Assembly: GCF_024436055.1 (NCBI RefSeq)
Contig: NZ_JANFNH010000002.1
Span: 186,001 to 250,000, forward strand
DNA length: 64,000 nt
Direction of reading: 5' to 3'
Origin: Streptantibioticus rubrisoli
GTDB taxonomy: Bacteria; Actinomycetota; Actinomycetes; Streptomycetales; Streptomycetaceae
Below, one piece after another: positions 1 through 64,000 of this stretch. The notes under the pieces were generated by a model, which saw only the letters and a program-made list of their open reading frames with translations, was not told the origin of the DNA and did no database searches. Positions within the stretch are counted from its first letter, which is position 1. Each line of letters begins with the position of its first letter. The translations under genes were made by a program, and so were the position numbers.

Positions 1-3000
1 GGGGAGACCACGATGTCCTGGGCCGCGAGTGTCGCCTCCAACTCCGTTGACGGCGTCCACCGTTCGGTACGCTCCTGGATCACCAGCCGCGCCTTGCGGG
101 TGATCTTGTCGATGGACAGCGCCAGCGCCCGCTCGAAGGCGGACTCATCGACCGGCTCGGTCGGGTCCGAGCCGGGCAGGATGTCGCGCGCCGATGCCCC
201 GGCGGCCCGCGCGGCCGGTACGTGGTCCACGGTGATCACGTCCTCGTGGACCTGTCCGCGCCCGTCGGCGGTGCGCACCGCGACGAAGTACCGCCCGTTG
301 GGCCCGGCTGGCTGGATGCGCACGGTGTAGCGCAGATGCGCGCCGGGAGACAGCGTGTACATCCGGGTCGGCGGACTGGCCGTCCAGCCGTCCGGGACGA
401 TCACCTCCACCGTCCCGGCGACCTGCTCGCGGGTGTGCGAGGAGGCGACAGTGACCGTGATCTCGTACGGCCCGTGCCCGGCGACGGCGGTCGGCTCGGC
501 CTCGATGGAGGTCATCCGGTAGCCCATCGACGCCGCGCCCTTGTTGTGCCGCCAGTACCGCGCGAAGACCGGTTGCACGGGCTCCGCCCTCGGCGCCAGC
601 TCCGGCCGTGGGCTACCCGGTACGCCGCGCGGGCGCCCGGCGGGCTCTCGCGGGGTGGCCACCATGGTGCGGATCTCGAACGCGCCGAGTTCGGTGGTGA
701 TGCCCTGCTCGGAGGAGGCGATCGAACGGGCCTGCTGCTCAAGGGGGTTGACGTTGGCCGGGAAGTCCAGCGGACGGAAGAACCGGAACCGGGCGGTGGT
801 CGGCCGCCCGGTCGACTCGTAGGCCCGTAGCACCACTCCGGCGGACGGGTCCACATCCGTCCCGGCCATCGACGCCATCGGGTTGCCGTGCGGCTTGAGC
901 GCGGTGACCACCACACCGTCGCCCTCCGCGGCCAGGAACTCGGCGGTGGCGCCCAGTTGGCCGTGGTGCACGCTCTCCTGCCGACTGCTGAACGGGTTGT
1001 TGTACGCGTGGCCGCGCCGGGCCAGACCGGCGTCCCGCCAGTCGCCGCGGTGCCCGATCAGCGCATACGAGAAGGTGTGGCTCCAGTGGTTGGTCTCGAA
1101 GTTGGCGCCGTCCGGCAGGGTGCGCCGCGGCGGGTCGATCCAGGTGCCCGACGGCCAGCCGGTGGAGGAGCGCAGGATGCCCAGGTAGATGTCGCCGGAG
1201 TTGTCGATGGTGAAGCCCGGCAGACCCCGGTTGAGCACGGCGAAGCCGTACGGCTCGACCTGCCCGGTGGTGCCGTCGAGTTCGGCGGGCTGCACCACCT
1301 CGATCCGCGGCGAGCGGCGCAGTTCGGCGGCGAGGCCGTGCAGGGCGGTGCGGGTGTCGTCCGGGGTGCGTCCGGCGACCACCAGGACCGGCAGGGTGCG
1401 CGGGCCGCGCAGGTCGGCGCGCGGCTGCCACGCTTCGGCCAGCGGCTTGTCGGCCGGTACCCACACCCGTGCGGTACGGCCTCGGGCGAGTTGGCGGTCG
1501 AGTTCGGCCCGGTACCCGGGTGGGGCCGCGGCCAGCACCGCGTCGGTGAAGTCGTTCTCCGCCGGTCCGCCGACGCTGATCCGGACATCGGGCAGGTTGG
1601 AGTCCACATCCAGGCTGCCGTAGCGGGAGCCGTCATGGGTGGAGGTGGTGGCGGTGACGCCGGTGGACACCAGCGCGGTGACCGCGTCCCGCGCCGCCGG
1701 TGCGTACCCGGTGATGTCGGGCACCACCACCTCGGCGACGCTCACCGCCCGTGCCGCCCGCACCGCGTCGCCGCCCTGGGTGTCCACCAGCGCGACCACC
1801 AGCGTCGCGCCCAACTCGACCCAGTTGTACGCGGGGTACTCCAGCGTCCACTTCGCGTCCGCGTAGTCGACGTTGGGGAATCCGAAACCGCGCCCCACCA
1901 CCGCGTCGCCCACCTCGGAGACCGGCATACCGCCCTCGACGGCGGGCTGGAAGCGTACCCGCATGAGCCGGTTGGTGCCGGTGAAGCCGTCGACGCGGGT
2001 GGTCAGGTCGATCCGGTCGATGCCGTCCCACAGCATGATCTCCTGTGTGTAGCGGCACAGGTCGAAGTCGGCGGAGACGGTGATCCGCCGCCCGACGGGG
2101 GAGTGCTCCACGCTGACGGTCGCCTGGTTGGACGAACTCGCCGCGACCGGCCCGCCCTTGGGCACCGTCACCCACGGCCCGCCGGACGGGGCGCCGGGGC
2201 CGTCCTCGTACTCGTCGTACGCCAGCAGCTCGTTGGCGAGGCCACCGGGCCGCAGCATCTGCTTGTCCGCCTTCTTGTCGTACAACGAGCTGATGGCGCC
2301 GCCGCGTTCGGAGTCCACCGCCAGCCGGTAGAACTCGTTCTCGATCGCCGAGACGTCCAAGTCCGCCCAGGTCGGCCCGGACAGCGGGGTCTTGGAGTGG
2401 ACGACGTGGTACGTGGCGTAGCCGGTGGCCGGAACGTCATGGGCGACGAACGCCAGCACCACCGAGGCGAGCGTGCCGTCGGGGTGCCGGGTGAGTTTGT
2501 CGACGTGCACGGGCACGCTCTTGCCGGTGGAGTCCAGCAGGGCGATGCCCATCGGGCCGGGCGCGGCGAACTCCACGGTGGCCCGGGCGGCGTCGGTGCG
2601 CGGCCAGGCCATCGCGTTGAACACCAGCACCGGCGTGCCGGGCCCGGAGGTGTCCGCGTGCGCGGCGATCAGCGCCTGCGCCCCGCCCAACGCGGTCCTG
2701 CCCAGCTCCAGCGCCTCCCGCCAGCCGCCCAGCAGGTCCAGATAGACCTGGTCGCACTCGGAACCGGTGATCGCGTCATGGTGGGCGCCGAAGCACAGCT
2801 GGCGCCAGGCCTTGTCCATCGCCTCCATGGGATAGCGGGCGCCGAGCAGTGCGGCGACGGTGGCGAACCGTTCCGCCGCCAGCAGGGTGTTCTCCGCCTG
2901 CCGCTGCGCCTGCTTGGTGTCGATAAACGAGATGTCCTTACCGGTGAAGATCGGGTTCATGTCCCGGGTCTGCGGCGACAGCGCCACCTTGTCCCGGGCC

Positions 3001-4850
3001 AGGTCCCGGCGCACCGCGTCGAAGAACTCGCTGGGCACCGCGGTGACGAACTTCGGCCAGACGTACTTGTTTGCCCAGGAGCGGTGGATGCGGGTCACCC
3101 AGCGGTTCGGCGGTGAGTAGTCGGTGCCCACCGGCAGCAGGCAGTTCTTGGTGGCCGCGACCGACTTCAGATCGCGGAACAGCTCGTACGTGGCCGCCTC
3201 GGCGGTCGGCAGGTCCTTGGCGGTGTCCATCCACCAACCCGCCGAGTAGTGGTTGGGCATGTAACTGGTGAGCAGCGCCCGGCCGCTGGGGGCGATCCAG
3301 TCGAACTCGCTGCGGAACTGCATCCGCCGGTTGTCTCCCACGCAGCTTTTGGGCCCCCACTCGTGGTGCGGGCCGCGCGCCCAGGAACTCGACGTCAGCC
3401 CGGCGTCGGCCATGATGCCGGGGAACTGCGGATCGTGCCCGAACACGTCCAACTGCCAGGTGCTGCGCGGCACTCCGCCCAGTACGTCGCGCTGGTACCC
3501 CACCCCGTACACCGCGCTGCGGATGGTCAGTTCCACGCTGGTGAGGTTGGTGTTCGGCTCGTTGTAAAGGCCGCCGACGAACTCCAGCCGCCCCTCGCGC
3601 AGGAGTTGCCGCACGTAGTCGCGGTCCTCCGGACAGCTGTCCCAGAACGGCTTGAGGTAGTCCAGTTCGGCCAGCACGAACTTGTAGTCCGGATCCCGCC
3701 GCGCCATGTCGAGATGTGCCCGCACCAGGGTCAGCCCGGGGCGCTGGAACCCGGAGTTCTCCCAGGACTCGGTGTACGCGCCCTGGGTGTTCCACCAGAC
3801 CGGGTCGTAGTGGTAGTGCGAGACCATGTACATCGTCCAGCCCGGTTCGGCGGCGGTGATCCGCACCGACTGGGTGTCGCGCACATCCGCGGTACGCGCC
3901 TGGACAAGGGCCCGGTGCACCGTGCCCTCGGTCTGCGGGGACGCGTAGACGATGCCGACCTCGACGGCGTCCTGGTGGCCGGGCGGCAGGTCCATGACGG
4001 TGGCCGGTTCCGGGACGCTGATGCCGTCGCCGACCAGGGTGACGGTGGCCGGGGAGCGCGAAGTCAGCGGGCGGACGCCGATGTTGGCGACGGTGACGTG
4101 CACCAGTTGGCGGGGCGCCTTCTCGGTACCGGTGAACAGTTCGGTGGACGCCACCGAGGTGACCTTCACCGCGGCGGCGTCCACGGCTGGTTGTGCGCTG
4201 ACCGCGATCAGCTTCAGCGCGGGCGCGTCCGGCAGCGTGAGGCTGACCGCCTGCCGGGCCGGGTCGAGTGGCACCACCTGGAGGAACAGCCGCACCCGTG
4301 GCCCGGCGTCGCCCGCGGGCCGGTGCCGGTGCGTGGTCTCCACGGCCACCGCCTCCAGGAACTGCGGCAGATGCGCCCAGTCGGTGAACCGCAGCGGTAC
4401 CGACTCGCCGCCGTCCTCGTAGCGGACCAGCGCCTGCGTACTGGCCGGGCCGCCGGAGGCCGCGCCGATCAGGTACAGCAGCGAGTGGCGGCCCTCCGGC
4501 ACGTCGAGCGTCTGCCCCGCGGCGGTCATGAAGCTCTTCTCGCCCGGCGCGTAGGTGGGGAACACGAACGGCACCCCGGCGATCCTGGTATGGCCCGAGG
4601 GCAGTTCCTCGGCCGGGAACGCCCAGCCGTGACCGTCGAAGTCGCCGGTCGAGCGGTCGGAGTCGTACGACGCGCCCTCCAGGTCGTAGGGCAGCGACAG
4701 CGGCACCGCTTCGGGCACCATCACCCCCGGCCGTGCCGCGGCGGTCCTGCCGCCGTCCACTCCCACCGCGGCCGCTGACGCCACCGCCAGCGACGCCAAG
4801 AACCTGCGGCGGCTCACCTTCGCCGCGCGCTCCTCAGGCAGCCCAGACAC
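1..4850 (-). CDS. Tat-exported GH38 alpha-mannosidase, 3' end cut by window edge
   Basis: Glycoside hydrolase family 38 enzyme that should cleave alpha-mannosides outside the cell. About 1,616 codons are visible with no stop before the window edge. GTG start at 4850, with AAGAGG four bases upstream. Residues about 13-30 form a Tat signal ([17 protein letters not shown]). The family metal-binding motif HYHYDP begins at His345, and the nucleophile motif WQLDVFGHD carries Asp468; both were read directly. GH38 proteins are usually about 1,000 residues, so this one has a long extra N-terminal part (about 340 residues before the catalytic motif) and a long C-terminal extension, probably beta-sandwich modules. 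It is divergent from rpmB. The family call is firm; the substrate (free glycan, glycoprotein or cell-wall mannan) is not known. Confidence 0.9.
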
Positions 4851-5021
4851 GGCACCTCTTCCACGGTCGACGTTCGGCCACGGCGGTCGGGACCGCCGGT
4901 CTACCGCAGCCAAAGATGCCAGGACAAACCTGTAAGGATCACCACAAACATGGACTTACCGATCAACTATGCAAATACGACTGGGGGCTGACCGTGCGGG
5001 GCGGACGCGGGCTCGGCGAAT

Positions 5022-5036
5022 TGGTTTTCATTTTCA
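5022..5036 (+). promoter_or_regulatory. candidate Zur box upstream of rpmB-rpsN
   Basis: TGGTTTTCATTTTCA lies 50 bases before the rpmB start. Its right half (TCATTTTCA) and the leading TG match the actinobacterial Zur operator pattern TGaaAaTcATTTTCA; the left half is degenerate. It is an AT-rich island in GC-rich DNA. The zinc-free nature of the two downstream ribosomal proteins supports control by zinc limitation. Assignment is by pattern from memory. Confidence 0.65.
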
Positions 5037-5086
5037 TGAAGCGCTACGGTGGGGAGCCGGAAGACCTCCACCAGCGAAAGGGAGCC

Positions 5087-5323
5087 ATGTCCGCGCACTG
5101 CCAACTCACCGGCCGTAAGCCGGGGTTCGGCCACAACATCTCGCACTCGCACCGGCGCACCAAGCGGCGCTTCGACCCCAACGTGCAGCACAAGCGGTAC
5201 TGGCTGCCGAGCGAGCGGCGGTACGTGCGGCTGACGCTGAGCGCCAAGGGGATCAAGACCGTGGACGCCATCGGGATCGAGGCCGCGGTGGCCCGGATCC
5301 GGGCCACCGGAGGGAGGGTCTGA
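5087..5323 (+). CDS. rpmB: 50S ribosomal protein L28, zinc-independent paralogue
   Basis: Ribosomal large-subunit protein of 78 aa, starting [23 protein letters not shown] at 5087 is preceded by AAAGGGAG at 5078-5085. Only one Cys (residue 5) is present; the paired CxxC zinc ribbons of the ordinary actinobacterial L28 are missing. This is therefore the C-minus form that replaces the zinc protein when zinc is scarce. It overlaps rpsN by one base (TGATG), so the two are translationally coupled. The candidate Zur box just upstream fits derepression under zinc starvation. The rpmG and rpmE partners found in some Streptomyces Zur operons are not present here. Confidence 0.95.
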
Positions 5324-5628
5324 TGGCGAAGAAGAGCAAGATCGCCAAGAACGAGAAGCGACGGGAGATCGTCGCGCGGTACGCGCGGCGGCGGGCCGAG
5401 CTGAAGCAGGTCATCGCCAGTGCGCGGTCGACGGACGAGGAACGGCTCGCCGCCCAGCGGGAGTTGCGCCGCCAGCCACGCGACGCGAGCGCCACGCGGG
5501 TGAGGAACCGGGACTCGGTCGACGGCCGCCCGCGCGGCCACTTCCGCGCGTTCGGGCTGTCCCGCATCCGGTTGCGGGAGATGGCCCACGCCGGAGAGCT
5601 GCCGGGGGTGACCAAGAGCAGTTGGTAG
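5323..5628 (+). CDS. rpsN: 30S ribosomal protein S14, zinc-independent long form
   Basis: Small-subunit ribosomal protein of 101 aa, starting [14 protein letters not shown] and ending in the conserved region [20 protein letters not shown]...[17 protein letters not shown]. It is the long S14 form without the CxxC pairs of the 61-aa zinc-binding S14. ATG overlaps the rpmB stop by one base, and AGGGAGGG at 5311-5318 is the ribosome binding site. It forms a two-gene operon with rpmB behind the candidate Zur operator and is expected to be made when zinc is limiting. Confidence 0.95.
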
Positions 5629-5819
5629 CCGCGCGGGTCGCGGGAGCGGGGCTGGGTTGCGGCTGGTCCGGCACCGCGGGGCCACGCCGCTGTCGTCGCA
5701 CTCCGGTGCGCCGGGCCGAGGGCTCAACCCCCAACCCGGTACCGTGCACGGCCGGTTGACGGTCGGCATGCCGTGCGGCTCGCGCGGGGGCGGCAAGCGG
5801 CCCTCGCGGGCGCTGGTGG

Positions 5820-6623
5820 TCAGTGCTCCTGGGCCGTCGGGCGCATCATGATCTCGTTGACCGCCGCGTGCGGGGGCTGAGTGATCATGAACGTGATGGC
5901 ACGGGCGATGTCCTCGGCGCGCAGCCAGGCGTTCTGCGGCAGGTCGCGAGCGGCGGCGCGCCCGGCGCCGGTCGCCATCTCCGTGATGGTCATGCCCGGC
6001 TCGACCAGCCCCACCCGGACCCCTCTTGCGGCCACCTCCTGGCGCATCGCCTCGCTGAACGCGCCCACCGCGTGCTTCGTCGCCGAATAGACGGGGTTGT
6101 TCCGCCGCACCACCCTGCCGCCGACCGAGCTGACGTTCACGAGGTCGGCGACCCCCCGCGGCCCTTCCGCCGCCGTGCGCAGCAGGTGCGGCAACGCGGT
6201 CTGCGACATGTGCAGCACGGCGTTGAGGTTGAGGTCGACCATCCGCTTCCAGTCGGCGGGGTCGCTGTGCTCCACGGTGCCCATCGCGACGTATCCGGCG
6301 TTGTTCACCAGCACGTCCAACCGCGCGAAGCGGCCAGCGGCGTCATCGACGGCCTGACGCGCCTGCACCGGGTCCGCCAGGTCGGCGGTGAGTACGGTGC
6401 ACGAACCACCCTGTCCGCGGATCACCGCGGCCAGCTCCTCCAGCCGTTCGGTGCGCCGGGCGACCACCGCCACCTCGGCGCCCAGCCGGGCGAGCGCCAA
6501 GGCGGTGGCTGCCCCGATGCCACTGGACGCACCGGTCACCAGTGCCGCACACCCCGACAACGGCGCCACCGCGCCTGCGGCGGCGCCCCCCGTCGCTCCG
6601 GCGTTCGGATCCCTCACGCTCAT
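5820..6623 (-). CDS. short-chain dehydrogenase/reductase
   Basis: Classical SDR oxidoreductase of 267 aa. Visible features are the NAD(P)-binding TGASSGIG at residues 30-37, NNAG at 107-110, Ser165/166 and catalytic YSATK (Tyr179, Lys183). An Arg pair just after the first beta strand (ARRTER) favours NADP(H). ATG at 6623 is preceded by GAGGGG. A 20-residue Ala/Gly-rich leader comes before the fold. Substrate unknown; it stands alone, not in an operon with its neighbours. Confidence 0.88.
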   Translation of the reverse strand: MSVRDPNAGATGGAAAGAVAPLSGCAALVTGASSGIGAATALALARLGAEVAVVARRTERLEELAAVIRGQGGSCTVLTADLADPVQARQAVDDAAGRFARLDVLVNNAGYVAMGTVEHSDPADWKRMVDLNLNAVLHMSQTALPHLLRTAAEGPRGVADLVNVSSVGGRVVRRNNPVYSATKHAVGAFSEAMRQEVAARGVRVGLVEPGMTITEMATGAGRAAARDLPQNAWLRAEDIARAITFMITQPPHAAVNEIMMRPTAQEH

Positions 6624-6764
6624 GATCGCCCCTCACGGACGGTTCCGCCCCACGCGGCCGACGGTGGCGCCGTCACCACCCATGATCGGCGAAGACGCCG
6701 CCGACGGCTGGCCGTACGCGGCGGACGGGGCGACCCGCAGGCGCGGGCGAGGCATGCGGACCCG

Positions 6765-6944
6765 TCAGTGTTCCGCGCGGTGCCGCTCGACGATCGCGTT
6801 CGCCTCCTGCGGGTCCTCGGCGCGACGCGTGGTGGCGAACTGCTCGTTCAGTTTCAGCTGTACCTCGCGTGACTGCGACTCCAGCCATCGGCGGTTCTCC
6901 TGGGTCAGCAGATCCAGGAACCTGGCAAGGTCCACGTCGCTCAT
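6765..6944 (-). CDS. small conserved-looking hypothetical protein (59 aa)
   Basis: Charged, probably helical protein beginning MSDVDLARFLDLLTQENRRW and ending in RHRAEH. ATG at 6944 has a near-perfect ribosome binding site (AGGAGGA, about 8 bases upstream), which is the main evidence that it is real. No signal peptide, membrane segment or Cys. I do not recognise a family. It lies between the SDR gene and another small gene on the opposite strand. Confidence 0.7.
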   Translation of the reverse strand: MSDVDLARFLDLLTQENRRWLESQSREVQLKLNEQFATTRRAEDPQEANAIVERHRAEH

Positions 6945-7066
6945 GGCCGGTCTCCTCCTGGTCCTCGTGGTCGGCGGCTTCGTCCACGACTCATCTGACC
7001 GCCGGTCACGCCAGCCGCGGCGGCCGTCGGCGTGCGCCGGGGGAGGGACCGGCGCAGGGTGAGGGT

Positions 7067-7273
7067 ATGGAGGGTTCGGGTTCGCTGATCGTCGTGCACC
7101 CGCCGCAGGGCGGCGGGCGGCTGGTGACGGTCCTCGGAGAGCCGGTCGGCGTCGTGGAGACGCTCGGCGAGATCGAGCTGCTGCTGCGCCGCGCCGGACT
7201 GAACCCCGCCGAGGTTCTGGACGACCCGGATCTGATCGAGTGGTCCGGTGGCGGACCCGATGTGTGGCAGTAG
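7067..7273 (+). CDS. small hypothetical protein (68 aa)
   Basis: Protein starting MEGSGSLIVVHPPQGGGRLV, with a hydrophobic beta-rich first half and an acidic helix (TLGEIELLLRRAGLNPAEVL). ATG at 7067 with only a weak GGTGAGGG before it. Amino-acid composition and third-position GC look like real coding sequence. It is divergent from the 59-aa gene. Function unknown; no family recognised. Confidence 0.6.
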   Translation: MEGSGSLIVVHPPQGGGRLVTVLGEPVGVVETLGEIELLLRRAGLNPAEVLDDPDLIEWSGGGPDVWQ

Positions 7274-7469
7274 ATCCGTGCGCGGGTGCGCAGAACGTTC
7301 CATGATCCATTCCCTGATCGAGTGGGAGAGGCCCACCGGGCCCGGGGGCGTGGGGTCCCGGACGACCGCCGACGTGTTCGGCTCCGTCGGGGACGCGTCG
7401 CGACGGCGGTCGCGGTCGGCGTGCCGGGCGATCGCGGGGCTGTCCGGCCGTTGACCCGGCCGCACGGTG

Positions 7470-9092
7470 TCAGGCCCGGCGCAGCACGGATTCCAGTACC
7501 TTGATCAGGGTCGTCACCGGGTCGGCAGCGGTCGATGTCGCGCGCCAGGCGACGAAGCCGTCCGGACGCACCAGCACGGCGCCGTCCGGTGAAGTGCCGT
7601 GCGCCTGGGCCCAGTCGGCGTCCGGCTCCGGCACCAGGTCGAGGCCGGGGCCGACCCGGTGGCACTCCAGCGGCAGCCCCAGCCGTTCGCCGACCCGCCG
7701 CCCCGCCTCGTACCACCTGCCGCCGTGCGCGCCGCTGAGCAGCACCAGCGACCGCTCGTACAGGTCGAGCGAGGACAGCCGCACCCCGTCCCGGCGCAGC
7801 CACAGGTGCGGTGCCCGGCTGCCCGGGGCGCCGGTCAGCTCCAACTCGTCGGGTACCACAGCCGAGTCGGGGTCGGTGCCGACGACGGCGCCCCGGTGGT
7901 AGCGGTAGCCCAGGGCGGTGGCCAGCACGCCGCGCTGCGGGCCGGTGGTGGGTGCGGCGGCGTAGCCGGGGTGCCGGTGCTCGGAGGAGCGGGCCGAGGC
8001 GCGTTCGCTCGTCGCCCGCGCCACCGGCTGCCGCTCCGCGCCGTACGTCTCCAGCAGTGCGGGCCCGGCCCAGCCGCCCAGCACCGCGGCGAGCTTCCAG
8101 GCCAGGTTGTGCGCGTCCTGGATGCCGGTGTTCGAGCCGAACGCGCCGGTGGGCGACATCTCGTGCGCGGCGTCACCGGCCAGGAACACCCGCCCGGTGC
8201 CGTAGCTGCTCGCCACCCGCTCCGCGGCGTGCCAGGGCGCCTTGCCGGTGATCTCCACCTCCATGTCCGGTACGCCGGTGGCCTTGCGGATGTGCTCGGC
8301 GCACCGCTCGTCGGTGAAGCTGGCCAACTCCTCGCCGTGCTCGGGGTGCCACGGGATGTGGAACACCCACTGCTCCCGGTTGTCCACCGGCAGCAGGGTG
8401 CCGTCGGCCTCGGGGTTGCGCAGATAGCAGGCGATGAAGCGGCGGTCGCCCACCGCGTCCGCCAGCCGTTTGGCCCGGAACGTCACGCTGACGTTGTGGA
8501 ACAGGTCGCCGCGCCCCATCTGGGCGATGCCGAGCCGCTCGCGGACCGGGCTACGTGGGCCGTCCGCCGCGATCAGGTACTGGGCGCGCACCGTGCGGCG
8601 CTCGTCGGTGCCCCTGCGGCCGATCACGGCGGTCACCCCGTCCGCGTCCTGTTCGAAGGAGCGCAACTCGGTGCCGTAGCGCAGATCGCCGCCCAACTCG
8701 CGGGCGCAGTCCAGCAGTACCGGTTCAAGGTCGTTCTGGCTGCACAGGCACCAGCTGGTGGGGCTGAAACGGGACAGCCGACCGCCCGGGTCCACCTCCT
8801 TGAACAGCCACTCCTGCTCGGTGCCGGTCAGTGTCTCGGCCTGCAGGATGCCGTGGTTGTCCGCCAGCACCGACGCGGCCACCTGGATGCGCGGCTCGAT
8901 TCCCGCGGTGCGGAACAGTTCCATCGTGCGCACGTTGTTGCCGCGCCCGCGGGGGTGCCGGGAGGTTCCCGGATGCTTCTCCACAAGCGTGTGCGCGATG
9001 CCCAGGCGCCCCAGGAACAGCGAGGCGGACAGACCCACCAGGGAACCGCCCGCGATCAGTACCGGCACCCGCTCGTCGATCTTCGCGTTCAT
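7470..9092 (-). CDS. whiE-ORFVIII: spore-pigment FAD-dependent hydroxylase (WhiE ORFVIII type)
   Basis: Flavoprotein aromatic monooxygenase of 540 aa in the PheA/TfdB class, expected to hydroxylate the polyketide made by the adjacent cluster. Visible motifs: the Rossmann dinucleotide site IAGGSLVGLSASLFLGRLG near residue 13, the central YLIAADGPRSPVRERLG and the FAD-ribityl motif VFLAGDAAHEMSPTGAFG. ATG at 9092 follows CTGGAG. It is divergent from the pigment operon, as whiE ORFVIII is in S. coelicolor, where this late tailoring gene has its own sporulation-dependent promoter. Confidence 0.9.
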   Translation of the reverse strand: MNAKIDERVPVLIAGGSLVGLSASLFLGRLGIAHTLVEKHPGTSRHPRGRGNNVRTMELFRTAGIEPRIQVAASVLADNHGILQAETLTGTEQEWLFKEVDPGGRLSRFSPTSWCLCSQNDLEPVLLDCARELGGDLRYGTELRSFEQDADGVTAVIGRRGTDERRTVRAQYLIAADGPRSPVRERLGIAQMGRGDLFHNVSVTFRAKRLADAVGDRRFIACYLRNPEADGTLLPVDNREQWVFHIPWHPEHGEELASFTDERCAEHIRKATGVPDMEVEITGKAPWHAAERVASSYGTGRVFLAGDAAHEMSPTGAFGSNTGIQDAHNLAWKLAAVLGGWAGPALLETYGAERQPVARATSERASARSSEHRHPGYAAAPTTGPQRGVLATALGYRYHRGAVVGTDPDSAVVPDELELTGAPGSRAPHLWLRRDGVRLSSLDLYERSLVLLSGAHGGRWYEAGRRVGERLGLPLECHRVGPGLDLVPEPDADWAQAHGTSPDGAVLVRPDGFVAWRATSTAADPVTTLIKVLESVLRRA

Positions 9093-9467
9093 CCATGGCT
9101 CCAGCCGTTGCGGGGAGTCGCAGGTGCGGACTCCTGGGATGCGGGAGCGGTTCTGCCGACCACGGCGGCCCGCACCATCGATCCTCGCCCGGGTACCGGT
9201 GTTCCGCCCGACGGGTCACCCGAACGGCCTACACGCGTTGCGGCATCCGTGGTAGCCCATCACCATCGATTCACGGGCCTGCTTCCGGAATTGCGGATGG
9301 ATTTTCCGGAAATGGGGTCCAGAACGGCGAAATGTTTGTTCGCCGATGTCGCGGAGAGAAAAAGCGCGGCCTGTCGGAAAAGCCTATCCGGCCGCCGCCC
9401 GCCCGGCATGCCAGTCCGGGCCAGGGCCCGTTGACGCCGAATCCCCTGCCCGCGAAGGAGCGGTGAC
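9093..9467. other. 375-bp divergent promoter region of the spore-pigment cluster
   Basis: No gene seen. This gap separates the divergent hydroxylase gene from the pigment operon and should hold both promoters. It is less GC-rich than its surroundings between about 9280 and 9365. The clearest structure is a pair of identical palindromes at 9283-9311 (separate entry). No sigma-factor boxes could be assigned with confidence. Confidence 0.7.
9283..9311. promoter_or_regulatory. twin TTCCGGAA palindromes, 21 bp apart
   Basis: TTCCGGAA occurs at 9283-9290 and again at 9304-9311, start to start exactly 21 bp (two helical turns). The second copy extends to TTTCCGGAAA. Two identical perfect palindromes on the same DNA face inside a divergent promoter suggest a dimeric regulator bound twice. 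The regulator is unknown. Confidence 0.45.
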
Positions 9468-10595
9468 ATGACGGTGCTGTCCACAGCCGAAGCGCCCCGA
9501 TCCAAAGCCGAATCACTTGCGTTCAGCCCCAGCGAGTCCAAGCTGCGGGTCATACTCGTGTTGCACGTCAAGGACGGCGCCGAAAAGCGCTTCATGGAAG
9601 TCTATTCCGCCCTGCGCGAGCAGGTGGCGGAGGTTCCGGGACACCTCAGCGACCAGCTGTGCCAGTCCATCCAGGACCCCACCCAGTGGATCATCACCAG
9701 TGAATGGGAGGGCGCGGAGCCCTATTTCGCCTGGGTGAACAGCGCCGAGCACGTGCGCATGGTGGAGCCGATGCACGAGTGCGTGCACAACACCCAGTCG
9801 CTGCGCTACGGCGTGGTCCGCGAGACCAAGCCCGCTTCCGCCGCCCCCGTCCCCCGGGCGCAGCGCCAGAGCGACCCGCCGTCCGACGGCGTGGTGCGAC
9901 ACGCCGTCACGTTCACCGTCAAGCCCGGCAGCGAGCAGGCCGCCGCGAAGATCCTCGCCGAGTACGCCTCGCCGTCCCCCGAGGTCGACGCGGTCACCAG
10001 GCTGCACCGCACCTCGCTGTTCATGCGGGGCAACCGGGTGGTACGGGCGATCGAGGTGATCGGCGACCTGGGCGCCGCGCTGCGCCATGTCGCCAGCCAA
10101 CCGGGCGTCCGGGCCGCGGAGGAGGCGCTGAACCCGCATCTGGAAGAGGCTCGCGACCTGGACGACGCCAAGGCCGCGCGGGAGTTCTTCATGCGCGCCG
10201 CACTGCCCGCGGTGCACCGGCTGACCGTCGGTGACGTGGACGGCCCCGGTGTGCGGCGACGTGCCCTGAGCTACCCGGCCCGGCGCGGCTGCGGGTCCGC
10301 GGTGGCCCTGTTCCTGTCCCGCCAGGACCAACTTGCCGCCGCCCGGCACCCGTCGGCGCTGGTGAGCAGCACCATCTACCAGCGCGGCGACATCGTGGTG
10401 CGCGTGGTGGACCTGCGCGGCGAACCGGACCCCAGCGTCGTCCTCGGCGTCGAAGGACACCGCGCCCCCGCCGTGCTCAGCCGACTCGTGGACCTCGGCC
10501 CCAACGGTGATCTGAGCGACAGCGCGGGGATCCAACGCTTCGTCGCCGACTGCGCCATGGACCTGGTCACCGACCGCCGGGCCCAACAGACCTGA
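9468..10595 (+). CDS. whiE-ORFI: spore-pigment biosynthesis protein, SchA/CurD-like (WhiE ORFI type)
   Basis: First gene of the pigment operon, 375 aa. Residues about 25-100 form an antibiotic-biosynthesis-monooxygenase (ferredoxin-like) domain; the rest matches the SchA/CurD-type region typical of spore-pigment clusters. ATG at 9468 has AAGGAG upstream. The exact chemical step is not established for this family; a role in oxygenation or folding of the polyketide is inferred. It is followed after 57 bases by the cupin gene and precedes the minimal PKS, in the same order as S. coelicolor whiE. Confidence 0.85.
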   Translation: MTVLSTAEAPRSKAESLAFSPSESKLRVILVLHVKDGAEKRFMEVYSALREQVAEVPGHLSDQLCQSIQDPTQWIITSEWEGAEPYFAWVNSAEHVRMVEPMHECVHNTQSLRYGVVRETKPASAAPVPRAQRQSDPPSDGVVRHAVTFTVKPGSEQAAAKILAEYASPSPEVDAVTRLHRTSLFMRGNRVVRAIEVIGDLGAALRHVASQPGVRAAEEALNPHLEEARDLDDAKAAREFFMRAALPAVHRLTVGDVDGPGVRRRALSYPARRGCGSAVALFLSRQDQLAAARHPSALVSSTIYQRGDIVVRVVDLRGEPDPSVVLGVEGHRAPAVLSRLVDLGPNGDLSDSAGIQRFVADCAMDLVTDRRAQQT

Positions 10596-10652
10596 CACCG
10601 GCCGGAAGTTGACGACCCAGGCACCGCCCACCCGACGCCTTCGGAGAACACC

Positions 10653-11066
10653 ATGCCCACACAGACCGCACGCATCGTGCACATCGACCAGACCCAGCCC
10701 AACCGGCGACGCGGTGGCGACCTGCGCACCCTGCTCACCCCCACCACGGTCGGGGCGACGAGCGGATTCATGGGCATGGCCATCATCCGGCCCGGCGAGC
10801 GCATCGGGGAGCACTACCACCCGTACTCCGAGGAGTTCGTCTACGTCGTCCAGGGCCAGGTCGAGGTCGACCTGGACGGCGAGCCGCATTCGCTGGGACC
10901 CGACCACGCGTTGCTGATCCCGAAGGACGTGCGGCACCGGTTCCGCAACGTGGGCAACGTCGACGTACGGATGGTCTTCCACCTCGGACCGCTCGCCCCG
11001 CGGCCGGAGTTGGGGCACGTGGACACCGAGGAAGGCCCGCCCGAACCAGCGAAGGCGGTGTCCTGA
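10653..11066 (+). CDS. whiE-ORFII: cupin protein of spore-pigment cluster (WhiE ORFII type)
   Basis: Single-domain cupin of 137 aa. Cupin motif 1 is visible as [21 protein letters not shown], with metal-ligand residues His, His and Glu, and motif 2 as [12 protein letters not shown]. Probably a cyclase or oxygenase-like tailoring protein; the family member in whiE has no settled biochemical role. Its stop overlaps the KSalpha start by one base (TGATG), so expression is coupled to the minimal PKS. Confidence 0.88.
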
Positions 11067-12331
11067 TGCGACGTGTGGCCGTCACCGGCGTCGGCGTGGT
11101 CGCGCCCGGCGGAGTGGGGGTGCCCGCGTTCTGGGACATGCTCACCGCCGGACGCACCGCGACCCGGGGGATCACGCTGTTCAACCCCGAGGGGTTCCGC
11201 TCGCGGATCGCCGCCGAGTGCGACTTCGACCCGTACCGGTGCGGTCTGAACGCCGACGAGTTGGCGCGCGCCGACCGGTACGTGCAGTTCGCGCTGGTGG
11301 CCGCCGACGAGGCGGTGCGCGACTCCGGGCTCGACCTGTCGGCCGAGGAGCCGTGGCGGATCGGGGTGTCGCTCGGCTCCGCCGTCGGCGGCACCACCCG
11401 GCTGGAGGCCGACTACGTGCGAGTCAGCGGTGCCGGTGAGCGCTGGGACGTGGACCACCGGCAGGCCCGGCCGCATCTGCACCGGGCCTTCTCACCCAGT
11501 GCGCTGTCCTCCGAGGTGGCGGAGCGCACCGGCGCGCACGGTCCCGTGCGGACCGTGTCCACCGGCTGCACCTCCGGCCTGGACGCCGTCGGATACGCCT
11601 TCCACGCCATCGAGGAGGGCGACGCCGACATCATCATCGCCGGCGCCTCGGACTCGCCTATCTCGCCCATCACGGTGGCGTGCTTCGACGCGATCCGGGC
11701 CACGTCCCCCAACAACGACGACCCGCAGCACGCCTCTCGGCCGTTCGACGCCCACCGGGACGGCTTCGTGATGGGCGAGGGCGGTGCGGTGCTGGTACTG
11801 GAGGAGGCGGAGCACGCCCGGCGGCGCGGGGCGCGCGTCTACTGCGAGATCGGCGGGTTCGCCACCTTCGGCAACGCCTACCACATGACCGGGCTGACCC
11901 GGGAGGGACTGGAGATGTCCCGGGCGATCGACCACGCCCTCGACCACGCGCGCGTCGACCCCCGCGACGTGGACTACGTCAACGCCCATGGCTCCGGCAC
12001 CAAACAGAACGACCGGCACGAGACGGCGGCGGTGAAGCGGTCGCTGGGCGAGCACGCCTACTCGACGCCGATGAGCTCGATCAAGTCCATGGTGGGGCAT
12101 TCGCTCGGCGCCATCGGCGCGATAGAGCTGGCCGCGTGCGCCCTCGCCCTGGCCGGCGGTGTCATACCGCCGACCGCCAACTACGAGACCCCCGACCCCG
12201 AGTGCGACCTGGACTACGTGCCGCGCACCGCGCGCACGGCGCCGCTGCGCACCGTCCTGTCGGTCGGCAGCGGATTCGGCGGATTCCAGTCCGCTGTCGT
12301 CCTCAACCGCAGGGAGAGGCGGACACGATGA
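11066..12331 (+). CDS. whiE-ORFIII: ketosynthase alpha subunit, spore-pigment type II PKS
   Basis: Condenses malonyl-ACP units as the catalytic half of the KSalpha/KSbeta heterodimer; 421 aa. Active-site Cys168 lies in [11 protein letters not shown], and the two catalytic His motifs are NAHGSGT and [11 protein letters not shown] overlaps the cupin stop, and its own stop overlaps the KSbeta start (ATGA), the usual arrangement for equimolar synthesis. Position between the SchA/cupin genes and the CLF identifies it as the spore-pigment ketosynthase rather than an antibiotic one. Confidence 0.96.
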
Positions 12332-13569
12332 GTCAGCGCAACACCCGCCGCGCGGTGGTGACCGGAATCGGGGTGATCGCCCCCAACGGGGTGGGCAAAC
12401 GGGCGTTCTGGAAGGCCACCAAGGAAGGCGTCAGCGTCCTTGACACCCTCTCTCACGACGGCTGCGGCGACTACCCGCTGCGGATCGCCGGGGAGGTGAG
12501 GGGCTTCGACCCCGCGGACGCGATCGAGGGCCAGTACCTGGTGCAGACCGACCGGTTCACGCACTTCGCGATGGCCGCGGCCGACCTGGCGAAGGACGAC
12601 GCCCGGCTCGACACCACCGGTCTTTCGCCCTACGCGGTGGGCGTCGCCACCGCCTCCGGTTCCGGCGGCGGCGAGTTCGGCCAAAGGGAACTGCAGCAAC
12701 TGTGGGGCCGGGGGCCGAAGTTCGTCGGCCCATACCAGTCCATCGCCTGGTTCTACGCGGCGAGCACCGGCCAGATCTCGATCCGCGGCGACCACAAGGG
12801 GCCGTGCGCGGTGCTGGCCAACGACGAGGCCGGGGGGCTTGACGCGATCGCGCACGCCTGCCGGAACGTCAGACGCGGCGCCGACGTGATGCTCGTCGGA
12901 TCCGCCGAGGCACCACTGGCGCCGTACTCGATCGTCTGCCAGCTCGGCTACCCGGAACTCAGCCGTGCGGAGGTGCCCGAGCGTGCCTATCTGCCGTTCA
13001 CCGCTGACGCCTGCGGGTTCGTGCCCGCCGAGGGCGGGGCGATGCTGGTGGTCGAGGACGCCGAGGCGGCCCGGCGGCACGGTGCCACGGCCAGGGCGGA
13101 GGTCCGCGGCCACGCCGCCACGTTCACCGGCGCGTCCGCCTGGGAGCGCTCCCGGGAGGGGCTGGCGCACGCCATCCGCAGCGCCCTCGACCAGGCCCGG
13201 TGCGCCCCGGAGGAGGTCGACGTGGTGTTCGCCGACGCGCTCGGGGTGCCCGCCGCGGACCGTGCCGAGGCGCTGGCGATCAACGAGGCGCTGGGCGGGC
13301 ACGCCGCCGACGTGCCGGTGACCGCGCCGAAGACCGGCATCGGCAGGGCGTACTGCGGGGGCCCGGTACTGGACGTGGCCACCGCGGTACTCGCCATGGA
13401 GCACGGTGTGGTGCCGCCCACCCCCAACGTGGCCGACGTCATCCATGACATCGACCTCGTCACCGGTCTGGCCCGCCCCGCCGAGGTGCGCACCGCACTG
13501 GTGCTCAGCCGCGGACTGATGGGGTGCAACGCCGCGCTCGTCCTGCGACGCGGCGCCGACCAGCCGTGA
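12328..13569 (+). CDS. whiE-ORFIV: ketosynthase beta / chain-length factor, spore-pigment type II PKS
   Basis: Chain-length factor partner of KSalpha, 413 aa, coupled by an ATGA overlap. The ketosynthase fold is intact but the active-site Cys is absent: the aligned motif reads [11 protein letters not shown], with Glu167 where KSalpha has Cys. Most chain-length factors carry Gln at this site, so Glu is worth noting. The last His-containing loop is replaced by [10 protein letters not shown]. It sets polyketide chain length and, in studied systems, helps priming decarboxylation. Confidence 0.95.
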
Positions 13570-13609
13570 TGGCGGCAGTGCCGCCAGCGGAACCGGAAGG
13601 AGAGTAGTG

Positions 13610-14352
<743 letters not shown>

Positions 14353-14364
14353 CCACCGCCTCCT

Positions 14365-14405
14365 GGCACCTGCCCCGGCCACGGACACCGGCCGGGGCAG
14401 GTGCC
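14365..14405. terminator. perfect 16-bp inverted repeat inside the pigment operon
   Basis: Left arm 14365-14380 and right arm 14390-14405 are exact complements (GGCACCTGCCCCGGCC) with a 9-base loop. It begins 12 bases after the aromatase stop and ends 45 bases before the cyclase start. No T tract follows. It could be a partial terminator or an RNA-stabilising hairpin that lowers cyclase expression. Confidence 0.75.
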
Positions 14406-14450
14406 GGGACCACCGCGCACCCCCAAGCGACGAGCGAGAGGAAACCGCCC

Positions 14451-14777
14451 ATGCACCGCGCCCTGATCGTGGCCCGGATGAAGCCCGGCTCCGCCCCCGG
14501 CATCGCCGAGGTCTTCGCCGACTCCGACCGCGGCGAACTGCCGCATCTGATAGGGGTCAGCGGCCGCAGCCTGTTCCAGTTCGGTGATGTGTACCTGCAT
14601 CTGATCGAGGCCGACGAACCGCCCGGCCCCCGGGTGGCCCGTCTGACCAACCACCCGGAGTTCCGCAGCGTCAGCGAACGGCTCACCGCCTACGTCCAGG
14701 CCTACGATCCGGCGACCTGGCGGGAGCCCAAGGACGCCATGGCCCACGAGTTCTACCGCTGGGACCGGGACGGCTGA
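14451..14777 (+). CDS. whiE-ORFVII: TcmI-type polyketide cyclase (WhiE ORFVII type)
   Basis: Small ferredoxin-like cyclase of 108 aa, beginning MHRALIVARMKPGSAPGIAE and carrying the family segment RLTNHPEFRSVSERLTAYVQAYDPATWREPKDA. Expected to close later rings of the pigment polyketide. ATG at 14451 follows GAGAGGAAA. It is the last gene of the operon in S. coelicolor whiE. Here it is separated from the aromatase gene by a strong hairpin and ends 2 bases before the stop of a convergent methyltransferase gene. Confidence 0.9.
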   Translation: MHRALIVARMKPGSAPGIAEVFADSDRGELPHLIGVSGRSLFQFGDVYLHLIEADEPPGPRVARLTNHPEFRSVSERLTAYVQAYDPATWREPKDAMAHEFYRWDRDG

Positions 14778-14779
14778 CC

Positions 14780-15859
14780 TCACACCGGAACGTTCGCCTC
14801 GAACGCGTGCAGATACGCGTTGATCGGCTGGATGTCCCGCAGTTCGAGTCCGGCCGCCGTCATCGCGTTGACCAGGCTCTCCTTGGAGTGCTTGGCGCCG
14901 CCCACGTTCAGCAGCAAGAGCAGGTCCATGGCGGTGGTGAACCGCATCGAGGGGCTGTCGTCCACCAGGTTCTCCACGACGATCACCCGCGCGCCCGGAC
15001 GCGCCACGGAGATCACGTTCCGCAGCGTCAGCCGGGTGCTCTCGTCGTCCCACTCCAGGATGTTCTTGATGATGTAGAGGTCCGCCCGCACCGGCACCTC
15101 CTGCCGGCAGTCGCCGGGCAGGAGTTGGGCGCGGTCGGCCAGCGCGCCGCCCGGGCGCAGCCGGGGATCGGCGTTGGCCACCACCTTCGGCAGGTCGAGC
15201 AGGGTGCCGCGCAGGTTCGGGTCCTTCTCCAGCAGGCTGGCGATCACATGGCCCTGCCCGCCGCCGATGTCCACCACGCTCGACACTCCGGCGAGGTCGA
15301 CATAGGCGGCGAAGTCCTCGGCGGACTGCCTGCTGGACTGCGTCATGGCCTTGTCGAACACCTCGGCCGACGCGCCCGCGCCGTCGTGCAGGTAGTCGAA
15401 GAACTCCTTGCCGAAGACATCGGGGAAGACCTTCCGCCCGGACCGCACGGCCTCGTCAAGACGCGGCCACACCTGCCAGGTCCACGGCTCGGTGCACCAC
15501 AGCGAGATGTAGCGCAGGCTGTTCGGGCTGTCCTCGCGCAGCAGCCGGGACATCTCGGTGTGCGTCCACCGGCCGTCGCCGGTCTCGGTGAAGATGTCGT
15601 AGCAGGACAGGGTGCGCAGCAGTCGGCGCAGCGGCCGCACCTCGGTCCTCAGCGCCGCCGCCAACTCCTCGGTGGTGGCCGGGGTGTCCTGCAGGGCGTC
15701 CGCCAGGCGCAGTTGGGCCGCCGCGCGGACGGCCGCGGCGCAGGCGGCACCGAACACCAGCTCCCGAAGCCGCATTCCCGCGTGCGCTGAGGTGGTTTGT
15801 GCGGTGGATCGTCCGGTGGGTTGTGCTGTGGACTGTGCGGTGGATTGTGCGGTGGTCAT
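14780..15859 (-). CDS. SAM-dependent O-methyltransferase (plant-type, dimerising)
   Basis: Methyltransferase of 359 aa: an N-terminal winged-helix dimerisation domain (about residues 30-110), then a catalytic domain with SAM motif I VVDIGGGQGHVIASLL and a downstream VRADLYIIKNILEWDD motif. ATG at 15859 follows GGAAGG. The family includes tetracenomycin- and carminomycin-type polyketide O-methyltransferases. It is convergent with the pigment cyclase with only 2 bases between stops, so it probably methylates the pigment, although S. coelicolor whiE has no such gene to my knowledge. The first 25 residues are a low-complexity STAQ repeat, probably disordered. Confidence 0.87.
   Translation of the reverse strand: MTTAQSTAQSTAQPTGRSTAQTTSAHAGMRLRELVFGAACAAAVRAAAQLRLADALQDTPATTEELAAALRTEVRPLRRLLRTLSCYDIFTETGDGRWTHTEMSRLLREDSPNSLRYISLWCTEPWTWQVWPRLDEAVRSGRKVFPDVFGKEFFDYLHDGAGASAEVFDKAMTQSSRQSAEDFAAYVDLAGVSSVVDIGGGQGHVIASLLEKDPNLRGTLLDLPKVVANADPRLRPGGALADRAQLLPGDCRQEVPVRADLYIIKNILEWDDESTRLTLRNVISVARPGARVIVVENLVDDSPSMRFTTAMDLLLLLNVGGAKHSKESLVNAMTAAGLELRDIQPINAYLHAFEANVPV
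15791..15850 (-). repeat. five tandem 12-bp repeats in the methyltransferase 5' coding region
   Basis: Five imperfect units of the form GGTGGATTGTGC (+ strand) run from 15791 to 15850. Read on the coding strand they give the repeating tetrapeptide S/P-T-A-Q. The unit length is a multiple of three, so copy-number change would not shift frame. A 5' coding microsatellite like this could vary between strains. Confidence 0.85.
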
Positions 15860-15890
15860 GAAGCCCGCCTTCCGGGTTGTGGAGCCGCCG

Positions 15891-16949
15891 TCAGCACGAA
15901 CCGGAGGGCTCGGAGGTCCGGCAGTAGTTCCTGACGAAGGTGTTGTCCGTGCCGACGTCCCGGTTGGCCAGATCCGCCGGAGCGTTGTCGCGCAGCGTGT
16001 TGTCCCGGACGGTGATACGGGAGTTGGGCGCTCCGAACCTGCTGCGGAACAGCACGATCCCACCGGACATGGGCGTTCGGCCGCGGTTGCCGCGCACCAG
16101 GTTGTGCGCCACCAGCGTCTGCTCCGCGCCGGTGACCAGGATGCCCACGCCCTGTGTCTGCGCCATGTGGGCGCTCTTGGAACAGAACTTGTTGTTCAGC
16201 TCCACCCGGTTGTGGCGGATGGACAGGGCTCCGGCGCGCGGTACGTTCTCGTCGCCCACCACGAACACTCCGCCGCAGTTGCCGGTGATGGTGTTGTGCT
16301 TGACCACCAGGTTCCTGGCCCGCCGGATCACCACGCCGAAGTGGTTGCCCTGCACGAGGTTGCCGGAGATCACCGCGCCCCGTGTGTCGATGGCCGGGCC
16401 TTCCCGGCCGATGACGTTCGCCAGCAGGATGCCCGACTGGCCGTTGTCCCTGAGCACGTTGTTCTTGAACTCGCCCCGGGTGGACAGCTGTTGGCTGATG
16501 CCCTGCTGCCCGTTGTCGCGCACGAGCACATCGCGCACGCTCATCCGGTCCGTCCAGGAGGACGAGATGCCGTCATTCGGGAAACCGGAGACGGTCAGCG
16601 ATCTGAGCCGTACGCCGGTGAGCGGCCGGTTGGCGGTGCCGGTGACGCAGATCCCGTGACCGGCCCGCGCGCAGGCGGTGCCGGATCTGGTGCGGCCGGG
16701 GGCGAGCACTGTGCCCGAGCCCATGCCGCGGATGGTCAGGCCGGGGACGGTGACCTCGATGCTCTCCCGGTAGGTGCCGGGGAGCAGCAGCAGGGTCTCG
16801 CCGGGGGTGGCGCGGTCGACGGCCTCCTGGATCGACTCACCCGGGCGGACGATGTGCCGATCCGCCGCGTGGGCGGGTGGCGTCGCCGCGAAGCCGACGA
16901 CGAGGACGGTGGCGAGCGGCGCGAGGTAGCGGGAGCTGCGCTTTGGCAT
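15891..16949 (-). CDS. secreted right-handed beta-helix protein
   Basis: Exported protein of 352 aa. The signal peptide is MPKRSSRYLAP...PPAHA, cleaved near residue 28. It then carries the opening typical of parallel beta-helix proteins (IQEAVDRATPGETLLLLPGTYRESIEV) and many N-rich turns such as NNVLRDNGQSGILL and HNTITGNCGGVFV. It resembles NosD/pectate-lyase-like folds. No catalytic residues can be assigned by eye. ATG at 16949 is chosen over an upstream in-frame start at 17024 because the signal peptide begins there and AGGAAGG lies upstream. Substrate unknown; possibly a surface or spore-coat polysaccharide protein. Confidence 0.8.
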   Translation of the reverse strand: MPKRSSRYLAPLATVLVVGFAATPPAHAADRHIVRPGESIQEAVDRATPGETLLLLPGTYRESIEVTVPGLTIRGMGSGTVLAPGRTRSGTACARAGHGICVTGTANRPLTGVRLRSLTVSGFPNDGISSSWTDRMSVRDVLVRDNGQQGISQQLSTRGEFKNNVLRDNGQSGILLANVIGREGPAIDTRGAVISGNLVQGNHFGVVIRRARNLVVKHNTITGNCGGVFVVGDENVPRAGALSIRHNRVELNNKFCSKSAHMAQTQGVGILVTGAEQTLVAHNLVRGNRGRTPMSGGIVLFRSRFGAPNSRITVRDNTLRDNAPADLANRDVGTDNTFVRNYCRTSEPSGSC

Positions 16950-16972
16950 GGGCGGTTGTGCCTTCCTGGATG

Positions 16973-17010
16973 CCGGACGGCGGAGCACTCGCGGGTGCTC
17001 CGCCGTCCGG
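16973..17010. terminator. perfect 16-bp hairpin between VOC and beta-helix genes
   Basis: Arms CCGGACGGCGGAGCAC (16973-16988) and GTGCTCCGCCGTCCGG (16995-17010) are exact complements with a 6-base loop. It lies 159 bases beyond the VOC gene stop and 24 bases upstream of the beta-helix start, both on the minus strand. It is probably the VOC terminator, or an attenuator for the secreted protein. No T tract is seen. Confidence 0.8.
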
Positions 17011-17168
17011 CGGTGCGGGGACATTGCGGGAAGCAGGACGCGGTGCCTGCCGCCTCGAAGCTATGAGGGCCCGTCAGCTCCCGCCACTCGTGCACCTCCG
17101 TCCGGCGCGGCCGATGCTCCGCACGGGGTACCCAGCGGTTCTCGCTGGTTCCCGCTCGTCGGCGGCCG

Positions 17169-17954
17169 CTACTCGGTGGCGCTGGTGATGACCGCGAAGG
17201 CGGCGCCGAACGGGTCGGCGAGGGAGGCCATCCGGCCCACACCCGGCACGGTCTGCGGCGGCACCACGACCGTCCCGCCGTTCTCCCCGGCCGCACCGAC
17301 CGCGGCGTCGCAGTCGGCCACCTCGAAGTACGGCCGCCAGCGGGTCGTCCAACCACCCTGCCGCATCTCCTCGCTGAGCCCCATGATCCCGCCCTGACCG
17401 GCGTCCTCCCCGCCGGTGGCGGGAGAGACCACGGTGTAGGTGAAGTCGCCCATGGGCATGTCCTCGGTCCGCCAGTCGAAGACCGCGCGGTAGAACGCCT
17501 TCGCGCGCTCCGGGTCGGTGGTGTGCAACTCCGCCCAACACAGGGTGTTCGGGTCGTTGACCGCGTCCAGACCCCTGGTGTCCCCCGGCTGCCACACCGC
17601 GAACTCCGCACCGGTGGGATCGGTGAACCCGGCCAGCCGGCCAGCGGTGAAGACGTCCATGGGCGCCATCCGGACCGTGCCGCCCGCCTGCTCCACCGCC
17701 TTGGCGGTGGCGTCCGCGTCGGGAGTGTGGAAGTGCACCGTCCAGGCCGACGAGGCGCCCTGGGCCATCAGCGGACCGGCGGCGGCGACGGTCCTGCCAC
17801 CGAGCGTGAACATGCCATAGCCGCCCGCCTCCGGCCCCTGGGAGTGGAACTCCCAGCCGAACAGGGCGGCGTAGAAGGCGGCGGAAGCCTTCACATCCGG
17901 GCTGCCGAGGTCGACCCAGAGCAGCGACCCGGGCACGTAGGGAGTGGTGATCAC
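17169..17954 (-). CDS. two-domain VOC (glyoxalase/dioxygenase-fold) protein
   Basis: Cytoplasmic protein of 261 aa made of two beta-alpha-beta-beta-beta repeats: residues about 8-125 (WVDLGSPDVKASAAFYAALFGW) and about 137-258 (AELHTTDPERAKAFYRAVFDW). GTG start at 17954 with GGAGG about 8 bases upstream. It resembles the Streptomyces VOC proteins related to 27-kDa hydroxylase-type antigens; no enzymatic function is established. It is divergent from gnd across 267 bases. Confidence 0.85.
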   Translation of the reverse strand: MITTPYVPGSLLWVDLGSPDVKASAAFYAALFGWEFHSQGPEAGGYGMFTLGGRTVAAAGPLMAQGASSAWTVHFHTPDADATAKAVEQAGGTVRMAPMDVFTAGRLAGFTDPTGAEFAVWQPGDTRGLDAVNDPNTLCWAELHTTDPERAKAFYRAVFDWRTEDMPMGDFTYTVVSPATGGEDAGQGGIMGLSEEMRQGGWTTRWRPYFEVADCDAAVGAAGENGGTVVVPPQTVPGVGRMASLADPFGAAFAVITSATE

Positions 17955-18221
17955 GACGGAGACCTCCGCGGTTCAGGCATGGCGGGACTGCCCGTTCGGG
18001 CGCTTCCCCTGGACGAGACTCAGCATCGCAGGGGGCACTGACAATCGGCCCGCGCGGCGCTTGGTGGCCCCGCCGTGCGTGAACCGTGCCGCTGGCACAT
18101 AGTGGGGAGTACCCGGGGCCACGTCCCCCTGCGCCGGTGTGCGTCACCCCGTTCGCCAGGCAACGCCCAGACGTGCTCCCTCAACTACCCTGAAGGCCCG
18201 CCTTACTTGAAGGAGCGACAG

Positions 18222-19658
18222 ATGCCTGCCAAAGCGCAGATCGGGGTGTCCGGGCTCGCGGTCATGGGCCGCAACCTCGCCCGTAACTTCGCTCGCAACG
18301 GTTACACCGTCGCCGTCCACAACCGCACCCCGGCCAGGACCCGCTCGCTGATCGACGAGTTCGGCCACGAGGGCGACTTCGTGCCCTCGCAGAGCGTCGA
18401 GGAGTTCGTGGCCTCGCTGGAGCGGCCACGGCGGCTGTTGGTGATGGTCAAGGCGGGCGAGCCCACGGACGAGGTCATCAAGGAGTTCGCGCCGTTGCTC
18501 GAACCGGGCGACATGATCATCGACGGTGGCAACGCCCACTTCGCGGACACCCGCCGCCGAGAGGCCGCGCTGCGCGAACGGGGCATCTACTTCGTGGGCA
18601 CCGGCGTGTCGGGCGGCGAGGAGGGCGCACTGCACGGCCCGAGCATCATGCCCGGCGGTTCGGTTGAGTCGTACCGCACGCTCGGGCCGATGCTGGAGAA
18701 GATCAGCGCCAAGGTGGACGGCGCGCCGTGCTGCACGCACATCGGAGCCGACGGCGCCGGGCACTTCGTGAAGATGGTGCACAACGGCATCGAGTACGCC
18801 GACATGCAATTGATCGCCGAGGCGTACGACCTGCTGCGGGGAGTCGCGGGCCTGACACCGCCGCGGATCGCGGAGGTCTTCCGGCGCTGGAACACCGGAC
18901 GGCTGGACTCGTACCTCATCGAGATCACCGCGGACGTGCTCACCCACACCGACGCCGCCACCGGCAAGCCCTTCGTGGACGTCGTCGCCGACCAGGCCGA
19001 GCAGAAGGGCACCGGCCGGTGGACCGTGCAGATCGCCCTTGACCTGGGTGTGCCGGTCCCGGGCATCGCGGAGGCGGTCTTCGCCCGCTCGCTGTCCGGG
19101 CACACCGACCTGCGCGCCGCCGCCCGTTCGCTGCCCGGCCCCAAGGGCGGCACGCTGGACGCCAAGAGCGCGGAGCACTTCGCCGACCAGGTCGAACACG
19201 CCCTGTACGCCTCGAAGATCGTCTCCTACGCACAGGGCTGGAACATGATCCAGGCCGGTGCCGAGGAGTACGGCTGGGACATCGACCTGGGCGCCGTCGC
19301 GTCGATCTGGCGTGGCGGATGCATCATCCGGGCCGCCTTCCTGGACCGCATCCGCGCCGCGTTCGACACCGACAGGACGCTGCCGAGCCTGCTGGCGGAC
19401 GCCCAGTTCGCCAAGGAGATCGGCGAGGCGCAGGGCGCCTGGCGCACCGTGGTGGCGGCGGCCGGTGAGCACGGCATCCCGGCCCCCGGCTTCTCCGCCG
19501 CGCTCGCGTACTACGACGCGCTGCGCGCCCAGCGACTGCCCGCCGCGCTCACCCAGGCACAGCGCGACTACTTCGGCGCGCACACCTACCGTCGCGTCGA
19601 CCGCGACGGCAGCTTCCACACCCGGTGGGCGCAGGACAAGTCCGAGGCCGGGGCGTAG
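18222..19658 (+). CDS. gnd: 6-phosphogluconate dehydrogenase, decarboxylating
   Basis: Oxidises 6-phosphogluconate to ribulose-5-phosphate with NADP+, in the pentose phosphate pathway; 478 aa, the usual length of the long family form. Motifs: Rossmann GLAVMGRNLARN near residue 11, VSGGEEGA, and the catalytic block KMVHNGIEYADMQLIAEAYD. ATG at 18222 is preceded by AAGGAG (18210-18215). An in-frame extension to 18075 is rejected because it lacks homology and the ribosome binding site favours 18222. Monocistronic. Confidence 0.96.
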   Translation: MPAKAQIGVSGLAVMGRNLARNFARNGYTVAVHNRTPARTRSLIDEFGHEGDFVPSQSVEEFVASLERPRRLLVMVKAGEPTDEVIKEFAPLLEPGDMIIDGGNAHFADTRRREAALRERGIYFVGTGVSGGEEGALHGPSIMPGGSVESYRTLGPMLEKISAKVDGAPCCTHIGADGAGHFVKMVHNGIEYADMQLIAEAYDLLRGVAGLTPPRIAEVFRRWNTGRLDSYLIEITADVLTHTDAATGKPFVDVVADQAEQKGTGRWTVQIALDLGVPVPGIAEAVFARSLSGHTDLRAAARSLPGPKGGTLDAKSAEHFADQVEHALYASKIVSYAQGWNMIQAGAEEYGWDIDLGAVASIWRGGCIIRAAFLDRIRAAFDTDRTLPSLLADAQFAKEIGEAQGAWRTVVAAAGEHGIPAPGFSAALAYYDALRAQRLPAALTQAQRDYFGAHTYRRVDRDGSFHTRWAQDKSEAGA

Positions 19659-20059
19659 GGCCGCGTCGCCCTTCCGGCGGTTTGCGGTGGGGTGCCGCGG
19701 GGCGCGGTTGTCGCGGAACGCCGGGCCGTGGAGTTGCTCGCCGCTGCGCCGGGATTCATTGGGTCAAGCGCCCAAGTTCCGGCGGCGTTCGGGGTTGGCT
19801 GCCGTTGGGGACACGCCGCGTCCTGGGTACGGGCGGCAGCGCCGCTGCGAGCCGCTGGGACTGTTCTTCCGTCAGATCGCCGTGGGACCGGGGCGTGTCG
19901 CCGACCGTTCACCAGCGAGTAACCCGATTCCTCCGCCAAGTTCCCGCGCGACGTGGCAACCTATGGCGCGCGCGACCGGGGGTGGCTGTCCGCTGCCTCC
20001 GTCCCGTCGTCTACGCGCGTCGCCACAACAGGGGCGACCGTGATCCGCGAAGGAGCAGG
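19659..20059. other. 401-bp intergenic region upstream of the secreted phosphatase-like gene
   Basis: No gene supported. It should contain the promoter of the gene starting at 20060. A possible PHO-type repeat lies at 19907-19928. AAGGAGCAGG immediately before 20060 is that gene's ribosome binding site. No strong terminator hairpin for gnd was found. Confidence 0.55.
19907..19928 (+). promoter_or_regulatory. weak candidate PHO box
   Basis: GTTCACCAGCG is a good match to one 11-bp PhoP direct-repeat unit of Streptomyces (GTTCACC followed by 4 bases), but the adjacent 11 bases (AGTAACCCGAT) match poorly. It lies 132 bases upstream of an alkaline-phosphatase-superfamily gene, a plausible PhoP target. 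One good unit is weak evidence. Confidence 0.25.
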
Positions 20060-22192
20060 ATGCGTAACGGAAAGGTGCTGGCCCTGGCGCTGGCAGCCGC
20101 ACTCGGAGCCGGGGCGGTGGCGGCTTCCCCGGTGGCGGCGGCGCCCACGGGCTCGCGGCACGCTAGCGGCCAGTCGAGATGCTCGCTGAACTCCGGCGAC
20201 CGCAAGGTCAGCCACGTGATCTACCTGCAGTTCGACAACGTGCACTTCACCCGGGACAACCCGAACGTGCCCTCGGACCTGGAGCAGATGCCCCACCTGC
20301 TCAACTTCCTCAGGGGCAACGGGGTGTTGGACACCAACCACCACACCCCGCTGATCGCCCACACCGGTGATGACATCCTCACCTCGATCACCGGCCTGTA
20401 CGGCTCGCACCACGGCCAGGCGATCTCCAACTCCTACCGGTACTACACGCCTTCCGGTACCACCAGTTCCGCCAACAGCTTCGCGTACTGGACGGACGGA
20501 GTGGCCGACTCCTCCACGCCCACGCCAACCGACACCGCGCCGACGATGGTGGGCCAGGACGGGAAGATCGCACCGGCGCCCTGGGCCGCGTACACCAAGG
20601 CCGGGTGCGACTTCGGGTCGGTCTCCACGGCCAACACCGTGCTGGAGAACACCGGCGTCGACATCAACAAGGTCTTCGGCGCCAACTCGCCCGAGGCAGC
20701 CGAAGCCAAGGCCGACCCCTCGCTCGCCACCACCGACTACCTCGGTATCGGCATCCACTGCGCCAAGCACTCCGCACTGTGCGCCAAGGGCCACACCAAC
20801 TCCGACCTGCTGCCGGACGAACCCGGTGGCTACCACGGCTACCAGGCCCTGTTCGGCGCCAAGAACGTCGACCCGGTGATCTCGGCCAACGGCAAGATCA
20901 CCGCCACCGACGGCAGCACCATCACCGACCCCAAGGGCCGTCCCGGCTTCCCCGGCTTCGACGCGATGTCGGCCGCCAACTCCCTTGGCTACGTTGCCAA
21001 GATGCAGGAGTCCGGAGTCCCGGTCACCTACGCCTACATCTCCGACGCCCACGACCGGCACGCCGCCCCCTACGGCGCCTTCGGTCCCGGTGAGGCGGGC
21101 TACGTCGCCCAACTGAAGTCGTACGACAAGGCGTTCGCCGCGTTCTTCGCCAGGCTGGCCAAGGACGGCATCACCGCGGCCAACACGCAGTTCGTGGTGA
21201 CCTCCGACGAGAACGACCACTTCGTGGGCGGCAAGCCGACCCCCGCCAACTGCGACGGCGTCACCGTGCCCTGCAGCTACGGCCAGGTCGGCGAGGTCAA
21301 CGCCAACGCGCGCGGGCTGCTCGCCACCCAGCAAGGGGTCAGCACCCCCTTCCAGGTGCACGCCGACTCCGCGCCCAACTTCTACCTCGACGGCCACCCC
21401 GGCCCCGCCTCCGCCACCACGCGGGCGTTCGAACGCGCCTGGTCAAAGGTGACCGCTGTCAACCCGATCAGCGGCAGGACCGACACCATCTCCAAGTACC
21501 TCGCCGATCCGGCCGAGATGAAGATCCTGCACATGGTCACCGGCGATCCGCTGCGCACGCCGACCTTCACCTCGTTCGCCAACCCGGACTACTACGTCTA
21601 CGCCGGCGCCGCGAACTGCGGCTCGCCCTGCGTGGCCCTGGGCCCCGCCTACGCCTGGAACCACGGCGACTTCTCCGCGGACATCGACACCACCTGGCTC
21701 GGCCTGGTCGGCCCCGGCGTCCGGCACCTGGGCACCACCCACGCGGTGTGGTCGGACCACACCGACATCCGCCCGACGATGCTCGCCCTGCTCGGCCTGG
21801 ACGACCCGTACACCCACGACGGCCGGGTACTCAGCGAGTTCCTCGACACCTCGGCGCTGCCCCGCGGGCTGCGCTCCGACCGCGACGCGTACCAGCGGCT
21901 CGGCGCGGCGTTCAAGCAACTCAACGCCGGGGTCGGGCAGTTCGCCGCGGACACGCTGACCGCCTCGACCAAGGGCATCGTCTCCCGGACCCCGGGTGAC
22001 AACCGGTACCTGAAGACCACCGCCGGGCTCAACCGCCTCGGCGCCGCACGCGACCGTCTCGCCGGGCGGATCGCGGTACTCCTCGACAACGCCGCCTTCC
22101 ACGGCCACCGCCTCGACCAGGGGGCGGCCAACCGCCTCACCCAGCAGGCGCGGTCGCTCCTTCGGCAGGCTCACGACCTGGCCAAGAGCTGA
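20060..22192 (+). CDS. secreted alkaline-phosphatase-superfamily (phosphodiesterase-like) protein
   Basis: Exported protein of 710 aa with signal peptide MRNGKVLALALAAALGAGAV, cleaved near residue 28. Metal-centre signatures of the superfamily are present: VIYLQFDNVHFTRDNP, the acidic segment FVVTSDENDHFVGG, and THAVWSDHTDIRPTMLALLGL near the C terminus. The nucleophile Thr/Ser is not assigned with certainty; HTGDDILTSITGLYGS is the likely region. ATG at 20060 follows AAGGAGCAGG. It probably hydrolyses a phosphate ester or diester outside the cell. It ends with a strong terminator hairpin. Confidence 0.82.
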   Translation: MRNGKVLALALAAALGAGAVAASPVAAAPTGSRHASGQSRCSLNSGDRKVSHVIYLQFDNVHFTRDNPNVPSDLEQMPHLLNFLRGNGVLDTNHHTPLIAHTGDDILTSITGLYGSHHGQAISNSYRYYTPSGTTSSANSFAYWTDGVADSSTPTPTDTAPTMVGQDGKIAPAPWAAYTKAGCDFGSVSTANTVLENTGVDINKVFGANSPEAAEAKADPSLATTDYLGIGIHCAKHSALCAKGHTNSDLLPDEPGGYHGYQALFGAKNVDPVISANGKITATDGSTITDPKGRPGFPGFDAMSAANSLGYVAKMQESGVPVTYAYISDAHDRHAAPYGAFGPGEAGYVAQLKSYDKAFAAFFARLAKDGITAANTQFVVTSDENDHFVGGKPTPANCDGVTVPCSYGQVGEVNANARGLLATQQGVSTPFQVHADSAPNFYLDGHPGPASATTRAFERAWSKVTAVNPISGRTDTISKYLADPAEMKILHMVTGDPLRTPTFTSFANPDYYVYAGAANCGSPCVALGPAYAWNHGDFSADIDTTWLGLVGPGVRHLGTTHAVWSDHTDIRPTMLALLGLDDPYTHDGRVLSEFLDTSALPRGLRSDRDAYQRLGAAFKQLNAGVGQFAADTLTASTKGIVSRTPGDNRYLKTTAGLNRLGAARDRLAGRIAVLLDNAAFHGHRLDQGAANRLTQQARSLLRQAHDLAKS

Positions 22193-22213
22193 GGCACCCG
22201 AGCGTAAGCGGTT

Positions 22214-22246
22214 GGCGCCCCGCATGGTTCGACCACGCGGGGCGCC
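22214..22246 (+). terminator. strong terminator hairpin after the secreted phosphatase-like gene
   Basis: GGCGCCCCGCATGGT pairs with ACCACGCGGGGCGCC around a TCG loop, with one A/C mismatch. It starts 21 bases after the stop at 22192. Confidence 0.85.
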
Positions 22247-22257
22247 GCCGCGCGGTG

Positions 22258-22303
22258 GATGGCGCGTCGACGGCATGTCGCCGCACTCCCAGCGGAGCGC
22301 TTA
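22258..22303 (-). repeat. dispersed intergenic element, copy R1
   Basis: On the minus strand, the stop TAA of the gene ending at 22301 is also the first three bases of the element, followed by GCGCTCCGCTGGGAGTGCGGCG and ATGCCGTCGA. This is nearly identical to copies at 27938 and 54107 and related to the one at 33568. GCGCTCC and GGAGTGC form a 7-bp hairpin (one G-T pair) around GCTG. It lies between convergent genes. Confidence 0.85.
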
Positions 22304-23419
22304 GTCGGTGTCCGTCGCCGCGAGAACAGCGATGCGGCGGCGGTCGGGAGACAGGGCGGCTATGCCGTAGTCCGAGCAGACCTCGTTGTGGAACCAGTCC
22401 GCGTCGGCCTCGAAATGGAACCATGTGCTCTGCCGGGCATGGTGCTCCACCTCCTCCGCGCTCGCGCCCGCGGGGGCGCCGCTCAGCCCCGCCATCGACT
22501 TCCATGCCCACAGCCGACCGTAGGCGCCGTGCGCTCCGGAGCTGTACATGCCGCCCTTCGACGCGGTGGTGAACAGCAGGTGCCAGATCTCGTCAACGGG
22601 GCGCGCGGCGACCTCGAAGCGATCCGTGGGGCCGAGCCCGTCGACACAGGACATGGGCAAGGTCGGCAGCACAGCGGGCACACGGTCGGCCGTGATGGGC
22701 TCGTCCAGCATGAAGACCCAGGCCCCGCAGGCACCCCAGCCGCCCGCCTCCACGGCGGCGACGATGGTCTCGTGCACGTCGGCGGTCGCGACGTCCCGAA
22801 GGGCCAACCGGTCGGCCGTACGTGGTGTCGGCGGATCCACCCGGCCCTTGTCCGGCAACACGGTTGACGATCCCGACCCAGCGGCGCCGTTTATCGAGCG
22901 GCTTGGGAAGTCGGCGTCGGCCTCAAGGTCGCGGCGGTGGCCCGGGAGCCAGGCCAGGGGATGATAGCCGGGCTGTACGATCAGCCAGTAGCGCAGTGGT
23001 GGGAACGCGTCGACATCCACGCCACGGAGCACCAACTCGTGGAACAGGCAGGCGCGTAGCTCGTCCAACCGCTTCCACTCGCCGCGGTCGAAGACGGTGG
23101 AGGCCAGATCGTTGACCTTGTGGTGCTCCGCCAGGAGCGAGGCGACGAACCGATCGGTGGCGGCGGCGAACGGGCCCTTTTCGAGAAGTTCGAGCAGTCG
23201 CACGAGGCTGTCACGGCCAGGAGTGACGGCGAGCACCCGTACCACATGGGCCAGTTGGTGTTCGTACTCCCGTGCCTGTGCGACAGCGGCCGCATGCCGG
23301 TCGGCCAGTCGCATCCCCAGGTCACGTACGTAGCGGACATCTCCACGCGCGGCGTGCTGTTCGGCCTGGTCCCATACGGAACGGCCGAGATCATCCTTGG
23401 CTTCTTGCACGTCAGCCAC
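22301..23419 (-). CDS. hypothetical protein (372 aa), family not recognised
   Basis: Soluble, mostly alpha-helical protein in its first half (charged leader MADVQEAKDDLGRSVWDQAE), then PLRYWLIVQPGYHPLAWLPGH, an Ala/Gly-rich linker, and a mixed C-terminal half with repeated Trp-containing segments (WHLLFTTASKGGMYSSGAHGAYGRLWAWKS). No signal peptide, membrane segment or catalytic motif seen. GTG start at 23419 is weakly supported (AGGGTGG nearby); a second in-frame GTG at 23410 is possible. It sits alone, with its stop fused to repeat element R1. Function not assigned. Confidence 0.72.
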   Translation of the reverse strand: MADVQEAKDDLGRSVWDQAEQHAARGDVRYVRDLGMRLADRHAAAVAQAREYEHQLAHVVRVLAVTPGRDSLVRLLELLEKGPFAAATDRFVASLLAEHHKVNDLASTVFDRGEWKRLDELRACLFHELVLRGVDVDAFPPLRYWLIVQPGYHPLAWLPGHRRDLEADADFPSRSINGAAGSGSSTVLPDKGRVDPPTPRTADRLALRDVATADVHETIVAAVEAGGWGACGAWVFMLDEPITADRVPAVLPTLPMSCVDGLGPTDRFEVAARPVDEIWHLLFTTASKGGMYSSGAHGAYGRLWAWKSMAGLSGAPAGASAEEVEHHARQSTWFHFEADADWFHNEVCSDYGIAALSPDRRRIAVLAATDTD

Positions 23420-23502
23420 CCTATGCCGGGCGGATTCACGGGCGGAGCGGGGCCGGAGCAGGTATCAGTCCCAGCCCGGGAGGGAGCAACTCCGCCGGGG
23501 AG

Positions 23503-23967
23503 TCAGGTGTGTTCGGTGGCCGGTGTGGTGGCGTAGCGGCTCATCAAGTACCGATTGGCCTGCTCGGTCAGTTCCTGGCCGCTGGTGAGGGCATCCCGAA
23601 TGTCCCGGAAGTACTGGACGAAGACATCCGGGCTGAAGGTGGTCAGCATGACGACCGGTTCGTCGCCGGGGTTGGCGAAGGTGTGCGGGACGCCCGGCGG
23701 TACGACGACCAACGTGCCCCGTGCCGCGTCGTACTCGCGTTCCTCGACGGTGAACCGGGCGGTGCCGGAGATGATGTAGAAGCCCTCGTCGTGCAGGGCG
23801 TGACGGTGCAGGGTCGGCCCCTTGCTGCGCGGGGCGAGCGTCACCTCGCCGATGGCCAGACGGTGCCCGGTCGTGCTGCCGTCCTCCAGGATGCGCATCC
23901 GGATCGGCCCGAGGTCGATGACCTCGCCATCGTGCGGTGTGACGATCGAGACATCGTGCACGTTCAT
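23503..23967 (-). CDS. cupin-domain protein
   Basis: Small beta-barrel protein of 154 aa from the ATG chosen; an in-frame GTG at 23976 would add three residues. Cupin motif 1 is visible (GPTLHRHALHDEGFYIISG, with His, His and Glu ligands), as is motif 2 (VPPGVPHTFANPGDEPVV). It resembles the quercetin-dioxygenase-like or regulatory cupins common in Streptomyces. No operon partner: it precedes the 372-aa gene on the same strand with an 83-base gap. Substrate unknown. Confidence 0.82.
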   Translation of the reverse strand: MNVHDVSIVTPHDGEVIDLGPIRMRILEDGSTTGHRLAIGEVTLAPRSKGPTLHRHALHDEGFYIISGTARFTVEEREYDAARGTLVVVPPGVPHTFANPGDEPVVMLTTFSPDVFVQYFRDIRDALTSGQELTEQANRYLMSRYATTPATEHT

Positions 23968-24104
23968 ATCGCTCACTCTAGGGTCCGAGGCGGCGGGCGG
24001 AAGTCCGACACGAGGCGCACGTCGTGACGTATCAGGGCGGCCCGGCGACCTGAGTGACGAGGAGTTCGAGCCGCCTCGGTGAGGTCGCGGGCGGCTGTGG
24101 TGAT

Positions 24105-24422
24105 CAACCGGCGGCTTTCTGCCCGTTCGCGCTCTCGGCGCCGCTGTACTGCCAGGGGAACGCCAGCGGCTACTTCATCGTGAAGGGGGTGCGTGATGTA
24201 GCCGTGGCCTCAACGGTGTTCCTGCTGCTCGCGCTGGGGCAGCGCCGAACCCTCGGTTGAGTGGTGCTCATTGACGCCATCCTTCCGCTGGGCGACGCCA
24301 CCGCGGTCGTCACCCATGGCGGCACGCTCGCCACCGCGCTTTCCGCCCATGTGTCGGCTGCGGCTATCACCCTCCTCACGGCCATCATGCTGCTGACCGA
24401 GGACCGCCGCGCGAAGACCTGA
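24105..24422 (+). pseudogene. DUF4267-type small membrane protein gene interrupted by a stop codon
   Basis: In one continuous frame the DNA encodes GYFIVKGVRDVAVASTVFLLLALGQRRTLG, then TGA at 24258-24260, then VVLIDAILPLGDATAVVTHGG and a hydrophobic helix ending LLTEDRRAKT at a second stop (24420-24422). The arrangement matches small integral membrane proteins of the DUF4267 kind, which as I recall have Trp exactly where TGA occurs, so TGG to TGA would explain the break. The expected N-terminal membrane helix is also poorly preserved. Family assignment is from memory. A sequencing error could mimic the lesion. Confidence 0.6.
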
Positions 24423-24459
24423 TGAGACATTGGCCAAGTGGCCAGGCCCCGGCCAACCG

Positions 24460-25650
24460 TCAAGCCCCCGGCAGAGCAGGGCGATTGGTCAGGGTGCGGG
24501 CGATGTCCAGGGTCAGGCGGTGCCAGGGGCGGCGTGGGTCGCGGGTGGTGAGTCGGGCGATGCGGCGCAGCCGGTAGCGCATCGACTGCGGGTGGAGATG
24601 CAGGTCGCGGGCCGCTGCGGTGGCGGAGCCGGTGTCCAGGTAGGCGCAGAGCGCGGTCAGCAGGTGCCGTTGCGCGGGCTCGGTCAGCGGGCCGAGGACG
24701 ATTCGGGCGATCTGGTCCGCGGTGGCGGTGGCGCGACCGGCGAGCAGGCTCAGTACGTGCGCGTCGGCGTCGGTGAGCAGCCGTCCGGGCTGGTGGGCGT
24801 GGCCGGGGGCGGTGTCCAGCGCGTCCGCGGCCAGCCGATAGGCGGCCGCGACGCGGTCGGAAGGCTCCCGGGTGATGGCGCAGCCCCGCCACGCCCGGGC
24901 CCGCAGCGCCGCCGCGGCCTCGTCCGCCACCGCCGCGGGCAGCAGCAGGACGACGCGCGGCCCACGCGTGGTGGCCAGCGGCGTCGCGGCGCCCGCGGAC
25001 GGGGTGAGCGCCCCCAGCAGCTCGGCGGCGGTGGCCTCGGCCGCGAACGGCTCTGGCCCGCCGGGCTCGGCCAGCAACAGGCAGTAGGGATCGGGCAGTT
25101 GGACCTCCAGCCGCTGGGCGCGGTCGGCGATCGCACCGGCCGAGGCGTGCCGTCTGGCGATCAGGTCGTCCAGCAGATCGCGCAGCGCCCGCGTGCGGTC
25201 GCTGGCCAGGTACTCGGCGGTGGCGGCGTAGGCGGTGGACATCACCTCGGAGAGGGTGTCCAGGGTGGTCAGCAGCAGCCGGGTGAGGGCGAAGATGTCC
25301 GCGCCGTCGACCAGCCCGTCGGCGCGGGCCGCGATCAGCTCGGTGATGGTGGTCAGCGCCACCCGGTAGGCCCGCAGCACGGCCTGCACCGGGCGGCCGT
25401 CCGCGGCGCGGGCCGCCGCGATGCCGCGCAGCAGCCGCAGGTCGGCGGCCTGCAGCGTGCCGTCGGCGGCCCACAGGTACAGCAGGCGGTTCAGCGCCTT
25501 GCCGGTGATGGCCCTGACCTCCGCCATCCGGCCGTCGTCCAGCGCGGCGTAGGCGGGCACCCGCTCGTGCACCGCCGCGATGACCGCCTCGACGGTCCGC
25601 GGGTCGCCCAGCAACTCACGCCGGACCCGTTCGCGTTCCTGGTGCGCCAC
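24460..25650 (-). CDS. PucR/CdaR-family transcriptional regulator
   Basis: DNA-binding regulator of 396 aa. The C terminus carries the PucR helix-turn-helix (HLHPQSMRYRLRRIARLTTRDPRRPWHRLTLDIA); the upstream LLTALCAYLDTGSATAAARDL is the usual lead-in. The N-terminal half is a helical sensory region with no obvious ligand site. GTG at 25650 is preceded by GGGAGGGG. It is divergent from the lactate-monooxygenase-like and dehydrogenase genes, which it probably controls in response to a hydroxy acid. Confidence 0.88.
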   Translation of the reverse strand: MAHQERERVRRELLGDPRTVEAVIAAVHERVPAYAALDDGRMAEVRAITGKALNRLLYLWAADGTLQAADLRLLRGIAAARAADGRPVQAVLRAYRVALTTITELIAARADGLVDGADIFALTRLLLTTLDTLSEVMSTAYAATAEYLASDRTRALRDLLDDLIARRHASAGAIADRAQRLEVQLPDPYCLLLAEPGGPEPFAAEATAAELLGALTPSAGAATPLATTRGPRVVLLLPAAVADEAAAALRARAWRGCAITREPSDRVAAAYRLAADALDTAPGHAHQPGRLLTDADAHVLSLLAGRATATADQIARIVLGPLTEPAQRHLLTALCAYLDTGSATAAARDLHLHPQSMRYRLRRIARLTTRDPRRPWHRLTLDIARTLTNRPALPGA

Positions 25651-25689
25651 CGGCGGCCCCTCCCGACTTTGTCACAGGGTGATAGTCCT

Positions 25690-25712
25690 GGCGGTGCCAG
25701 GTGCGCACCGCC
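25690..25712. promoter_or_regulatory. inverted repeat in the pucR / hydroxy-acid oxidase divergent promoter
   Basis: GGCGGTGC (25690-25697) and GCACCGCC (25705-25712) are exact complements with a 7-base spacer. A second shorter palindrome, TCACAGGGTGA, lies just upstream at about 25672. Either could be the operator of the divergent PucR-type regulator. Confidence 0.4.
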
Positions 25713-25779
25713 ATGGACTCGCATTGTCACTCTGGCGAGGATCGGACGTGCACCAGACCCCCGACGAGAGGCAGGGCGC

Positions 25780-26949
25780 ATGGCCGAGGAGTGGGCGGCG
25801 TTCCAGTACGAGATCTACCTGAACGGCATGACCGGCGCGGTGCCCCGGCTGCCCACCGATCTGACCCGGCTGGAGGAGGTCGCCGAGGCCCGGCTCGGCC
25901 CCGGCCCGGTCGGCTATGTGGCGGGCAGCGCGGGCAGCGGCCGTACCGCGCGGGCCAACCGGGACGCCCTGGACCGCTGGCAGATCGTGCCGCGCATGCT
26001 GCGCGACGTACAACACCGCGACCTGTCCGTCGAGTTGCTCGGCGCCCGGCTACCGGCGCCGCTGGCCCTCGCGCCGGTGGGCGTGCTGTCGATCCTGCAC
26101 CCGGACGCCGAGAGCGGTGCCGCGCGGGCCGCCGCGGCGCAGGGCGTACCGTTCACCCTCTCCTCGGCCTCCAGCACGCCGATGGAGCAGGTCGCCGAGG
26201 CGATGGGGGAGGCGCAGCGCTGGTTCCAGCTGTACTGGCCGAAGGACCGCGAGGTCACCGAGAGCCTGCTGGCCCGGGCGAAGGCGGCCGGGTACACGGC
26301 GCTGATCGTCACGCTGGACACCTGGCTGCTGGCCTGGCGGCCGCGCGACCTGGACCAGGCTTACCTGCCGTTCCTGCACGGCGTGGGCACCGCCAACTAC
26401 TTCACCGACCCCGCCTTCCAGGCCGGGCTGGCCAAGCCGGTGCACGAGGACCCCAACGCGGCCGTACTGCACTTCGTGAACATGTTCGCCGACCCCACGA
26501 AGACCTGGGACGACCTGGACTTCCTGCGTGAGCACTGGGACGGGCCCATCGTGCTCAAGGGCATCCTGCACCCCGACGACGCCCGCCGCGCCGCCGATGC
26601 CGGGATGGACGGCATCGTCGTCTCCAACCACGGCGGGCGCCAGGTCAACGGGGCGATCGGCGCCGCCGACGCGCTGCCCGGCGTGGTCCAGGCGGTCGGC
26701 GACCGGCTCACCGTGCTGTTCGACAGCGGGATCCGCACCGGCGACGACATCTTCAAGGCCCTCGCGCTGGGCGCCCGCGCCGTACTCCTCGGCCGCCCCT
26801 ACGCGTACGGGCTCGGCCTGGACGGCCAGCCGGGCGTGGAGCACGTCATCCGCTCGGTGCTGGCCGAGTTCGACCTCACCCTGGCCCTGTCCGGGCACAC
26901 CTCCCCGACCCAGCTCACCACCGACGCCCTCACCCGAACCAACGCCTAG
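25780..26949 (+). CDS. FMN-dependent alpha-hydroxy-acid oxidase, lactate 2-monooxygenase-like
   Basis: TIM-barrel flavoenzyme of 389 aa. Near the N terminus GYVAGSAGSGRTARANRDAL matches the mycobacterial lactate monooxygenase type. The catalytic His/Arg block is SNHGGRQVNG, and the FMN-phosphate region is LFDSGIRTGDDIFKALALGA. Lactate monooxygenases convert L-lactate to acetate, CO2 and water; other hydroxy acids are possible. ATG at 25780 follows GAGAGGCAGGG. It is followed after 10 bases by a D-2-hydroxyacid dehydrogenase gene in the same operon and divergent from pucR. Confidence 0.87.
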   Translation: MAEEWAAFQYEIYLNGMTGAVPRLPTDLTRLEEVAEARLGPGPVGYVAGSAGSGRTARANRDALDRWQIVPRMLRDVQHRDLSVELLGARLPAPLALAPVGVLSILHPDAESGAARAAAAQGVPFTLSSASSTPMEQVAEAMGEAQRWFQLYWPKDREVTESLLARAKAAGYTALIVTLDTWLLAWRPRDLDQAYLPFLHGVGTANYFTDPAFQAGLAKPVHEDPNAAVLHFVNMFADPTKTWDDLDFLREHWDGPIVLKGILHPDDARRAADAGMDGIVVSNHGGRQVNGAIGAADALPGVVQAVGDRLTVLFDSGIRTGDDIFKALALGARAVLLGRPYAYGLGLDGQPGVEHVIRSVLAEFDLTLALSGHTSPTQLTTDALTRTNA

Positions 26950-26959
26950 GAGCCCTGAG

Positions 26960-27934
26960 TTGTCCAACGAGCGGAACGCACCGCGCAACGTGCTCGCCAT
27001 CGTCTCCCCGCACGTCGGCGGCCGGGCCGCCGGAACCGCGCTGGCCGCGGTCTTCGCCGACCGCGCCCAGGTCACCGTGGTCGAAGCGGCCGACGAGGAC
27101 CCGAAGGCGCTGCGCGAGGCCCATGTCATCATCACCGGCCTCGGTCCGGTGACCGAGGAGCACATCGCCGCCGCCCCCCAGCTGCGGCTGATCCAGTGCG
27201 CCAGCCACGGCTTCGACTACGTGGACGTGGCCGCCGCCCAGCGGCGCGGCGTTCCGGTGAGCACCATCGGCTCAAGCGGCGCGGAGCAGCAGAACGTCGC
27301 CGAGCAGACCTTCGCCCTGATGCTCGCCCTGGCCAAGCAGCTCATCCCCGCGCACAACGCCCTGGTCGAGGCGGACTGGGCGCTGCCGCGGCTGCAGCAG
27401 TCCATCACCGAGCTGTCCGGCAAGACCCTGGGCATCATCGGCTTCGGCCGCATCGGCCAGGAGGTGGCCCGCCGCGCCGCCGCCTTCGGGATGCGGGTGA
27501 TCTACACCGACCGGTCGCGTACCGAGCACCAACTCGACGCGGTGCGGGTGGAGTTGGACGAGCTGCTGCGCGCCGCCGACTACGTCTCCCTGCACGCCCC
27601 GCTGACCGAACAGACCCGGCATCTGCTGGGCGCCGAGCGGCTGCGCATGCTCAAGCCCACCGCGTTCGTCATCAACACCGCACGCGGTGCGCTGATCGAC
27701 CAGGACGCGCTGGCCGACGCCCTGGAGGCGGGCGCGCTCGCCGGTGCGGGACTGGACGTCTTCGACCCCGAGCCGCCCACCGCCGCACTGCGGCTGCTGC
27801 GCGCCCCCGGAGTGGTGCTGTCGCCGCACGTCGCCGGGGTGACCCGGGAGACCCTGGTGCGCATCGCGATGGCCGCGGTGCGGAACGTCTCCGACTACCT
27901 GGACGGCAAGGAACCGCGGGACGTCGTGGCGTGA
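26960..27934 (+). CDS. D-2-hydroxyacid dehydrogenase (NAD-dependent)
   Basis: Rossmann-fold dehydrogenase of 324 aa. NAD site GIIGFGRIGQEVARRAAAFG, catalytic Arg in INTARGALID, Glu in FDPEPP, and His in LSPHVAGVT. The start is TTG at 26960: AGGAG at 26948-26952 gives 7-base spacing and no better in-frame start exists. It probably reduces or oxidises a 2-keto/2-hydroxy acid related to the substrate of the preceding oxidase. Its stop is followed within 3 bases by repeat element R2. Confidence 0.88.
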   Translation: MSNERNAPRNVLAIVSPHVGGRAAGTALAAVFADRAQVTVVEAADEDPKALREAHVIITGLGPVTEEHIAAAPQLRLIQCASHGFDYVDVAAAQRRGVPVSTIGSSGAEQQNVAEQTFALMLALAKQLIPAHNALVEADWALPRLQQSITELSGKTLGIIGFGRIGQEVARRAAAFGMRVIYTDRSRTEHQLDAVRVELDELLRAADYVSLHAPLTEQTRHLLGAERLRMLKPTAFVINTARGALIDQDALADALEAGALAGAGLDVFDPEPPTAALRLLRAPGVVLSPHVAGVTRETLVRIAMAAVRNVSDYLDGKEPRDVVA

Positions 27935-27937
27935 CGC

Positions 27938-27982
27938 TGAGCGCTCCGCTGGGAGTGCGGCGATGTGGGTCGATCGTCCGCG
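27938..27982 (+). repeat. dispersed intergenic element, copy R2
   Basis: TGAGCGCTCCGCTGGGAGTG followed by CGGCGATG and GTCGATCGTCCGCG begins 3 bases after the dehydrogenase stop. It lies between convergent genes. It keeps the GCGCTCC-GCTG-GGAGTGC hairpin exactly as in R1 and R4. Confidence 0.88.
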
Positions 27983-27994
27983 GCGCCGCGCCGG

Positions 27995-28282
27995 TCATAC
28001 GACGGAGCGCTCCGGCATGGGCACCTCCTCGCCGTCCAACTGCAGCGTGACGCGGGGGATGGCGGAGCCGAACCGGGCCTGGTGCACATGTATGCGGAAC
28101 GGCAGGGGCGGGTCGTCGGGCAGTTCACCGGTGAGCAGGCTGGTGCCGGAGCCGTGCACACGCTGGCAGAACACCTCCTTGCCGTCGACCAACAGCTCGA
28201 TCTCGCTGGTCAGCCCGGACCGCACGGTCACCGTGATCGAATGCCCGCCGTGGTCGATGTGGAAGTGGTGCGGACGCCCCAT
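27995..28282 (-). CDS. small hypothetical protein (95 aa), His-rich N terminus
   Basis: Soluble, beta-rich protein starting MGRPHHFHIDHGGHSITVTV, with one Cys (VFCQRVHGSG). ATG at 28282 has GGAGG at the right spacing, and composition supports a real gene. The alternating hydrophobic pattern suggests a small beta-sandwich. The His cluster could bind metal, but that is conjecture. It lies just downstream of hmp on the same strand (51-base gap) and could be co-transcribed. Family not recognised. Confidence 0.68.
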   Translation of the reverse strand: MGRPHHFHIDHGGHSITVTVRSGLTSEIELLVDGKEVFCQRVHGSGTSLLTGELPDDPPLPFRIHVHQARFGSAIPRVTLQLDGEEVPMPERSVV

Positions 28283-28332
28283 GACGCACCTCCGTCGTGC
28301 TCAGGTGCCGTCCATCCAGCTGCCCATCCAGC

Positions 28333-29529
28333 TTAGGCCCGCTCCGCCGGGTTGTCCGCCGTGCCGGACAGCCACAGGTCCGGGCCGAACACCTCGCAGT
28401 GGATGTCCGCCGCGCGCACGCCCAGTTCCAGCAGCTGGGCGCGAACGGCGCGCATGAAGGGCAGCGGGCCGCACAGATAGGCGGTGGTGCCCGCCGGTAC
28501 GGGGACGGTGCGCAGGTCGACCAGCCCGGTGCGGTCGGCGGGCCAGGGGCCTTCGGGGTCCTCGTACCACACATGCGCGGTGGCGTCGGGCAGCTTGGCC
28601 ACGAGCTGGTCGAAGTCGTTGCGGAAGGCGTGGGTGCGCGGGCTGCGGTCGGCGTGTACGGCGATCACCTGCCGCTGTGCGCCGGTGTTGGCGAGCTGGC
28701 CGAGCATGGCGTTCATCGGCGTACAGCCGATTCCGGCGGAGGCGAGCAGCACGGGGTTGTCGCCCTCGTCCAGGGTGATGTCGCCGAACGGTGCGCTGAC
28801 CCGCAGCACGTCGCCGTCGTGGACGTGCTGGTGCAGATGCCGGGAGACGGCGCCGTCGGCCTTGACGGTGAACTGCAGGGCCGCGGTGCGCACGCCGGAG
28901 AGGCTGTACTGGCGTATCTGCCGTGCCCCGTCCGGGAGTTGGACCTGCGCGGAGACGTACTGGCCCGGCCGGGACGGCGGCAGCGGGGCGTCATCCACGG
29001 GCCGCACGAGGAACGTGACGACATCGTCGGTCTCCTGGTACCGCGCCAGCACCCGGTAGTCGCGCCAGACGTCGCCGGATGCGGCGCCGACGCCCGTGTA
29101 GAGCCGTTCCTCGATGGCGATCAGGGCGTTGGCCATCAGCCAGTACACCTCGTCCCACGCCGCGGCGACCTCCTCGGTCACCGCGTCGCCGAGCACCTCG
29201 GCGATGGCGGCGAACAGATGGGTGTGGACGATCTCGTACTGGTCGCGGGTGATGCCGAGCGAGGCGTGCTTGTGGGCGATACGGGCGAGCATCGTGTCGG
29301 GACGTCGGTCGGGATGGCTGACCAGGGCGCTCGCGAAGGCGGCGATGGAGCCCGCCAGTGCCTGCTGCTGGGCGCCGTTGGCCTGGTTGCCGCGGTTGAA
29401 CAGGTCGCGCTCCAGCTCCGGGTGCGCCGCGAACAGCCGGACGTAGAAGACGCTGGCGATCTCACCGATCGCCGCGCCCACGGCGGGCAGGGTGGCGCGG
29501 ATGGTGTTGGCGGACTTCGGCGACAACAT
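28333..29529 (-). CDS. hmpA: flavohaemoglobin (nitric oxide dioxygenase)
   Basis: Converts NO to nitrate using O2 and NAD(P)H; 398 aa. The N-terminal globin domain (about 1-135) has the haem proximal His in ARIAHKHASLGI. It is followed by an FAD-binding barrel (RQIRQYSLS) and an NAD-binding domain (ASAGIGCTPMNAML, AYLCGPLPFMRAVRAQL). ATG at 29529. A candidate NsrR operator sits 17 bases upstream and the nsrR gene is the next gene on the same strand, so repression relieved by NO is expected. Confidence 0.95.
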   Translation of the reverse strand: MLSPKSANTIRATLPAVGAAIGEIASVFYVRLFAAHPELERDLFNRGNQANGAQQQALAGSIAAFASALVSHPDRRPDTMLARIAHKHASLGITRDQYEIVHTHLFAAIAEVLGDAVTEEVAAAWDEVYWLMANALIAIEERLYTGVGAASGDVWRDYRVLARYQETDDVVTFLVRPVDDAPLPPSRPGQYVSAQVQLPDGARQIRQYSLSGVRTAALQFTVKADGAVSRHLHQHVHDGDVLRVSAPFGDITLDEGDNPVLLASAGIGCTPMNAMLGQLANTGAQRQVIAVHADRSPRTHAFRNDFDQLVAKLPDATAHVWYEDPEGPWPADRTGLVDLRTVPVPAGTTAYLCGPLPFMRAVRAQLLELGVRAADIHCEVFGPDLWLSGTADNPAERA

Positions 29530-29545
29530 CAGGTCTCTCCAAAGC

Positions 29546-29564
29546 GGTATCTAAGATTCGTATT
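29546..29564 (-). promoter_or_regulatory. candidate NsrR operator before hmpA
   Basis: On the minus strand: AATACGAATCTTAGATACC, an AT-rich stretch ending 17 bases before the hmpA ATG. It resembles the S. coelicolor hmpA1 operator as I recall it (AACACGAAT...CTACC), and a related sequence lies upstream of nsrR itself. Confidence 0.65.
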
Positions 29565-29621
29565 TTTGGGCGTGCGGTACCGGCCTGGCGCGCATCGGGC
29601 GCGCGACGGGTATGTGGTGGT

Positions 29622-30059
29622 TCAGCCGCGCAGCGGCAGCCCTATCAGCACCGGGCCGGTGGGGGAGGCGACCAGGTCCTCGATGGTGATCGGGTCGAGC
29701 GCGCCGTAGAAGGCGTCCTGCGCGGCTCGCAGTGCGCTGCGCAGCCGACAGGCGGCCCGCAGCGGACACGGCGGCTCGTCCTCGCAGCCGACCACGTCCC
29801 CCACCCCCTCCAGCTCCCGCACCAGGCGGCCCAGTGAGCCGGTGCGCCCAGTGTGGGTGAGGGACAGACCGCCGCCCCGGCCACGGCGAGCCTCGACGAC
29901 GCCGAGGTGCTGGAGCCGGGTAACGACCTTCGCCGCGTGGGTGTAGGGCACGGCCATCGCGTCGGCCACCTCGCGGGTGGTCGGCGCGATGGCCTCGTCC
30001 GCCACCGCGAGACGCATCGCGATGCGCAGCGCCAGGTCGGTACTCTTGGTCAGTCGCAC
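29622..30059 (-). CDS. nsrR: NO-sensing Rrf2-family repressor NsrR
   Basis: Iron-sulfur transcription factor of 145 aa. The winged helix-turn-helix lies at about residues 25-60 (TTREVADAMAVPYTHAAKVV). Cluster-binding Cys92, Cys98 and Cys104 (CX5CX5C) and Asp8 match the [4Fe-4S] ligands of S. coelicolor NsrR (Asp8, Cys93, Cys99, Cys105). GTG start at 30059. Reaction of the cluster with NO is known to release DNA in this family. Adjacent to its likely target hmpA; probably autoregulated. Confidence 0.93.
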   Translation of the reverse strand: MRLTKSTDLALRIAMRLAVADEAIAPTTREVADAMAVPYTHAAKVVTRLQHLGVVEARRGRGGGLSLTHTGRTGSLGRLVRELEGVGDVVGCEDEPPCPLRAACRLRSALRAAQDAFYGALDPITIEDLVASPTGPVLIGLPLRG

Positions 30060-30075
30060 GAACAGCAGACTAACT

Positions 30076-30094
30076 AATGCGAATCGGGCACTCC
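30076..30094 (+). promoter_or_regulatory. candidate NsrR operator before nsrR
   Basis: AATGCGAATCGGGCACTCC shares the AATRCGAATC core and the terminal CC with the site in front of hmpA (12 of 19 positions). It lies 17 bases upstream of the nsrR GTG, the same distance as at hmpA. Confidence 0.5.
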
Positions 30095-30224
30095 TATTTG
30101 GGGGGTGCCATAGTGCGCCAACCCGCCCTTGAAAGGCGCCGGGGCGCGGCGAAGCTCCAGGTCATAGGGTTGAGCCTGCCGTTCGCCGGAGCGGCGTGGG
30201 AGCGGGTAAGAGGCGGAGGAACGG

Positions 30225-31085
30225 ATGTCGGTCAGGCGCCGGGCGGTACTGGCGGTCATGGCGGGAGGCGTGCTGGCGGGCTGCGGCACGACGCGGAACA
30301 CGGCCGCGGGCGCGTCACCGACCCCCACCGGCACCCCCTCGGCGAGCCCCACACCCTCGGCGGCGCAGCCGGTCGTCCCCACCCGCGCCGAGGAGGTCGC
30401 GCGCTACGGACACCTCGCCCCCACCAGGTGGGGCCTCGACGGCGTGCCCGGCATGGTCTCGCGGCTGCCCGCCGGACAGCAGGGCATCGCGCTGACCTTC
30501 GACGCGTGCGGCGGCCGGGGCGGCAGCGGGTACGACGCCGCCCTGATCGAGGTGCTGCGCGCCCACAAGGTGCCCGCCACCTTGTTCATCAACTCCCGCT
30601 GGATCGACGAGAATCGGCCAACCTTCGACCGGCTCGCCGCCGACCCGCTGTTCGAGATCGCCAACCACGGCACCAGACACCTGCCGCTGTCGGTGGCCGG
30701 ACGCTCCGCGTACGGGATCCCCGGCACCCGTAACGCCGCGGAGGTGTACGACGAAGTGGCCGGGAACCGTGCGAAGCTCACCGGACTCCTCGGCCACCCG
30801 CCCCGGTACTTCCGCTCGGGCACCGCCTACTGCGACGACGTGGCCGCGCGCATCGTCGGCGACCTCGGCGAGCGGTTCATCAGCTTCGACGTCAACGGCG
30901 ATGGCGGCGCCACCTTCACCCCCGAGCAGGTCCACCAGGCCGTGCTCACCGCGCGGCACGGCTCCATCGTCATCAGCCACATGAACCACCCCAGGGGCGG
31001 CACCGCGCGCGGATACGCCACCGCCCTACCGCGACTGCTGGAATCCGGCCACCACTTCGTACGGCTCTCCGACGCGCTGACATGA
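30225..31085 (+). CDS. polysaccharide deacetylase (NodB/CE4) lipoprotein
   Basis: Exported esterase of 286 aa that should remove acetyl groups from a GlcNAc-containing polymer such as peptidoglycan. The N terminus has a lipobox (GGVLAGC, Cys20) after a basic start MSVRRRAVLAV, so the protein is lipid-anchored; a Thr/Pro/Ser linker follows. NodB motifs: ALTFDACG (first Asp present), NHGTRH (metal His pair), and ISHMNHP near the end. ATG at 30225 follows GGAGGAA. The stop overlaps the next start (ATGA). Confidence 0.88.
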   Translation: MSVRRRAVLAVMAGGVLAGCGTTRNTAAGASPTPTGTPSASPTPSAAQPVVPTRAEEVARYGHLAPTRWGLDGVPGMVSRLPAGQQGIALTFDACGGRGGSGYDAALIEVLRAHKVPATLFINSRWIDENRPTFDRLAADPLFEIANHGTRHLPLSVAGRSAYGIPGTRNAAEVYDEVAGNRAKLTGLLGHPPRYFRSGTAYCDDVAARIVGDLGERFISFDVNGDGGATFTPEQVHQAVLTARHGSIVISHMNHPRGGTARGYATALPRLLESGHHFVRLSDALT

Positions 31086-31870
31086 GCGATCCTTGGGGCA
31101 TGCGCGACGATCCGTCCTACCCGGCGCACCGGGCGCCCCGGGCGGCATCGCTGCCGGAGCTGGACGCGGCGGTGCCCACCTGCCGGGCCTGCCCGCGGCT
31201 GGTGGAGTGGCGTGAGCACGCCGCGCGGGTCAAGCGCAGGGCCTTCCAGGACTGGGACTACTGGGCCCGGCCGGTGCCCGGCTTCGGGCCGCCGGACGCG
31301 GCACTGGCCGTGATCGGGCTGGCGCCCGCCGCGAACGGCGGCAACCGCACCGGCCGGATCTTCACCGGCGACCCGTCCGGTGACGTGCTGTACGCGGCGA
31401 TGTACGAGGTGGGCCTCGCCTCCCAGCCGACGGCCACCCATCCCGGCGACGGGCTGGAACTGTACGGGGTGCGGATCGCCGTGCCGGTGCACTGCGCGCC
31501 GCCGCAGAACCGTCCCACCACGGCCGAGCGGGACACCTGCCGCCCGTGGCTGGCACGGGAGCTGGACCTGCTGCGGCCCACGCTGCGGGCCGCGCTCGCG
31601 CTCGGGTCGTTCGCCTGGCAGGCGTCGCTGCCGGTGCTGGCCAGCGCGGGATGGCGGCTGCCCAGGCCGCGCCCGGCCTTCGGGCACGGGGCGCACGTGC
31701 TGCTGGCGGACGAGCGCGGCGGCCCGGGACTGCATCTGCTCGGCTGCTACCACCCCAGCCAGCGCAACGTGTTCACCCGCCGCCTCACCCCCGCCATGCT
31801 CCGCGACACGCTGCGCGAGGCCGCCGAACTCGCCGGGCTGCCCCGGCCGCCGTCCACCGACCGCCGCTGA
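31082..31870 (+). CDS. udgB: family-5 uracil-DNA glycosylase (UdgB type)
   Basis: DNA-repair enzyme of 262 aa that removes uracil and other deaminated bases. Iron-sulfur Cys residues begin with PTCRACPRLVEW. Motif 1 is GLAPAANGGNRTGRIFTGDPSG and motif 2 is HPSQRNVFTRRLT, both typical of family 5. Its ATG overlaps the deacetylase stop (ATGA), so the two are translationally coupled although functionally unrelated. Confidence 0.9.
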   Translation: MSDPWGMRDDPSYPAHRAPRAASLPELDAAVPTCRACPRLVEWREHAARVKRRAFQDWDYWARPVPGFGPPDAALAVIGLAPAANGGNRTGRIFTGDPSGDVLYAAMYEVGLASQPTATHPGDGLELYGVRIAVPVHCAPPQNRPTTAERDTCRPWLARELDLLRPTLRAALALGSFAWQASLPVLASAGWRLPRPRPAFGHGAHVLLADERGGPGLHLLGCYHPSQRNVFTRRLTPAMLRDTLREAAELAGLPRPPSTDRR

Positions 31871-31923
31871 TCCCCGCCCCCGCCCGACATGCGCGGTGCG
31901 CCGACCTGGCGGAAGGTGAGCAT

Positions 31924-32211
31924 ATGAACCAGCATCACCACCACCGCTCGCCCGCACGGGCCTTCGACATCGACACCCGCCTGGTCACCGCCGGAGCGAT
32001 GCTCACGGTGTGCGGCTCGCTGGTGGCGTGCGCCGGTTTGGCACTCGCTGGTTTCGCGCTGGTCAACGCGGGACGGCAGTGGGTACGGCAGATGGAGGTG
32101 CCGCCCGGCGAACTGGCGGCGGCCAAGCTGCGCCAGGCCAAGCAGGCGTCGCTGGCGGGCATGCAGGCATGGCAGGCGGCCCAGGGCGACGGGGGCAGGA
32201 CGAATCCCTGA
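31924..32211 (+). CDS. small single-pass membrane protein (95 aa)
   Basis: Begins MNQHHHHRSPARAFDIDTRL, then one hydrophobic helix at about residues 20-50 (AGAMLTVCGSLVACAGLALAG) and a positively charged helical tail (GELAAAKLRQAKQASLAGMQ). ATG at 31924 has GGAAGGTGAG before it. The natural run of four His near the N terminus is notable. Similar small membrane proteins are common in Streptomyces; function unknown. Confidence 0.75.
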   Translation: MNQHHHHRSPARAFDIDTRLVTAGAMLTVCGSLVACAGLALAGFALVNAGRQWVRQMEVPPGELAAAKLRQAKQASLAGMQAWQAAQGDGGRTNP

Positions 32212-32258
32212 CGGCACCCTCCGGTCGCCCGGCGCGCGGCGGGTGCTTCAATCGCGGC

Positions 32259-32918
32259 ATGGTTGATCATGTTGTGCTGCGCGTTTTCGTCGGCCCCGAC
32301 GGGCGCGGCGGGAACCCGCTCGGCGTCGTCACCGACGGCGCCCAGGTGCCCGACGCGGACGAACGGCAGCGGCTGGCCGCCCAACTCGGCTACAGCGAGA
32401 CGCTGTTCGTCGACGACGCCTCGCGTGGCGCGGTCGACATCTACACCCCCAGCGCCCGGTTGCCGTTCGCCGGGCACCCGCTGGTCGGCATCTCCTGGCT
32501 GCTGCGGGAGCGCGGCCAGGGAACCGAGGTGCTGCGTCCGCCCGCGGGGGACGTGCGGACGTGGGCGGACGGCGACATCACCTGGATCCGCGGCCGCGCC
32601 GAGTGGGCGTCCGGGCGGCGCACCCGTCAGTACGCCTCGGCGGCCGAGGTCGACGCCCTCCCCGCACCGCCGCCGGGCGAGGGCTGGCTGTACGCCTGGG
32701 CGTGGCTGGACGAGGCGGCCGGGCGCGTTCGGGCCAGGGCCTTTCCGCGGCGCGGCGACAACATCGTGGAGGACGAGGCGACGGGCGCCGCCGCGGTCAT
32801 CCTGACCGCGGAACTCGGCCGCCCCCTGGACATCCGCCAGGGGGCGGCCTCGCAACTGCTCACCCGCCCGCACGGCACCGGCTGGATCGAGGTCGGCGGC
32901 CGCACGGCCTTCGCGTGA
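32259..32918 (+). CDS. PhzF-family isomerase-like protein
   Basis: Protein of 219 aa in the PhzF/diaminopimelate-epimerase-fold family. Family signatures: GRGGNPLGVV near the start, LGYSETLFV (with the conserved Glu), RLPFAGHPLVG and EDEATGAAAV toward the C terminus. It is shorter than canonical PhzF (about 280 aa), lacking part of the first half. No phenazine genes are nearby, so a phenazine role is not implied. ATG at 32259 is supported by the family start; the ribosome binding site is poor. Confidence 0.82.
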   Translation: MVDHVVLRVFVGPDGRGGNPLGVVTDGAQVPDADERQRLAAQLGYSETLFVDDASRGAVDIYTPSARLPFAGHPLVGISWLLRERGQGTEVLRPPAGDVRTWADGDITWIRGRAEWASGRRTRQYASAAEVDALPAPPPGEGWLYAWAWLDEAAGRVRARAFPRRGDNIVEDEATGAAAVILTAELGRPLDIRQGAASQLLTRPHGTGWIEVGGRTAFA

Positions 32919-32976
32919 CTGCTCGCGGCAGCCGGTGACCGCGACCCGCGCCAGCCCCTAATGCGTCGGGATGTGG

Positions 32977-33414
32977 TCACCGGGCGGAGTAGACGGCGTC
33001 GCAGAACTCGGCGATCTCGTGTTCCGGCAGGTTGCGGACGACATCCGCCTCGCTGATGACGCCGACCAGACGCTTCTTCTCCAGCACCGGAAGCCTGCGG
33101 ATCCGGTGGTCCTCCATCATGTGCAGTGCCTCGCCGACGTCCGCGTCGGCGTCGATCCAGTGCAGCTCGCTGGCGAAGTCACGGGCCTTGACATTCGCCG
33201 GATCCTTTCCTTCCGCACAACACTTGATCACGATGTCGCGGTCGGTGATGATCCCGGTCAACCGGTCGTGGTCACAGATCGGCAGCGAACCCACGCCGAG
33301 GTCGCGCATCATCATCGCGGCGTCCTTGAGGCTCTTCTCCGCGTCGACGCACTGGGCGCCCTGGTGCATGATGTCGCGGGCCTTGCCTTGGAGTGCTGTC
33401 TTGCGCTTCGCCAC
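32977..33414 (-). CDS. CBS-domain protein, HRP1-like
   Basis: Soluble protein of 145 aa made of two CBS domains (about 10-65 and 75-135): ARDIMHQGAQCVDAEKSL, LPICDHDRLTGIITDRDIVI, HRIRRLPVLEKKRLVGVISE. Length and sequence resemble mycobacterial hypoxic response protein 1 (Rv2626c), including a LPEHEI segment after the second domain. GTG at 33414 follows GAGGAGGTGAG. It probably senses an adenine nucleotide. It is separate from the stress island at 44-61 kb but could share its regulator. Confidence 0.88.
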   Translation of the reverse strand: MAKRKTALQGKARDIMHQGAQCVDAEKSLKDAAMMMRDLGVGSLPICDHDRLTGIITDRDIVIKCCAEGKDPANVKARDFASELHWIDADADVGEALHMMEDHRIRRLPVLEKKRLVGVISEADVVRNLPEHEIAEFCDAVYSAR

Positions 33415-33567
33415 TGTGGCTCACCTCCTCGGTGATTCCCGGCCATGCCGGTATTCCTCTGCCAGGGCGAACCCGTGCATACCGAGAAAAGTGCTGGACA
33501 CCTCCATACTGACCACGCGCCGCGCATCACACCATCGGAGGCGCCCGAACGGGTGAACTTCGCGCGC

Positions 33568-33668
33568 TAAGCGCTTCGCCGGAAGTGCCGCGATGTGCCG
33601 TCGATCGGCTGCGGCACCGTCGTCCCACGGGTCGCTGCCGAACCGCAGCGGACTCCACCCCGACCTGC
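33568..33668 (+). repeat. dispersed intergenic element, copy R3 (diverged)
   Basis: Starts TAAGCGCTTCGCCGGAAGTG and ends at CCGACCTGC directly against the stop codon of the minus-strand gene at 33669. It shares GATGTGCCGTCGATCG and CCGAACCGCAGCGGAC with copy R4. The hairpin stem changes from GCGCTCC/GGAGTGC to GCGCTTC/GAAGTGC, a paired compensatory change. Confidence 0.88.
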
Positions 33669-34175
33669 TTACTGGCCGACGACCCGGGCCCGCAGGTGGA
33701 CCAGTCCCGCGACCCCGAACTGGAGGGTCAGGGGCAGTGTGCCGTTGGCGACGGCGCCGTTCACCTTGGGGAGTTGGACGTCGGGGCCGTTGTGGCCGCC
33801 GAAGGTGACGGTGGTGCCGGGGTCGAGCAGGACGCCCGAGGTGGACAGCGAACCGTTGCCGGTGCTGTTGCCGCGCAGCGCGGCGCGGCCCCCGTTCGGG
33901 GTGGCGACCATGGCCAGGTGCTCCGGAACGGTGCCGCCGTTGCGGATGGACATGGTGAGCTGGCCGGTGCTGATGTGCGCCACGGCGTTGTGGACCGCCA
34001 GGTTGGTGCCGGGCACCTGGATGGTGAGCTCGCCCGGGGTGGTGGCGGTGTCGCTCGGCGTGGCAGGGCCGGTGGGTCTGGTCTGACCGCCCGAACAAGC
34101 CGTTGTCAGAAGGAGGGCGGCGGCCGCCAGCACGGCCGCGCGGCGGGTTCGGGGGATGACGCCGCTGCGTGTCAT
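33669..34175 (-). CDS. secreted lipoprotein, possibly PCuAC/DUF461-like
   Basis: Exported protein of 168 aa. Signal: MTRSGVIPRTRRAAVLAAAA, then lipobox LLTTAC, so the mature protein is lipid-anchored. The rest is beta-rich (LTMSIRNGGTVPEHLAMVA, LLDPGTTVTFGGHNGPDVQL), in the style of copper-chaperone PCuAC domains, but the canonical Met/His copper ligands are not clear, so the name is tentative. ATG at 34175 is chosen because the signal peptide begins there. Its stop abuts repeat element R3. Confidence 0.75.
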   Translation of the reverse strand: MTRSGVIPRTRRAAVLAAAALLLTTACSGGQTRPTGPATPSDTATTPGELTIQVPGTNLAVHNAVAHISTGQLTMSIRNGGTVPEHLAMVATPNGGRAALRGNSTGNGSLSTSGVLLDPGTTVTFGGHNGPDVQLPKVNGAVANGTLPLTLQFGVAGLVHLRARVVGQ

Positions 34176-34225
34176 CCCTGCATTATGCGCCTGCGGGCGG
34201 GGCGTCGAGGGCACGGGCCGGGGGC

Positions 34226-34248
34226 GCCGGGGGCTTGGTCCCCCCGGC
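34226..34248 (-). terminator. GC hairpin between the two lipoprotein genes
   Basis: GCCGGGGG (34226-34233) pairs with CCCCCGGC (34241-34248) around a 7-base loop. It lies 90 bases downstream of the deacetylase stop on the minus strand. No T tract. Confidence 0.6.
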
Positions 34249-34337
34249 ACTCCTCCCCGCGCGATGGCGAGCCGCCACAACGGTGCGGCCCGGCGGTGCC
34301 GGACCGATCGGGGCCGACGCCCGTCAGCCCCGGAGGG

Positions 34338-35282
34338 TCAGCGGGCCGGGTAGCTGTACGTGTAGCCCTGGGCGTCCAGCTGGTCCAGCAGTGCCGCGAG
34401 GGCCGCGACCGACTGGGAGCGGTCGCCGCCGCCGTCGTGCATCAGGATGATGCCGCCGGGCCGCAGCTCCTGGTTGATGGTCTTCATGATCGCCGGGGCA
34501 CCGGGCCGCTTCCAGTCGTTGGTGTCGACCGTCCAACCCAGCGGGCGCAGGCCGTGATCGGCCGCGATGTTGCGGATCGCCGGGCTGAAGTCACCGCCGG
34601 GCGCACGGTAGTACCACAGCTTCGCCCCGGGACCCGCGGCAGCGGCTATCTCCCGCTGGGCGTCGACTATCTCGTGTGTGTTGTAGTCCAGGGACTTCTT
34701 GCTCTGCTGCTCGTCGTGGTGCACCGAGTGGTCGCAGAGCCGGAACCCGTCCTCGGTGATCTGCTTGGTGAGGTAGGGGTAACGCTGGGCGTTCGGACCT
34801 ATCTCGCAGAAGGTCGCCTTGGCGTGGTGCTGCTTGAGCAGCGCCAGCACCTGCGGCGTCCACCGCGGGTCGGGACCGTCGTCGAAGGTCAGCGCCACCG
34901 ACTTGCCGCCGTCCTCCGTACCGTGCTGGATCGACGTGCTCACCAGCGGCGTACCGGACGGCGCGCCGGCGGACGGGCTGCCCGGCTGTGCGCCGCCGCT
35001 CTGCGCCGGAACCGGGGCGGAGGTCGGGGACGAAGCCTGTCCCGTCGGCGCCGAAGAAGCGGTCGGCGACGGCGAGAAGACGGAACCGGAGGCCGACGCG
35101 GCGGCGGAGGGGGCCCCGGAGGCCGACGGGGAACCGGTGGCGGTCCTGCCGGGGGAGGCGGCCGACGCCGAGTCGATCGACCGGGTGTGTGCGTGGACCT
35201 GTGGGCCGCACGCGGCCAGGGCGGCGCCGGAGAGCGTCACCATGAGGGCGGCTGTCGTCCTCTTCGCACTGGCGAATGCCAC
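34338..35282 (-). CDS. polysaccharide deacetylase (NodB/CE4) lipoprotein with long Ser/Ala/Pro linker
   Basis: Second CE4 enzyme in the window, 314 aa. GTG at 35282 has GGAGG 8 bases upstream, better than the in-frame start at 35327. Lipobox ALAAC near residue 25 predicts lipid anchoring. About 80 residues of Ser/Ala/Pro-rich linker follow, then the NodB domain: ALTFDDGPDPRWTP (catalytic Asp pair), DHSVHHDEQ (metal His), YYRAPGGDFSP and GGIILMHDGGGDRS. Probably acts on cell-wall glycan or chitin-like polymers. Confidence 0.9.
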   Translation of the reverse strand: MAFASAKRTTAALMVTLSGAALAACGPQVHAHTRSIDSASAASPGRTATGSPSASGAPSAAASASGSVFSPSPTASSAPTGQASSPTSAPVPAQSGGAQPGSPSAGAPSGTPLVSTSIQHGTEDGGKSVALTFDDGPDPRWTPQVLALLKQHHAKATFCEIGPNAQRYPYLTKQITEDGFRLCDHSVHHDEQQSKKSLDYNTHEIVDAQREIAAAAGPGAKLWYYRAPGGDFSPAIRNIAADHGLRPLGWTVDTNDWKRPGAPAIMKTINQELRPGGIILMHDGGGDRSQSVAALAALLDQLDAQGYTYSYPAR

Positions 35283-35768
35283 AGCTGTACCTCCAACGGC
35301 ATCGTTGATGGGATGCCTGAATTGCACCTTCAGTAACTGTTCATGCGCAGGGAGTACGGATCGGATTGCGAGTCGGGATCAGCCGGTGAGGCTGTGGGAA
35401 TCCGGCGCGACGGGCCGCACTGTATGGCCAACGGCGGCCGACTCGCTCATCTCCGGTTCACTTCATGCAGAGAATCGAATACGGAGAGTCCGATTTGCGC
35501 TTTATGTCGTCAACCGTAGGGGAAGGTGGGCGCTCAGCCTAGAGCGTTTGATGTGAGATATGTCCCTTATGCTCTACGGCCCTGGTGTGACGGGAGGGGA
35601 AACGGGCTGACGTGGCCCCTCGTTCGGCTGACGGTGGCCGCCTGGCCGTGACGGCGGCGTCCGTATCCCAACCCGCCCAGTATGGCGGGTGGTTGGGGGT
35701 TTGGGGACCGTGCCCGACGAAAAACGGCGGCGGACGACGGTCCCGCACCCCTCGATCGGAAAAGGCAG
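35283..35768. other. 486-bp intergenic region between deacetylase and lsr2 genes
   Basis: No gene supported; the stretch is less GC-rich than most of the window between about 35340 and 35580. It should hold the deacetylase promoter at its left end. A hairpin at 35671-35690 (ACCCGCC, loop CAGTAT, GGCGGGT) may end lsr2 transcription. A short inverted pair TAGAGC (35540) and GCTCTA (35571) is also seen, of unknown meaning. Confidence 0.5.
35671..35690 (-). terminator. hairpin downstream of lsr2
   Basis: ACCCGCC (35671-35677) and GGCGGGT (35684-35690) pair around CAGTAT, about 80 bases past the lsr2 stop on the minus strand. Confidence 0.5.
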
Positions 35769-36113
35769 TTAGCTCGCGGACTGGTACCGCTCGATGACAT
35801 CGCCCGGAATCCGGCCGCGCGGACTGACCTCGATGCCCTGCTCCTTGGCCCAGGCGCGCACCTTCACCGGGTCGGGGCCGGTGGCCGCGGAACCCCCGCT
35901 CGCCGACCGCTTGGCCGGGCCGCGGCGTGAACTTCCCGTTTTCCTGCCGTGCCGGATGAAAGGCGCAAGGGCCTCAAGGAGTTTGTCGTAGTTGTCGGCG
36001 CCGAGGTCGATCTCGTAGCCGATGCCGTCGACGCTGAAGGTGTGGGTGGCAATGTCGTCACCCTGTTCACCGCTGATGTCGTCGGTGAAAAGGGTGATCA
36101 CGCGCTGAACCAT
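35769..36113 (-). CDS. lsr2: nucleoid-associated xenogeneic silencer Lsr2
   Basis: Histone-like protein of 114 aa that bridges AT-rich DNA and silences foreign or specialised-metabolism genes. The N-terminal dimerisation domain begins MVQRVITLFTDDISGE and continues FSVDGIGYEIDLGADNYDKL. A basic linker (RHGRKTGSSRRGPAKRS) leads to the C-terminal DNA-binding region VRAWAKEQGIEVSPRGRIPG, with the RGR AT-hook-like element. ATG at 36113. Streptomyces usually has two lsr2 genes; which one this is cannot be decided here. Confidence 0.95.
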   Translation of the reverse strand: MVQRVITLFTDDISGEQGDDIATHTFSVDGIGYEIDLGADNYDKLLEALAPFIRHGRKTGSSRRGPAKRSASGGSAATGPDPVKVRAWAKEQGIEVSPRGRIPGDVIERYQSAS

Positions 36114-36385
36114 TGTCTTGGATCCTTTCCAGGCAGGCCAGTGGATGCTACCGGTGTCTGCTCTTGGGACCCAAAGGCACCGGGAAATACCCGCTGTTCC
36201 ACACCGTTCGGCCCGGCATACCGCTCAACTGGTGCGTGCGCGGCGACATCTGCGTCCTGGGGTCATTGCCGCCAGTGGGGGCGACGCAGAACCGAGCTTC
36301 GCGGAGTCGGTGCGCGGGACGCCGTACAACGTGCCGCATTCGCGGGGGCGTTGGCCCGGGGCGGCCCGCGGCGCGGGCGCACGGT

Positions 36386-37144
36386 TCATGGCGACGGGGG
36401 CGACCACTCGCCGATGCGCACCACGGCCAGCGTGATGTTGTCCGGGCCGCCCGCCTCGATCGCCGCCTTCCACAGCTCGAAGGCGGCGCGGCCGTCCTCG
36501 TACTCCTGCAGCAGGCCGTTCAACTCCTCGTCGGGCACCGGGTCGGTCAGACCGTCGGTGCACACCAGGAACCGGGCGTCCTCGGTGAGCGGATGGCGCA
36601 GTACGTGCGGTCGCACCTCGCTGAACTCGAGCCTGCCACCCAGGGTTTGCGTGACGACGTTGGTGGTGCGCTGTCCGGGCGCCAGCGGCGGGTTGTCGTC
36701 CACGCTGAGCTGACGCAGACCGTCCTGGCCGACGTCGAAGACCCGGCTGTCGCCGATGTTGAACGCGAGCGCCGACTCCGGCAGCAAGACGACGCCCGCG
36801 ACCGTGGTGCCCATGGTCCGCAGATCGGGGTTGGCGTCGGCCGCCGCGTACACGTCGTGGTTGCACGCCTTCAGCGCGTCGCGGAGGTTGGACTCGGTGT
36901 CCAGTGCGCGGCCGACCCTGGACAGTCGGCGCACGGTCAGCGCGCTGGCCACCTCACCGCCCGGCTGCCCGCCGAGCCCGTCCGCGACCGCGACGACCAG
37001 CGGGGTGCCGAAGGGGAACAGCAGCGTCTGGGGATTGTCCGTCACGGTGCCGCACAGTGTCCACGGCCCGACCGCCAGGCTGTCCTCGTTGTGCTCCCGT
37101 ACCAGCCCGACGTGGCTCAACGCGCTCACCGCGAGATAGGCCAT
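36386..37144 (-). CDS. PP2C-family serine/threonine protein phosphatase
   Basis: Metal-dependent phosphatase of 252 aa. Motifs in order: VREHNEDS (first metal Asp region), VAVADGLGGQPGGEVAS, GTTVAGVVLL, FNIGDSRVF, VCTDGLTDPV and GGPDNITLAVV with the final metal Asp. ATG at 37144 has GGGAGG close upstream; an extension to 37306 lacks homology. Resembles PstP/Stp-type phosphatases that reverse Hanks-kinase phosphorylation, but no kinase gene is nearby. Confidence 0.9.
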   Translation of the reverse strand: MAYLAVSALSHVGLVREHNEDSLAVGPWTLCGTVTDNPQTLLFPFGTPLVVAVADGLGGQPGGEVASALTVRRLSRVGRALDTESNLRDALKACNHDVYAAADANPDLRTMGTTVAGVVLLPESALAFNIGDSRVFDVGQDGLRQLSVDDNPPLAPGQRTTNVVTQTLGGRLEFSEVRPHVLRHPLTEDARFLVCTDGLTDPVPDEELNGLLQEYEDGRAAFELWKAAIEAGGPDNITLAVVRIGEWSPPSP

Positions 37145-37214
37145 GACGCCTCCCGTCACGGTCCATGGTAGAGCGCCTGGTCGTCGGCGACCGCTGGACG
37201 CGATCGCCCGGAAT

Positions 37215-37865
37215 TCACTCCACGCCGACTCGCTCGGCGCTGTTGTGCCGCTGTGGCGCGCTGGTGCCGCGTGGGTCGATACGAGGCAGGACATAAGGCG
37301 CGCCAAGTCCGGGGAGGATGTGCTCCCACAAATCAGTCACGCGTTGCGGGAGATCCGCCCGGCCGTTGAGCGTCTCGGACAGCAGCTGAATACCGGTGAA
37401 GCAGCCGATGATGAGTTCGGCCGTTCTCCGCGGATTGATGTGCTTGAGGACGATTCCATCGCTCTGCGCCTTTTCCAGTAAAGAACAGGCGATGTCCGTC
37501 CACTCGCGGTAGGGCTGGGTGGCCGGTGCGGTGAAGGAGCCCTCGATGACCAGCCGAACACCGGCCTGCATCATCGGGTTGTTCTGAAGCTCGCGCGCCA
37601 TGAAATGTGAGGCGTCGATCGCCGCCTGGAGGGGGCAATCGACGGCGTGCGGCGGCAGCAGACGGGTCTGTTCCTCGATCACCGCTTTGGCCAGGTCCTC
37701 CTTCGAGGCGAAGTGGAAGTACAGTGCGCCCCTGGTGGTGCCGGATTCCTTCAGGACGTCTTCCACGGCGGAGGCTGCGTAGCCGTTCTTGGCGAACACC
37801 ACGGCGGCGGCGTTGAGGATGCGTCGGCGAGTTTCCCTGGCTCGCTCTTGCTTCGGTTCTCGCAC
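37215..37865 (-). CDS. scbR: TetR-family gamma-butyrolactone receptor (ArpA/ScbR type)
   Basis: Autoregulator receptor of 216 aa. The N-terminal helix-turn-helix (VEDVLKESGTTRGALYFHFASKEDLAKAVI) is typical of the ArpA branch of TetR regulators, as are the ligand-domain segments QPYREWTDIACSLLEKAQSD and LLSETLNGRADLPQRVTDLW. Such proteins repress target promoters until a gamma-butyrolactone binds. It is divergent from the AfsA-type synthase, with a 26-bp ARE-like palindrome between them, so it probably controls both genes. Exact orthology to ScbR, BarA or others is not settled. Confidence 0.88.
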   Translation of the reverse strand: MREPKQERARETRRRILNAAAVVFAKNGYAASAVEDVLKESGTTRGALYFHFASKEDLAKAVIEEQTRLLPPHAVDCPLQAAIDASHFMARELQNNPMMQAGVRLVIEGSFTAPATQPYREWTDIACSLLEKAQSDGIVLKHINPRRTAELIIGCFTGIQLLSETLNGRADLPQRVTDLWEHILPGLGAPYVLPRIDPRGTSAPQRHNSAERVGVE

Positions 37866-37933
37866 TTTGAGTTCTCCAGGCGCGCCCGCACGCCATCAGG
37901 GTTCGGGTGAGCGTTTCGTCATCTTCGAACGCT

Positions 37934-37959
37934 AAACCAACTGACTTTCCGGTAGGTAT
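37934..37959. promoter_or_regulatory. candidate autoregulatory element (ARE) for the butyrolactone receptor
   Basis: AAACCAACTG-ACTTTC-CGGTAGGTAT: the 10-bp arms are partly inverted (7 of 10 positions pair as AxACCxACxG), with a 6-bp centre, 26 bp in total. This is the size and pattern of AREs bound by ArpA-family receptors. It lies midway between the divergent receptor and synthase genes. Confidence 0.75.
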
Positions 37960-38006
37960 CCTAGCAGCGCAAAAAAGGCAGCCCCCGACGAGGCGGAGTG
38001 GTGAAC

Positions 38007-38927
38007 ATGTCCATACCCGGGCTGATGGATCCATGGCAGCGCGAGTTCACCGGTACCGCTCCTCGGGAGTATGTGCACCGCCGAGCCATTGCCGAGGTCT
38101 TCCTTACCGACGCCTGGCGATGCGTCGGTAAAGACGCCTTCACGTTGATCACGCAGTGGCCGCGTGCTCACCTGCTCTACGCCCCCCTCCATGGCCGCTG
38201 GTACGACCCCATGGTTGCCGTGGAAACCATCCGGCAGGCCGGTTTGCTGGTCGCCCATGCCGAATACGGCGTCCCGCTAGGATATCAATTCATAGTGGAA
38301 TCAATAGAGTTGACGACCCACAAGGCGGTCCCGGTCGGCCCCCTCCCCGCCGAACTCGATCTGCGGGTCGACGCCGACGACTTCAGATGGCGAGGTCAGC
38401 GCCTGTCCCACATGCGGTGCACGTTCCACTTCTGGCAGGGGTCCGAGAACGTCATGACCGGCAGCGGGACCTTCACCTGCGTCCCTCCCCGTCTGTACCG
38501 GCGGCTGCGCGGCTCCAGGGCCGCAGCCGTCCTGACGCCCCCGCAGCCGCCCGTGCCCGCCGCGGAAACCACCGGCGGACGCCACGAGCAGAACATCCTC
38601 CTGGCACCCGGCCGCGGACCGCGCTCATGGCAGCTGAGGGTCGATCCACTCCACCCCGTGCTCTTCGACCACCCCGTCGACCACATGCCGGGCATGGCCT
38701 TGCTGGAGGCGGCACGACAGGCCGCCGAAGCCGTCACGGACCCCGGCCTTCTGCCCACCCGGATACGGATCGCCTTCGAACGCTACGTAGAGTTCGGTTC
38801 CCCTTGCTGGATCGAGGCCGATCCGGAGCCATCAGGCGACGACGGAACCACCGAGGTGAACGTGATCGCCTGCCAGAGCGGCACTCCAGCATGTAGGGCC
38901 ACCATCGTCATGAAACCCGGCGCATGA
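38007..38927 (+). CDS. afsA: AfsA-family gamma-butyrolactone synthase
   Basis: Makes the butyrolactone skeleton by joining a beta-ketoacyl chain to dihydroxyacetone phosphate; 306 aa. Two AfsA hot-dog repeats are visible: about 15-150 (REYVHRRAIAEVFLTDAW, PLHGRWYDPMVAVETIRQAG) and about 195-300 (DPLHPVLFDHPVDHMPGMALL, FERYVEFGSPCWIEAD). ATG at 38007 is preferred over GTGs at 37998 and 38001 because GGAG (37995-37998) is 8 bases away. First gene of a two-gene operon with the reductase; probably repressed through the ARE until signal accumulates. Confidence 0.92.
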   Translation: MSIPGLMDPWQREFTGTAPREYVHRRAIAEVFLTDAWRCVGKDAFTLITQWPRAHLLYAPLHGRWYDPMVAVETIRQAGLLVAHAEYGVPLGYQFIVESIELTTHKAVPVGPLPAELDLRVDADDFRWRGQRLSHMRCTFHFWQGSENVMTGSGTFTCVPPRLYRRLRGSRAAAVLTPPQPPVPAAETTGGRHEQNILLAPGRGPRSWQLRVDPLHPVLFDHPVDHMPGMALLEAARQAAEAVTDPGLLPTRIRIAFERYVEFGSPCWIEADPEPSGDDGTTEVNVIACQSGTPACRATIVMKPGA

Positions 38928-38943
38928 GGGACGGGGGAAGACA

Positions 38944-39861
38944 GTGCGCGTACTCATCACCGGTGCTTCCGGCTTCATCGGACGGCGGGTCGTCGGGGCC
39001 GTGGCGGCGGAAAGCGTCCATCTGCGTCTGCTGCGGCACAACAGCGGTCTCCAGGACACTCCGCGCGATGCGCAGCTCGCGCGCGCGGACCTGACCAACC
39101 CGGCATCGCTGCGCGGACTGTGCGACGGGGTGGACGTCCTGGTGCACTGCGCCTCACACATAGGCGATGCCCCCGAACTGTGCGAAGCCGTCAACACCGA
39201 GGGCACCAAGGCGCTGGTGGCGGAGGCGCACGGCGCCGGGGTACGGCGCATCGTGTACCTCAGCACCGCGGCCGTCTACGGCGAAGGGCCCTTCACCAAC
39301 GTCAGGGAAGGGCAGTTCGCCCCCCGACCCGTATCCGTCACCAGCAGCACGCGGCTGGCCGCCGAGAAGGTGGTACTGGCGCACGGCGGAACCGTCCTGC
39401 GGCCGCACCTGGTGTACGGGGCGGGGGATCGGTGGGTGATCCCGGCGACCGTCTGGACGGCCTCCACCGTCAAGGCCACCGTCGACGGTGGCCGCGCCCT
39501 GCTGTCACTGATCGACGTGGACGACCTGGCCCGCGCCATCGCGGCCTGCGCCCTGAGCCCGAGGCCCCGCCCGGGCGTCTACCACGCCGCTCATCCGCAG
39601 CCGGTTCCGCTGAAGGAACTGCTCGATGTCGTCACGTCGCGACTCGGCCTTCCCCGAATCGAGGAAGACCTTCCCTATGACCTGGCCCTGGAGCGCTTCA
39701 CGGCGCACGGTGGCCGTAAGCGCCATCTCGACATGATGGCGCGGGACCATTGGTTCGACAGCACAAGGCTCTGGTCCGACTTCGACTGCGTCCCCGGCGA
39801 GGGGTTCCGCGCACAGTTCGCCCGCCATGCGGACTGGTACCGCGACCACCTGAGGCTCTGA
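38944..39861 (+). CDS. NAD-dependent epimerase/dehydratase-family reductase of the butyrolactone locus
   Basis: Extended-SDR protein of 305 aa. NAD(P)-binding ITGASGFIGRRVVGAV at residue 5; STAAVYGEG is the usual position of the catalytic Tyr motif, but here the usual YxxxK is replaced by TSSTRLAAEK, so the catalytic Tyr is not obvious. GTG at 38944 follows GGGGGAAG, 17 bases after the AfsA-type gene, so the two form an operon. It probably reduces the 6-keto group or another intermediate of the signal; the exact step is inferred from context. Confidence 0.8.
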   Translation: MRVLITGASGFIGRRVVGAVAAESVHLRLLRHNSGLQDTPRDAQLARADLTNPASLRGLCDGVDVLVHCASHIGDAPELCEAVNTEGTKALVAEAHGAGVRRIVYLSTAAVYGEGPFTNVREGQFAPRPVSVTSSTRLAAEKVVLAHGGTVLRPHLVYGAGDRWVIPATVWTASTVKATVDGGRALLSLIDVDDLARAIAACALSPRPRPGVYHAAHPQPVPLKELLDVVTSRLGLPRIEEDLPYDLALERFTAHGGRKRHLDMMARDHWFDSTRLWSDFDCVPGEGFRAQFARHADWYRDHLRL

Positions 39862-39902
39862 GCACATCAGGTGCCCTCCCGCGTGTGGGCACCTTCTGCG
39901 GC

Positions 39903-39933
39903 GGGCCCCCAGACCAAAGCGGCCTGGGGGCCC
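39903..39933. terminator. bidirectional terminator between convergent genes
   Basis: GGGCCCCCAG (39903-39912) and CTGGGGGCCC (39924-39933) pair perfectly around an 11-base loop, between the convergent reductase and metallophosphoesterase genes. Confidence 0.85.
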
Positions 39934-39941
39934 GTCAGTCG

Positions 39942-41681
39942 TTAGGAGCGCGGCTTGGCCAGCAGCAGTTCGGTGTTGTGGTCCGTCGCGGTGCCGAGCT
40001 TCTGTGCGGGGGTGGCGTACGGGTCGTTGTACGACAACTCCCGGTACAGCGCGGCCAGTCCGGCGTCGGAGGTGTCGCCGAAGTCCGTGCCGTAGCGGGC
40101 GGCCGACTCCACCACGGTGGTGAACAGCGACAGGGTGCCGTCGCCGTTGTCCGCGATCTCGATGATCCGCGCGTGCTGCGGATAGTCGATGTGCGAGGCG
40201 GTGTTGATCTCCCAGAACGCCCGCTCGGGCACCGCGTGGCCGTGCGGGATGATCTGGTTGGTGTGGGTGTGGCCGTTGACCCAGGCGACCACGTTCGGAT
40301 AGCGCTGCAACAGCGCCACCAGGGTGTTGCCGTCGTGCCGGGCCTCGAACGGATGGTACGGATCGGGCAGCAGGTTGCCCATGGAAGCGCTGGTGTGGTG
40401 GCTGAAGATGACGACCAACTGGCTGGAGCCGCCGCCGCGCACCAGGTTGCCGTCCGTGTCGTACCAGTGGTCGCTGTGCTGCTTGAGCACCGACTCCAAC
40501 CAGTCCAGCTGCGCGGTACCGATCGAACCGTCCGCGAAACCCGCCCGGTTGGTGGTGTCCAGGCTGATGCCCAGCACACCGTGCGAGACCGGGAAGGTGT
40601 AGTACAGGTGGCCGCTGCTGGCGGCGTCCGAGGTGAAGCCGTGCCCCACCGGTCCCGGGCCGGTGTAGGCCGGGTTGAGGTGGGCCTGGGCGAACTCCTT
40701 GGGGCTGAACGGCATTCGGCGCGGATCGGCCGTCACCTGGCGCACCGGCCCGCCGTCGGCCAGCAGCCGGGCCAGCATCGCCACCGCGCTCGCCGGATCG
40801 TTGCGCAGCGCGTCGGCCAGTTTGGCCGCGTCGGCGTCGTCGCACCCTTCGAGCTTGCGGTCTCCGGTGTAAAGGGAGTTGAGCAGCCCCAGATCGGGCA
40901 GCGAGCCCTCGATGCTGTCGTCGTGGTTGCCGACCGTGGTGTACCAGGGGGTGCGCAGTCCGGGCGCGGTGAACGCACCGCCCGCGGCGGACAGGAAACC
41001 GGGCACCTGCGGGAAGCCGTGCGCCTTGTAGTCGTCCTGGAAGGACGACTCCGGGTTCCAGTACAGCGCGCCGCCCGAGTCCTGCACGCCCTCGTAGCGC
41101 TTCGGGTCACCGCTGTTGGGGGTGATCCGGCCGCCGCTCATCACCGCCAGGTACCAGTCGAGTTCGATCCTCTCGTGGTTGTCGGTGTTGTCGCCGGTCG
41201 CCATGACGAGTGAGAACGGCATGCCCGTGAAGGGGCCGCCGGGCAGCGAGTTGATCCGCTCCACCAGCGAGGAGGCACCGCGCACGGTCAGCGCCTCGTG
41301 CGGGCGGTAGGCGCTGTCGAGGTAGCGGGCGAGGTACTCGAACCGCACCGGGGACTCGGTGTCCACCAGGTGCAGATCGGTGAACTGTACGAACGACGCC
41401 ACGGCGGTGCGCCGGTCATCGCGGGTCGCCGCCGCGGAGGCCAGGTCGGTGCGCACCACCAGCGGCCAACCCGGGCCTGCCTGAAGCCTCTTGTACGCTC
41501 CACCGTCGCTCGGCGTCGCCACCTGCTCCAGCGTGGTGCCCGCGGTACGGACGGCCCGGGTGGCGGTGGTGGCCAAGGCGCGGTCGCGCGTCGCGGCGGA
41601 GGCGAACCCGCCGCCGACGGCGACGGCCGCGGCGGCTGCCGAGGCTCCGGTGATGAACTGGCGTCTGCTGTATGCGGGCAT
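39942..41681 (-). CDS. Tat-exported metallophosphoesterase (TIGR03767-like)
   Basis: Calcineurin-like phosphoesterase of 579 aa. The Tat signal is MPAYSRRQFITGASAAAAAV. Metal motifs: FVQFTDLHLVDTE (Asp-x-His), VMATGDNTDNHERIELDWY (GDN/NH type), TTVGNHDDS and WVNGHTHTNQI. ATG at 41681 has AGGAGA 8 bases upstream. Length and the motif spacing fit the large secreted actinobacterial TIGR03767 group as I recall it; substrate unknown. Ends at a strong bidirectional hairpin. Confidence 0.87.
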   Translation of the reverse strand: MPAYSRRQFITGASAAAAAVAVGGGFASAATRDRALATTATRAVRTAGTTLEQVATPSDGGAYKRLQAGPGWPLVVRTDLASAAATRDDRRTAVASFVQFTDLHLVDTESPVRFEYLARYLDSAYRPHEALTVRGASSLVERINSLPGGPFTGMPFSLVMATGDNTDNHERIELDWYLAVMSGGRITPNSGDPKRYEGVQDSGGALYWNPESSFQDDYKAHGFPQVPGFLSAAGGAFTAPGLRTPWYTTVGNHDDSIEGSLPDLGLLNSLYTGDRKLEGCDDADAAKLADALRNDPASAVAMLARLLADGGPVRQVTADPRRMPFSPKEFAQAHLNPAYTGPGPVGHGFTSDAASSGHLYYTFPVSHGVLGISLDTTNRAGFADGSIGTAQLDWLESVLKQHSDHWYDTDGNLVRGGGSSQLVVIFSHHTSASMGNLLPDPYHPFEARHDGNTLVALLQRYPNVVAWVNGHTHTNQIIPHGHAVPERAFWEINTASHIDYPQHARIIEIADNGDGTLSLFTTVVESAARYGTDFGDTSDAGLAALYRELSYNDPYATPAQKLGTATDHNTELLLAKPRS

Positions 41682-41875
41682 CCAGCGTTCTCCTGACGGT
41701 CGGTGGGGGGACGACTCAAGCGCGTCCGTCGCGGTACGCGCCCGAGGCCCCGACGCCGGGCTACCCGCAGGTAACGCGCCGTCCGCCAGAATGCCCGCAG
41801 ACATTGGTCCTGCTGTGAACAAATGGCGAAGCAATGGTGAGGAATCGTTGTCGTGTTGGGCCGCCCGGCCGGGTC

Positions 41876-43789
41876 TCAGGAGATCTCGCCCGGCACCTCG
41901 TTCGCCGCGGCCGACGCGGTACCGCGGTCGTTCTGCAGCGACCACAGGTCACGGAACAGGCCCGGCACGGCGACGAGTTCGTCGAACGTGCCCTGTTGGA
42001 CCACCCGGCCGCCTTGCAGCACCACGATGCGGTCCGCGATCGTCACATTGGTCAGCCGGTGGGTGACCAGCACCACGGCCCGGTCCGTCGCGATGGCCCG
42101 TAGCCCGGTGAACACCCGGTGCTCGGCGCGCGGGTCGAGCGCCGCCGTCGGCTCGTCCATCACCAGCAGCCCGGCGGGCCGGTGGAACGCCCGGGCCAGC
42201 GCGATGCGTTGCCACTGCCCGCCGGACAACTCCTCACCGCCCAGCCACTCGCGGGCCAGCAGGGTGCGCAGGCCCGAGCGCAGACCGCGCACCACCTCAT
42301 GGGCGCCGCTCGCCTCGCACGCCTGCCACACCGCGGTGTCGCCCAACGGCACCGGCTGGCCGAGGGTGATGTTCTGCCGGGCGGACAGTGGCCAGCGGGC
42401 GTACTCCTGCGGCACCACCGCGACCCGTTGCCAGGCCGCCAGCGGATCCACCTCCCGGGTGTCCACCCCGTCCCAGCGCACCACACCCGAGGTGGGCAGG
42501 TAGAGCCGGGTGAGCAGCTTGGACAGGGTCGTCTTCCCCGAGCCGTTCTCCCCGACCAGCGCCAGCACCTCGCCCCGGCGCACCGTCAGCGTCACCCCGT
42601 CCACGGCGTTGCGCTCCGCGCCCTCGTACCGGTACACCAGGTTGTCCGCCCGTACCTCCCGTGGCGCCGAGGGCAGCGTGGACCCGCGGCGCAGCCGGTA
42701 GCCATCGGCCTCGTCCAGGAACCGCGACCAGTCGTCCAGGTACATCCCGGTACGGAACAACCGGGCGCCGCAGCCCACCAGGCTCTGCACCGACGCCGTG
42801 ACGGTGCGCAGCGCGAACATCGCGGTACCGGCCGAGGCCACCGACATCCGGCCGGTGCCCAGCAGCAGCATCAGCGCCGCCCACACCAGGCTGGACGCCA
42901 GGCCGCCGACCGCCGCGCCGACGAGTGCGGTGCGCGCGCCCCGGCCGACGGCGCGGCGCTCGGCGGCGTTCACCCGGTCGGTAATCGTGCGGTACTTGCC
43001 GAGCAGAAAGCGCGCCATGGTGCCGGAGCGGATCTGGTCGGCGGCGTGGGTGTCCGCCATGTGCCAGCGCAGCACCGACAGCATCCGGCGGTGGCCCACC
43101 GTCCGCATCGCTGCCAGATGGCTGACCCGGGCCGCCCGCACCTGCGCCACCCCCTGCGGCAGCCCGGCGAGCACCAAGAGCGGTAGCAGCACCGGGTGCA
43201 GTGCGGTGAGCACTCCCGCCCCGGCGATCAGCGAGGCGGTCGCGGAGAGCAGGTCCTGGCCCTCCTGGATGAGGTCCTGCGACACCTGCGCGCCGTGCTC
43301 CGCGGCCTCCCTGCGGTCGTTGAAGCCAGGGCTGTCGTAGGCGGCCAGTTCCACGTTGATCGCCGCGTCAAGCAGCATCAACTCCGCTTCCTGGGACATC
43401 AGCGGAGCCAGCCGGGCCGACAGCCAGTTCACCGCGATGCCCAGCACCGCGCGCAGCCCGGCAGCGGCGGCCAGCACCGTCAGCGACGGCCAGGCCGCCC
43501 ACAGCCGTTGCCCGACCCGCCCGGAGGAGATCAGCGCCGTGATCGTCCCGGTGGTGGCCAGCAGCCCGAAGGCCTGGGACAGTCCGGACAGCACCTGGCA
43601 CAACAGCAGCCCGATGACCGACGGTTGGTCCGCGCGCCAGGCCAACGCCGTGGAACGGCACAGCAGTTGCGGCAGTCTGCGCGCCATCTGCCGGGTGGTG
43701 ATGGACTTTCCGCACTCCCAGCGCGGGTCGTCGTCGAGTGGGACGTCCAGTTCGTCGTCGGACTCCGCCGGCACAGTGGCTTCGACCAT
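41876..43789 (-). CDS. ABC transporter, fused permease and ATPase (half-transporter)
   Basis: Membrane exporter half-molecule of 637 aa that must dimerise. The N-terminal transmembrane region spans about residues 40-330 with hydrophobic segments such as VIGLLLCQVLSGLSQAFGLL. The ATPase domain follows: Walker A LVGENGSGKTT, Q-loop VAVVPQEYARWPLSA, signature EELSGGQWQR, Walker B LLVMDEPTAALD, H-loop LVTHRL. ATG at 43789 (MVEATVPAESDDELD) is preferred to a longer frame to 43870. The acidic N terminus is unusual. Substrate unknown; possibly a lipid or peptide exporter. Confidence 0.88.
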   Translation of the reverse strand: MVEATVPAESDDELDVPLDDDPRWECGKSITTRQMARRLPQLLCRSTALAWRADQPSVIGLLLCQVLSGLSQAFGLLATTGTITALISSGRVGQRLWAAWPSLTVLAAAAGLRAVLGIAVNWLSARLAPLMSQEAELMLLDAAINVELAAYDSPGFNDRREAAEHGAQVSQDLIQEGQDLLSATASLIAGAGVLTALHPVLLPLLVLAGLPQGVAQVRAARVSHLAAMRTVGHRRMLSVLRWHMADTHAADQIRSGTMARFLLGKYRTITDRVNAAERRAVGRGARTALVGAAVGGLASSLVWAALMLLLGTGRMSVASAGTAMFALRTVTASVQSLVGCGARLFRTGMYLDDWSRFLDEADGYRLRRGSTLPSAPREVRADNLVYRYEGAERNAVDGVTLTVRRGEVLALVGENGSGKTTLSKLLTRLYLPTSGVVRWDGVDTREVDPLAAWQRVAVVPQEYARWPLSARQNITLGQPVPLGDTAVWQACEASGAHEVVRGLRSGLRTLLAREWLGGEELSGGQWQRIALARAFHRPAGLLVMDEPTAALDPRAEHRVFTGLRAIATDRAVVLVTHRLTNVTIADRIVVLQGGRVVQQGTFDELVAVPGLFRDLWSLQNDRGTASAAANEVPGEIS

Positions 43790-43904
43790 GGCGCCCCCAC
43801 TCGGATCGGGGTCCTCGACCCCACGCGATGGCCGGACGCTATTGGGGGCGAACCCCGCCGTGCCGGGCATTCGCCCGAAGAACGCCCGATCGAGTGGATG
43901 CCGC

Positions 43905-43968
43905 GGCTACAAGGAGCCGCGGCTAGAAGAAGCTGCGTCTACAAGAAGCCGTGGCTAGAAGAAGCCGC
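43905..43968 (-). repeat. four tandem 16-bp repeats spanning a gene's stop codon
   Basis: Units at 43905, 43921, 43937 and 43953, each exactly 16 bp: GGCTACAAGGAGCCGC, GGCTAGAAGAAGCTGC, GTCTACAAGAAGCCGT, GGCTAGAAGAAGCCGC. The last unit contains the stop codon and final Phe-Phe codons of the minus-strand gene at 43955. Every unit carries TAG on the coding strand, and units alternate C/G before the TAG. Confidence 0.92.
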
Positions 43969-44359
43969 CGTCGTCGTCCACCACATCCTCGTAGACGTCG
44001 GTCTCCTCGTAGTAGTTGTTCTCGATGATGGTGCGCGGCCGCTCCTCCTCCAGCATCTCGCCGATCAGCGCTCCGCCCACCAGGCCAGCCACGCCCGCGC
44101 CCACCACGGCGGCGGTGCTGTGGCCCGGCCGCTGCTGCGGGTAGCCGGGCTGGGCGTACCCGGGCTGCGGGTAGCCCGACTGCTGGGGGTAACCGGCCTG
44201 CGGATACCCGGCCTGCGGCTGGTAGAACGGCGGCGACGTGGTCTGCACCCGCTGCGCGCACGGGCCGCAGGCCTGCACGGGGCGGGGCACTCCCCACTGC
44301 GGCGACCACATCACGCTCACACTGCCGGGCGCGTGCGCGGAGTCGAAGAAGCAAGTCAT
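43955..44359 (-). CDS. small Gly-Tyr-Pro-Gln repeat protein with glycine-zipper segment (134 aa)
   Basis: Starts [20 protein letters not shown] and has a CGPC Cys pair near residue 32. About six GYPQ/GYAQ-type repeats follow (residues about 50-78), then a small-residue hydrophobic helix ([20 protein letters not shown]) that may insert in membrane, and an acidic tail ending DDDGGFF. ATG at 44359 follows AAGGGGGG. It resembles small surface or phase-separating proteins; function unknown. Its 3' end lies in the 16-bp tandem repeat, and it is divergent from the phosphoketolase gene. Confidence 0.75.
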
Positions 44360-44410
44360 GTGTGCCCCCTTGGGGTCACCGGCGGCTTCCCGCCGGACGG
44401 ACGTTCGGTA

Positions 44411-44445
44411 CCGCACCCTGCCGATCCCGTCCGCGCAGGGTGCGG
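44411..44445. promoter_or_regulatory. perfect 11-bp inverted repeat in the phosphoketolase divergent promoter
   Basis: CCGCACCCTGC (44411-44421) and GCAGGGTGCGG (44435-44445) with a 13-base spacer. It lies 52 bases upstream of the minus-strand gene at 44359. Could be an operator or leader hairpin. Confidence 0.5.
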
Positions 44446-44480
44446 CCAGCGTACCCGCGCCCGTCACCGGGCCTCGCGTG

Positions 44481-44516
44481 GGCCGTTCAGGCTCTGCCTG
44501 ACGGCCTGAACGGGCC
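44481..44516. promoter_or_regulatory. second inverted repeat in the phosphoketolase divergent promoter
   Basis: GGCCGTTCAGGC (44481-44492) and GCCTGAACGGGCC (44504-44516) pair with one bulged base around 11 bases. It lies 80 bases before the phosphoketolase start. Together with the repeat at 44411 it makes this short region unusually structured. Confidence 0.5.
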
Positions 44517-44595
44517 TTACCCGGCATACCGGGTACACCCCACGCTGAGAAGCGGTATCAGCCGCATCCCGGGTACCGACGATTCGGAGGACGTC

Positions 44596-46992
44596 ATGAC
44601 CGACGCGCGGCCAGCCCCGTCCGGTTCCCTCACCGAGGAGGAACTGACCGGACTCGACGCCCACTGGCGGGCCGCCAACTACCTCGCGGCGGGCCAGATC
44701 TACCTGATGGCCAACCCCCTGCTCGCCGAGCCGCTGCGCCCGGAGCACATCAAGCCGCGGCTGCTGGGCCACTGGGGCACCTCGCCGGGGCTCGCCTTCG
44801 TCTACACGCATCTGAACCGGCTCATCAAGAACCGCGGGCTGGACGCGATGTGCGTCTGGGGGCCTGGACACGGCGGCCCCGCGGTGCTGGCGGGCTCCTG
44901 GCTGGACGGCAGTTACGCGCAGAGGTATCCGGACGTGAGCCGGGACGAGGCGGGCATGGCGCTGCTGTTCCGGCAGTTCTCCTTCCCCGGTGGGGTGCCC
45001 AGCCATGTCGCGCCGCAGACGCCCGGCTCCATCCACGAGGGCGGTGAACTCGGCTACTCGCTGGCGCACGCGTACGGGGCCGCGCTGGACAACCCCGATC
45101 TGCTGGTCGCCTGCGTGATCGGGGACGGTGAGGCGGAGACCGGGCCGCTGGCCGCGGCCTGGCACTCCACCACGTTCCTCGACCCGGTGCACGACGGCGC
45201 GGTGCTGCCGATCCTCCATCTGAACGGCTACAAGATCGCCAACCCCACGGTGCTGGCCCGCCTCCCGCAACAGCGACTGGACGCGCTGCTGCGCGGCTAC
45301 GGACACGAACCGCTCCACGTCACCTGCGCGGACGGAGACGACCCGGGCACGGTCCACCAGGCCATGGCCGCGGCCCTGGACACCGCCGCCGACCGGATCG
45401 CCGAGATCCAGCGCGCCGCCCGCGACGACGGCCGCGCCGAGCCCCCGTGCTGGCCGCTCATCGTGCTGCGCACCCCGAAGGGCTGGACCGGCCCCGCCGA
45501 GGTCGACGGCCTCCCGGTGGCCGGCACCTGGCGGTCGCACCAGGTACCGCTGCCCTCGGTCCGGGAGAACCCCGAGCACCTGCGCCAACTGGAGTCCTGG
45601 CTGCGCTCGTACCGGCCCGAGGAGCTGTTCGACGAGCAGGGACGGCCGCGTCCGCCGGTGCTCGGCGCCGTACCCGACGGCGACCGGAGGCTGGGCGCCA
45701 CCCCGCACGCCAACGGCGGGGTGCTGGTACGCGAGCTGCCGCTGCCGCCGCTGGAGCGGTTCGCGGTGCCGGTGGACAAGCCCGGCGGCACGCTGCACGA
45801 ACCCACCCGGGTGCTGGGCGGGCTGCTGGAGGCGCTGATGGCGGCGACCGCGCAGCGCCGTGACTTCCGGGTGGTCGGACCGGACGAGACCGCCTCCAAC
45901 CGGCTGCAGGACCTGTACCAGGCCACCGGCAAGGCATGGCAGGCCGAGGTACTGCCCACCGACGAGCATCTGAGCAGGCACGGCCGGGTGATGGAGATCC
46001 TCTCCGAACACACCTGCCAGGGCTGGCTGGAGGGCTATCTGCTCACCGGGCGGCACGGTCTGTTCTCCTGCTACGAGGCGTTCGCGCACATCGTGGACTC
46101 GATGGTCAACCAGCACATCAAGTGGCTGAAGTCGGCATCCGCGCTGCCCTGGCGGGCGCCGGTCGCCTCCCTCAACTACCTTCTGACGTCGCACGTCTGG
46201 CGGCAGGACCACAACGGCTTCTCCCATCAGGACCCCGGCTTCGTGGACAACGTGCTCAACAAGTCCCCGCGGACCGTGCGGGTTTACCTGCCGCCGGACA
46301 CCAACTCCCTTCTGGTGGTGGCCGACCACGTACTGCGCACCCGGGACCGGGTCAACGTGGTGGTCGCGGGCAAGCAGCCGTGCTTCGACTGGCTCACCCT
46401 GGACCAGGCCAGGGCGCACTGCGCGCGCGGCGCCGGGATCTGGGAGTGGGCGGGCACCGAGACCGGGCACGGCGAGCAGCCCGATGTCGTACTGGCCTGC
46501 GCGGGCGACGTGCCGACCCAGGAGGTGCTGGCGGCGGCCAAGCTGTTGCGCGGTCAGCTGCCCGAGTTGGCGGTGCGGGTGGTGAACGTGGTGGACATGA
46601 CGCGGCTGATGCCGGAGCGGGAGCATCCGCACGGGATGCCGGACGCGGAGTTCGACGCGCTGTTCCCGCCGGAGCGGCCGGTGATCTTCGCCTACCACGG
46701 CTATCCATGGCTGATCCACCGTCTGGCCTACCGCCGCGCGGTCCATCCGCGGTTGCACGTACGCGGCTACAAGGAGGAGGGGACCACCACCACACCGTTC
46801 GACATGGTGGTCCGCAACGACCTGGACCGCTACCGGCTGGTCATGGACGTCATCGACCGGGTACCGGGCCTGGCGGTGTCCGCCGCCGGGGTGCGCCAGG
46901 CGATGGCGGACGTCCGTACCCGCCACCACCGGTGGATCCGCGAGCACGGCGCCGACCTGCCCGAGGTCGCCGACTGGTCCTGGTCCGGCTGA
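44596..46992 (+). CDS. xfp: xylulose-5-phosphate/fructose-6-phosphate phosphoketolase
   Basis: Thiamine-diphosphate enzyme of 798 aa that splits xylulose-5-P or fructose-6-P to acetyl phosphate plus a shorter sugar phosphate. Family segments: [28 protein letters not shown], the ThDP site [40 protein letters not shown] and the C-terminal [18 protein letters not shown] at 44596 has GGAGG upstream. First gene of the stress island; acetyl phosphate production would give ATP without respiration. Two inverted repeats lie in its promoter. Confidence 0.95.
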
Positions 46993-47072
46993 GCAGCAGA
47001 TGCCGTCAGGTCCACTGGCGGCCACCCTGGAGGGACGCGGCCGCGATCAGCGAGAGGCGGTGGACGGGCGCG

Positions 47073-49511
47073 ATGCCGGAGGACTGGACGTGGGAGTACG
47101 AGGGCTGGCACCCGGCGGAGGAACGGCTGCGTGAATCACTGTGCACGCTCGGCAACGGCTACTTCGCCACCCGGGGCGCCGCCACCGAGGTCTTCGGCGG
47201 CCCCGCGCACTACCCCGGCACCTATGTGGCGGGCTGTTACAACCGCCTGGTGTCACATGTCGCCGGACGCCGGGTGGAGAACGAGGACCTGGTCAACCTG
47301 CCCAACTGGCTGCCGCTGCGCTACCGCGTCGCCGAGACCGAGGACCGGCCCGCCTCCGCCTGGCTCACCCCGGCCAACCGCAGCCTGCTGGGCTACCGCC
47401 AGACCCTCGACCTGCGGCGGGGCACCCTCACACGGCGACTGCGGTTCACCGACCGGCACCGCGCCGACCACCCCCACCTGAGCGTGGAGCAGGTCCGGCT
47501 GGTCCACATGGGCTCACCGCACCTGGCCGCGCTGCGCACCACGTTCACCGCCGAGGACTGGTCGGGCAGCCTGGACCTGGAGGCCGCCCTCGACGGCCGC
47601 ACCACCAACGCCGGGGTGGAGCGCTACCGCCAGCTGAACGGCCACCACCTGGGCAGGGTGCGCACCGGCGCGGAGGGCCCGGACATCCTGCGGCTGAGCT
47701 GCGCCACCCGCACATCCGGCGTTCGCATCGCGCTGGCCGCCCGTACCGAGGCATGGCAGACCGCTGGCGACGGCGAGACACCCGTGGCCGTGGCGCCGTG
47801 GGCGCGGCTGGGCGAGCGCACCGCGAGCCACCTGCTGACCGTACCGATCGCACCCGGACAGCCGGTCGTGGTCGACAAGATCGTGGCGCTGCACACCTCG
47901 CGGGACCCGGCGGTCAGCGACCCGGAGGAGGCGGCGCTGTACGAGGTCTCGCACGCCCCGGCCTTCGCCGAACTGCTCGGTTCGCACGAGGCCGCCTGGG
48001 AGCGGATGTGGCGGCGGGCCGAGCTGGACGTCTCCGGGGAGCCGGGCCGCATCCTGCGGCTGCACCTGTTCCACGTGCTGCAGACGCTCTCCCCGCACAC
48101 CGCGGGACTCGACGTCGGCGTGCCCGCCCGCGGACTGCACGGCGAGGCCTACCGGGGACATGTCTTCTGGGACGAGCTGTTCGTGCTGCAGTACCTCAAC
48201 CTGCACTTCCCCGAGGTCTCCCGGGCGCTGCTCGACTACCGGTACCGACGGCTGCCGCGCGCCTGCCGGGCCGCCCGGCAGGCCGACCGGGCGGGCGCGA
48301 TGTACCCGTGGCAGAGCGGCTCCGACGGGCGCGAGGAGGCCCAGACGCTGCACCTGAACCCGCGCTCAGGACGCTGGCTGCCCGACCACTCCCATCTGCA
48401 GCACCACGTCGGCTCGGCCATCGCCTACAACATCTGGCGGTACGGACAGGCCACCGCGGACACCGAGTTCATGTACACCAGGGGCGCCGAGATGATGCTG
48501 CAGATCGCCCGCTTCTGGGCCAGCGCCGCCGAGTACGACCCCGCGATGCGCCGGTACCGGTTCCGCGGCGTGGTCGGGCCCGACGAGTACCACGACGCGT
48601 ATCCGGGCGCGCCGGAGCCGGGGGTGGACGACAACGCGTACACCAACGTGACGGCCGCCTGGGTGCTGGCCCGGGCGCTGGAGCTGGCCGAGGTGCTGCC
48701 CGGGCCGCCCCGGCGGGAGCTGTTCGAGCGGATCGGCCTCGCCGAGGACGAGCTGGCCGGGTGGGAGGACATCTCCCGGCGGGTGCGGGTGCCCTTCCAC
48801 GCCGGTGTCATCAGCCAGTTCGAGGGGTACGGCGAGCTGGCCGAGCTGGACTGGGACGGCTACCGGGAGCGGTACGGCGACATCCGCCGTCTGGACCGGA
48901 TCCTGGAGGCGGAGGGCGACACCACCAACCGCTACCAGGCGTCCAAGCAGGCCGACGTGCTGATGCTCGGCTACCTGTTCCCGCCCGCCGAACTCGCGGC
49001 CGTCTTCCAGCGGTTGGGATACGCCGTGGACGACGCGCTGTGGCGGGCGACCGTCGACTACTACCTGCGGCGCACCAGCCACGGGTCCACGCTCAGCGGC
49101 CTGGTGCACGGCTGGGTACTGGCCAGGGCCAGGCACGCCGACGCGTGGAAGTACTGCCTGGAGGCCCTCACCAGCGACGTGGCCGACCTGCAGGGTGGCA
49201 CCACCGCCGAGGGCATCCACCTGGGCGCCATGGCCGGAACGCTGGACTTGGTGCAGCGCGGCCTGACCGGACTGGAGACCCGGGACGACACCCTGTGGCT
49301 GGATCCGGCACCGCTGCCGGAACTGTCGGAGTTCGACCTCACCCTGCGCTATCGCGGCCAGTGGGGGATCGGGCTGCGGATGAAGCCCGGACAGCTGCTG
49401 ATCAGCGTCCCCGTCTCGAACGAGGCACCGGTGCGCTTCGCACTCGGCGACCGTGCCTGGAACGTCGCCCCGGGCAGCGAACGGGTGGTCGCGCTGCCGA
49501 CAGGGGAATGA
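47073..49511 (+). CDS. glycoside hydrolase family 65 phosphorylase (trehalose/maltose-type)
   Basis: Disaccharide phosphorylase or hydrolase of 812 aa. The catalytic Glu lies in GVVGPDEYHDAYPG. Other family segments: TLGNGYFATRGA near the N terminus, GHVFWDELFVLQYLNLHFPE, YPWQSGSDGREE, KQADVLMLGYLFP and TSHGSTLSGLVHGWVLA (phosphate-binding region). ATG at 47073 follows GAGAGGCGG. It is 80 bases after xfp and probably in the same operon, feeding glucose phosphate to glycolysis and phosphoketolase. Preference for trehalose, maltose or kojibiose cannot be read from sequence. Confidence 0.9.
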   Translation: MPEDWTWEYEGWHPAEERLRESLCTLGNGYFATRGAATEVFGGPAHYPGTYVAGCYNRLVSHVAGRRVENEDLVNLPNWLPLRYRVAETEDRPASAWLTPANRSLLGYRQTLDLRRGTLTRRLRFTDRHRADHPHLSVEQVRLVHMGSPHLAALRTTFTAEDWSGSLDLEAALDGRTTNAGVERYRQLNGHHLGRVRTGAEGPDILRLSCATRTSGVRIALAARTEAWQTAGDGETPVAVAPWARLGERTASHLLTVPIAPGQPVVVDKIVALHTSRDPAVSDPEEAALYEVSHAPAFAELLGSHEAAWERMWRRAELDVSGEPGRILRLHLFHVLQTLSPHTAGLDVGVPARGLHGEAYRGHVFWDELFVLQYLNLHFPEVSRALLDYRYRRLPRACRAARQADRAGAMYPWQSGSDGREEAQTLHLNPRSGRWLPDHSHLQHHVGSAIAYNIWRYGQATADTEFMYTRGAEMMLQIARFWASAAEYDPAMRRYRFRGVVGPDEYHDAYPGAPEPGVDDNAYTNVTAAWVLARALELAEVLPGPPRRELFERIGLAEDELAGWEDISRRVRVPFHAGVISQFEGYGELAELDWDGYRERYGDIRRLDRILEAEGDTTNRYQASKQADVLMLGYLFPPAELAAVFQRLGYAVDDALWRATVDYYLRRTSHGSTLSGLVHGWVLARARHADAWKYCLEALTSDVADLQGGTTAEGIHLGAMAGTLDLVQRGLTGLETRDDTLWLDPAPLPELSEFDLTLRYRGQWGIGLRMKPGQLLISVPVSNEAPVRFALGDRAWNVAPGSERVVALPTGE

Positions 49512-49593
49512 GTACCGGCCCATGTGCGTCCGGCCGGTGTGGGCGCGACGCTGGATAGCGGGGGAGCCTACGGCAACGGGAAGGGAGTAGGCG

Positions 49594-50022
49594 ATGAACC
49601 ACGTACTAGAGCGCCTTCACAAGCGGCCGTTCGCGCTGCAGGACGTGTTCGACTGGTTCGAGACGGGCCTGCCCGGACTCCACCCGCCGGGCCTGCACAG
49701 CATCCGCATCGAGGAGCGTTCCACCGATGTCGCGTATGTCGTGAGCGCCGAACTGCCGGGCATCGACCCGGCCAAGGACGTGGAGATCACGGTGGACGAC
49801 GGAACGCTCACACTGCGCGCCGAGCGCGCGGAGCGCACCGAGGACGTACGCCACTCGGAGTTCCGGTACGGGGCGTTCTCGCGGTCCCTGCGGCTGCCGC
49901 CGGGGGCGCGCGCCGACGACGCGACGGCCGCCTACAAGGACGGCGTGCTGACCATCACGGTGCCCGTCTCCGAGCGGGAGACGGCCAGCAGGAAGATCAC
50001 CGTCAGGCACGAGGGGAAGTGA
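49594..50022 (+). CDS. small heat-shock protein, Hsp20/alpha-crystallin family
   Basis: Holding chaperone of 142 aa. The alpha-crystallin domain is at about residues 35-125 (YVVSAELPGIDPAKDVEITV, RAERAERTEDVRHSEFRYG), followed by the A/V-x-x-x-x-G-V-L motif YKDGVLTITVP and a C-terminal tail. ATG at 49594 follows GGGAAGGGAG. In mycobacteria the homologue HspX is a leading member of the hypoxia regulon, and the neighbours here fit the same theme. Confidence 0.94.
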   Translation: MNHVLERLHKRPFALQDVFDWFETGLPGLHPPGLHSIRIEERSTDVAYVVSAELPGIDPAKDVEITVDDGTLTLRAERAERTEDVRHSEFRYGAFSRSLRLPPGARADDATAAYKDGVLTITVPVSERETASRKITVRHEGK

Positions 50023-50055
50023 TCACCGCACCGCCGCGGGAAGGGGTCGGTACCG

Positions 50056-51459
50056 ATGTCGACGGCGACCACCACGGACCTCTACGAGGTGACGATGGCG
50101 CTGTCGTACCTGGCCGAGGGCATGACCGAGCCCGCGACCTTCGACCTCTTCGTACGTGACCTGCCGGACGACCGCGGGTTCCTGGTCGCGGCGGGCCTGG
50201 AGCCCGCGCTTGACTATCTGTCCGGGTTCCGGGTCACCCGCGAGGACGTCGAGGCGTTCGCGGCGGTGCTGCACCGGCCCGCCGCGGAGCTCGAACCGCT
50301 GCTGGGGCTGGAGTTCACCGGCGAGGTCCGGGCGGTGCCCGAGGGCCGGATCGTGCTGGCGGGCGAGCCGCTGCTGGAGGTGACCGCGCCGCTGCCGCAG
50401 GCTCAGCTGGTGGAGACCTACCTGCTGAACCTGGTCAGTCATCAGACGATGATCGCCTCCAAGGCGGCCCGCTGTGTGCTGGCCGCCGACGGCCGACCGG
50501 TGGTGGACTTCTCGCTGCGGCGCACCCAGGGAACCCAGGCCGGGATGCAGGCGGCCCGGCTGGGCGCGCTGGTGGGCTTCGCCGGGACGAGCAACGTGGC
50601 GGCGGCCGTCGCCTACGGGCTCGCCGCCAGCGGCACCATGGCGCACTCGTACGTGGAGGTGTTCGCCAGCGAGGAGGCGGCCTTCAGGGCCTTCGCGCGC
50701 AGCCATCCGGGCCCGGTGACCTTGCTGGTCGACACCTACGACACCGAGCAGGGCCTGGCCACCGCCGCCCGGGTGCTGCGCGAGTTGGGCCTCGGCGAGG
50801 GCTGCGCGGTCCGGCTGGACAGCGGCGACCTCGCCGCGCTGGCCCGGCGCGCCCGGCGGATCCTGGACGACGCGGGGCTGCCGATGGTGCGGATCGTGGC
50901 CAGCGGCGGGCTGGACGAGTACGCGGTGGACGACCTGGTCGGTGCCCGGGCGCCGATCGACGTCTTCGCGGTCGGCACCCGGGTGGGCGTGTCGGCCGAC
51001 GCGCCGTACCTGGACTCCGCGTACAAGCTGGTCGCCTACCGCGGCCAGCCGGTGATGAAGCTGTCGTCGGCGAAGGTGACGACCCCCGGCCCCAAACAGG
51101 TCTTCCGCCGCCCCGGATACGCCGACGTGATCGCCCTGCGCGACGAGCCGCCACCGCCGGACGGCGAGCCGCTGCTGCTGCCCGCCATGGTCGACGGGCG
51201 GCGCGTCGACGGGCCGTCCCCGGTGGCCGACGCCCGTGAGCGGTTCACCGCCGATCTGGCCGGACTGCCGCCCGCCGCCCGGCGGATCCACCACCCGGTG
51301 CCGCCGCACGCCGTCTTCTCCGAGGCGCTGACCGCACTGACCGGCAGGGTGCGGCACCACATCGAGGACGATGTCGTCGGCACCCACCGGCGGCCCGCGC
51401 CCGGGGAGTTCGTGCCCGGACCCCCGCGCGGTCGGCGGCCGGAAGGCGGCGCACCGTGA
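50056..51459 (+). CDS. pncB: nicotinate phosphoribosyltransferase
   Basis: Salvages nicotinate to nicotinate mononucleotide for NAD synthesis; 467 aa. Begins STATTTDLYEVTMALSYLAE. Conserved regions: DFSLRRTQGTQAGMQAARLG (catalytic His is replaced here by Gln), GTMAHSYVEVF, LLVDTYDTEQGL, VRLDSGDL and VFAVGTRVGV. ATG at 50056 follows GGGAAGGGG. PncB2 belongs to the DosR regulon in M. tuberculosis, so its place beside Hsp20 and USP genes is meaningful. Its stop overlaps the next start by four bases (GTGA). Confidence 0.92.
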   Translation: MSTATTTDLYEVTMALSYLAEGMTEPATFDLFVRDLPDDRGFLVAAGLEPALDYLSGFRVTREDVEAFAAVLHRPAAELEPLLGLEFTGEVRAVPEGRIVLAGEPLLEVTAPLPQAQLVETYLLNLVSHQTMIASKAARCVLAADGRPVVDFSLRRTQGTQAGMQAARLGALVGFAGTSNVAAAVAYGLAASGTMAHSYVEVFASEEAAFRAFARSHPGPVTLLVDTYDTEQGLATAARVLRELGLGEGCAVRLDSGDLAALARRARRILDDAGLPMVRIVASGGLDEYAVDDLVGARAPIDVFAVGTRVGVSADAPYLDSAYKLVAYRGQPVMKLSSAKVTTPGPKQVFRRPGYADVIALRDEPPPPDGEPLLLPAMVDGRRVDGPSPVADARERFTADLAGLPPAARRIHHPVPPHAVFSEALTALTGRVRHHIEDDVVGTHRRPAPGEFVPGPPRGRRPEGGAP

Positions 51460-52055
51460 CCGTGCTGTCCCGCGTGCTCGACCCTCTCTTCGCTCGCCCT
51501 CGCGGCCTGGCCGGGCGGCTGGGCGGCGCGCTGATGGCGCGCGGCAACGCCGGGCAGGAGCGGTGGGCCGTCCGGGCGGCCGGACTCCACCCCGAGGAGC
51601 ACGTCCTGGTGGTGGGGCCGGGCCCCGGCGTCGGGCTCGATCTGGCGGCGGACGCGGTGGGGCCTGACGGGCTGGTCGTCGGGGTGGACCCGTCGGCCAC
51701 CATGCGCCGCTTGGCCGAGGCACGCTGCGCCGTGGGCATCGCCGCCGGACACGTCCAGGTGCGGGCGGGCCGGGCCGAGCGGACCGGCTGCCAGGACGCG
51801 TCGATGGACGCGGTGATCTCGGTGAACAACGTGATGCTGTGGGACCGCCCGGCGGGCTTCCGTGAACTGCTGCGCGTCCTGCGCCCCGGCGGACGGCTGG
51901 TGATCACCGTGCACCGCCATGTGCTCGGCGTACCGCCCCAGCAGGTGGTCGGCGACGCCGTGGCGGCTGGTTTCACCGAACCGGAGCTGACCTTCCGCGA
52001 GCGCCGCGTCATAGGCGACGCCGTCCAACTGCTGCTGCGCCGCCCCGCCCCGTGA
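51456..52055 (+). CDS. class I SAM-dependent methyltransferase
   Basis: Small methyltransferase of 199 aa. Motif I is VLVVGPGPGVGLDLAADAVG, followed by the acidic VVGVDPS, DASMDAVISVNNVMLW (motif IV region) and LLRVLRPGGRLVITVHR. GTG start overlaps the pncB stop, so translation is coupled. Target unknown. UbiE-like in general pattern; possibly a stress-linked small-molecule methyltransferase. Confidence 0.88.
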   Translation: MTVLSRVLDPLFARPRGLAGRLGGALMARGNAGQERWAVRAAGLHPEEHVLVVGPGPGVGLDLAADAVGPDGLVVGVDPSATMRRLAEARCAVGIAAGHVQVRAGRAERTGCQDASMDAVISVNNVMLWDRPAGFRELLRVLRPGGRLVITVHRHVLGVPPQQVVGDAVAAGFTEPELTFRERRVIGDAVQLLLRRPAP

Positions 52056-52119
52056 CACCGCGCCCGGCCGATGGCCGCCCGCCGGTGCGTGGGGTCTACT
52101 TGGCGATGAGGGGACTGCC

Positions 52120-52350
52120 GTGAGCGCACAGCCGATGCGGGACCGGTGGCCGGTGGCGGCGGAAGGAGCCAGCGGAGCCGGACACGTGGCACGACCGCAA
52201 CTGGACGAACCGCTCGAGGAGTTGCGGCTCCGGACCGACGCGGCTCGCGGCACCCGGGAGCGGGCGCACAGGCCGCTGGAGGCCGTGCCGTCGGTCAGCC
52301 GGGGGCCGGAGCTCCCGCAGGCGCCGCGGCCTGACCAGCCCGGCCGAACC
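52120..52350 (+). pseudogene. truncated remnant of a DosS/DevS-type GAF sensor kinase gene
   Basis: A GTG at 52120 keeps a good ribosome binding site (GAGGGG). The reading frame gives PQLDEPLEELRLRTDAARGT, then RERAHRPLEAVPSVSRGPEL, which I recognise as the N-terminal linker of actinobacterial GAF-type sensor kinases (typical form LDELLEELQARxDAARGT, HxLLEAVLSVGREL). At least four positions expected to be Leu are Pro. After about residue 75 similarity stops and no GAF, dimerisation or ATPase domain follows in any frame before the next gene at 52569. Assignment is from memory of the family. Confidence 0.6.
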
Positions 52351-52568
52351 AGCCACCGAGCACGGCGGTGCCCCGCTCCTCGGCGCTCCGGCGCCCGGCG
52401 GCACGCGGCTGACCCGGCGGGTACCGCTCAGCGCGGGACGGTGCGGCCACACGGCGGGGCCGAACGGCCCGTGCTCGGCGACGACCGGCCCTTTCCGTCC
52501 GTGCCGCAGCCGGAGGGACGCTGGATACAGGGACGTTTCCGTTCACAGACGACCCGGAGGTGCGCGTC

Positions 52569-53432
52569 ATGGTCCGCCCCATCACCGTCGGAATGAACGG
52601 TTCCGCGGCGAGTCTCGCGGCCGCGCACTGGGCCGCGGATGAGGCGTACCTGCGCGACCTGCCGCTACGGCTGGTGTACGCCTGGGAGTGGCTGCCGTCC
52701 CAGCAGGGCGCGGGCGGACAGCAGACCTGGCCGGACCGGATCCTCAACGAGGCCGCGACGCGGATCCAGTCCCGCCACCCCGGCGTGCCGGTCGCGGTGG
52801 ACGGGATCGAGAACCTGCCGGTCAAGGCCCTGGTGGCAGCCGCCCTCGAATCAGAGCTGCTGGTCCTCGGCTCCCGTGGGCTCGGTGGCGTGCACGGCTT
52901 CCTGACCGGCTCGGTCGCCCAGGGCGTGGTGGCGCGCGCGGAGCGTCCCGTCGTGCTGGTACGCGCCGGGGTGGAGCCGCCCGGCGGGGGAGCGCGCGAT
53001 GACCGGCGCGCGGTCGTCGCGGGGATCGACCTCGACCACCTCTGTGAGCCGGTGGTCGCCTTCGCCGTCGACGCCGCGGCGGTGCACGCGACCGCGCTGC
53101 GGGCCATCCGGGTCTGGCACGCCCCGGCCCTGTACGACTACGCCGCGGGCGGGGTCGACGCCGAGGCCGCCGACACCGCCGAGCAGCAGGAGCGCCAGGA
53201 GTTGTCCGCGGTACTGCGGCCCTGGCGGGAGAAGTTCCCACGGCTGACGGTACGCGAGGAGGTCGTCGCCGGGACGCCCGTGGAACACCTGGTGGCCGCG
53301 GCCCGAGACGCCGCCCTGCTGGTCGTGGGACGCCGCACCCAGCGGGCGCCCATGGGCACCCGGCTCGGGGCGGTCGGTCACGCGGTACTGCACCACGCGC
53401 CCTGCCCGATCGCTGTCGTACCGCACGAATAG
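52569..53432 (+). CDS. universal stress protein with two tandem USP domains
   Basis: Protein of 287 aa. Domain 1 (about 3-140) ends in the ATP-binding pattern LVLGSRGLGGVHGFLTGSVA; domain 2 (about 150-287) ends in VVGRRTQRAPMGTRLGAVGH, which lacks the usual GS ending and may bind nucleotide poorly. ATG at 52569 has GGAGG 8 bases upstream; an in-frame GTG at 52560 is less likely. Double-USP proteins (Rv2623-like) are hallmark members of hypoxia/dormancy regulons. Confidence 0.93.
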   Translation: MVRPITVGMNGSAASLAAAHWAADEAYLRDLPLRLVYAWEWLPSQQGAGGQQTWPDRILNEAATRIQSRHPGVPVAVDGIENLPVKALVAAALESELLVLGSRGLGGVHGFLTGSVAQGVVARAERPVVLVRAGVEPPGGGARDDRRAVVAGIDLDHLCEPVVAFAVDAAAVHATALRAIRVWHAPALYDYAAGGVDAEAADTAEQQERQELSAVLRPWREKFPRLTVREEVVAGTPVEHLVAAARDAALLVVGRRTQRAPMGTRLGAVGHAVLHHAPCPIAVVPHE

Positions 53433-53477
53433 CGCGGGGCGGCGGGCGCGAACCGAAAGGAGAGCGGGTGAAGCCCG

Positions 53478-54053
53478 ATGGGTGCCACGGTGAGGCTGTG
53501 GAGAGCGCGGCACAATCCGCTGGTGCGGCGGACCGATGTCGCCGAGGCATGGCTCGGTGTGGGCACGGCCGCGCTGATGACCGCGCTGGCCCCCCTGGCC
53601 GGAGCGACCCTCGCCGGAAACGTCGGCGCGCAACTGCTCCGTGACCAGCAGGGCTGGCACCGCACCACGGCGGTGCTCACCGAGAACGCGGCATACACCG
53701 AGACCGCTGTGGCAGCCGGGGACACCGGGCGGGCCGAGGCCATGGTGCGCTGGACCGCCCCCGACCACTCGGTGCGCACCGCGATGGCCCTGGTCCCCAC
53801 CGGCACCAGGGCCGGTGCCACGACGGCGGTCTGGACCGATGCCGCCGGTCGGCTGCGGCACCAGCCGATGACCGCGCACCAGGCCGAGGTACTCGGCGAC
53901 CTGGCGGGCGCGTGCGCGGCGGCCGGGGTGTGCCTGGTGCTGGTCGGTGGGCGCCGGGTCGTGGTGCGGGTGGTGCTGGACCGGTACCGCGCCCGGGCCT
54001 GGGAGCGCGCCTGGGCCGAGGTCGAACCCCGGTGGACGCACCGCCACGCGTGA
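53478..54053 (+). CDS. Rv1733c-like membrane protein
   Basis: Membrane protein of 191 aa with two hydrophobic helices (about residues 25-47, AWLGVGTAALMTALAPLAGA, and about 140-162, DLAGACAAAGVCLVLVGG) flanking a soluble loop (VRWTAPDHSVRTAMALVPTG, TTAVWTDAAGRL). It begins MGATVRLWRARHNPLVRRTD. This layout and the RxxxNPLxRRxD opening match the Rv1733c family of the mycobacterial DosR regulon. ATG at 53478. Its biochemical role is not known. Confidence 0.8.
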   Translation: MGATVRLWRARHNPLVRRTDVAEAWLGVGTAALMTALAPLAGATLAGNVGAQLLRDQQGWHRTTAVLTENAAYTETAVAAGDTGRAEAMVRWTAPDHSVRTAMALVPTGTRAGATTAVWTDAAGRLRHQPMTAHQAEVLGDLAGACAAAGVCLVLVGGRRVVVRVVLDRYRARAWERAWAEVEPRWTHRHA

Positions 54054-54106
54054 CGGCCCGCCGAAGCCTGCCGGTTGAGGCCAGCGGGGCGTTACCGGGG
54101 AGACCC

Positions 54107-54223
54107 AAGCGCTCCGCTGGGAGTGCGGCGATGTGCCGTCGATCGTCCGCGCACCATCGTGGCTGGTCGCGCAGTCGCCCCTTCGGGGCGATACCGAACC
54201 GCAGCGGACCTCGCCCGACCTGC
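54107..54223 (+). repeat. dispersed intergenic element, copy R4 (longest)
   Basis: AAGCGCTCCGCTGGGAGTGC, then GGCGATGTGCCGTCGATCG, an internal hairpin CGCCCCTTCGGGGCG, and CCGAACCGCAGCGGAC, ending in CCGACCTGC directly against the stop codon of the minus-strand gene at 54224. It lies between convergent genes. Left part shared with R1 and R2, both parts with R3. Confidence 0.9.
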
Positions 54224-54457
54224 TCAGCCCGGCTTCCTCGCCACCAAAGTGGGCTGCCCGGCCTGGATCTCCACCCGCAACTGGTTGAAGATGTCCGGCA
54301 GGGTGGACCCGGCGTACCCCGGCGGTACCTCGACCTCGGCCACTTCCTGGCCGACGTCGGTGGCGAGCAGTTGATGGGCGGGCTGGCCTTCCTCCACGGC
54401 CGTGCCCGACAGGGCGATGAGATTGCCTTCGGTGTCGTAGAGCACCTGGACCCTCAT
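54224..54457 (-). CDS. small hypothetical protein (77 aa)
   Basis: Begins MRVQVLYDTEGNLIALSGTA and is acidic and beta-strand rich, ending IQAGQPTLVARKPG. ATG at 54457 is preceded by an AAAGGAGA-type ribosome binding site on the minus strand. It lies next to another small unknown gene on the same strand (gap 58 bases). Its stop abuts repeat element R4. No family recognised. Confidence 0.7.
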   Translation of the reverse strand: MRVQVLYDTEGNLIALSGTAVEEGQPAHQLLATDVGQEVAEVEVPPGYAGSTLPDIFNQLRVEIQAGQPTLVARKPG

Positions 54458-54515
54458 GCGTCTCCTTTTGTCTTTTTTCTTTTGTCCTTCACGCCGTGCG
54501 TGTGAACTTCGGACT

Positions 54516-54800
54516 TCAAGGCGTCACGACGGTCATGACCGCCTGGAATTCCTGTGCGTTGAAGTGAGCGTTGTGCCAGGTGACAAGGCTGTCGTAGCGT
54601 CGGCCGCCGGAGACCACGTCCCAGTCCTGGGCCTCTTTCTCGATTTCGATCGGAATTCCGTCGCTGCGCGGGGTGGGGGTGGCGGACATGCGTTGCCAGG
54701 TTTGCCAGTCCGCCACCCCCGGCCAGTAATACGCCACCGTCACGTGGGCGTCCGCGGCCAGCACCGAAAGGGGCAGGATCCCGCAGTGCACGGTTGCCAT
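54516..54800 (-). CDS. small hypothetical protein (94 aa)
   Basis: Begins MATVHCGILPLSVLAADAHV; the rest is soluble, with several Trp residues (PGVADWQTWQRMSATPTPRS, WHNAHFNAQEFQAVMTVVTP). ATG at 54800 is preceded only by a weak AAGAC-AAGAG. A longer frame to 54962 lacks coding character. Probably transcribed with the 77-aa gene. Function unknown. Confidence 0.62.
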   Translation of the reverse strand: MATVHCGILPLSVLAADAHVTVAYYWPGVADWQTWQRMSATPTPRSDGIPIEIEKEAQDWDVVSGGRRYDSLVTWHNAHFNAQEFQAVMTVVTP

Positions 54801-54994
54801 GGCTCTTGTCTTTCTGCTGTGCGATGGCTCATGACGTCTTTTGCTCGATGGGCCAGACGCGTTACTCCCTATTGTGCTCGGCGTCCAAATGCCCGATACA
54901 TTCGCCGCCGATTGTTCACTCGGTTGGCCTACTCGAATTACTAATCTCCCGGAATCCGGCACTCCGCCCGGTGGCAGGAGCAGGATGGAAGGTG

Positions 54995-55969
54995 ATGACC
55001 GTCAAGCTCGCACTGGCCGGTGACACGATGCTCGGCCGCGGGGTCGCGGAGTGGATCACGCGGTACGGGCCGGGGGCACTGTTCGCGCCCGAGCTGAAGC
55101 AGACCGCGGCGGAGGCGGACGCCTTCGTGCTCAACCTGGAGTGCTGCGTCTCCGACCGCGGCCGACCCGCCCCCGTACCGGGCAAGCCGTTCTACTTCCG
55201 GGCACCGCCCGCCGCCGTGCGGGCGCTGGCCGAACTGGGCGTGAACGCCGTCTCGCTGGCCAACAACCACGCCCTGGACTTCGGCCCCACCGCGCTCGCC
55301 GACACCCTGGAACTGCTGACCGCCGCAGGCATCCAGACCTTCGGCGCGGGCGCCACCGAGGAGCAGGCCCGCGCCCCTGTCGTACTGACCGTGCGCGGCC
55401 TGCGCATCGGGCTGATCGGCGTCGTGGACCACGCCGAGGAGTTCGCCGCCGGTCCCGACCGGCCCGGAACCGCCTACGCGGACCTCAGCAGCGCCGTACC
55501 GCCCTGGCTCACCGACGCGGTACACCAACTGCGCGAGCGCACCGACATCACCCTGGTCGCCACGCACTGGGGACCGAACATGGTCGGCCAGCCCGTGCGC
55601 CACGTCCGCCGGGCCGCGCCCGAGCTGACGGCGGCCGGTGCCACCCTGGTGGTGGGCCACTCGGCCCATGTCTTCCACGGCTTCACCCGTCAAGTCCTGT
55701 TCGACCTCGGGGACTTCATCGACGACTACGCCGTCCATCCGCAGCTCCGCAACGACCTGGGCCTGCTGTTCCTGGTGACGCTGGACGCCACCGGTGTACG
55801 GCGGGTCGAGGCCGTCCCGCTGACCCTGAAGTACTGTCACACCCGGCTGGCCGCCGGTGCCGACCACGCCTGGATCAGCGACCGGCTGCGCCGGGTGTGC
55901 GCCCCCTTCGGCACCGAACTCACCGAGCGGGACGGCCGACTGGCCGCCTCCTGGGTGGACGGTTCATGA
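54995..55969 (+). CDS. CapA-family poly-gamma-glutamate-synthesis-like metallophosphoesterase
   Basis: Protein of 324 aa with the PGA_cap fold. Motifs: LALAGDTMLGRGVAEW (metal Asp), FVLNLECCVSD (Asn/Glu), GVNAVSLANNHALDFG (NNH metal site), TLVATHWGPNM and TLVVGHSAHVFHGF (His motifs). ATG at 54995 follows GGAAGG; a GTG at 54992 is adjacent. No signal peptide, unlike many CapA proteins. No capsule polymerase gene is nearby, so a poly-glutamate role is not implied. Its stop overlaps the convergent ftsH stop by 6 bases. Confidence 0.88.
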   Translation: MTVKLALAGDTMLGRGVAEWITRYGPGALFAPELKQTAAEADAFVLNLECCVSDRGRPAPVPGKPFYFRAPPAAVRALAELGVNAVSLANNHALDFGPTALADTLELLTAAGIQTFGAGATEEQARAPVVLTVRGLRIGLIGVVDHAEEFAAGPDRPGTAYADLSSAVPPWLTDAVHQLRERTDITLVATHWGPNMVGQPVRHVRRAAPELTAAGATLVVGHSAHVFHGFTRQVLFDLGDFIDDYAVHPQLRNDLGLLFLVTLDATGVRRVEAVPLTLKYCHTRLAAGADHAWISDRLRRVCAPFGTELTERDGRLAASWVDGS

Positions 55970-57916
55970 CCGGGCCGCGCGTGCCGCGGCGCCCGAGGGG
56001 TGGCCGTCGCCCGGCCGCTGCTCCTGGCGCAGCACCTCAAGCACCGCCGAGCCGTCCACCGTCTCCCGGGCGACCAGCAGATCGGCCAGCTGGTCCAGGG
56101 CCGCCCGGTGGTCCCGCAGCAGGCCGAGCGCGCGTACCTCCGCCTGCCGCAGCAGCCGGGCCACCTCCTGGTCCACCACGCGCTGGGTCTGCTCCGAGTA
56201 CGGCGGCCGGGCCAACTCCTCGTTGTTCTGGCCGAGGTACTGCGGATTGGACGAGGCGTAGCCGATCGGCCCCAACTCCGGTGACAGGCCGAACTCCCGG
56301 ACCATCCGGGTGGCGATCTGGGTGGCACCGGCGAGGTCGTTGGCGGCACCGGTGGACCCCTCGCCGAACACCACCAACTCCGCCGCCCGGCCGCCGAGTC
56401 GGACCGCCAGCAGATCGGTCAGATACCCCTCGCTGTACAAGTGCCGTTCGGCCTCCGGGAGTTGCTCGGTGACGCCCAGCGCGATCCCGGAGGGCAGGAT
56501 GGTGACCTTGGCGACCGGGTCGGCGTGCTCGCACAGCGCCGCGACGAGCGCGTGCCCGGACTCATGGACGGCCACCGAGCGCCGCTCGTCCGGCAGCAGG
56601 GCGTTGGAGGTCTCCCGGCGGCCGAGCAGCACCCGGTCGCGGGCCGCGTCCAGGTCCTGGGCGATGATGATGGAGCGCTCCGCACGCACCGCGTTGATGG
56701 CCGCCTCGTTGACCAGGTTCGCCAGGTCGGCGCCGGAGAACCCCGGGGTGGCCCGGGCCACCGCGTCGAGGTCCACGTCGGGGGCGAGGACCTTGCCGCG
56801 GGCGTGCACCGCGAGGATGGCGGCCCGCTCGGACTGGTTGGGCAGCGGTACGGTCACCTGCCGGTCGAACCGGCCCGGGCGCAGCAGCGCGGGGTCCAGC
56901 GCCTCGGGCCGGTTGGTGGCGGCCAGCACGACGATGCCGGTGGCCTCGTCGAAGCCGTCCATCTCGGCCAGCAACTGGTTCAGGGTCTGCTCGCGCTCGT
57001 CGTTGCCGCCGAGCCGCACCCCGCTGCGCCGACTGCCCACCGCGTCGAGTTCGTCGATGAAGATGATCGACGGTGCCCGCTTGCGCGCGTCGTCGAACAG
57101 GTCGCGCACCCGGGAGGCGCCGACCCCGACGAACATCTCCACGAACGCCGAGCCGGTCACGGACAGGAACGGCACGTCCGCCTCCCCGGCCACCGCCCGG
57201 GCCAGCAGTGTCTTGCCGGTGCCCGGCGGCCCGACCATGATCACGCCACGGGGTCCCTTGGCGCCCGCCGCCGCGTAGCGGGCGGGGTTGCGCAGGTAGT
57301 CGACCACCTCGCTGATCTCCTGCTTGACCCCGCCGTATCCGGCGATGTCGTCGAACCGCGTGGTAGGACGCTCGGCCTCGATGATCTTCGCGCGGGACCG
57401 GCCGATGGCGCTCAGGCCGCCGGTCAAAGAGCTGGCCGTGCGCCGCGCGGTCCACAGGAAGAACCCGATGAGCAGCAGGAACGGCAGGAAGCCCAGCAGC
57501 ACCGACAGCAGCGCGTTGCCGCCGCCGCTCTGGGTTGCGCTGACCTGGACGTGGTGGGACTGCAACTGCTGCTGGAGCTGGCCGGTGCCCAGCGCGGTCG
57601 GGATCCGGGTGGTGAACTTGGTGCCGTCCTTCAGCGTGCCGTCCACCGCGCCCTTGTCGTCGATGTCGACCGTCTGCACCTGGCTGGCGCCCACCTTGCT
57701 GACGAAGTCGCTGTAGGTCAGCTGGGTGTGCGGCGGCCCGGTCGGCGCACGGGCCAGCAGCACGATGATCGCCAGGGTCGCGAACACCAGCGGCAGCAGC
57801 CAGCGCCGCCATGGCGCGGGCGGCGGCTCCTGCGGGCGCTGCGGTGGCTCCTGCGGCGGCCCCGGCTTGGCCGGCGGGGTCAGATGCCGATGGGGCAGAC
57901 GTACACGTGTGATCAC
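55964..57916 (-). CDS. ftsH: ATP-dependent zinc metalloprotease FtsH
   Basis: Membrane AAA+ protease of 650 aa. Two transmembrane segments (LLPLVFATLAIIVLLARA near residue 40; LLGFLPFLLLIGFFLWTA near 135) flank a periplasm-side domain. The AAA domain has Walker A GPPGTGKT, Walker B IIFIDELDAV and the second region of homology NRPEALDPALLRPGRFD. The protease site is HESGHALVAAL. GTG at 57916 has GGAGG 7 bases away. The Pro-rich cytoplasmic N-terminal leader (PPAKPGPPQEPPQRPQEPPP) is unusual. Likely a stress-specific paralogue, judged by neighbours. Confidence 0.93.
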   Translation of the reverse strand: MITRVRLPHRHLTPPAKPGPPQEPPQRPQEPPPAPWRRWLLPLVFATLAIIVLLARAPTGPPHTQLTYSDFVSKVGASQVQTVDIDDKGAVDGTLKDGTKFTTRIPTALGTGQLQQQLQSHHVQVSATQSGGGNALLSVLLGFLPFLLLIGFFLWTARRTASSLTGGLSAIGRSRAKIIEAERPTTRFDDIAGYGGVKQEISEVVDYLRNPARYAAAGAKGPRGVIMVGPPGTGKTLLARAVAGEADVPFLSVTGSAFVEMFVGVGASRVRDLFDDARKRAPSIIFIDELDAVGSRRSGVRLGGNDEREQTLNQLLAEMDGFDEATGIVVLAATNRPEALDPALLRPGRFDRQVTVPLPNQSERAAILAVHARGKVLAPDVDLDAVARATPGFSGADLANLVNEAAINAVRAERSIIIAQDLDAARDRVLLGRRETSNALLPDERRSVAVHESGHALVAALCEHADPVAKVTILPSGIALGVTEQLPEAERHLYSEGYLTDLLAVRLGGRAAELVVFGEGSTGAANDLAGATQIATRMVREFGLSPELGPIGYASSNPQYLGQNNEELARPPYSEQTQRVVDQEVARLLRQAEVRALGLLRDHRAALDQLADLLVARETVDGSAVLEVLRQEQRPGDGHPSGAAARAARS

Positions 57917-58000
57917 GGGATGCCTCCACGGCCGCGGACATGACCGTCCACGGCCCTCTACCACCAGTGTCGCCCTGTCCGCGGGGGAGCGCGGCCACCG

Positions 58001-58861
58001 TCACACCGGTACGACCGCCACCGGGCACCGGGCGTGGTGCAGCGCCCGCCGCGTCACCCGCCCCAGCGGCAGCGCGAACCGGCCGCGGTGCCGACGCGCC
58101 CCCACCACCAGCAGCGACGTGTCCCACGAGGCGTCCACCAACGCGGCCTCCGGCTCCACGGGCCCCACCTCGATCCGTACCGCCACCGAGGGGAAGGCCT
58201 CGCGCACCGGCGCCAGTACCGTCGCCAGCTCCTCGCGCTCGGCACGATCGCGCTCCACGACCTCCGCCGGGGGCACGGTGTGGCCGGGCGGCGTCTGCGG
58301 GTCCAGCCAGCCGCGTACCGCCCGCACCGGCACGCCCCTCCGTTCGGCCTCGGCGAAGGCGAACTCCACCGGCTCCCGCCGCTCGTCCGGCGCCACCCCC
58401 ACGACCACCGGCCCACTGCCGGATGCCGCGGTGCGCACCACGGCCACCGGGCAGGGCGAGTGCGCCGCCAGCGTCTCGCCCACCGAGCCCAGCAGCAGCT
58501 CCGGGAACCGGCTCAGTCCGCGCGCCCCCACCACCAGCAGATCGGCGCCTTCCGCCAGGCTCAGCAGGTTGACCGCCGGTTCGCCGGGCAGCAGTTCGGT
58601 GGTCAGCTCCAGTTCCGGGTGGCGGTCGCGCACCCGTCGCTCGGCCCGCGCCACCAGTTCCTCCGCGGCCTGGCGGGCGGCCTCCACCAGGCGGCCGCCG
58701 TCGGCGTCCGGCAGCTGACGGAGGGCTATCCGCCACGCGTGGCCGACGCGCAGTTGGTCATGGCGAGCGGCGGCGTCGTCGGCCGCCCAGTCCAACGCGG
58801 CCTGCGACGCGGCTGATTCGTCGATGCCGACGACGACGTACGGATCGCGGGAAGTGGTCAT
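58001..58861 (-). CDS. universal stress protein with two tandem USP domains
   Basis: Protein of 286 aa. Domain 1 ends with LVVGARGLSRFPELLLGSVG (ATP-binding G-2x-G-9x-GS type); domain 2 has LLVVGARRHRGRFALPLGRV, again a degenerate end. Begins MTTSRDPYVVVGIDESAASQ. ATG at 58861 is 4 bases after the stop of the STAS gene, so the two are co-transcribed. Second double-USP gene of the island. Confidence 0.92.
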   Translation of the reverse strand: MTTSRDPYVVVGIDESAASQAALDWAADDAAARHDQLRVGHAWRIALRQLPDADGGRLVEAARQAAEELVARAERRVRDRHPELELTTELLPGEPAVNLLSLAEGADLLVVGARGLSRFPELLLGSVGETLAAHSPCPVAVVRTAASGSGPVVVGVAPDERREPVEFAFAEAERRGVPVRAVRGWLDPQTPPGHTVPPAEVVERDRAEREELATVLAPVREAFPSVAVRIEVGPVEPEAALVDASWDTSLLVVGARRHRGRFALPLGRVTRRALHHARCPVAVVPV

Positions 58862-58864
58862 CGT

Positions 58865-59290
58865 TCACCCCGGCTGCACGGCGCGGCTGAGCGCGGTGAG
58901 GCGGTGTCCGTCGGCGGTGGCGCCATGCGCGGCCAGCGCCTCGTCCAGCCCGCCGTGCACGTCGAACGCCGTGGACAACCCGACGAGGTCGAGCACCCGC
59001 AGCACCCGCGGGTCGTGGATGACCAGCGCCAGTCGGCCGCCGCGGACGCGCACCCGGCGCCGCGCCCGGCACAGCACCGCGAGCCCGGCGCAGTCGATGA
59101 ACGTCACCGGCCGCAGGTCAAGCACCAGCAGCGGGCGCCGCCGTGCGGTCAGCCGGTCCAGGCGGCCCGCCACCGCGGGCCCGGAGGCGAAGTCCACCTC
59201 GCCGTGCAGCTCCGCGACGAGGACGCGGCCGACCGACCACTGGCGTACCTGGGCCACTGGCTGGCCGTCGTGCGGCTGGATCTTCGGCAT
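58865..59290 (-). CDS. STAS-domain protein (anti-sigma-factor-antagonist type)
   Basis: Protein of 141 aa. STAS fold: LVAELHGEVDFASGPAVAGRL then the phosphorylation-loop region LDLRPVTFIDCAGLAVLCRA, in which the usual DxSG Ser is replaced (FIDCAGL, Cys at the Ser position). ATG at 59290 follows AAGAGG. It is the first gene of an operon with the USP gene; a candidate operator lies about 108 bases upstream. If Cys replaces the phosphorylatable Ser, partner switching would not be controlled by phosphorylation. Confidence 0.85.
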   Translation of the reverse strand: MPKIQPHDGQPVAQVRQWSVGRVLVAELHGEVDFASGPAVAGRLDRLTARRRPLLVLDLRPVTFIDCAGLAVLCRARRRVRVRGGRLALVIHDPRVLRVLDLVGLSTAFDVHGGLDEALAAHGATADGHRLTALSRAVQPG

Positions 59291-59397
59291 GGCTGCCTCT
59301 TGGTGCGTTGGCGGCGGTCCGTCGGCCGCCGGGTGGGACACCTCCAGCAAAGGCCGCGCGGGGCGGTGGCGTAAGTGCGGATGGTCACCGCCCGGTC

Positions 59398-59411
59398 GGG
59401 CCGATGGTCCC
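59398..59411. promoter_or_regulatory. candidate DosR/OsdR-type box upstream of the STAS-USP operon
   Basis: GGGCCGATGGTCCC, an imperfect palindrome with GGG and CCC ends, in the style of the 14-bp core of mycobacterial DosR boxes (GGGACTnnnGTCCC). It lies 107 bases before the STAS start. One instance in GC-rich DNA is weak evidence. Confidence 0.35.
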
Positions 59412-59431
59412 GGCCACGGCCCGGTGCCCGG

Positions 59432-60436
59432 TCACGCGTGGTCGTGCGGTGAGGTGAGGGTGTTCTCGCCGGTGCGCCCGGCCAGGTAGTCCTCGACGTT
59501 CCGCACGGTGGTGTCGATGATCTGGGCGACGGCGTCCTGGGTGAAGTACGCCTGGTGGGAGGTGACCAGCACGTTGCGGAAGCTCATCAGCCGGGCCAGG
59601 GTGTCATCGGTCATCACCTCCAGGGACCGGTCGAAGAAGAAGACCCCGGCCTCCTCCTCGTACACATCGAGCCCCACACCCTCCAGACCGCCCCGTCGCA
59701 GCGTCTCCACCAGCGCGGCCGCGTCGACCAGACCTCCCCGGCTGGTGTTGATCAGGATCGCGTCGCGCTTCATCCGGCCCAACGCCCGCGCGTCCACCAG
59801 GTGGTGGGTCTCGGGCGCCAGCGGAACGTGCAGGCTGATCAGGTCGGACTCGGCGAACAGGCGCTCCAGCTCCACGTACCGCATGCCCAGCGCCAGGCAC
59901 CGCGCGTTCTGCGTGATGTCCCAGCCGAGCAGTCGCATGCCGAAGCCGCCCGCGATCCCGGCGAACGCGGTACCGATCCTGCCGGTGCCCAGGACGCCGG
60001 CGGTGCGGCCGTGGAAGTCCCGGCCCATCAGGCCGGTCAGCCGGAAGTCGAACTCCCGGGTCCGCCCGACCGCCCGTACCACCCGGCGGTTCACCGCGAG
60101 GGCCAGGGCCCAGGCGAACTCCGCGACGGCGTACGGGGAGTAGTGCGACACCCGGGCGACGGTCAGTCCGACCTTGCGGGCCTGTTCGAGGTCGATGTTG
60201 TGGTAGCCGGTGGACCGCTGGGTGACCAGCCGGGTGCCGCCCTGCGCCAGCGCCTTGAGCACGTCCGCGTCCAGCCGGTCGTTCATGCTGGTGATCACCG
60301 CCTCGTACCCGGCGGCCGTCGGCGCGGTGTCCCGGTTGAGCACGAAGTCCAGGCAGCGCAGGTCGTGCCGCCCCTGGAAGGCCTGCTCCAGCGCGGAACG
60401 CTCGTCCGCCAGCACCCCGTAGGCGATGATGTCCAC
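59432..60436 (-). CDS. ldhA: fermentative D-lactate dehydrogenase (LdhA type)
   Basis: NADH-dependent enzyme of 334 aa reducing pyruvate to D-lactate. Motifs: NAD site GVLGTGRIGTAFAGIAGGFG, ILINTSRGGLVD (Arg), and the LdhA-specific tail VYEEEAGVFFFDRSLEVMTD followed by VLVTSHQAYFTQDA with the catalytic His. GTG start at 60436, ribosome binding site weak. It follows an SRPBCC gene (15-base gap) on the same strand. D-lactate fermentation would regenerate NAD+ when oxygen is low. Confidence 0.9.
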   Translation of the reverse strand: MDIIAYGVLADERSALEQAFQGRHDLRCLDFVLNRDTAPTAAGYEAVITSMNDRLDADVLKALAQGGTRLVTQRSTGYHNIDLEQARKVGLTVARVSHYSPYAVAEFAWALALAVNRRVVRAVGRTREFDFRLTGLMGRDFHGRTAGVLGTGRIGTAFAGIAGGFGMRLLGWDITQNARCLALGMRYVELERLFAESDLISLHVPLAPETHHLVDARALGRMKRDAILINTSRGGLVDAAALVETLRRGGLEGVGLDVYEEEAGVFFFDRSLEVMTDDTLARLMSFRNVLVTSHQAYFTQDAVAQIIDTTVRNVEDYLAGRTGENTLTSPHDHA

Positions 60437-60451
60437 GGTGCGGGCTGCCGG

Positions 60452-60901
60452 TCAGCGCTTGTGCTCGACGAGGTCCTTGAACTTTTCGAGATCGTGCTGG
60501 ACCAGCTCCTGGATCGCGTCGGACTGGGCGAAGCCCTTGGGGCCGCCGAAGGCCTCCCGGGTCTTCTCCGGGTCGTACTCCACACGCACCTGCACCTGGG
60601 TGTGCTGGGCGTCGATGGACCGTACGGTGAACGCGCCCTTCAGCTCGGCGCTCTCGCCCTTGGCGGTGTGCCAGAGCATCACGTTGCCCTTCTCGCCGCC
60701 CTTGGCGCGGTCGCTGATCTCGGTGTCCACCCCGCTCAGCCGACCGCCGGGTTCCAGGTCCAGATGAGCTCGGCTCTTGCCCTGTGGTCGGGCCTCGCGG
60801 ACGCCGTCCACGAACCGCGGGTAGCTCTCCACGCTGTGCAGGCAGTCCCAGGCGACCTCGGCGGGGACGTCGACGTCGATCTGCTTCTCGATCGTGCTCA
60901 T
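60452..60901 (-). CDS. SRPBCC (polyketide cyclase/dehydrase-fold) protein
   Basis: Lipid-binding-fold protein of 149 aa beginning MSTIEKQIDVDVPAEVAWDC. The conserved core is YPRFVDGVREARP then VQVRVEYDPEKTREAFGGPK and a C-terminal helix (LEKFKDLVEHKR). ATG at 60901 follows GGAGGTG. These stand-alone proteins are frequent in stress regions; no polyketide role is suggested here. It precedes ldhA and probably shares its transcript. Confidence 0.85.
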   Translation of the reverse strand: MSTIEKQIDVDVPAEVAWDCLHSVESYPRFVDGVREARPQGKSRAHLDLEPGGRLSGVDTEISDRAKGGEKGNVMLWHTAKGESAELKGAFTVRSIDAQHTQVQVRVEYDPEKTREAFGGPKGFAQSDAIQELVQHDLEKFKDLVEHKR

Positions 60902-60987
60902 CGCACACCTCCGTGATCATCCGTGCTTACGCGGCCGGACCCCACCTCCACGATGCGCCGTCCGGGGGATGGCCGCACCCTGAAGGT

Positions 60988-61227
60988 ATGAAGGACACCG
61001 CGAGCGGGACCGGCCAGGACTACCCGGTCGAAGTGGCCCCGTACAAAAGCGACAGCCGCTACCGGCGTGTGCATCTGAGAGGTCGTGGATGGATGCCGCT
61101 GGAGCGGGAGGAGTTCGAACCGCGGGTGCACCAGGCGTTCCCCGGGCTCGATCTGAGCGACCCCAGCAAGGTGCACTGGGACGACCACCCGTGGGAGTGG
61201 CCGCCCTGGCACCCCGGAGAGGCATGA
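60988..61227 (+). CDS. small hypothetical protein (79 aa)
   Basis: Acidic, Trp/Pro-rich C terminus (KVHWDDHPWEWPPWHPGEA) after MKDTASGTGQDYPVEVAPYK. ATG at 60988 has GAAGG just upstream. Composition supports coding. Divergent from the SRPBCC gene. Similar short proteins exist near USP genes in Streptomyces to my recollection; function unknown. Confidence 0.68.
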   Translation: MKDTASGTGQDYPVEVAPYKSDSRYRRVHLRGRGWMPLEREEFEPRVHQAFPGLDLSDPSKVHWDDHPWEWPPWHPGEA

Positions 61228-61411
61228 GGACCGGACCGTCGACCGGACGGCGCCGCCGCAACGGCCGGGGCACCGCCGAGCGGTGACGGCGGCGCCGTCG
61301 GCCAGCAGCGTCAACTGGCCGCCAGGCGCCGCTCGTTGACGGTACGCGCCGTCGGCGAGTGGCCCCGTTGTCCGCCACCCCGAGGGGGACCGCGTACGGG
61401 ACACTGGTGTC

Positions 61412-61945
61412 ATGACCGCGCCCGGCGCCAAGCGCCTCTACGTCCTGCGGCACGCGAAGTCCGCCTGGCCGCCGGGGGTGCCTGACCCCGACCGCCCGCT
61501 GGCCGGGCGCGGCCGACGGGACGCCACCGCCGCCGGGCACTGGCTGCGGGCCGCGGACCGCCCGCCCGAGCTGGTGGTCTGCTCCCCGGCCCGGCGCACC
61601 CGGCAGACCTGGGAGCTGGTCCACGCTGAGCTGGCCGCCGACCCGGAGGTCGTCCACGACGACCGGCTCTACGCGGCCGAACCGGCGGAACTGCTCCGCG
61701 TGCTACGGCAGACGCCCGAGCGGATGCGCACCGTACTGCTGATCGCCCACCAGCCCGGGACGCGGGCGCTGACGCTCGCGCTCGCCGCAGATGCCGAGGG
61801 CGACGCGCTGCGGCGGGTGGCGGAGAAGTTCCCGACCTCCGCGATCGCCGTGCTCGACGTGGACGGCCCCTGGTCGGCGCTGGCCGACGGGTGCGCCGTG
61901 CTGGCGGAGTTCGTCGTGCCGCGCGGCAAGAAGCAGCCGGGGTAG
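61412..61945 (+). CDS. sixA: histidine phosphatase family protein, SixA-like
   Basis: Phosphohistidine phosphatase-like protein of 177 aa. The RHG-type motif is LYVLRHAKSAWPPG (catalytic His), with the second conserved block VVCSPARRTRQTWEL and the later His in LLIAHQPGTRAL. ATG at 61412. Cytoplasmic; removes phosphate from phospho-His proteins in the family model. Followed after 106 bases by a tRNA-synthetase-like gene, apparently separate. Confidence 0.9.
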   Translation: MTAPGAKRLYVLRHAKSAWPPGVPDPDRPLAGRGRRDATAAGHWLRAADRPPELVVCSPARRTRQTWELVHAELAADPEVVHDDRLYAAEPAELLRVLRQTPERMRTVLLIAHQPGTRALTLALAADAEGDALRRVAEKFPTSAIAVLDVDGPWSALADGCAVLAEFVVPRGKKQPG

Positions 61946-62051
61946 CGCGCGGTCGGCGCCGGGCCGACACTGGATGTGGTGCCCGCGCCGTGCGGGGGCG
62001 CCAACCGCCCTGCGAGCGGCGCCAGTTGCCGCGGCCCGAGTGGAGGACGAC

Positions 62052-62813
62052 GTGCGCCTCACCGACGCTAGAACCGGGCAACGGGTCGAACTGCGCGTCG
62101 CCCGCCGCGGACTGCTGCGGGCGTGCGTTCACCTGTCGGCCGACGACCGCCCCGGGGGCCTGGACGATCTGCGGGCGCTGCTGGTGGCCGACGTGCTGTC
62201 CAGGACGGCGGAGGCCGAGGGCGCGCAGGTGCTGCTCGGGTACGCCGCGCCGGGCCTCACCGAGGAGCGGGCCAAGGCATGGGCGCGGCACGCCGGTCCG
62301 CTCGGCGTCCACCCGCCCGCCGGGCACACCGACGCGCCCGACCCACGGGCGGTCCTCGGCGGCCCCGTGGACCTCCACCTGGGCGCGGGGCCGCCCACGG
62401 TCGACGGCCCGTGGTTCCGCACCGGCCCCGTGCACGCCCCCGGTCTCGTCCGGTGGCCGGACGACCCCGAGCCGCTCGCCGTCCGCCTCGCACTGCTGGG
62501 TCAGCCGCACCGTCAGCCCGCCGACCTCGGCCCCGCGGTACTGGCCGACGCCCGGACCCGGCTGGAGGGCTGGCGCGGACTGGTCGCCGCTTGGGCCGAC
62601 GCGCCCTCCCGGCCCCCGCACACCGAGGCCGTACGGCGGGCCTTCACCGGCTTCCACGACGACCTGGACACCACCACCGCGCTCACCGTGCTGCGCGACC
62701 TGGAGTCCGACGCGGATGTCCCGGACGGCGCCAGGTTCGAGAGCTACCTGCGGCTGGACCGGGTCCTCGGCCTGGAGCTTCCCCGTCAGATCGGCCGGCC
62801 GCGAATACGGTGA
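62052..62813 (+). CDS. CysRS/MshC-like protein without catalytic motifs (tentative)
   Basis: Protein of 253 aa starting with GTG at 62052 (GGAGG upstream). The first half reads like a degenerate nucleotidyl-transferase fold (DDLRALLVADVLSRTAEAEG, VLLGYAAPGLTEERAKAWAR). The part LAVRLALLGQPHRQPADLGP and the helical tail resemble the helical bundle of cysteinyl-tRNA synthetase and the mycothiol ligase MshC. HIGH and KMSKS motifs are not visible, so it is not an active synthetase by sequence. The relation is from memory and uncertain; otherwise an uncharacterised Streptomyces protein. Confidence 0.6.
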   Translation: MRLTDARTGQRVELRVARRGLLRACVHLSADDRPGGLDDLRALLVADVLSRTAEAEGAQVLLGYAAPGLTEERAKAWARHAGPLGVHPPAGHTDAPDPRAVLGGPVDLHLGAGPPTVDGPWFRTGPVHAPGLVRWPDDPEPLAVRLALLGQPHRQPADLGPAVLADARTRLEGWRGLVAAWADAPSRPPHTEAVRRAFTGFHDDLDTTTALTVLRDLESDADVPDGARFESYLRLDRVLGLELPRQIGRPRIR

Positions 62814-62950
62814 GCGGCCATCAGGTCGTAATTCCACCACGTCACGTGGGAACCCTGGCGCATCGGGGGAACCATGAGCCCAGGTGAACAGTCCCTGACT
62901 TCGAAGGCGTACGAACGCAAACCACAGCCCGAGTGTGGGGGGAGCCGAAA

Positions 62951-64000
62951 ATGACACGAAGAGTCGTACAGCAGCGCACGGCGCGCAAGGCACACAAGGC
63001 GGCCGCCGGGTCGGCGGTGGCGCTGACCGCTGGGCTGGCCCTGGTGGTGGGAACCGCCGGGACCGGTCAGGCCGCCACCGCGGCCAGCGGTGCGCAGGCG
63101 GCGCCGAGCTGCGGCGCCGAGCAGGGGTCGGCGGCCGCGGCCGCAGACTCCGCGGTCCCGTCGCTGGCCGCGGTCGGCACCGCTGGTCAGAAGATCTCCT
63201 ACGGCCTGGCCACGCAGGCGCCGATCGGGCTGTGGTCGTCCTCCAGCGTCACCCTGCGCACCCCCGTCTCCAAGGGCACGGTGCGGCTGGACGTCAGCAG
63301 CCGCGGCTTCAGCACCGACTCGCTTGAGGTGCAGCGGTACGTGCCGCGCAGCCACCGCTGGGTGGACCTCGACTCCACTCCGGGCACCGGCAGTTGGCCA
63401 CGGCACGGGGTCTTCACCTTCCCGGTCAGCGCGGCCGCGAGCGCCGGTCATCCGTACACCGTGGCGCTGCGGGTGCAGGACCTCGACCGGCCCGGCAGCT
63501 TCACCGTCGCCGCCTCGGTCAACGACGGACACGGCCACACCTACCGGGCGGCGGCCCGTACCGCCGCCGCCACCCGTCCCACGGTGACGGTCAGCGGCTG
63601 GCAGTCCGGCACCACACTGGTGCGCGGCGGAGCGGCGCGAGACCTCAAGGTCACCGTGAAGAACACCACCGACCGGGCCTACCCCGCGCTGAACGCCAGC
63701 TACTACGCGTACGGGCAGGGCAGCAGGCACGCGTTGGTGCCCAAGGACCTGGTGCTCAAGGAGTACCAGCCCGGGCGCGGCTGGATCCGGGTCCCGCTGG
63801 TCCCCAACGGCTGCGACCCCGGCATGGCCGTCACCCTCCGCCCGACCGCCAAGGGTCCGCTCGCCCCCGGCGCGACCGCCGTCTACCGGCTGCGGGTGGC
63901 GGTCGCGAAGTCGGCGCCCAGCGATGTGGCACACGCCGACGCGGGCCTGTCCGTGGGCAACGGCGAGCTGCCGTTCGCCTCACAGGAACTCCCGTTCACC
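62951..64000 (+). CDS. secreted protein, 3' end cut by window edge
   Basis: Exactly 350 codons are visible with no stop. ATG at 62951 follows GGGGGGAG. A long basic signal peptide begins MTRRVVQQRTARKAHKAAAG with a hydrophobic core and likely cleavage near GQAATA (about residue 43). The mature part is beta-rich with immunoglobulin-like repeats (SYGLATQAPIGLWSSSSVTL, VTVSGWQSGTTLVRGGAARD, LAPGATAVYRLRVAVAKSAP) and two Cys (CGAEQG; NGCDPGM). Probably an extracellular or surface protein; no catalytic motif seen in the visible part. Confidence 0.8.
   Translation, partial: MTRRVVQQRTARKAHKAAAGSAVALTAGLALVVGTAGTGQAATAASGAQAAPSCGAEQGSAAAAADSAVPSLAAVGTAGQKISYGLATQAPIGLWSSSSVTLRTPVSKGTVRLDVSSRGFSTDSLEVQRYVPRSHRWVDLDSTPGTGSWPRHGVFTFPVSAAASAGHPYTVALRVQDLDRPGSFTVAASVNDGHGHTYRAAARTAAATRPTVTVSGWQSGTTLVRGGAARDLKVTVKNTTDRAYPALNASYYAYGQGSRHALVPKDLVLKEYQPGRGWIRVPLVPNGCDPGMAVTLRPTAKGPLAPGATAVYRLRVAVAKSAPSDVAHADAGLSVGNGELPFASQELPFT

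Follow-up and report, generated by a model that had tools for sequence, protein, structure and literature searches.

The window analyzed here, a 64,000-nucleotide stretch that corresponds to bases 186001-250000 of one contig (C27) in a 7.26 Mb genome from a genus of the Streptomyces family, carries three adjacent genes at 37215-39861, flanked by genes for a PP2C phosphatase and a metallophosphoesterase. The first two encode a TetR-type receptor and an AfsA-type synthase that passed the curated NCBIfam cut-offs by wide margins, and the third encodes an extended SDR (see the table). Together, the family scores and the operator model described below bear out the view, put forward in an earlier note on this DNA, of a compact receptor/synthase/SDR unit whose divergent genes flank an ARE-type operator. 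All three frames are intact and are 91/83/80% identical to those of a sister genome (G013). The SDR gene is probably co-transcribed with the synthase gene, since only 16 bases separate its start from the synthase stop. Receptor-AfsA-SDR neighborhoods recur across the family and are also found in Rhodococcus; the locus is an ordinary butyrolactone cassette, one member of a widespread family.

Table. Features of the butyrolactone locus and of its surroundings in the window.
Feature	Position in window	Strand	Support or remark
ScbR-family (TetR) butyrolactone receptor	37215..37865	-	NCBIfam ScbR_bind_reg, 211 bits (cut-off 150)
AfsA/ScbA-type butyrolactone synthase	38007..38927	+	NCBIfam ScbA_BarX, 327 bits (cut-off 200)
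GblE/JadW2-family extended SDR	38944..39861	+	Pfam Epimerase, 5e-26
ARE-type operator AAACCAACTGA-CTTT-CCGGTAGGTAT	37934..37959	none	Held-out operator model, conservation
Operator half-sites	37934-37944 and 37949-37959		
Putative -10 element TATCCT, synthase promoter	37957..37962	+	By-eye alignment with other operators
Lsr2	35769-36113	-	
whiE/sch/cur-type type II PKS (spore pigment) cluster	7470-16063		21 kb from the trio

The synthase contains two AfsA hotdog stretches (Pfam AfsA). Its listed open reading frame starts at a GTG codon at 37998; the orthologous gene retains the ATG at 38007 and not that GTG, and from the sequences ATG 38007 appears the likelier start. We compared the protein with near-invariant positions defined from 55 other AfsA homologs. 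The earlier note had named a lack of residues essential in AfsA/ScbA as grounds for rejecting its reading; near-invariant residues were instead retained in both repeats (E76, R79, and Q80; H219, D228, H229, E237, R240, and Q241), with deviations at two such positions only (G194 and I200).

The best match of the receptor in the PDB was AvaR1 (3.6e-44), and the other near solved relatives were butyrolactone receptors and CprB. In the alignment, Q66 and W122 of the receptor map to Q64 and W127 of AvaR1, a Gln and a Trp through which ligand binding is proposed to be coupled to release from DNA (PMC7347384). Genuine receptors have been distinguished by a conserved ligand-site Trp and a neutral-to-acidic pI (PMC7480387), and on both counts (W122; pI 7.02, and 6.25 for the orthologue) the window protein belongs with the ScbR/ArpA family. 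One residue counts against reading the locus as an ordinary cassette: V106 occupies the position of AvaR1 T108, where Ser, Thr, or Ala is usual. Among 33 aligned sequences, Val was seen here in the window receptor and its orthologue only.

The operator had been described as a 26-bp ARE-like palindrome. We found it symmetric at 7 of 13 pairs, and 3,893 of the ~64,000 window positions are equally or more symmetric; symmetry was therefore at chance level in the window and was discarded as operator evidence. We instead trained a 26-wide symmetric model on 15 intergenic regions between receptor and synthase genes, a set from which the window and its orthologue were held out. Scanned over the entire 64 kb window, this model gave its top score, 13.6 bits, at exactly 37934. 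Since the training sites scored higher (16.6-31.8 bits), and since the half-sites are spaced differently, we regard the operator as a divergent member. A 22-wide model placed the operator no higher than sixth, and its top hit was a palindrome at 38224 within the synthase gene. The operator is identical at 25 of 26 bases in the orthologous locus of the sister genome (L054). The element is thus supported as an operator, by its likeness to the model and its conservation, and is weak as a palindrome. Aligned by eye, it occupies the same place as the other operators, over a putative -10 element of the synthase promoter that reads TATCCT at the window locus versus TATCTT at many other loci; a consensus scan found no sigma-70-like promoter there. 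Two further repeats were observed nearby. The synthase-internal ARE-like palindrome, AAACCATCCGGCAGGCCGGTTT at 38224-38245, is identical in the orthologue but may be a coincidence, given that some of its bases belong to codons for the conserved ETIRQAG motif. An inverted repeat, AGCGTT-12-AACGCT at 37910-37933, adjoins the operator, and its arms are retained in the orthologue, where the spacer is 14 bases.

With regard to the targets of the receptor, the earlier note held that they lie elsewhere and proposed a search of the genome for further ARE sites with the palindrome as seed. A degenerate operator pattern, allowed up to three mismatches across all 7.26 Mb, matched nothing besides the operator itself, and a shorter, looser form gave 124 genome matches compared with 148 for a reversed control, that is, no excess. 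With neither a second copy nor an excess over the control, only autoregulation has sequence support, and the claim of distant targets does not gain any; weaker or differently built distant sites are compatible with this result and not excluded by it. The statement that no biosynthetic cluster adjoins the trio in the window holds for its immediate surroundings. The window does, however, contain a whiE-type cluster that comprises an FAD hydroxylase, a SchA/CurD protein, a cupin, KS-alpha, CLF, an ACP, a cyclase, and an O-methyltransferase. No operator match linked the trio to this cluster.

The SDR lacks the YxxxK motif. We set the register by pairwise and profile alignments to the solved relatives 6jkg and 3wj7, and found T133-S-S-T-R137 in place of the motif, with T133 aligned to the Tyr and R137 to the Lys; the Rossmann GxxGFxG is kept. 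The missing Tyr suspected earlier is thus confirmed, and the Lys is absent as well. We then aligned 40 SDRs: 39 from Streptomycetaceae, the window protein included, and one from a different family within the class. Both Tyr and Lys were absent from all 40. Ser134, Arg137, and Glu141 were invariant throughout, and the Tyr position varied (T in 35, A in 3, V in 1, and L in 1). An xSxxR sequence instead of YxxxK is therefore a family feature, found in the present analysis, and the window SDR fits it. A related SDR on the Rhodococcus plasmid pDF01 (L124) reads L-S-A-S-R and is likewise without YxxxK. AfsA genes lay within the fetched flanks of 37 of the 40 SDRs, a set that was itself partly fetched through AfsA. 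Outside the family, identity to the window SDR was low (34% for L096). A predicted structure of the SDR, built with only two sequences in the alignment, had a mean pLDDT of 41.6, too low for the model to be usable.

The closest parallel to the trio is the gblR-gblA-gblE set of Rhodococcus jostii RHA1, which has the same three gene families and likewise no gblD (PMC5735094). The arrangement differs: the Rhodococcus gblA and gblE are separated by the receptor gene, whereas in the window gblE directly follows gblA. Without the ketoreductase gblD, the R. jostii genes make 6-dehydro-SCB2, in which the 6-keto group is retained (PMC5735094), and this argues that a trio like that of the window makes an ordinary 6-keto butyrolactone. 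The earlier suggestion that the missing Tyr may signify an unusual signal is therefore unsupported, given that the trait is family-wide and that the corresponding genes of R. jostii yield an ordinary product. The JadW1/JadW2/JadR system of S. venezuelae (PMC5735094), likened here by description, also pairs an AfsA-type synthase with a GblE-family SDR; unlike the window trio, it is linked to jadomycin and has JadW3. JadW2 is reported to be essential for butyrolactones in S. venezuelae, and its step has been recorded as unknown (PMC5735094). ScbR-ScbA-ScbC of S. coelicolor shares the receptor and synthase families and has an enzyme gene directly 3' of the synthase gene, with the addition of the ketoreductase ScbB and the cpk cluster. 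That enzyme, ScbC/SCO6267, encoded downstream of scbA (PMC7501462), is likened to the window SDR by description; it has been called a butenolide phosphate reductase (PMC8062868), and the epimerase-like SDR Sfb5 is 50% identical to it (PMC7480387).

Taken as a whole, the evidence makes it very probable that the trio is an ordinary autoregulated signaling cassette of the gblR-gblA-gblE type. We infer that the synthase would join a beta-ketoacyl chain, carried as a thioester, to a glycerol-derived C3 unit such as DHAP, and that ring closure of the product would give a butenolide. The SDR would come in afterwards, most likely to reduce the C=C of the ring, and a 6-keto signal of the A-factor or 6-dehydro-SCB type would finally result from the action of a non-specific phosphatase. 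The receptor, bound to the shared operator over the synthase promoter, would repress synthesis, and binding of the lactone would free it from the operator, giving positive feedback. Given the R. jostii product, ring reduction is the most parsimonious function of the SDR; the assignment is not secure, because GblC (BprA) and GblE are listed as different enzymes (PMC5735094). Accepting the whole proposal, namely, that GblE/JadW2 proteins form a distinct extended-SDR class with an invariant Ser-Arg for Tyr-Lys and are also the dedicated ring C=C reductases that make butyrolactones, is at present a tentative step, and we lean somewhat against it.

The loss of both Tyr and Lys could also mean that the SDR has no catalytic activity or serves a regulatory role, with the signal finished by enzymes elsewhere in the genome. 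AfsA genes without a GblE-type SDR nearby do occur in other genomes, suggesting that the SDR is not always needed beside the synthase; at such loci, we observed by eye NmrA-like frames downstream of AfsA. However, the invariance of S134, R137, and E141 across 40 sequences and the intact Rossmann glycines indicate strong constraint, and JadW2 was reported to be essential for production (PMC5735094). We consider a dead SDR unlikely. A similarly low probability attaches to the idea that the cassette makes an SRB-like butenolide, with the SDR reducing or dehydrating something other than the ring. AfsA homologs can indeed make SRB-type butenolides (PMC12301235), and in a profile search the SDR fitted dehydratase/epimerase relatives as well as it did reductases; yet the trio neither contains nor directly adjoins a P450 gene, and the 6-keto butyrolactone produced by the R. 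jostii genes is saturated (PMC5735094).

The surroundings of the trio vary between genomes. In G026, 4.1 kb of other DNA takes its place. In G013, about 10.9 kb of extra genes lie between the trio and the metallophosphoesterase (L094 3500-14400, G013:C50), and by eye some of these frames resemble a TauD-type dioxygenase and glycosyltransferases. Although this variable spot, and the fact that only two of the genus's three genomes have the trio, might suggest a recently acquired, decaying, or non-functional locus, we think this very improbable, since none of the three frames is broken, all are conserved in G013, and the functional residues and operator are kept. The gene for Lsr2, whose closeness to the trio had been remarked upon, is indeed present, but Lsr2 and the left neighbors are collinear in G013, so its proximity reflects conserved core-genome background rather than a special link.

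The ordinary cassette of the window is not the only butyrolactone unit of this genome. A second, paralogous trio lies on contig C71 (L051) in the same order, receptor (-), synthase (+), and SDR (+), and its SDR is 52% identical to that of the window. It has a different operator (AAACCAAACCGGCTTGTCTGTA) and one additional ScbR-like regulator, and its receptor carries Ala instead of the conserved Trp. This trio is present in all three genomes of the genus, with an identical operator in each. The Ala is found at the ligand-site Trp position of the C71 receptor (about 9551-10312); Pro, Ser, or Ala also occurs at this position in several other receptors linked to AfsA, suggesting a different class of ligand pocket. 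C38 and C16 carry two further ScbR-family genes that scored above the cut-off; neither gene is near an AfsA gene. Among the genes checked around the C71, C38, and C16 loci, none resembled antibiotic clusters. On C38 (L052), an acyl-CoA dehydrogenase-family gene (4907-6628) lies about 3 kb from the orphan ScbR-family receptor gene (9525-10238), a pair of possible interest because acyl-CoA oxidases make avenolide-type signals.

For this organism, two cassettes with different operators and different receptor pockets offer a useful setting for asking whether their channels are mutually insulated. The broader interest rests with the Tyr-less SDR family rather than with the window locus itself: an AfsA-linked SDR gene recurs in many Streptomycetaceae and in Rhodococcus, and the textbook catalytic pair is replaced throughout. 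The compact two-enzyme cassette would be a clean system for assigning the GblE/JadW2 step and, if GblE/JadW2 proteins are indeed ring reductases, they would fill a step of the butyrolactone pathway that has been recorded as unknown.
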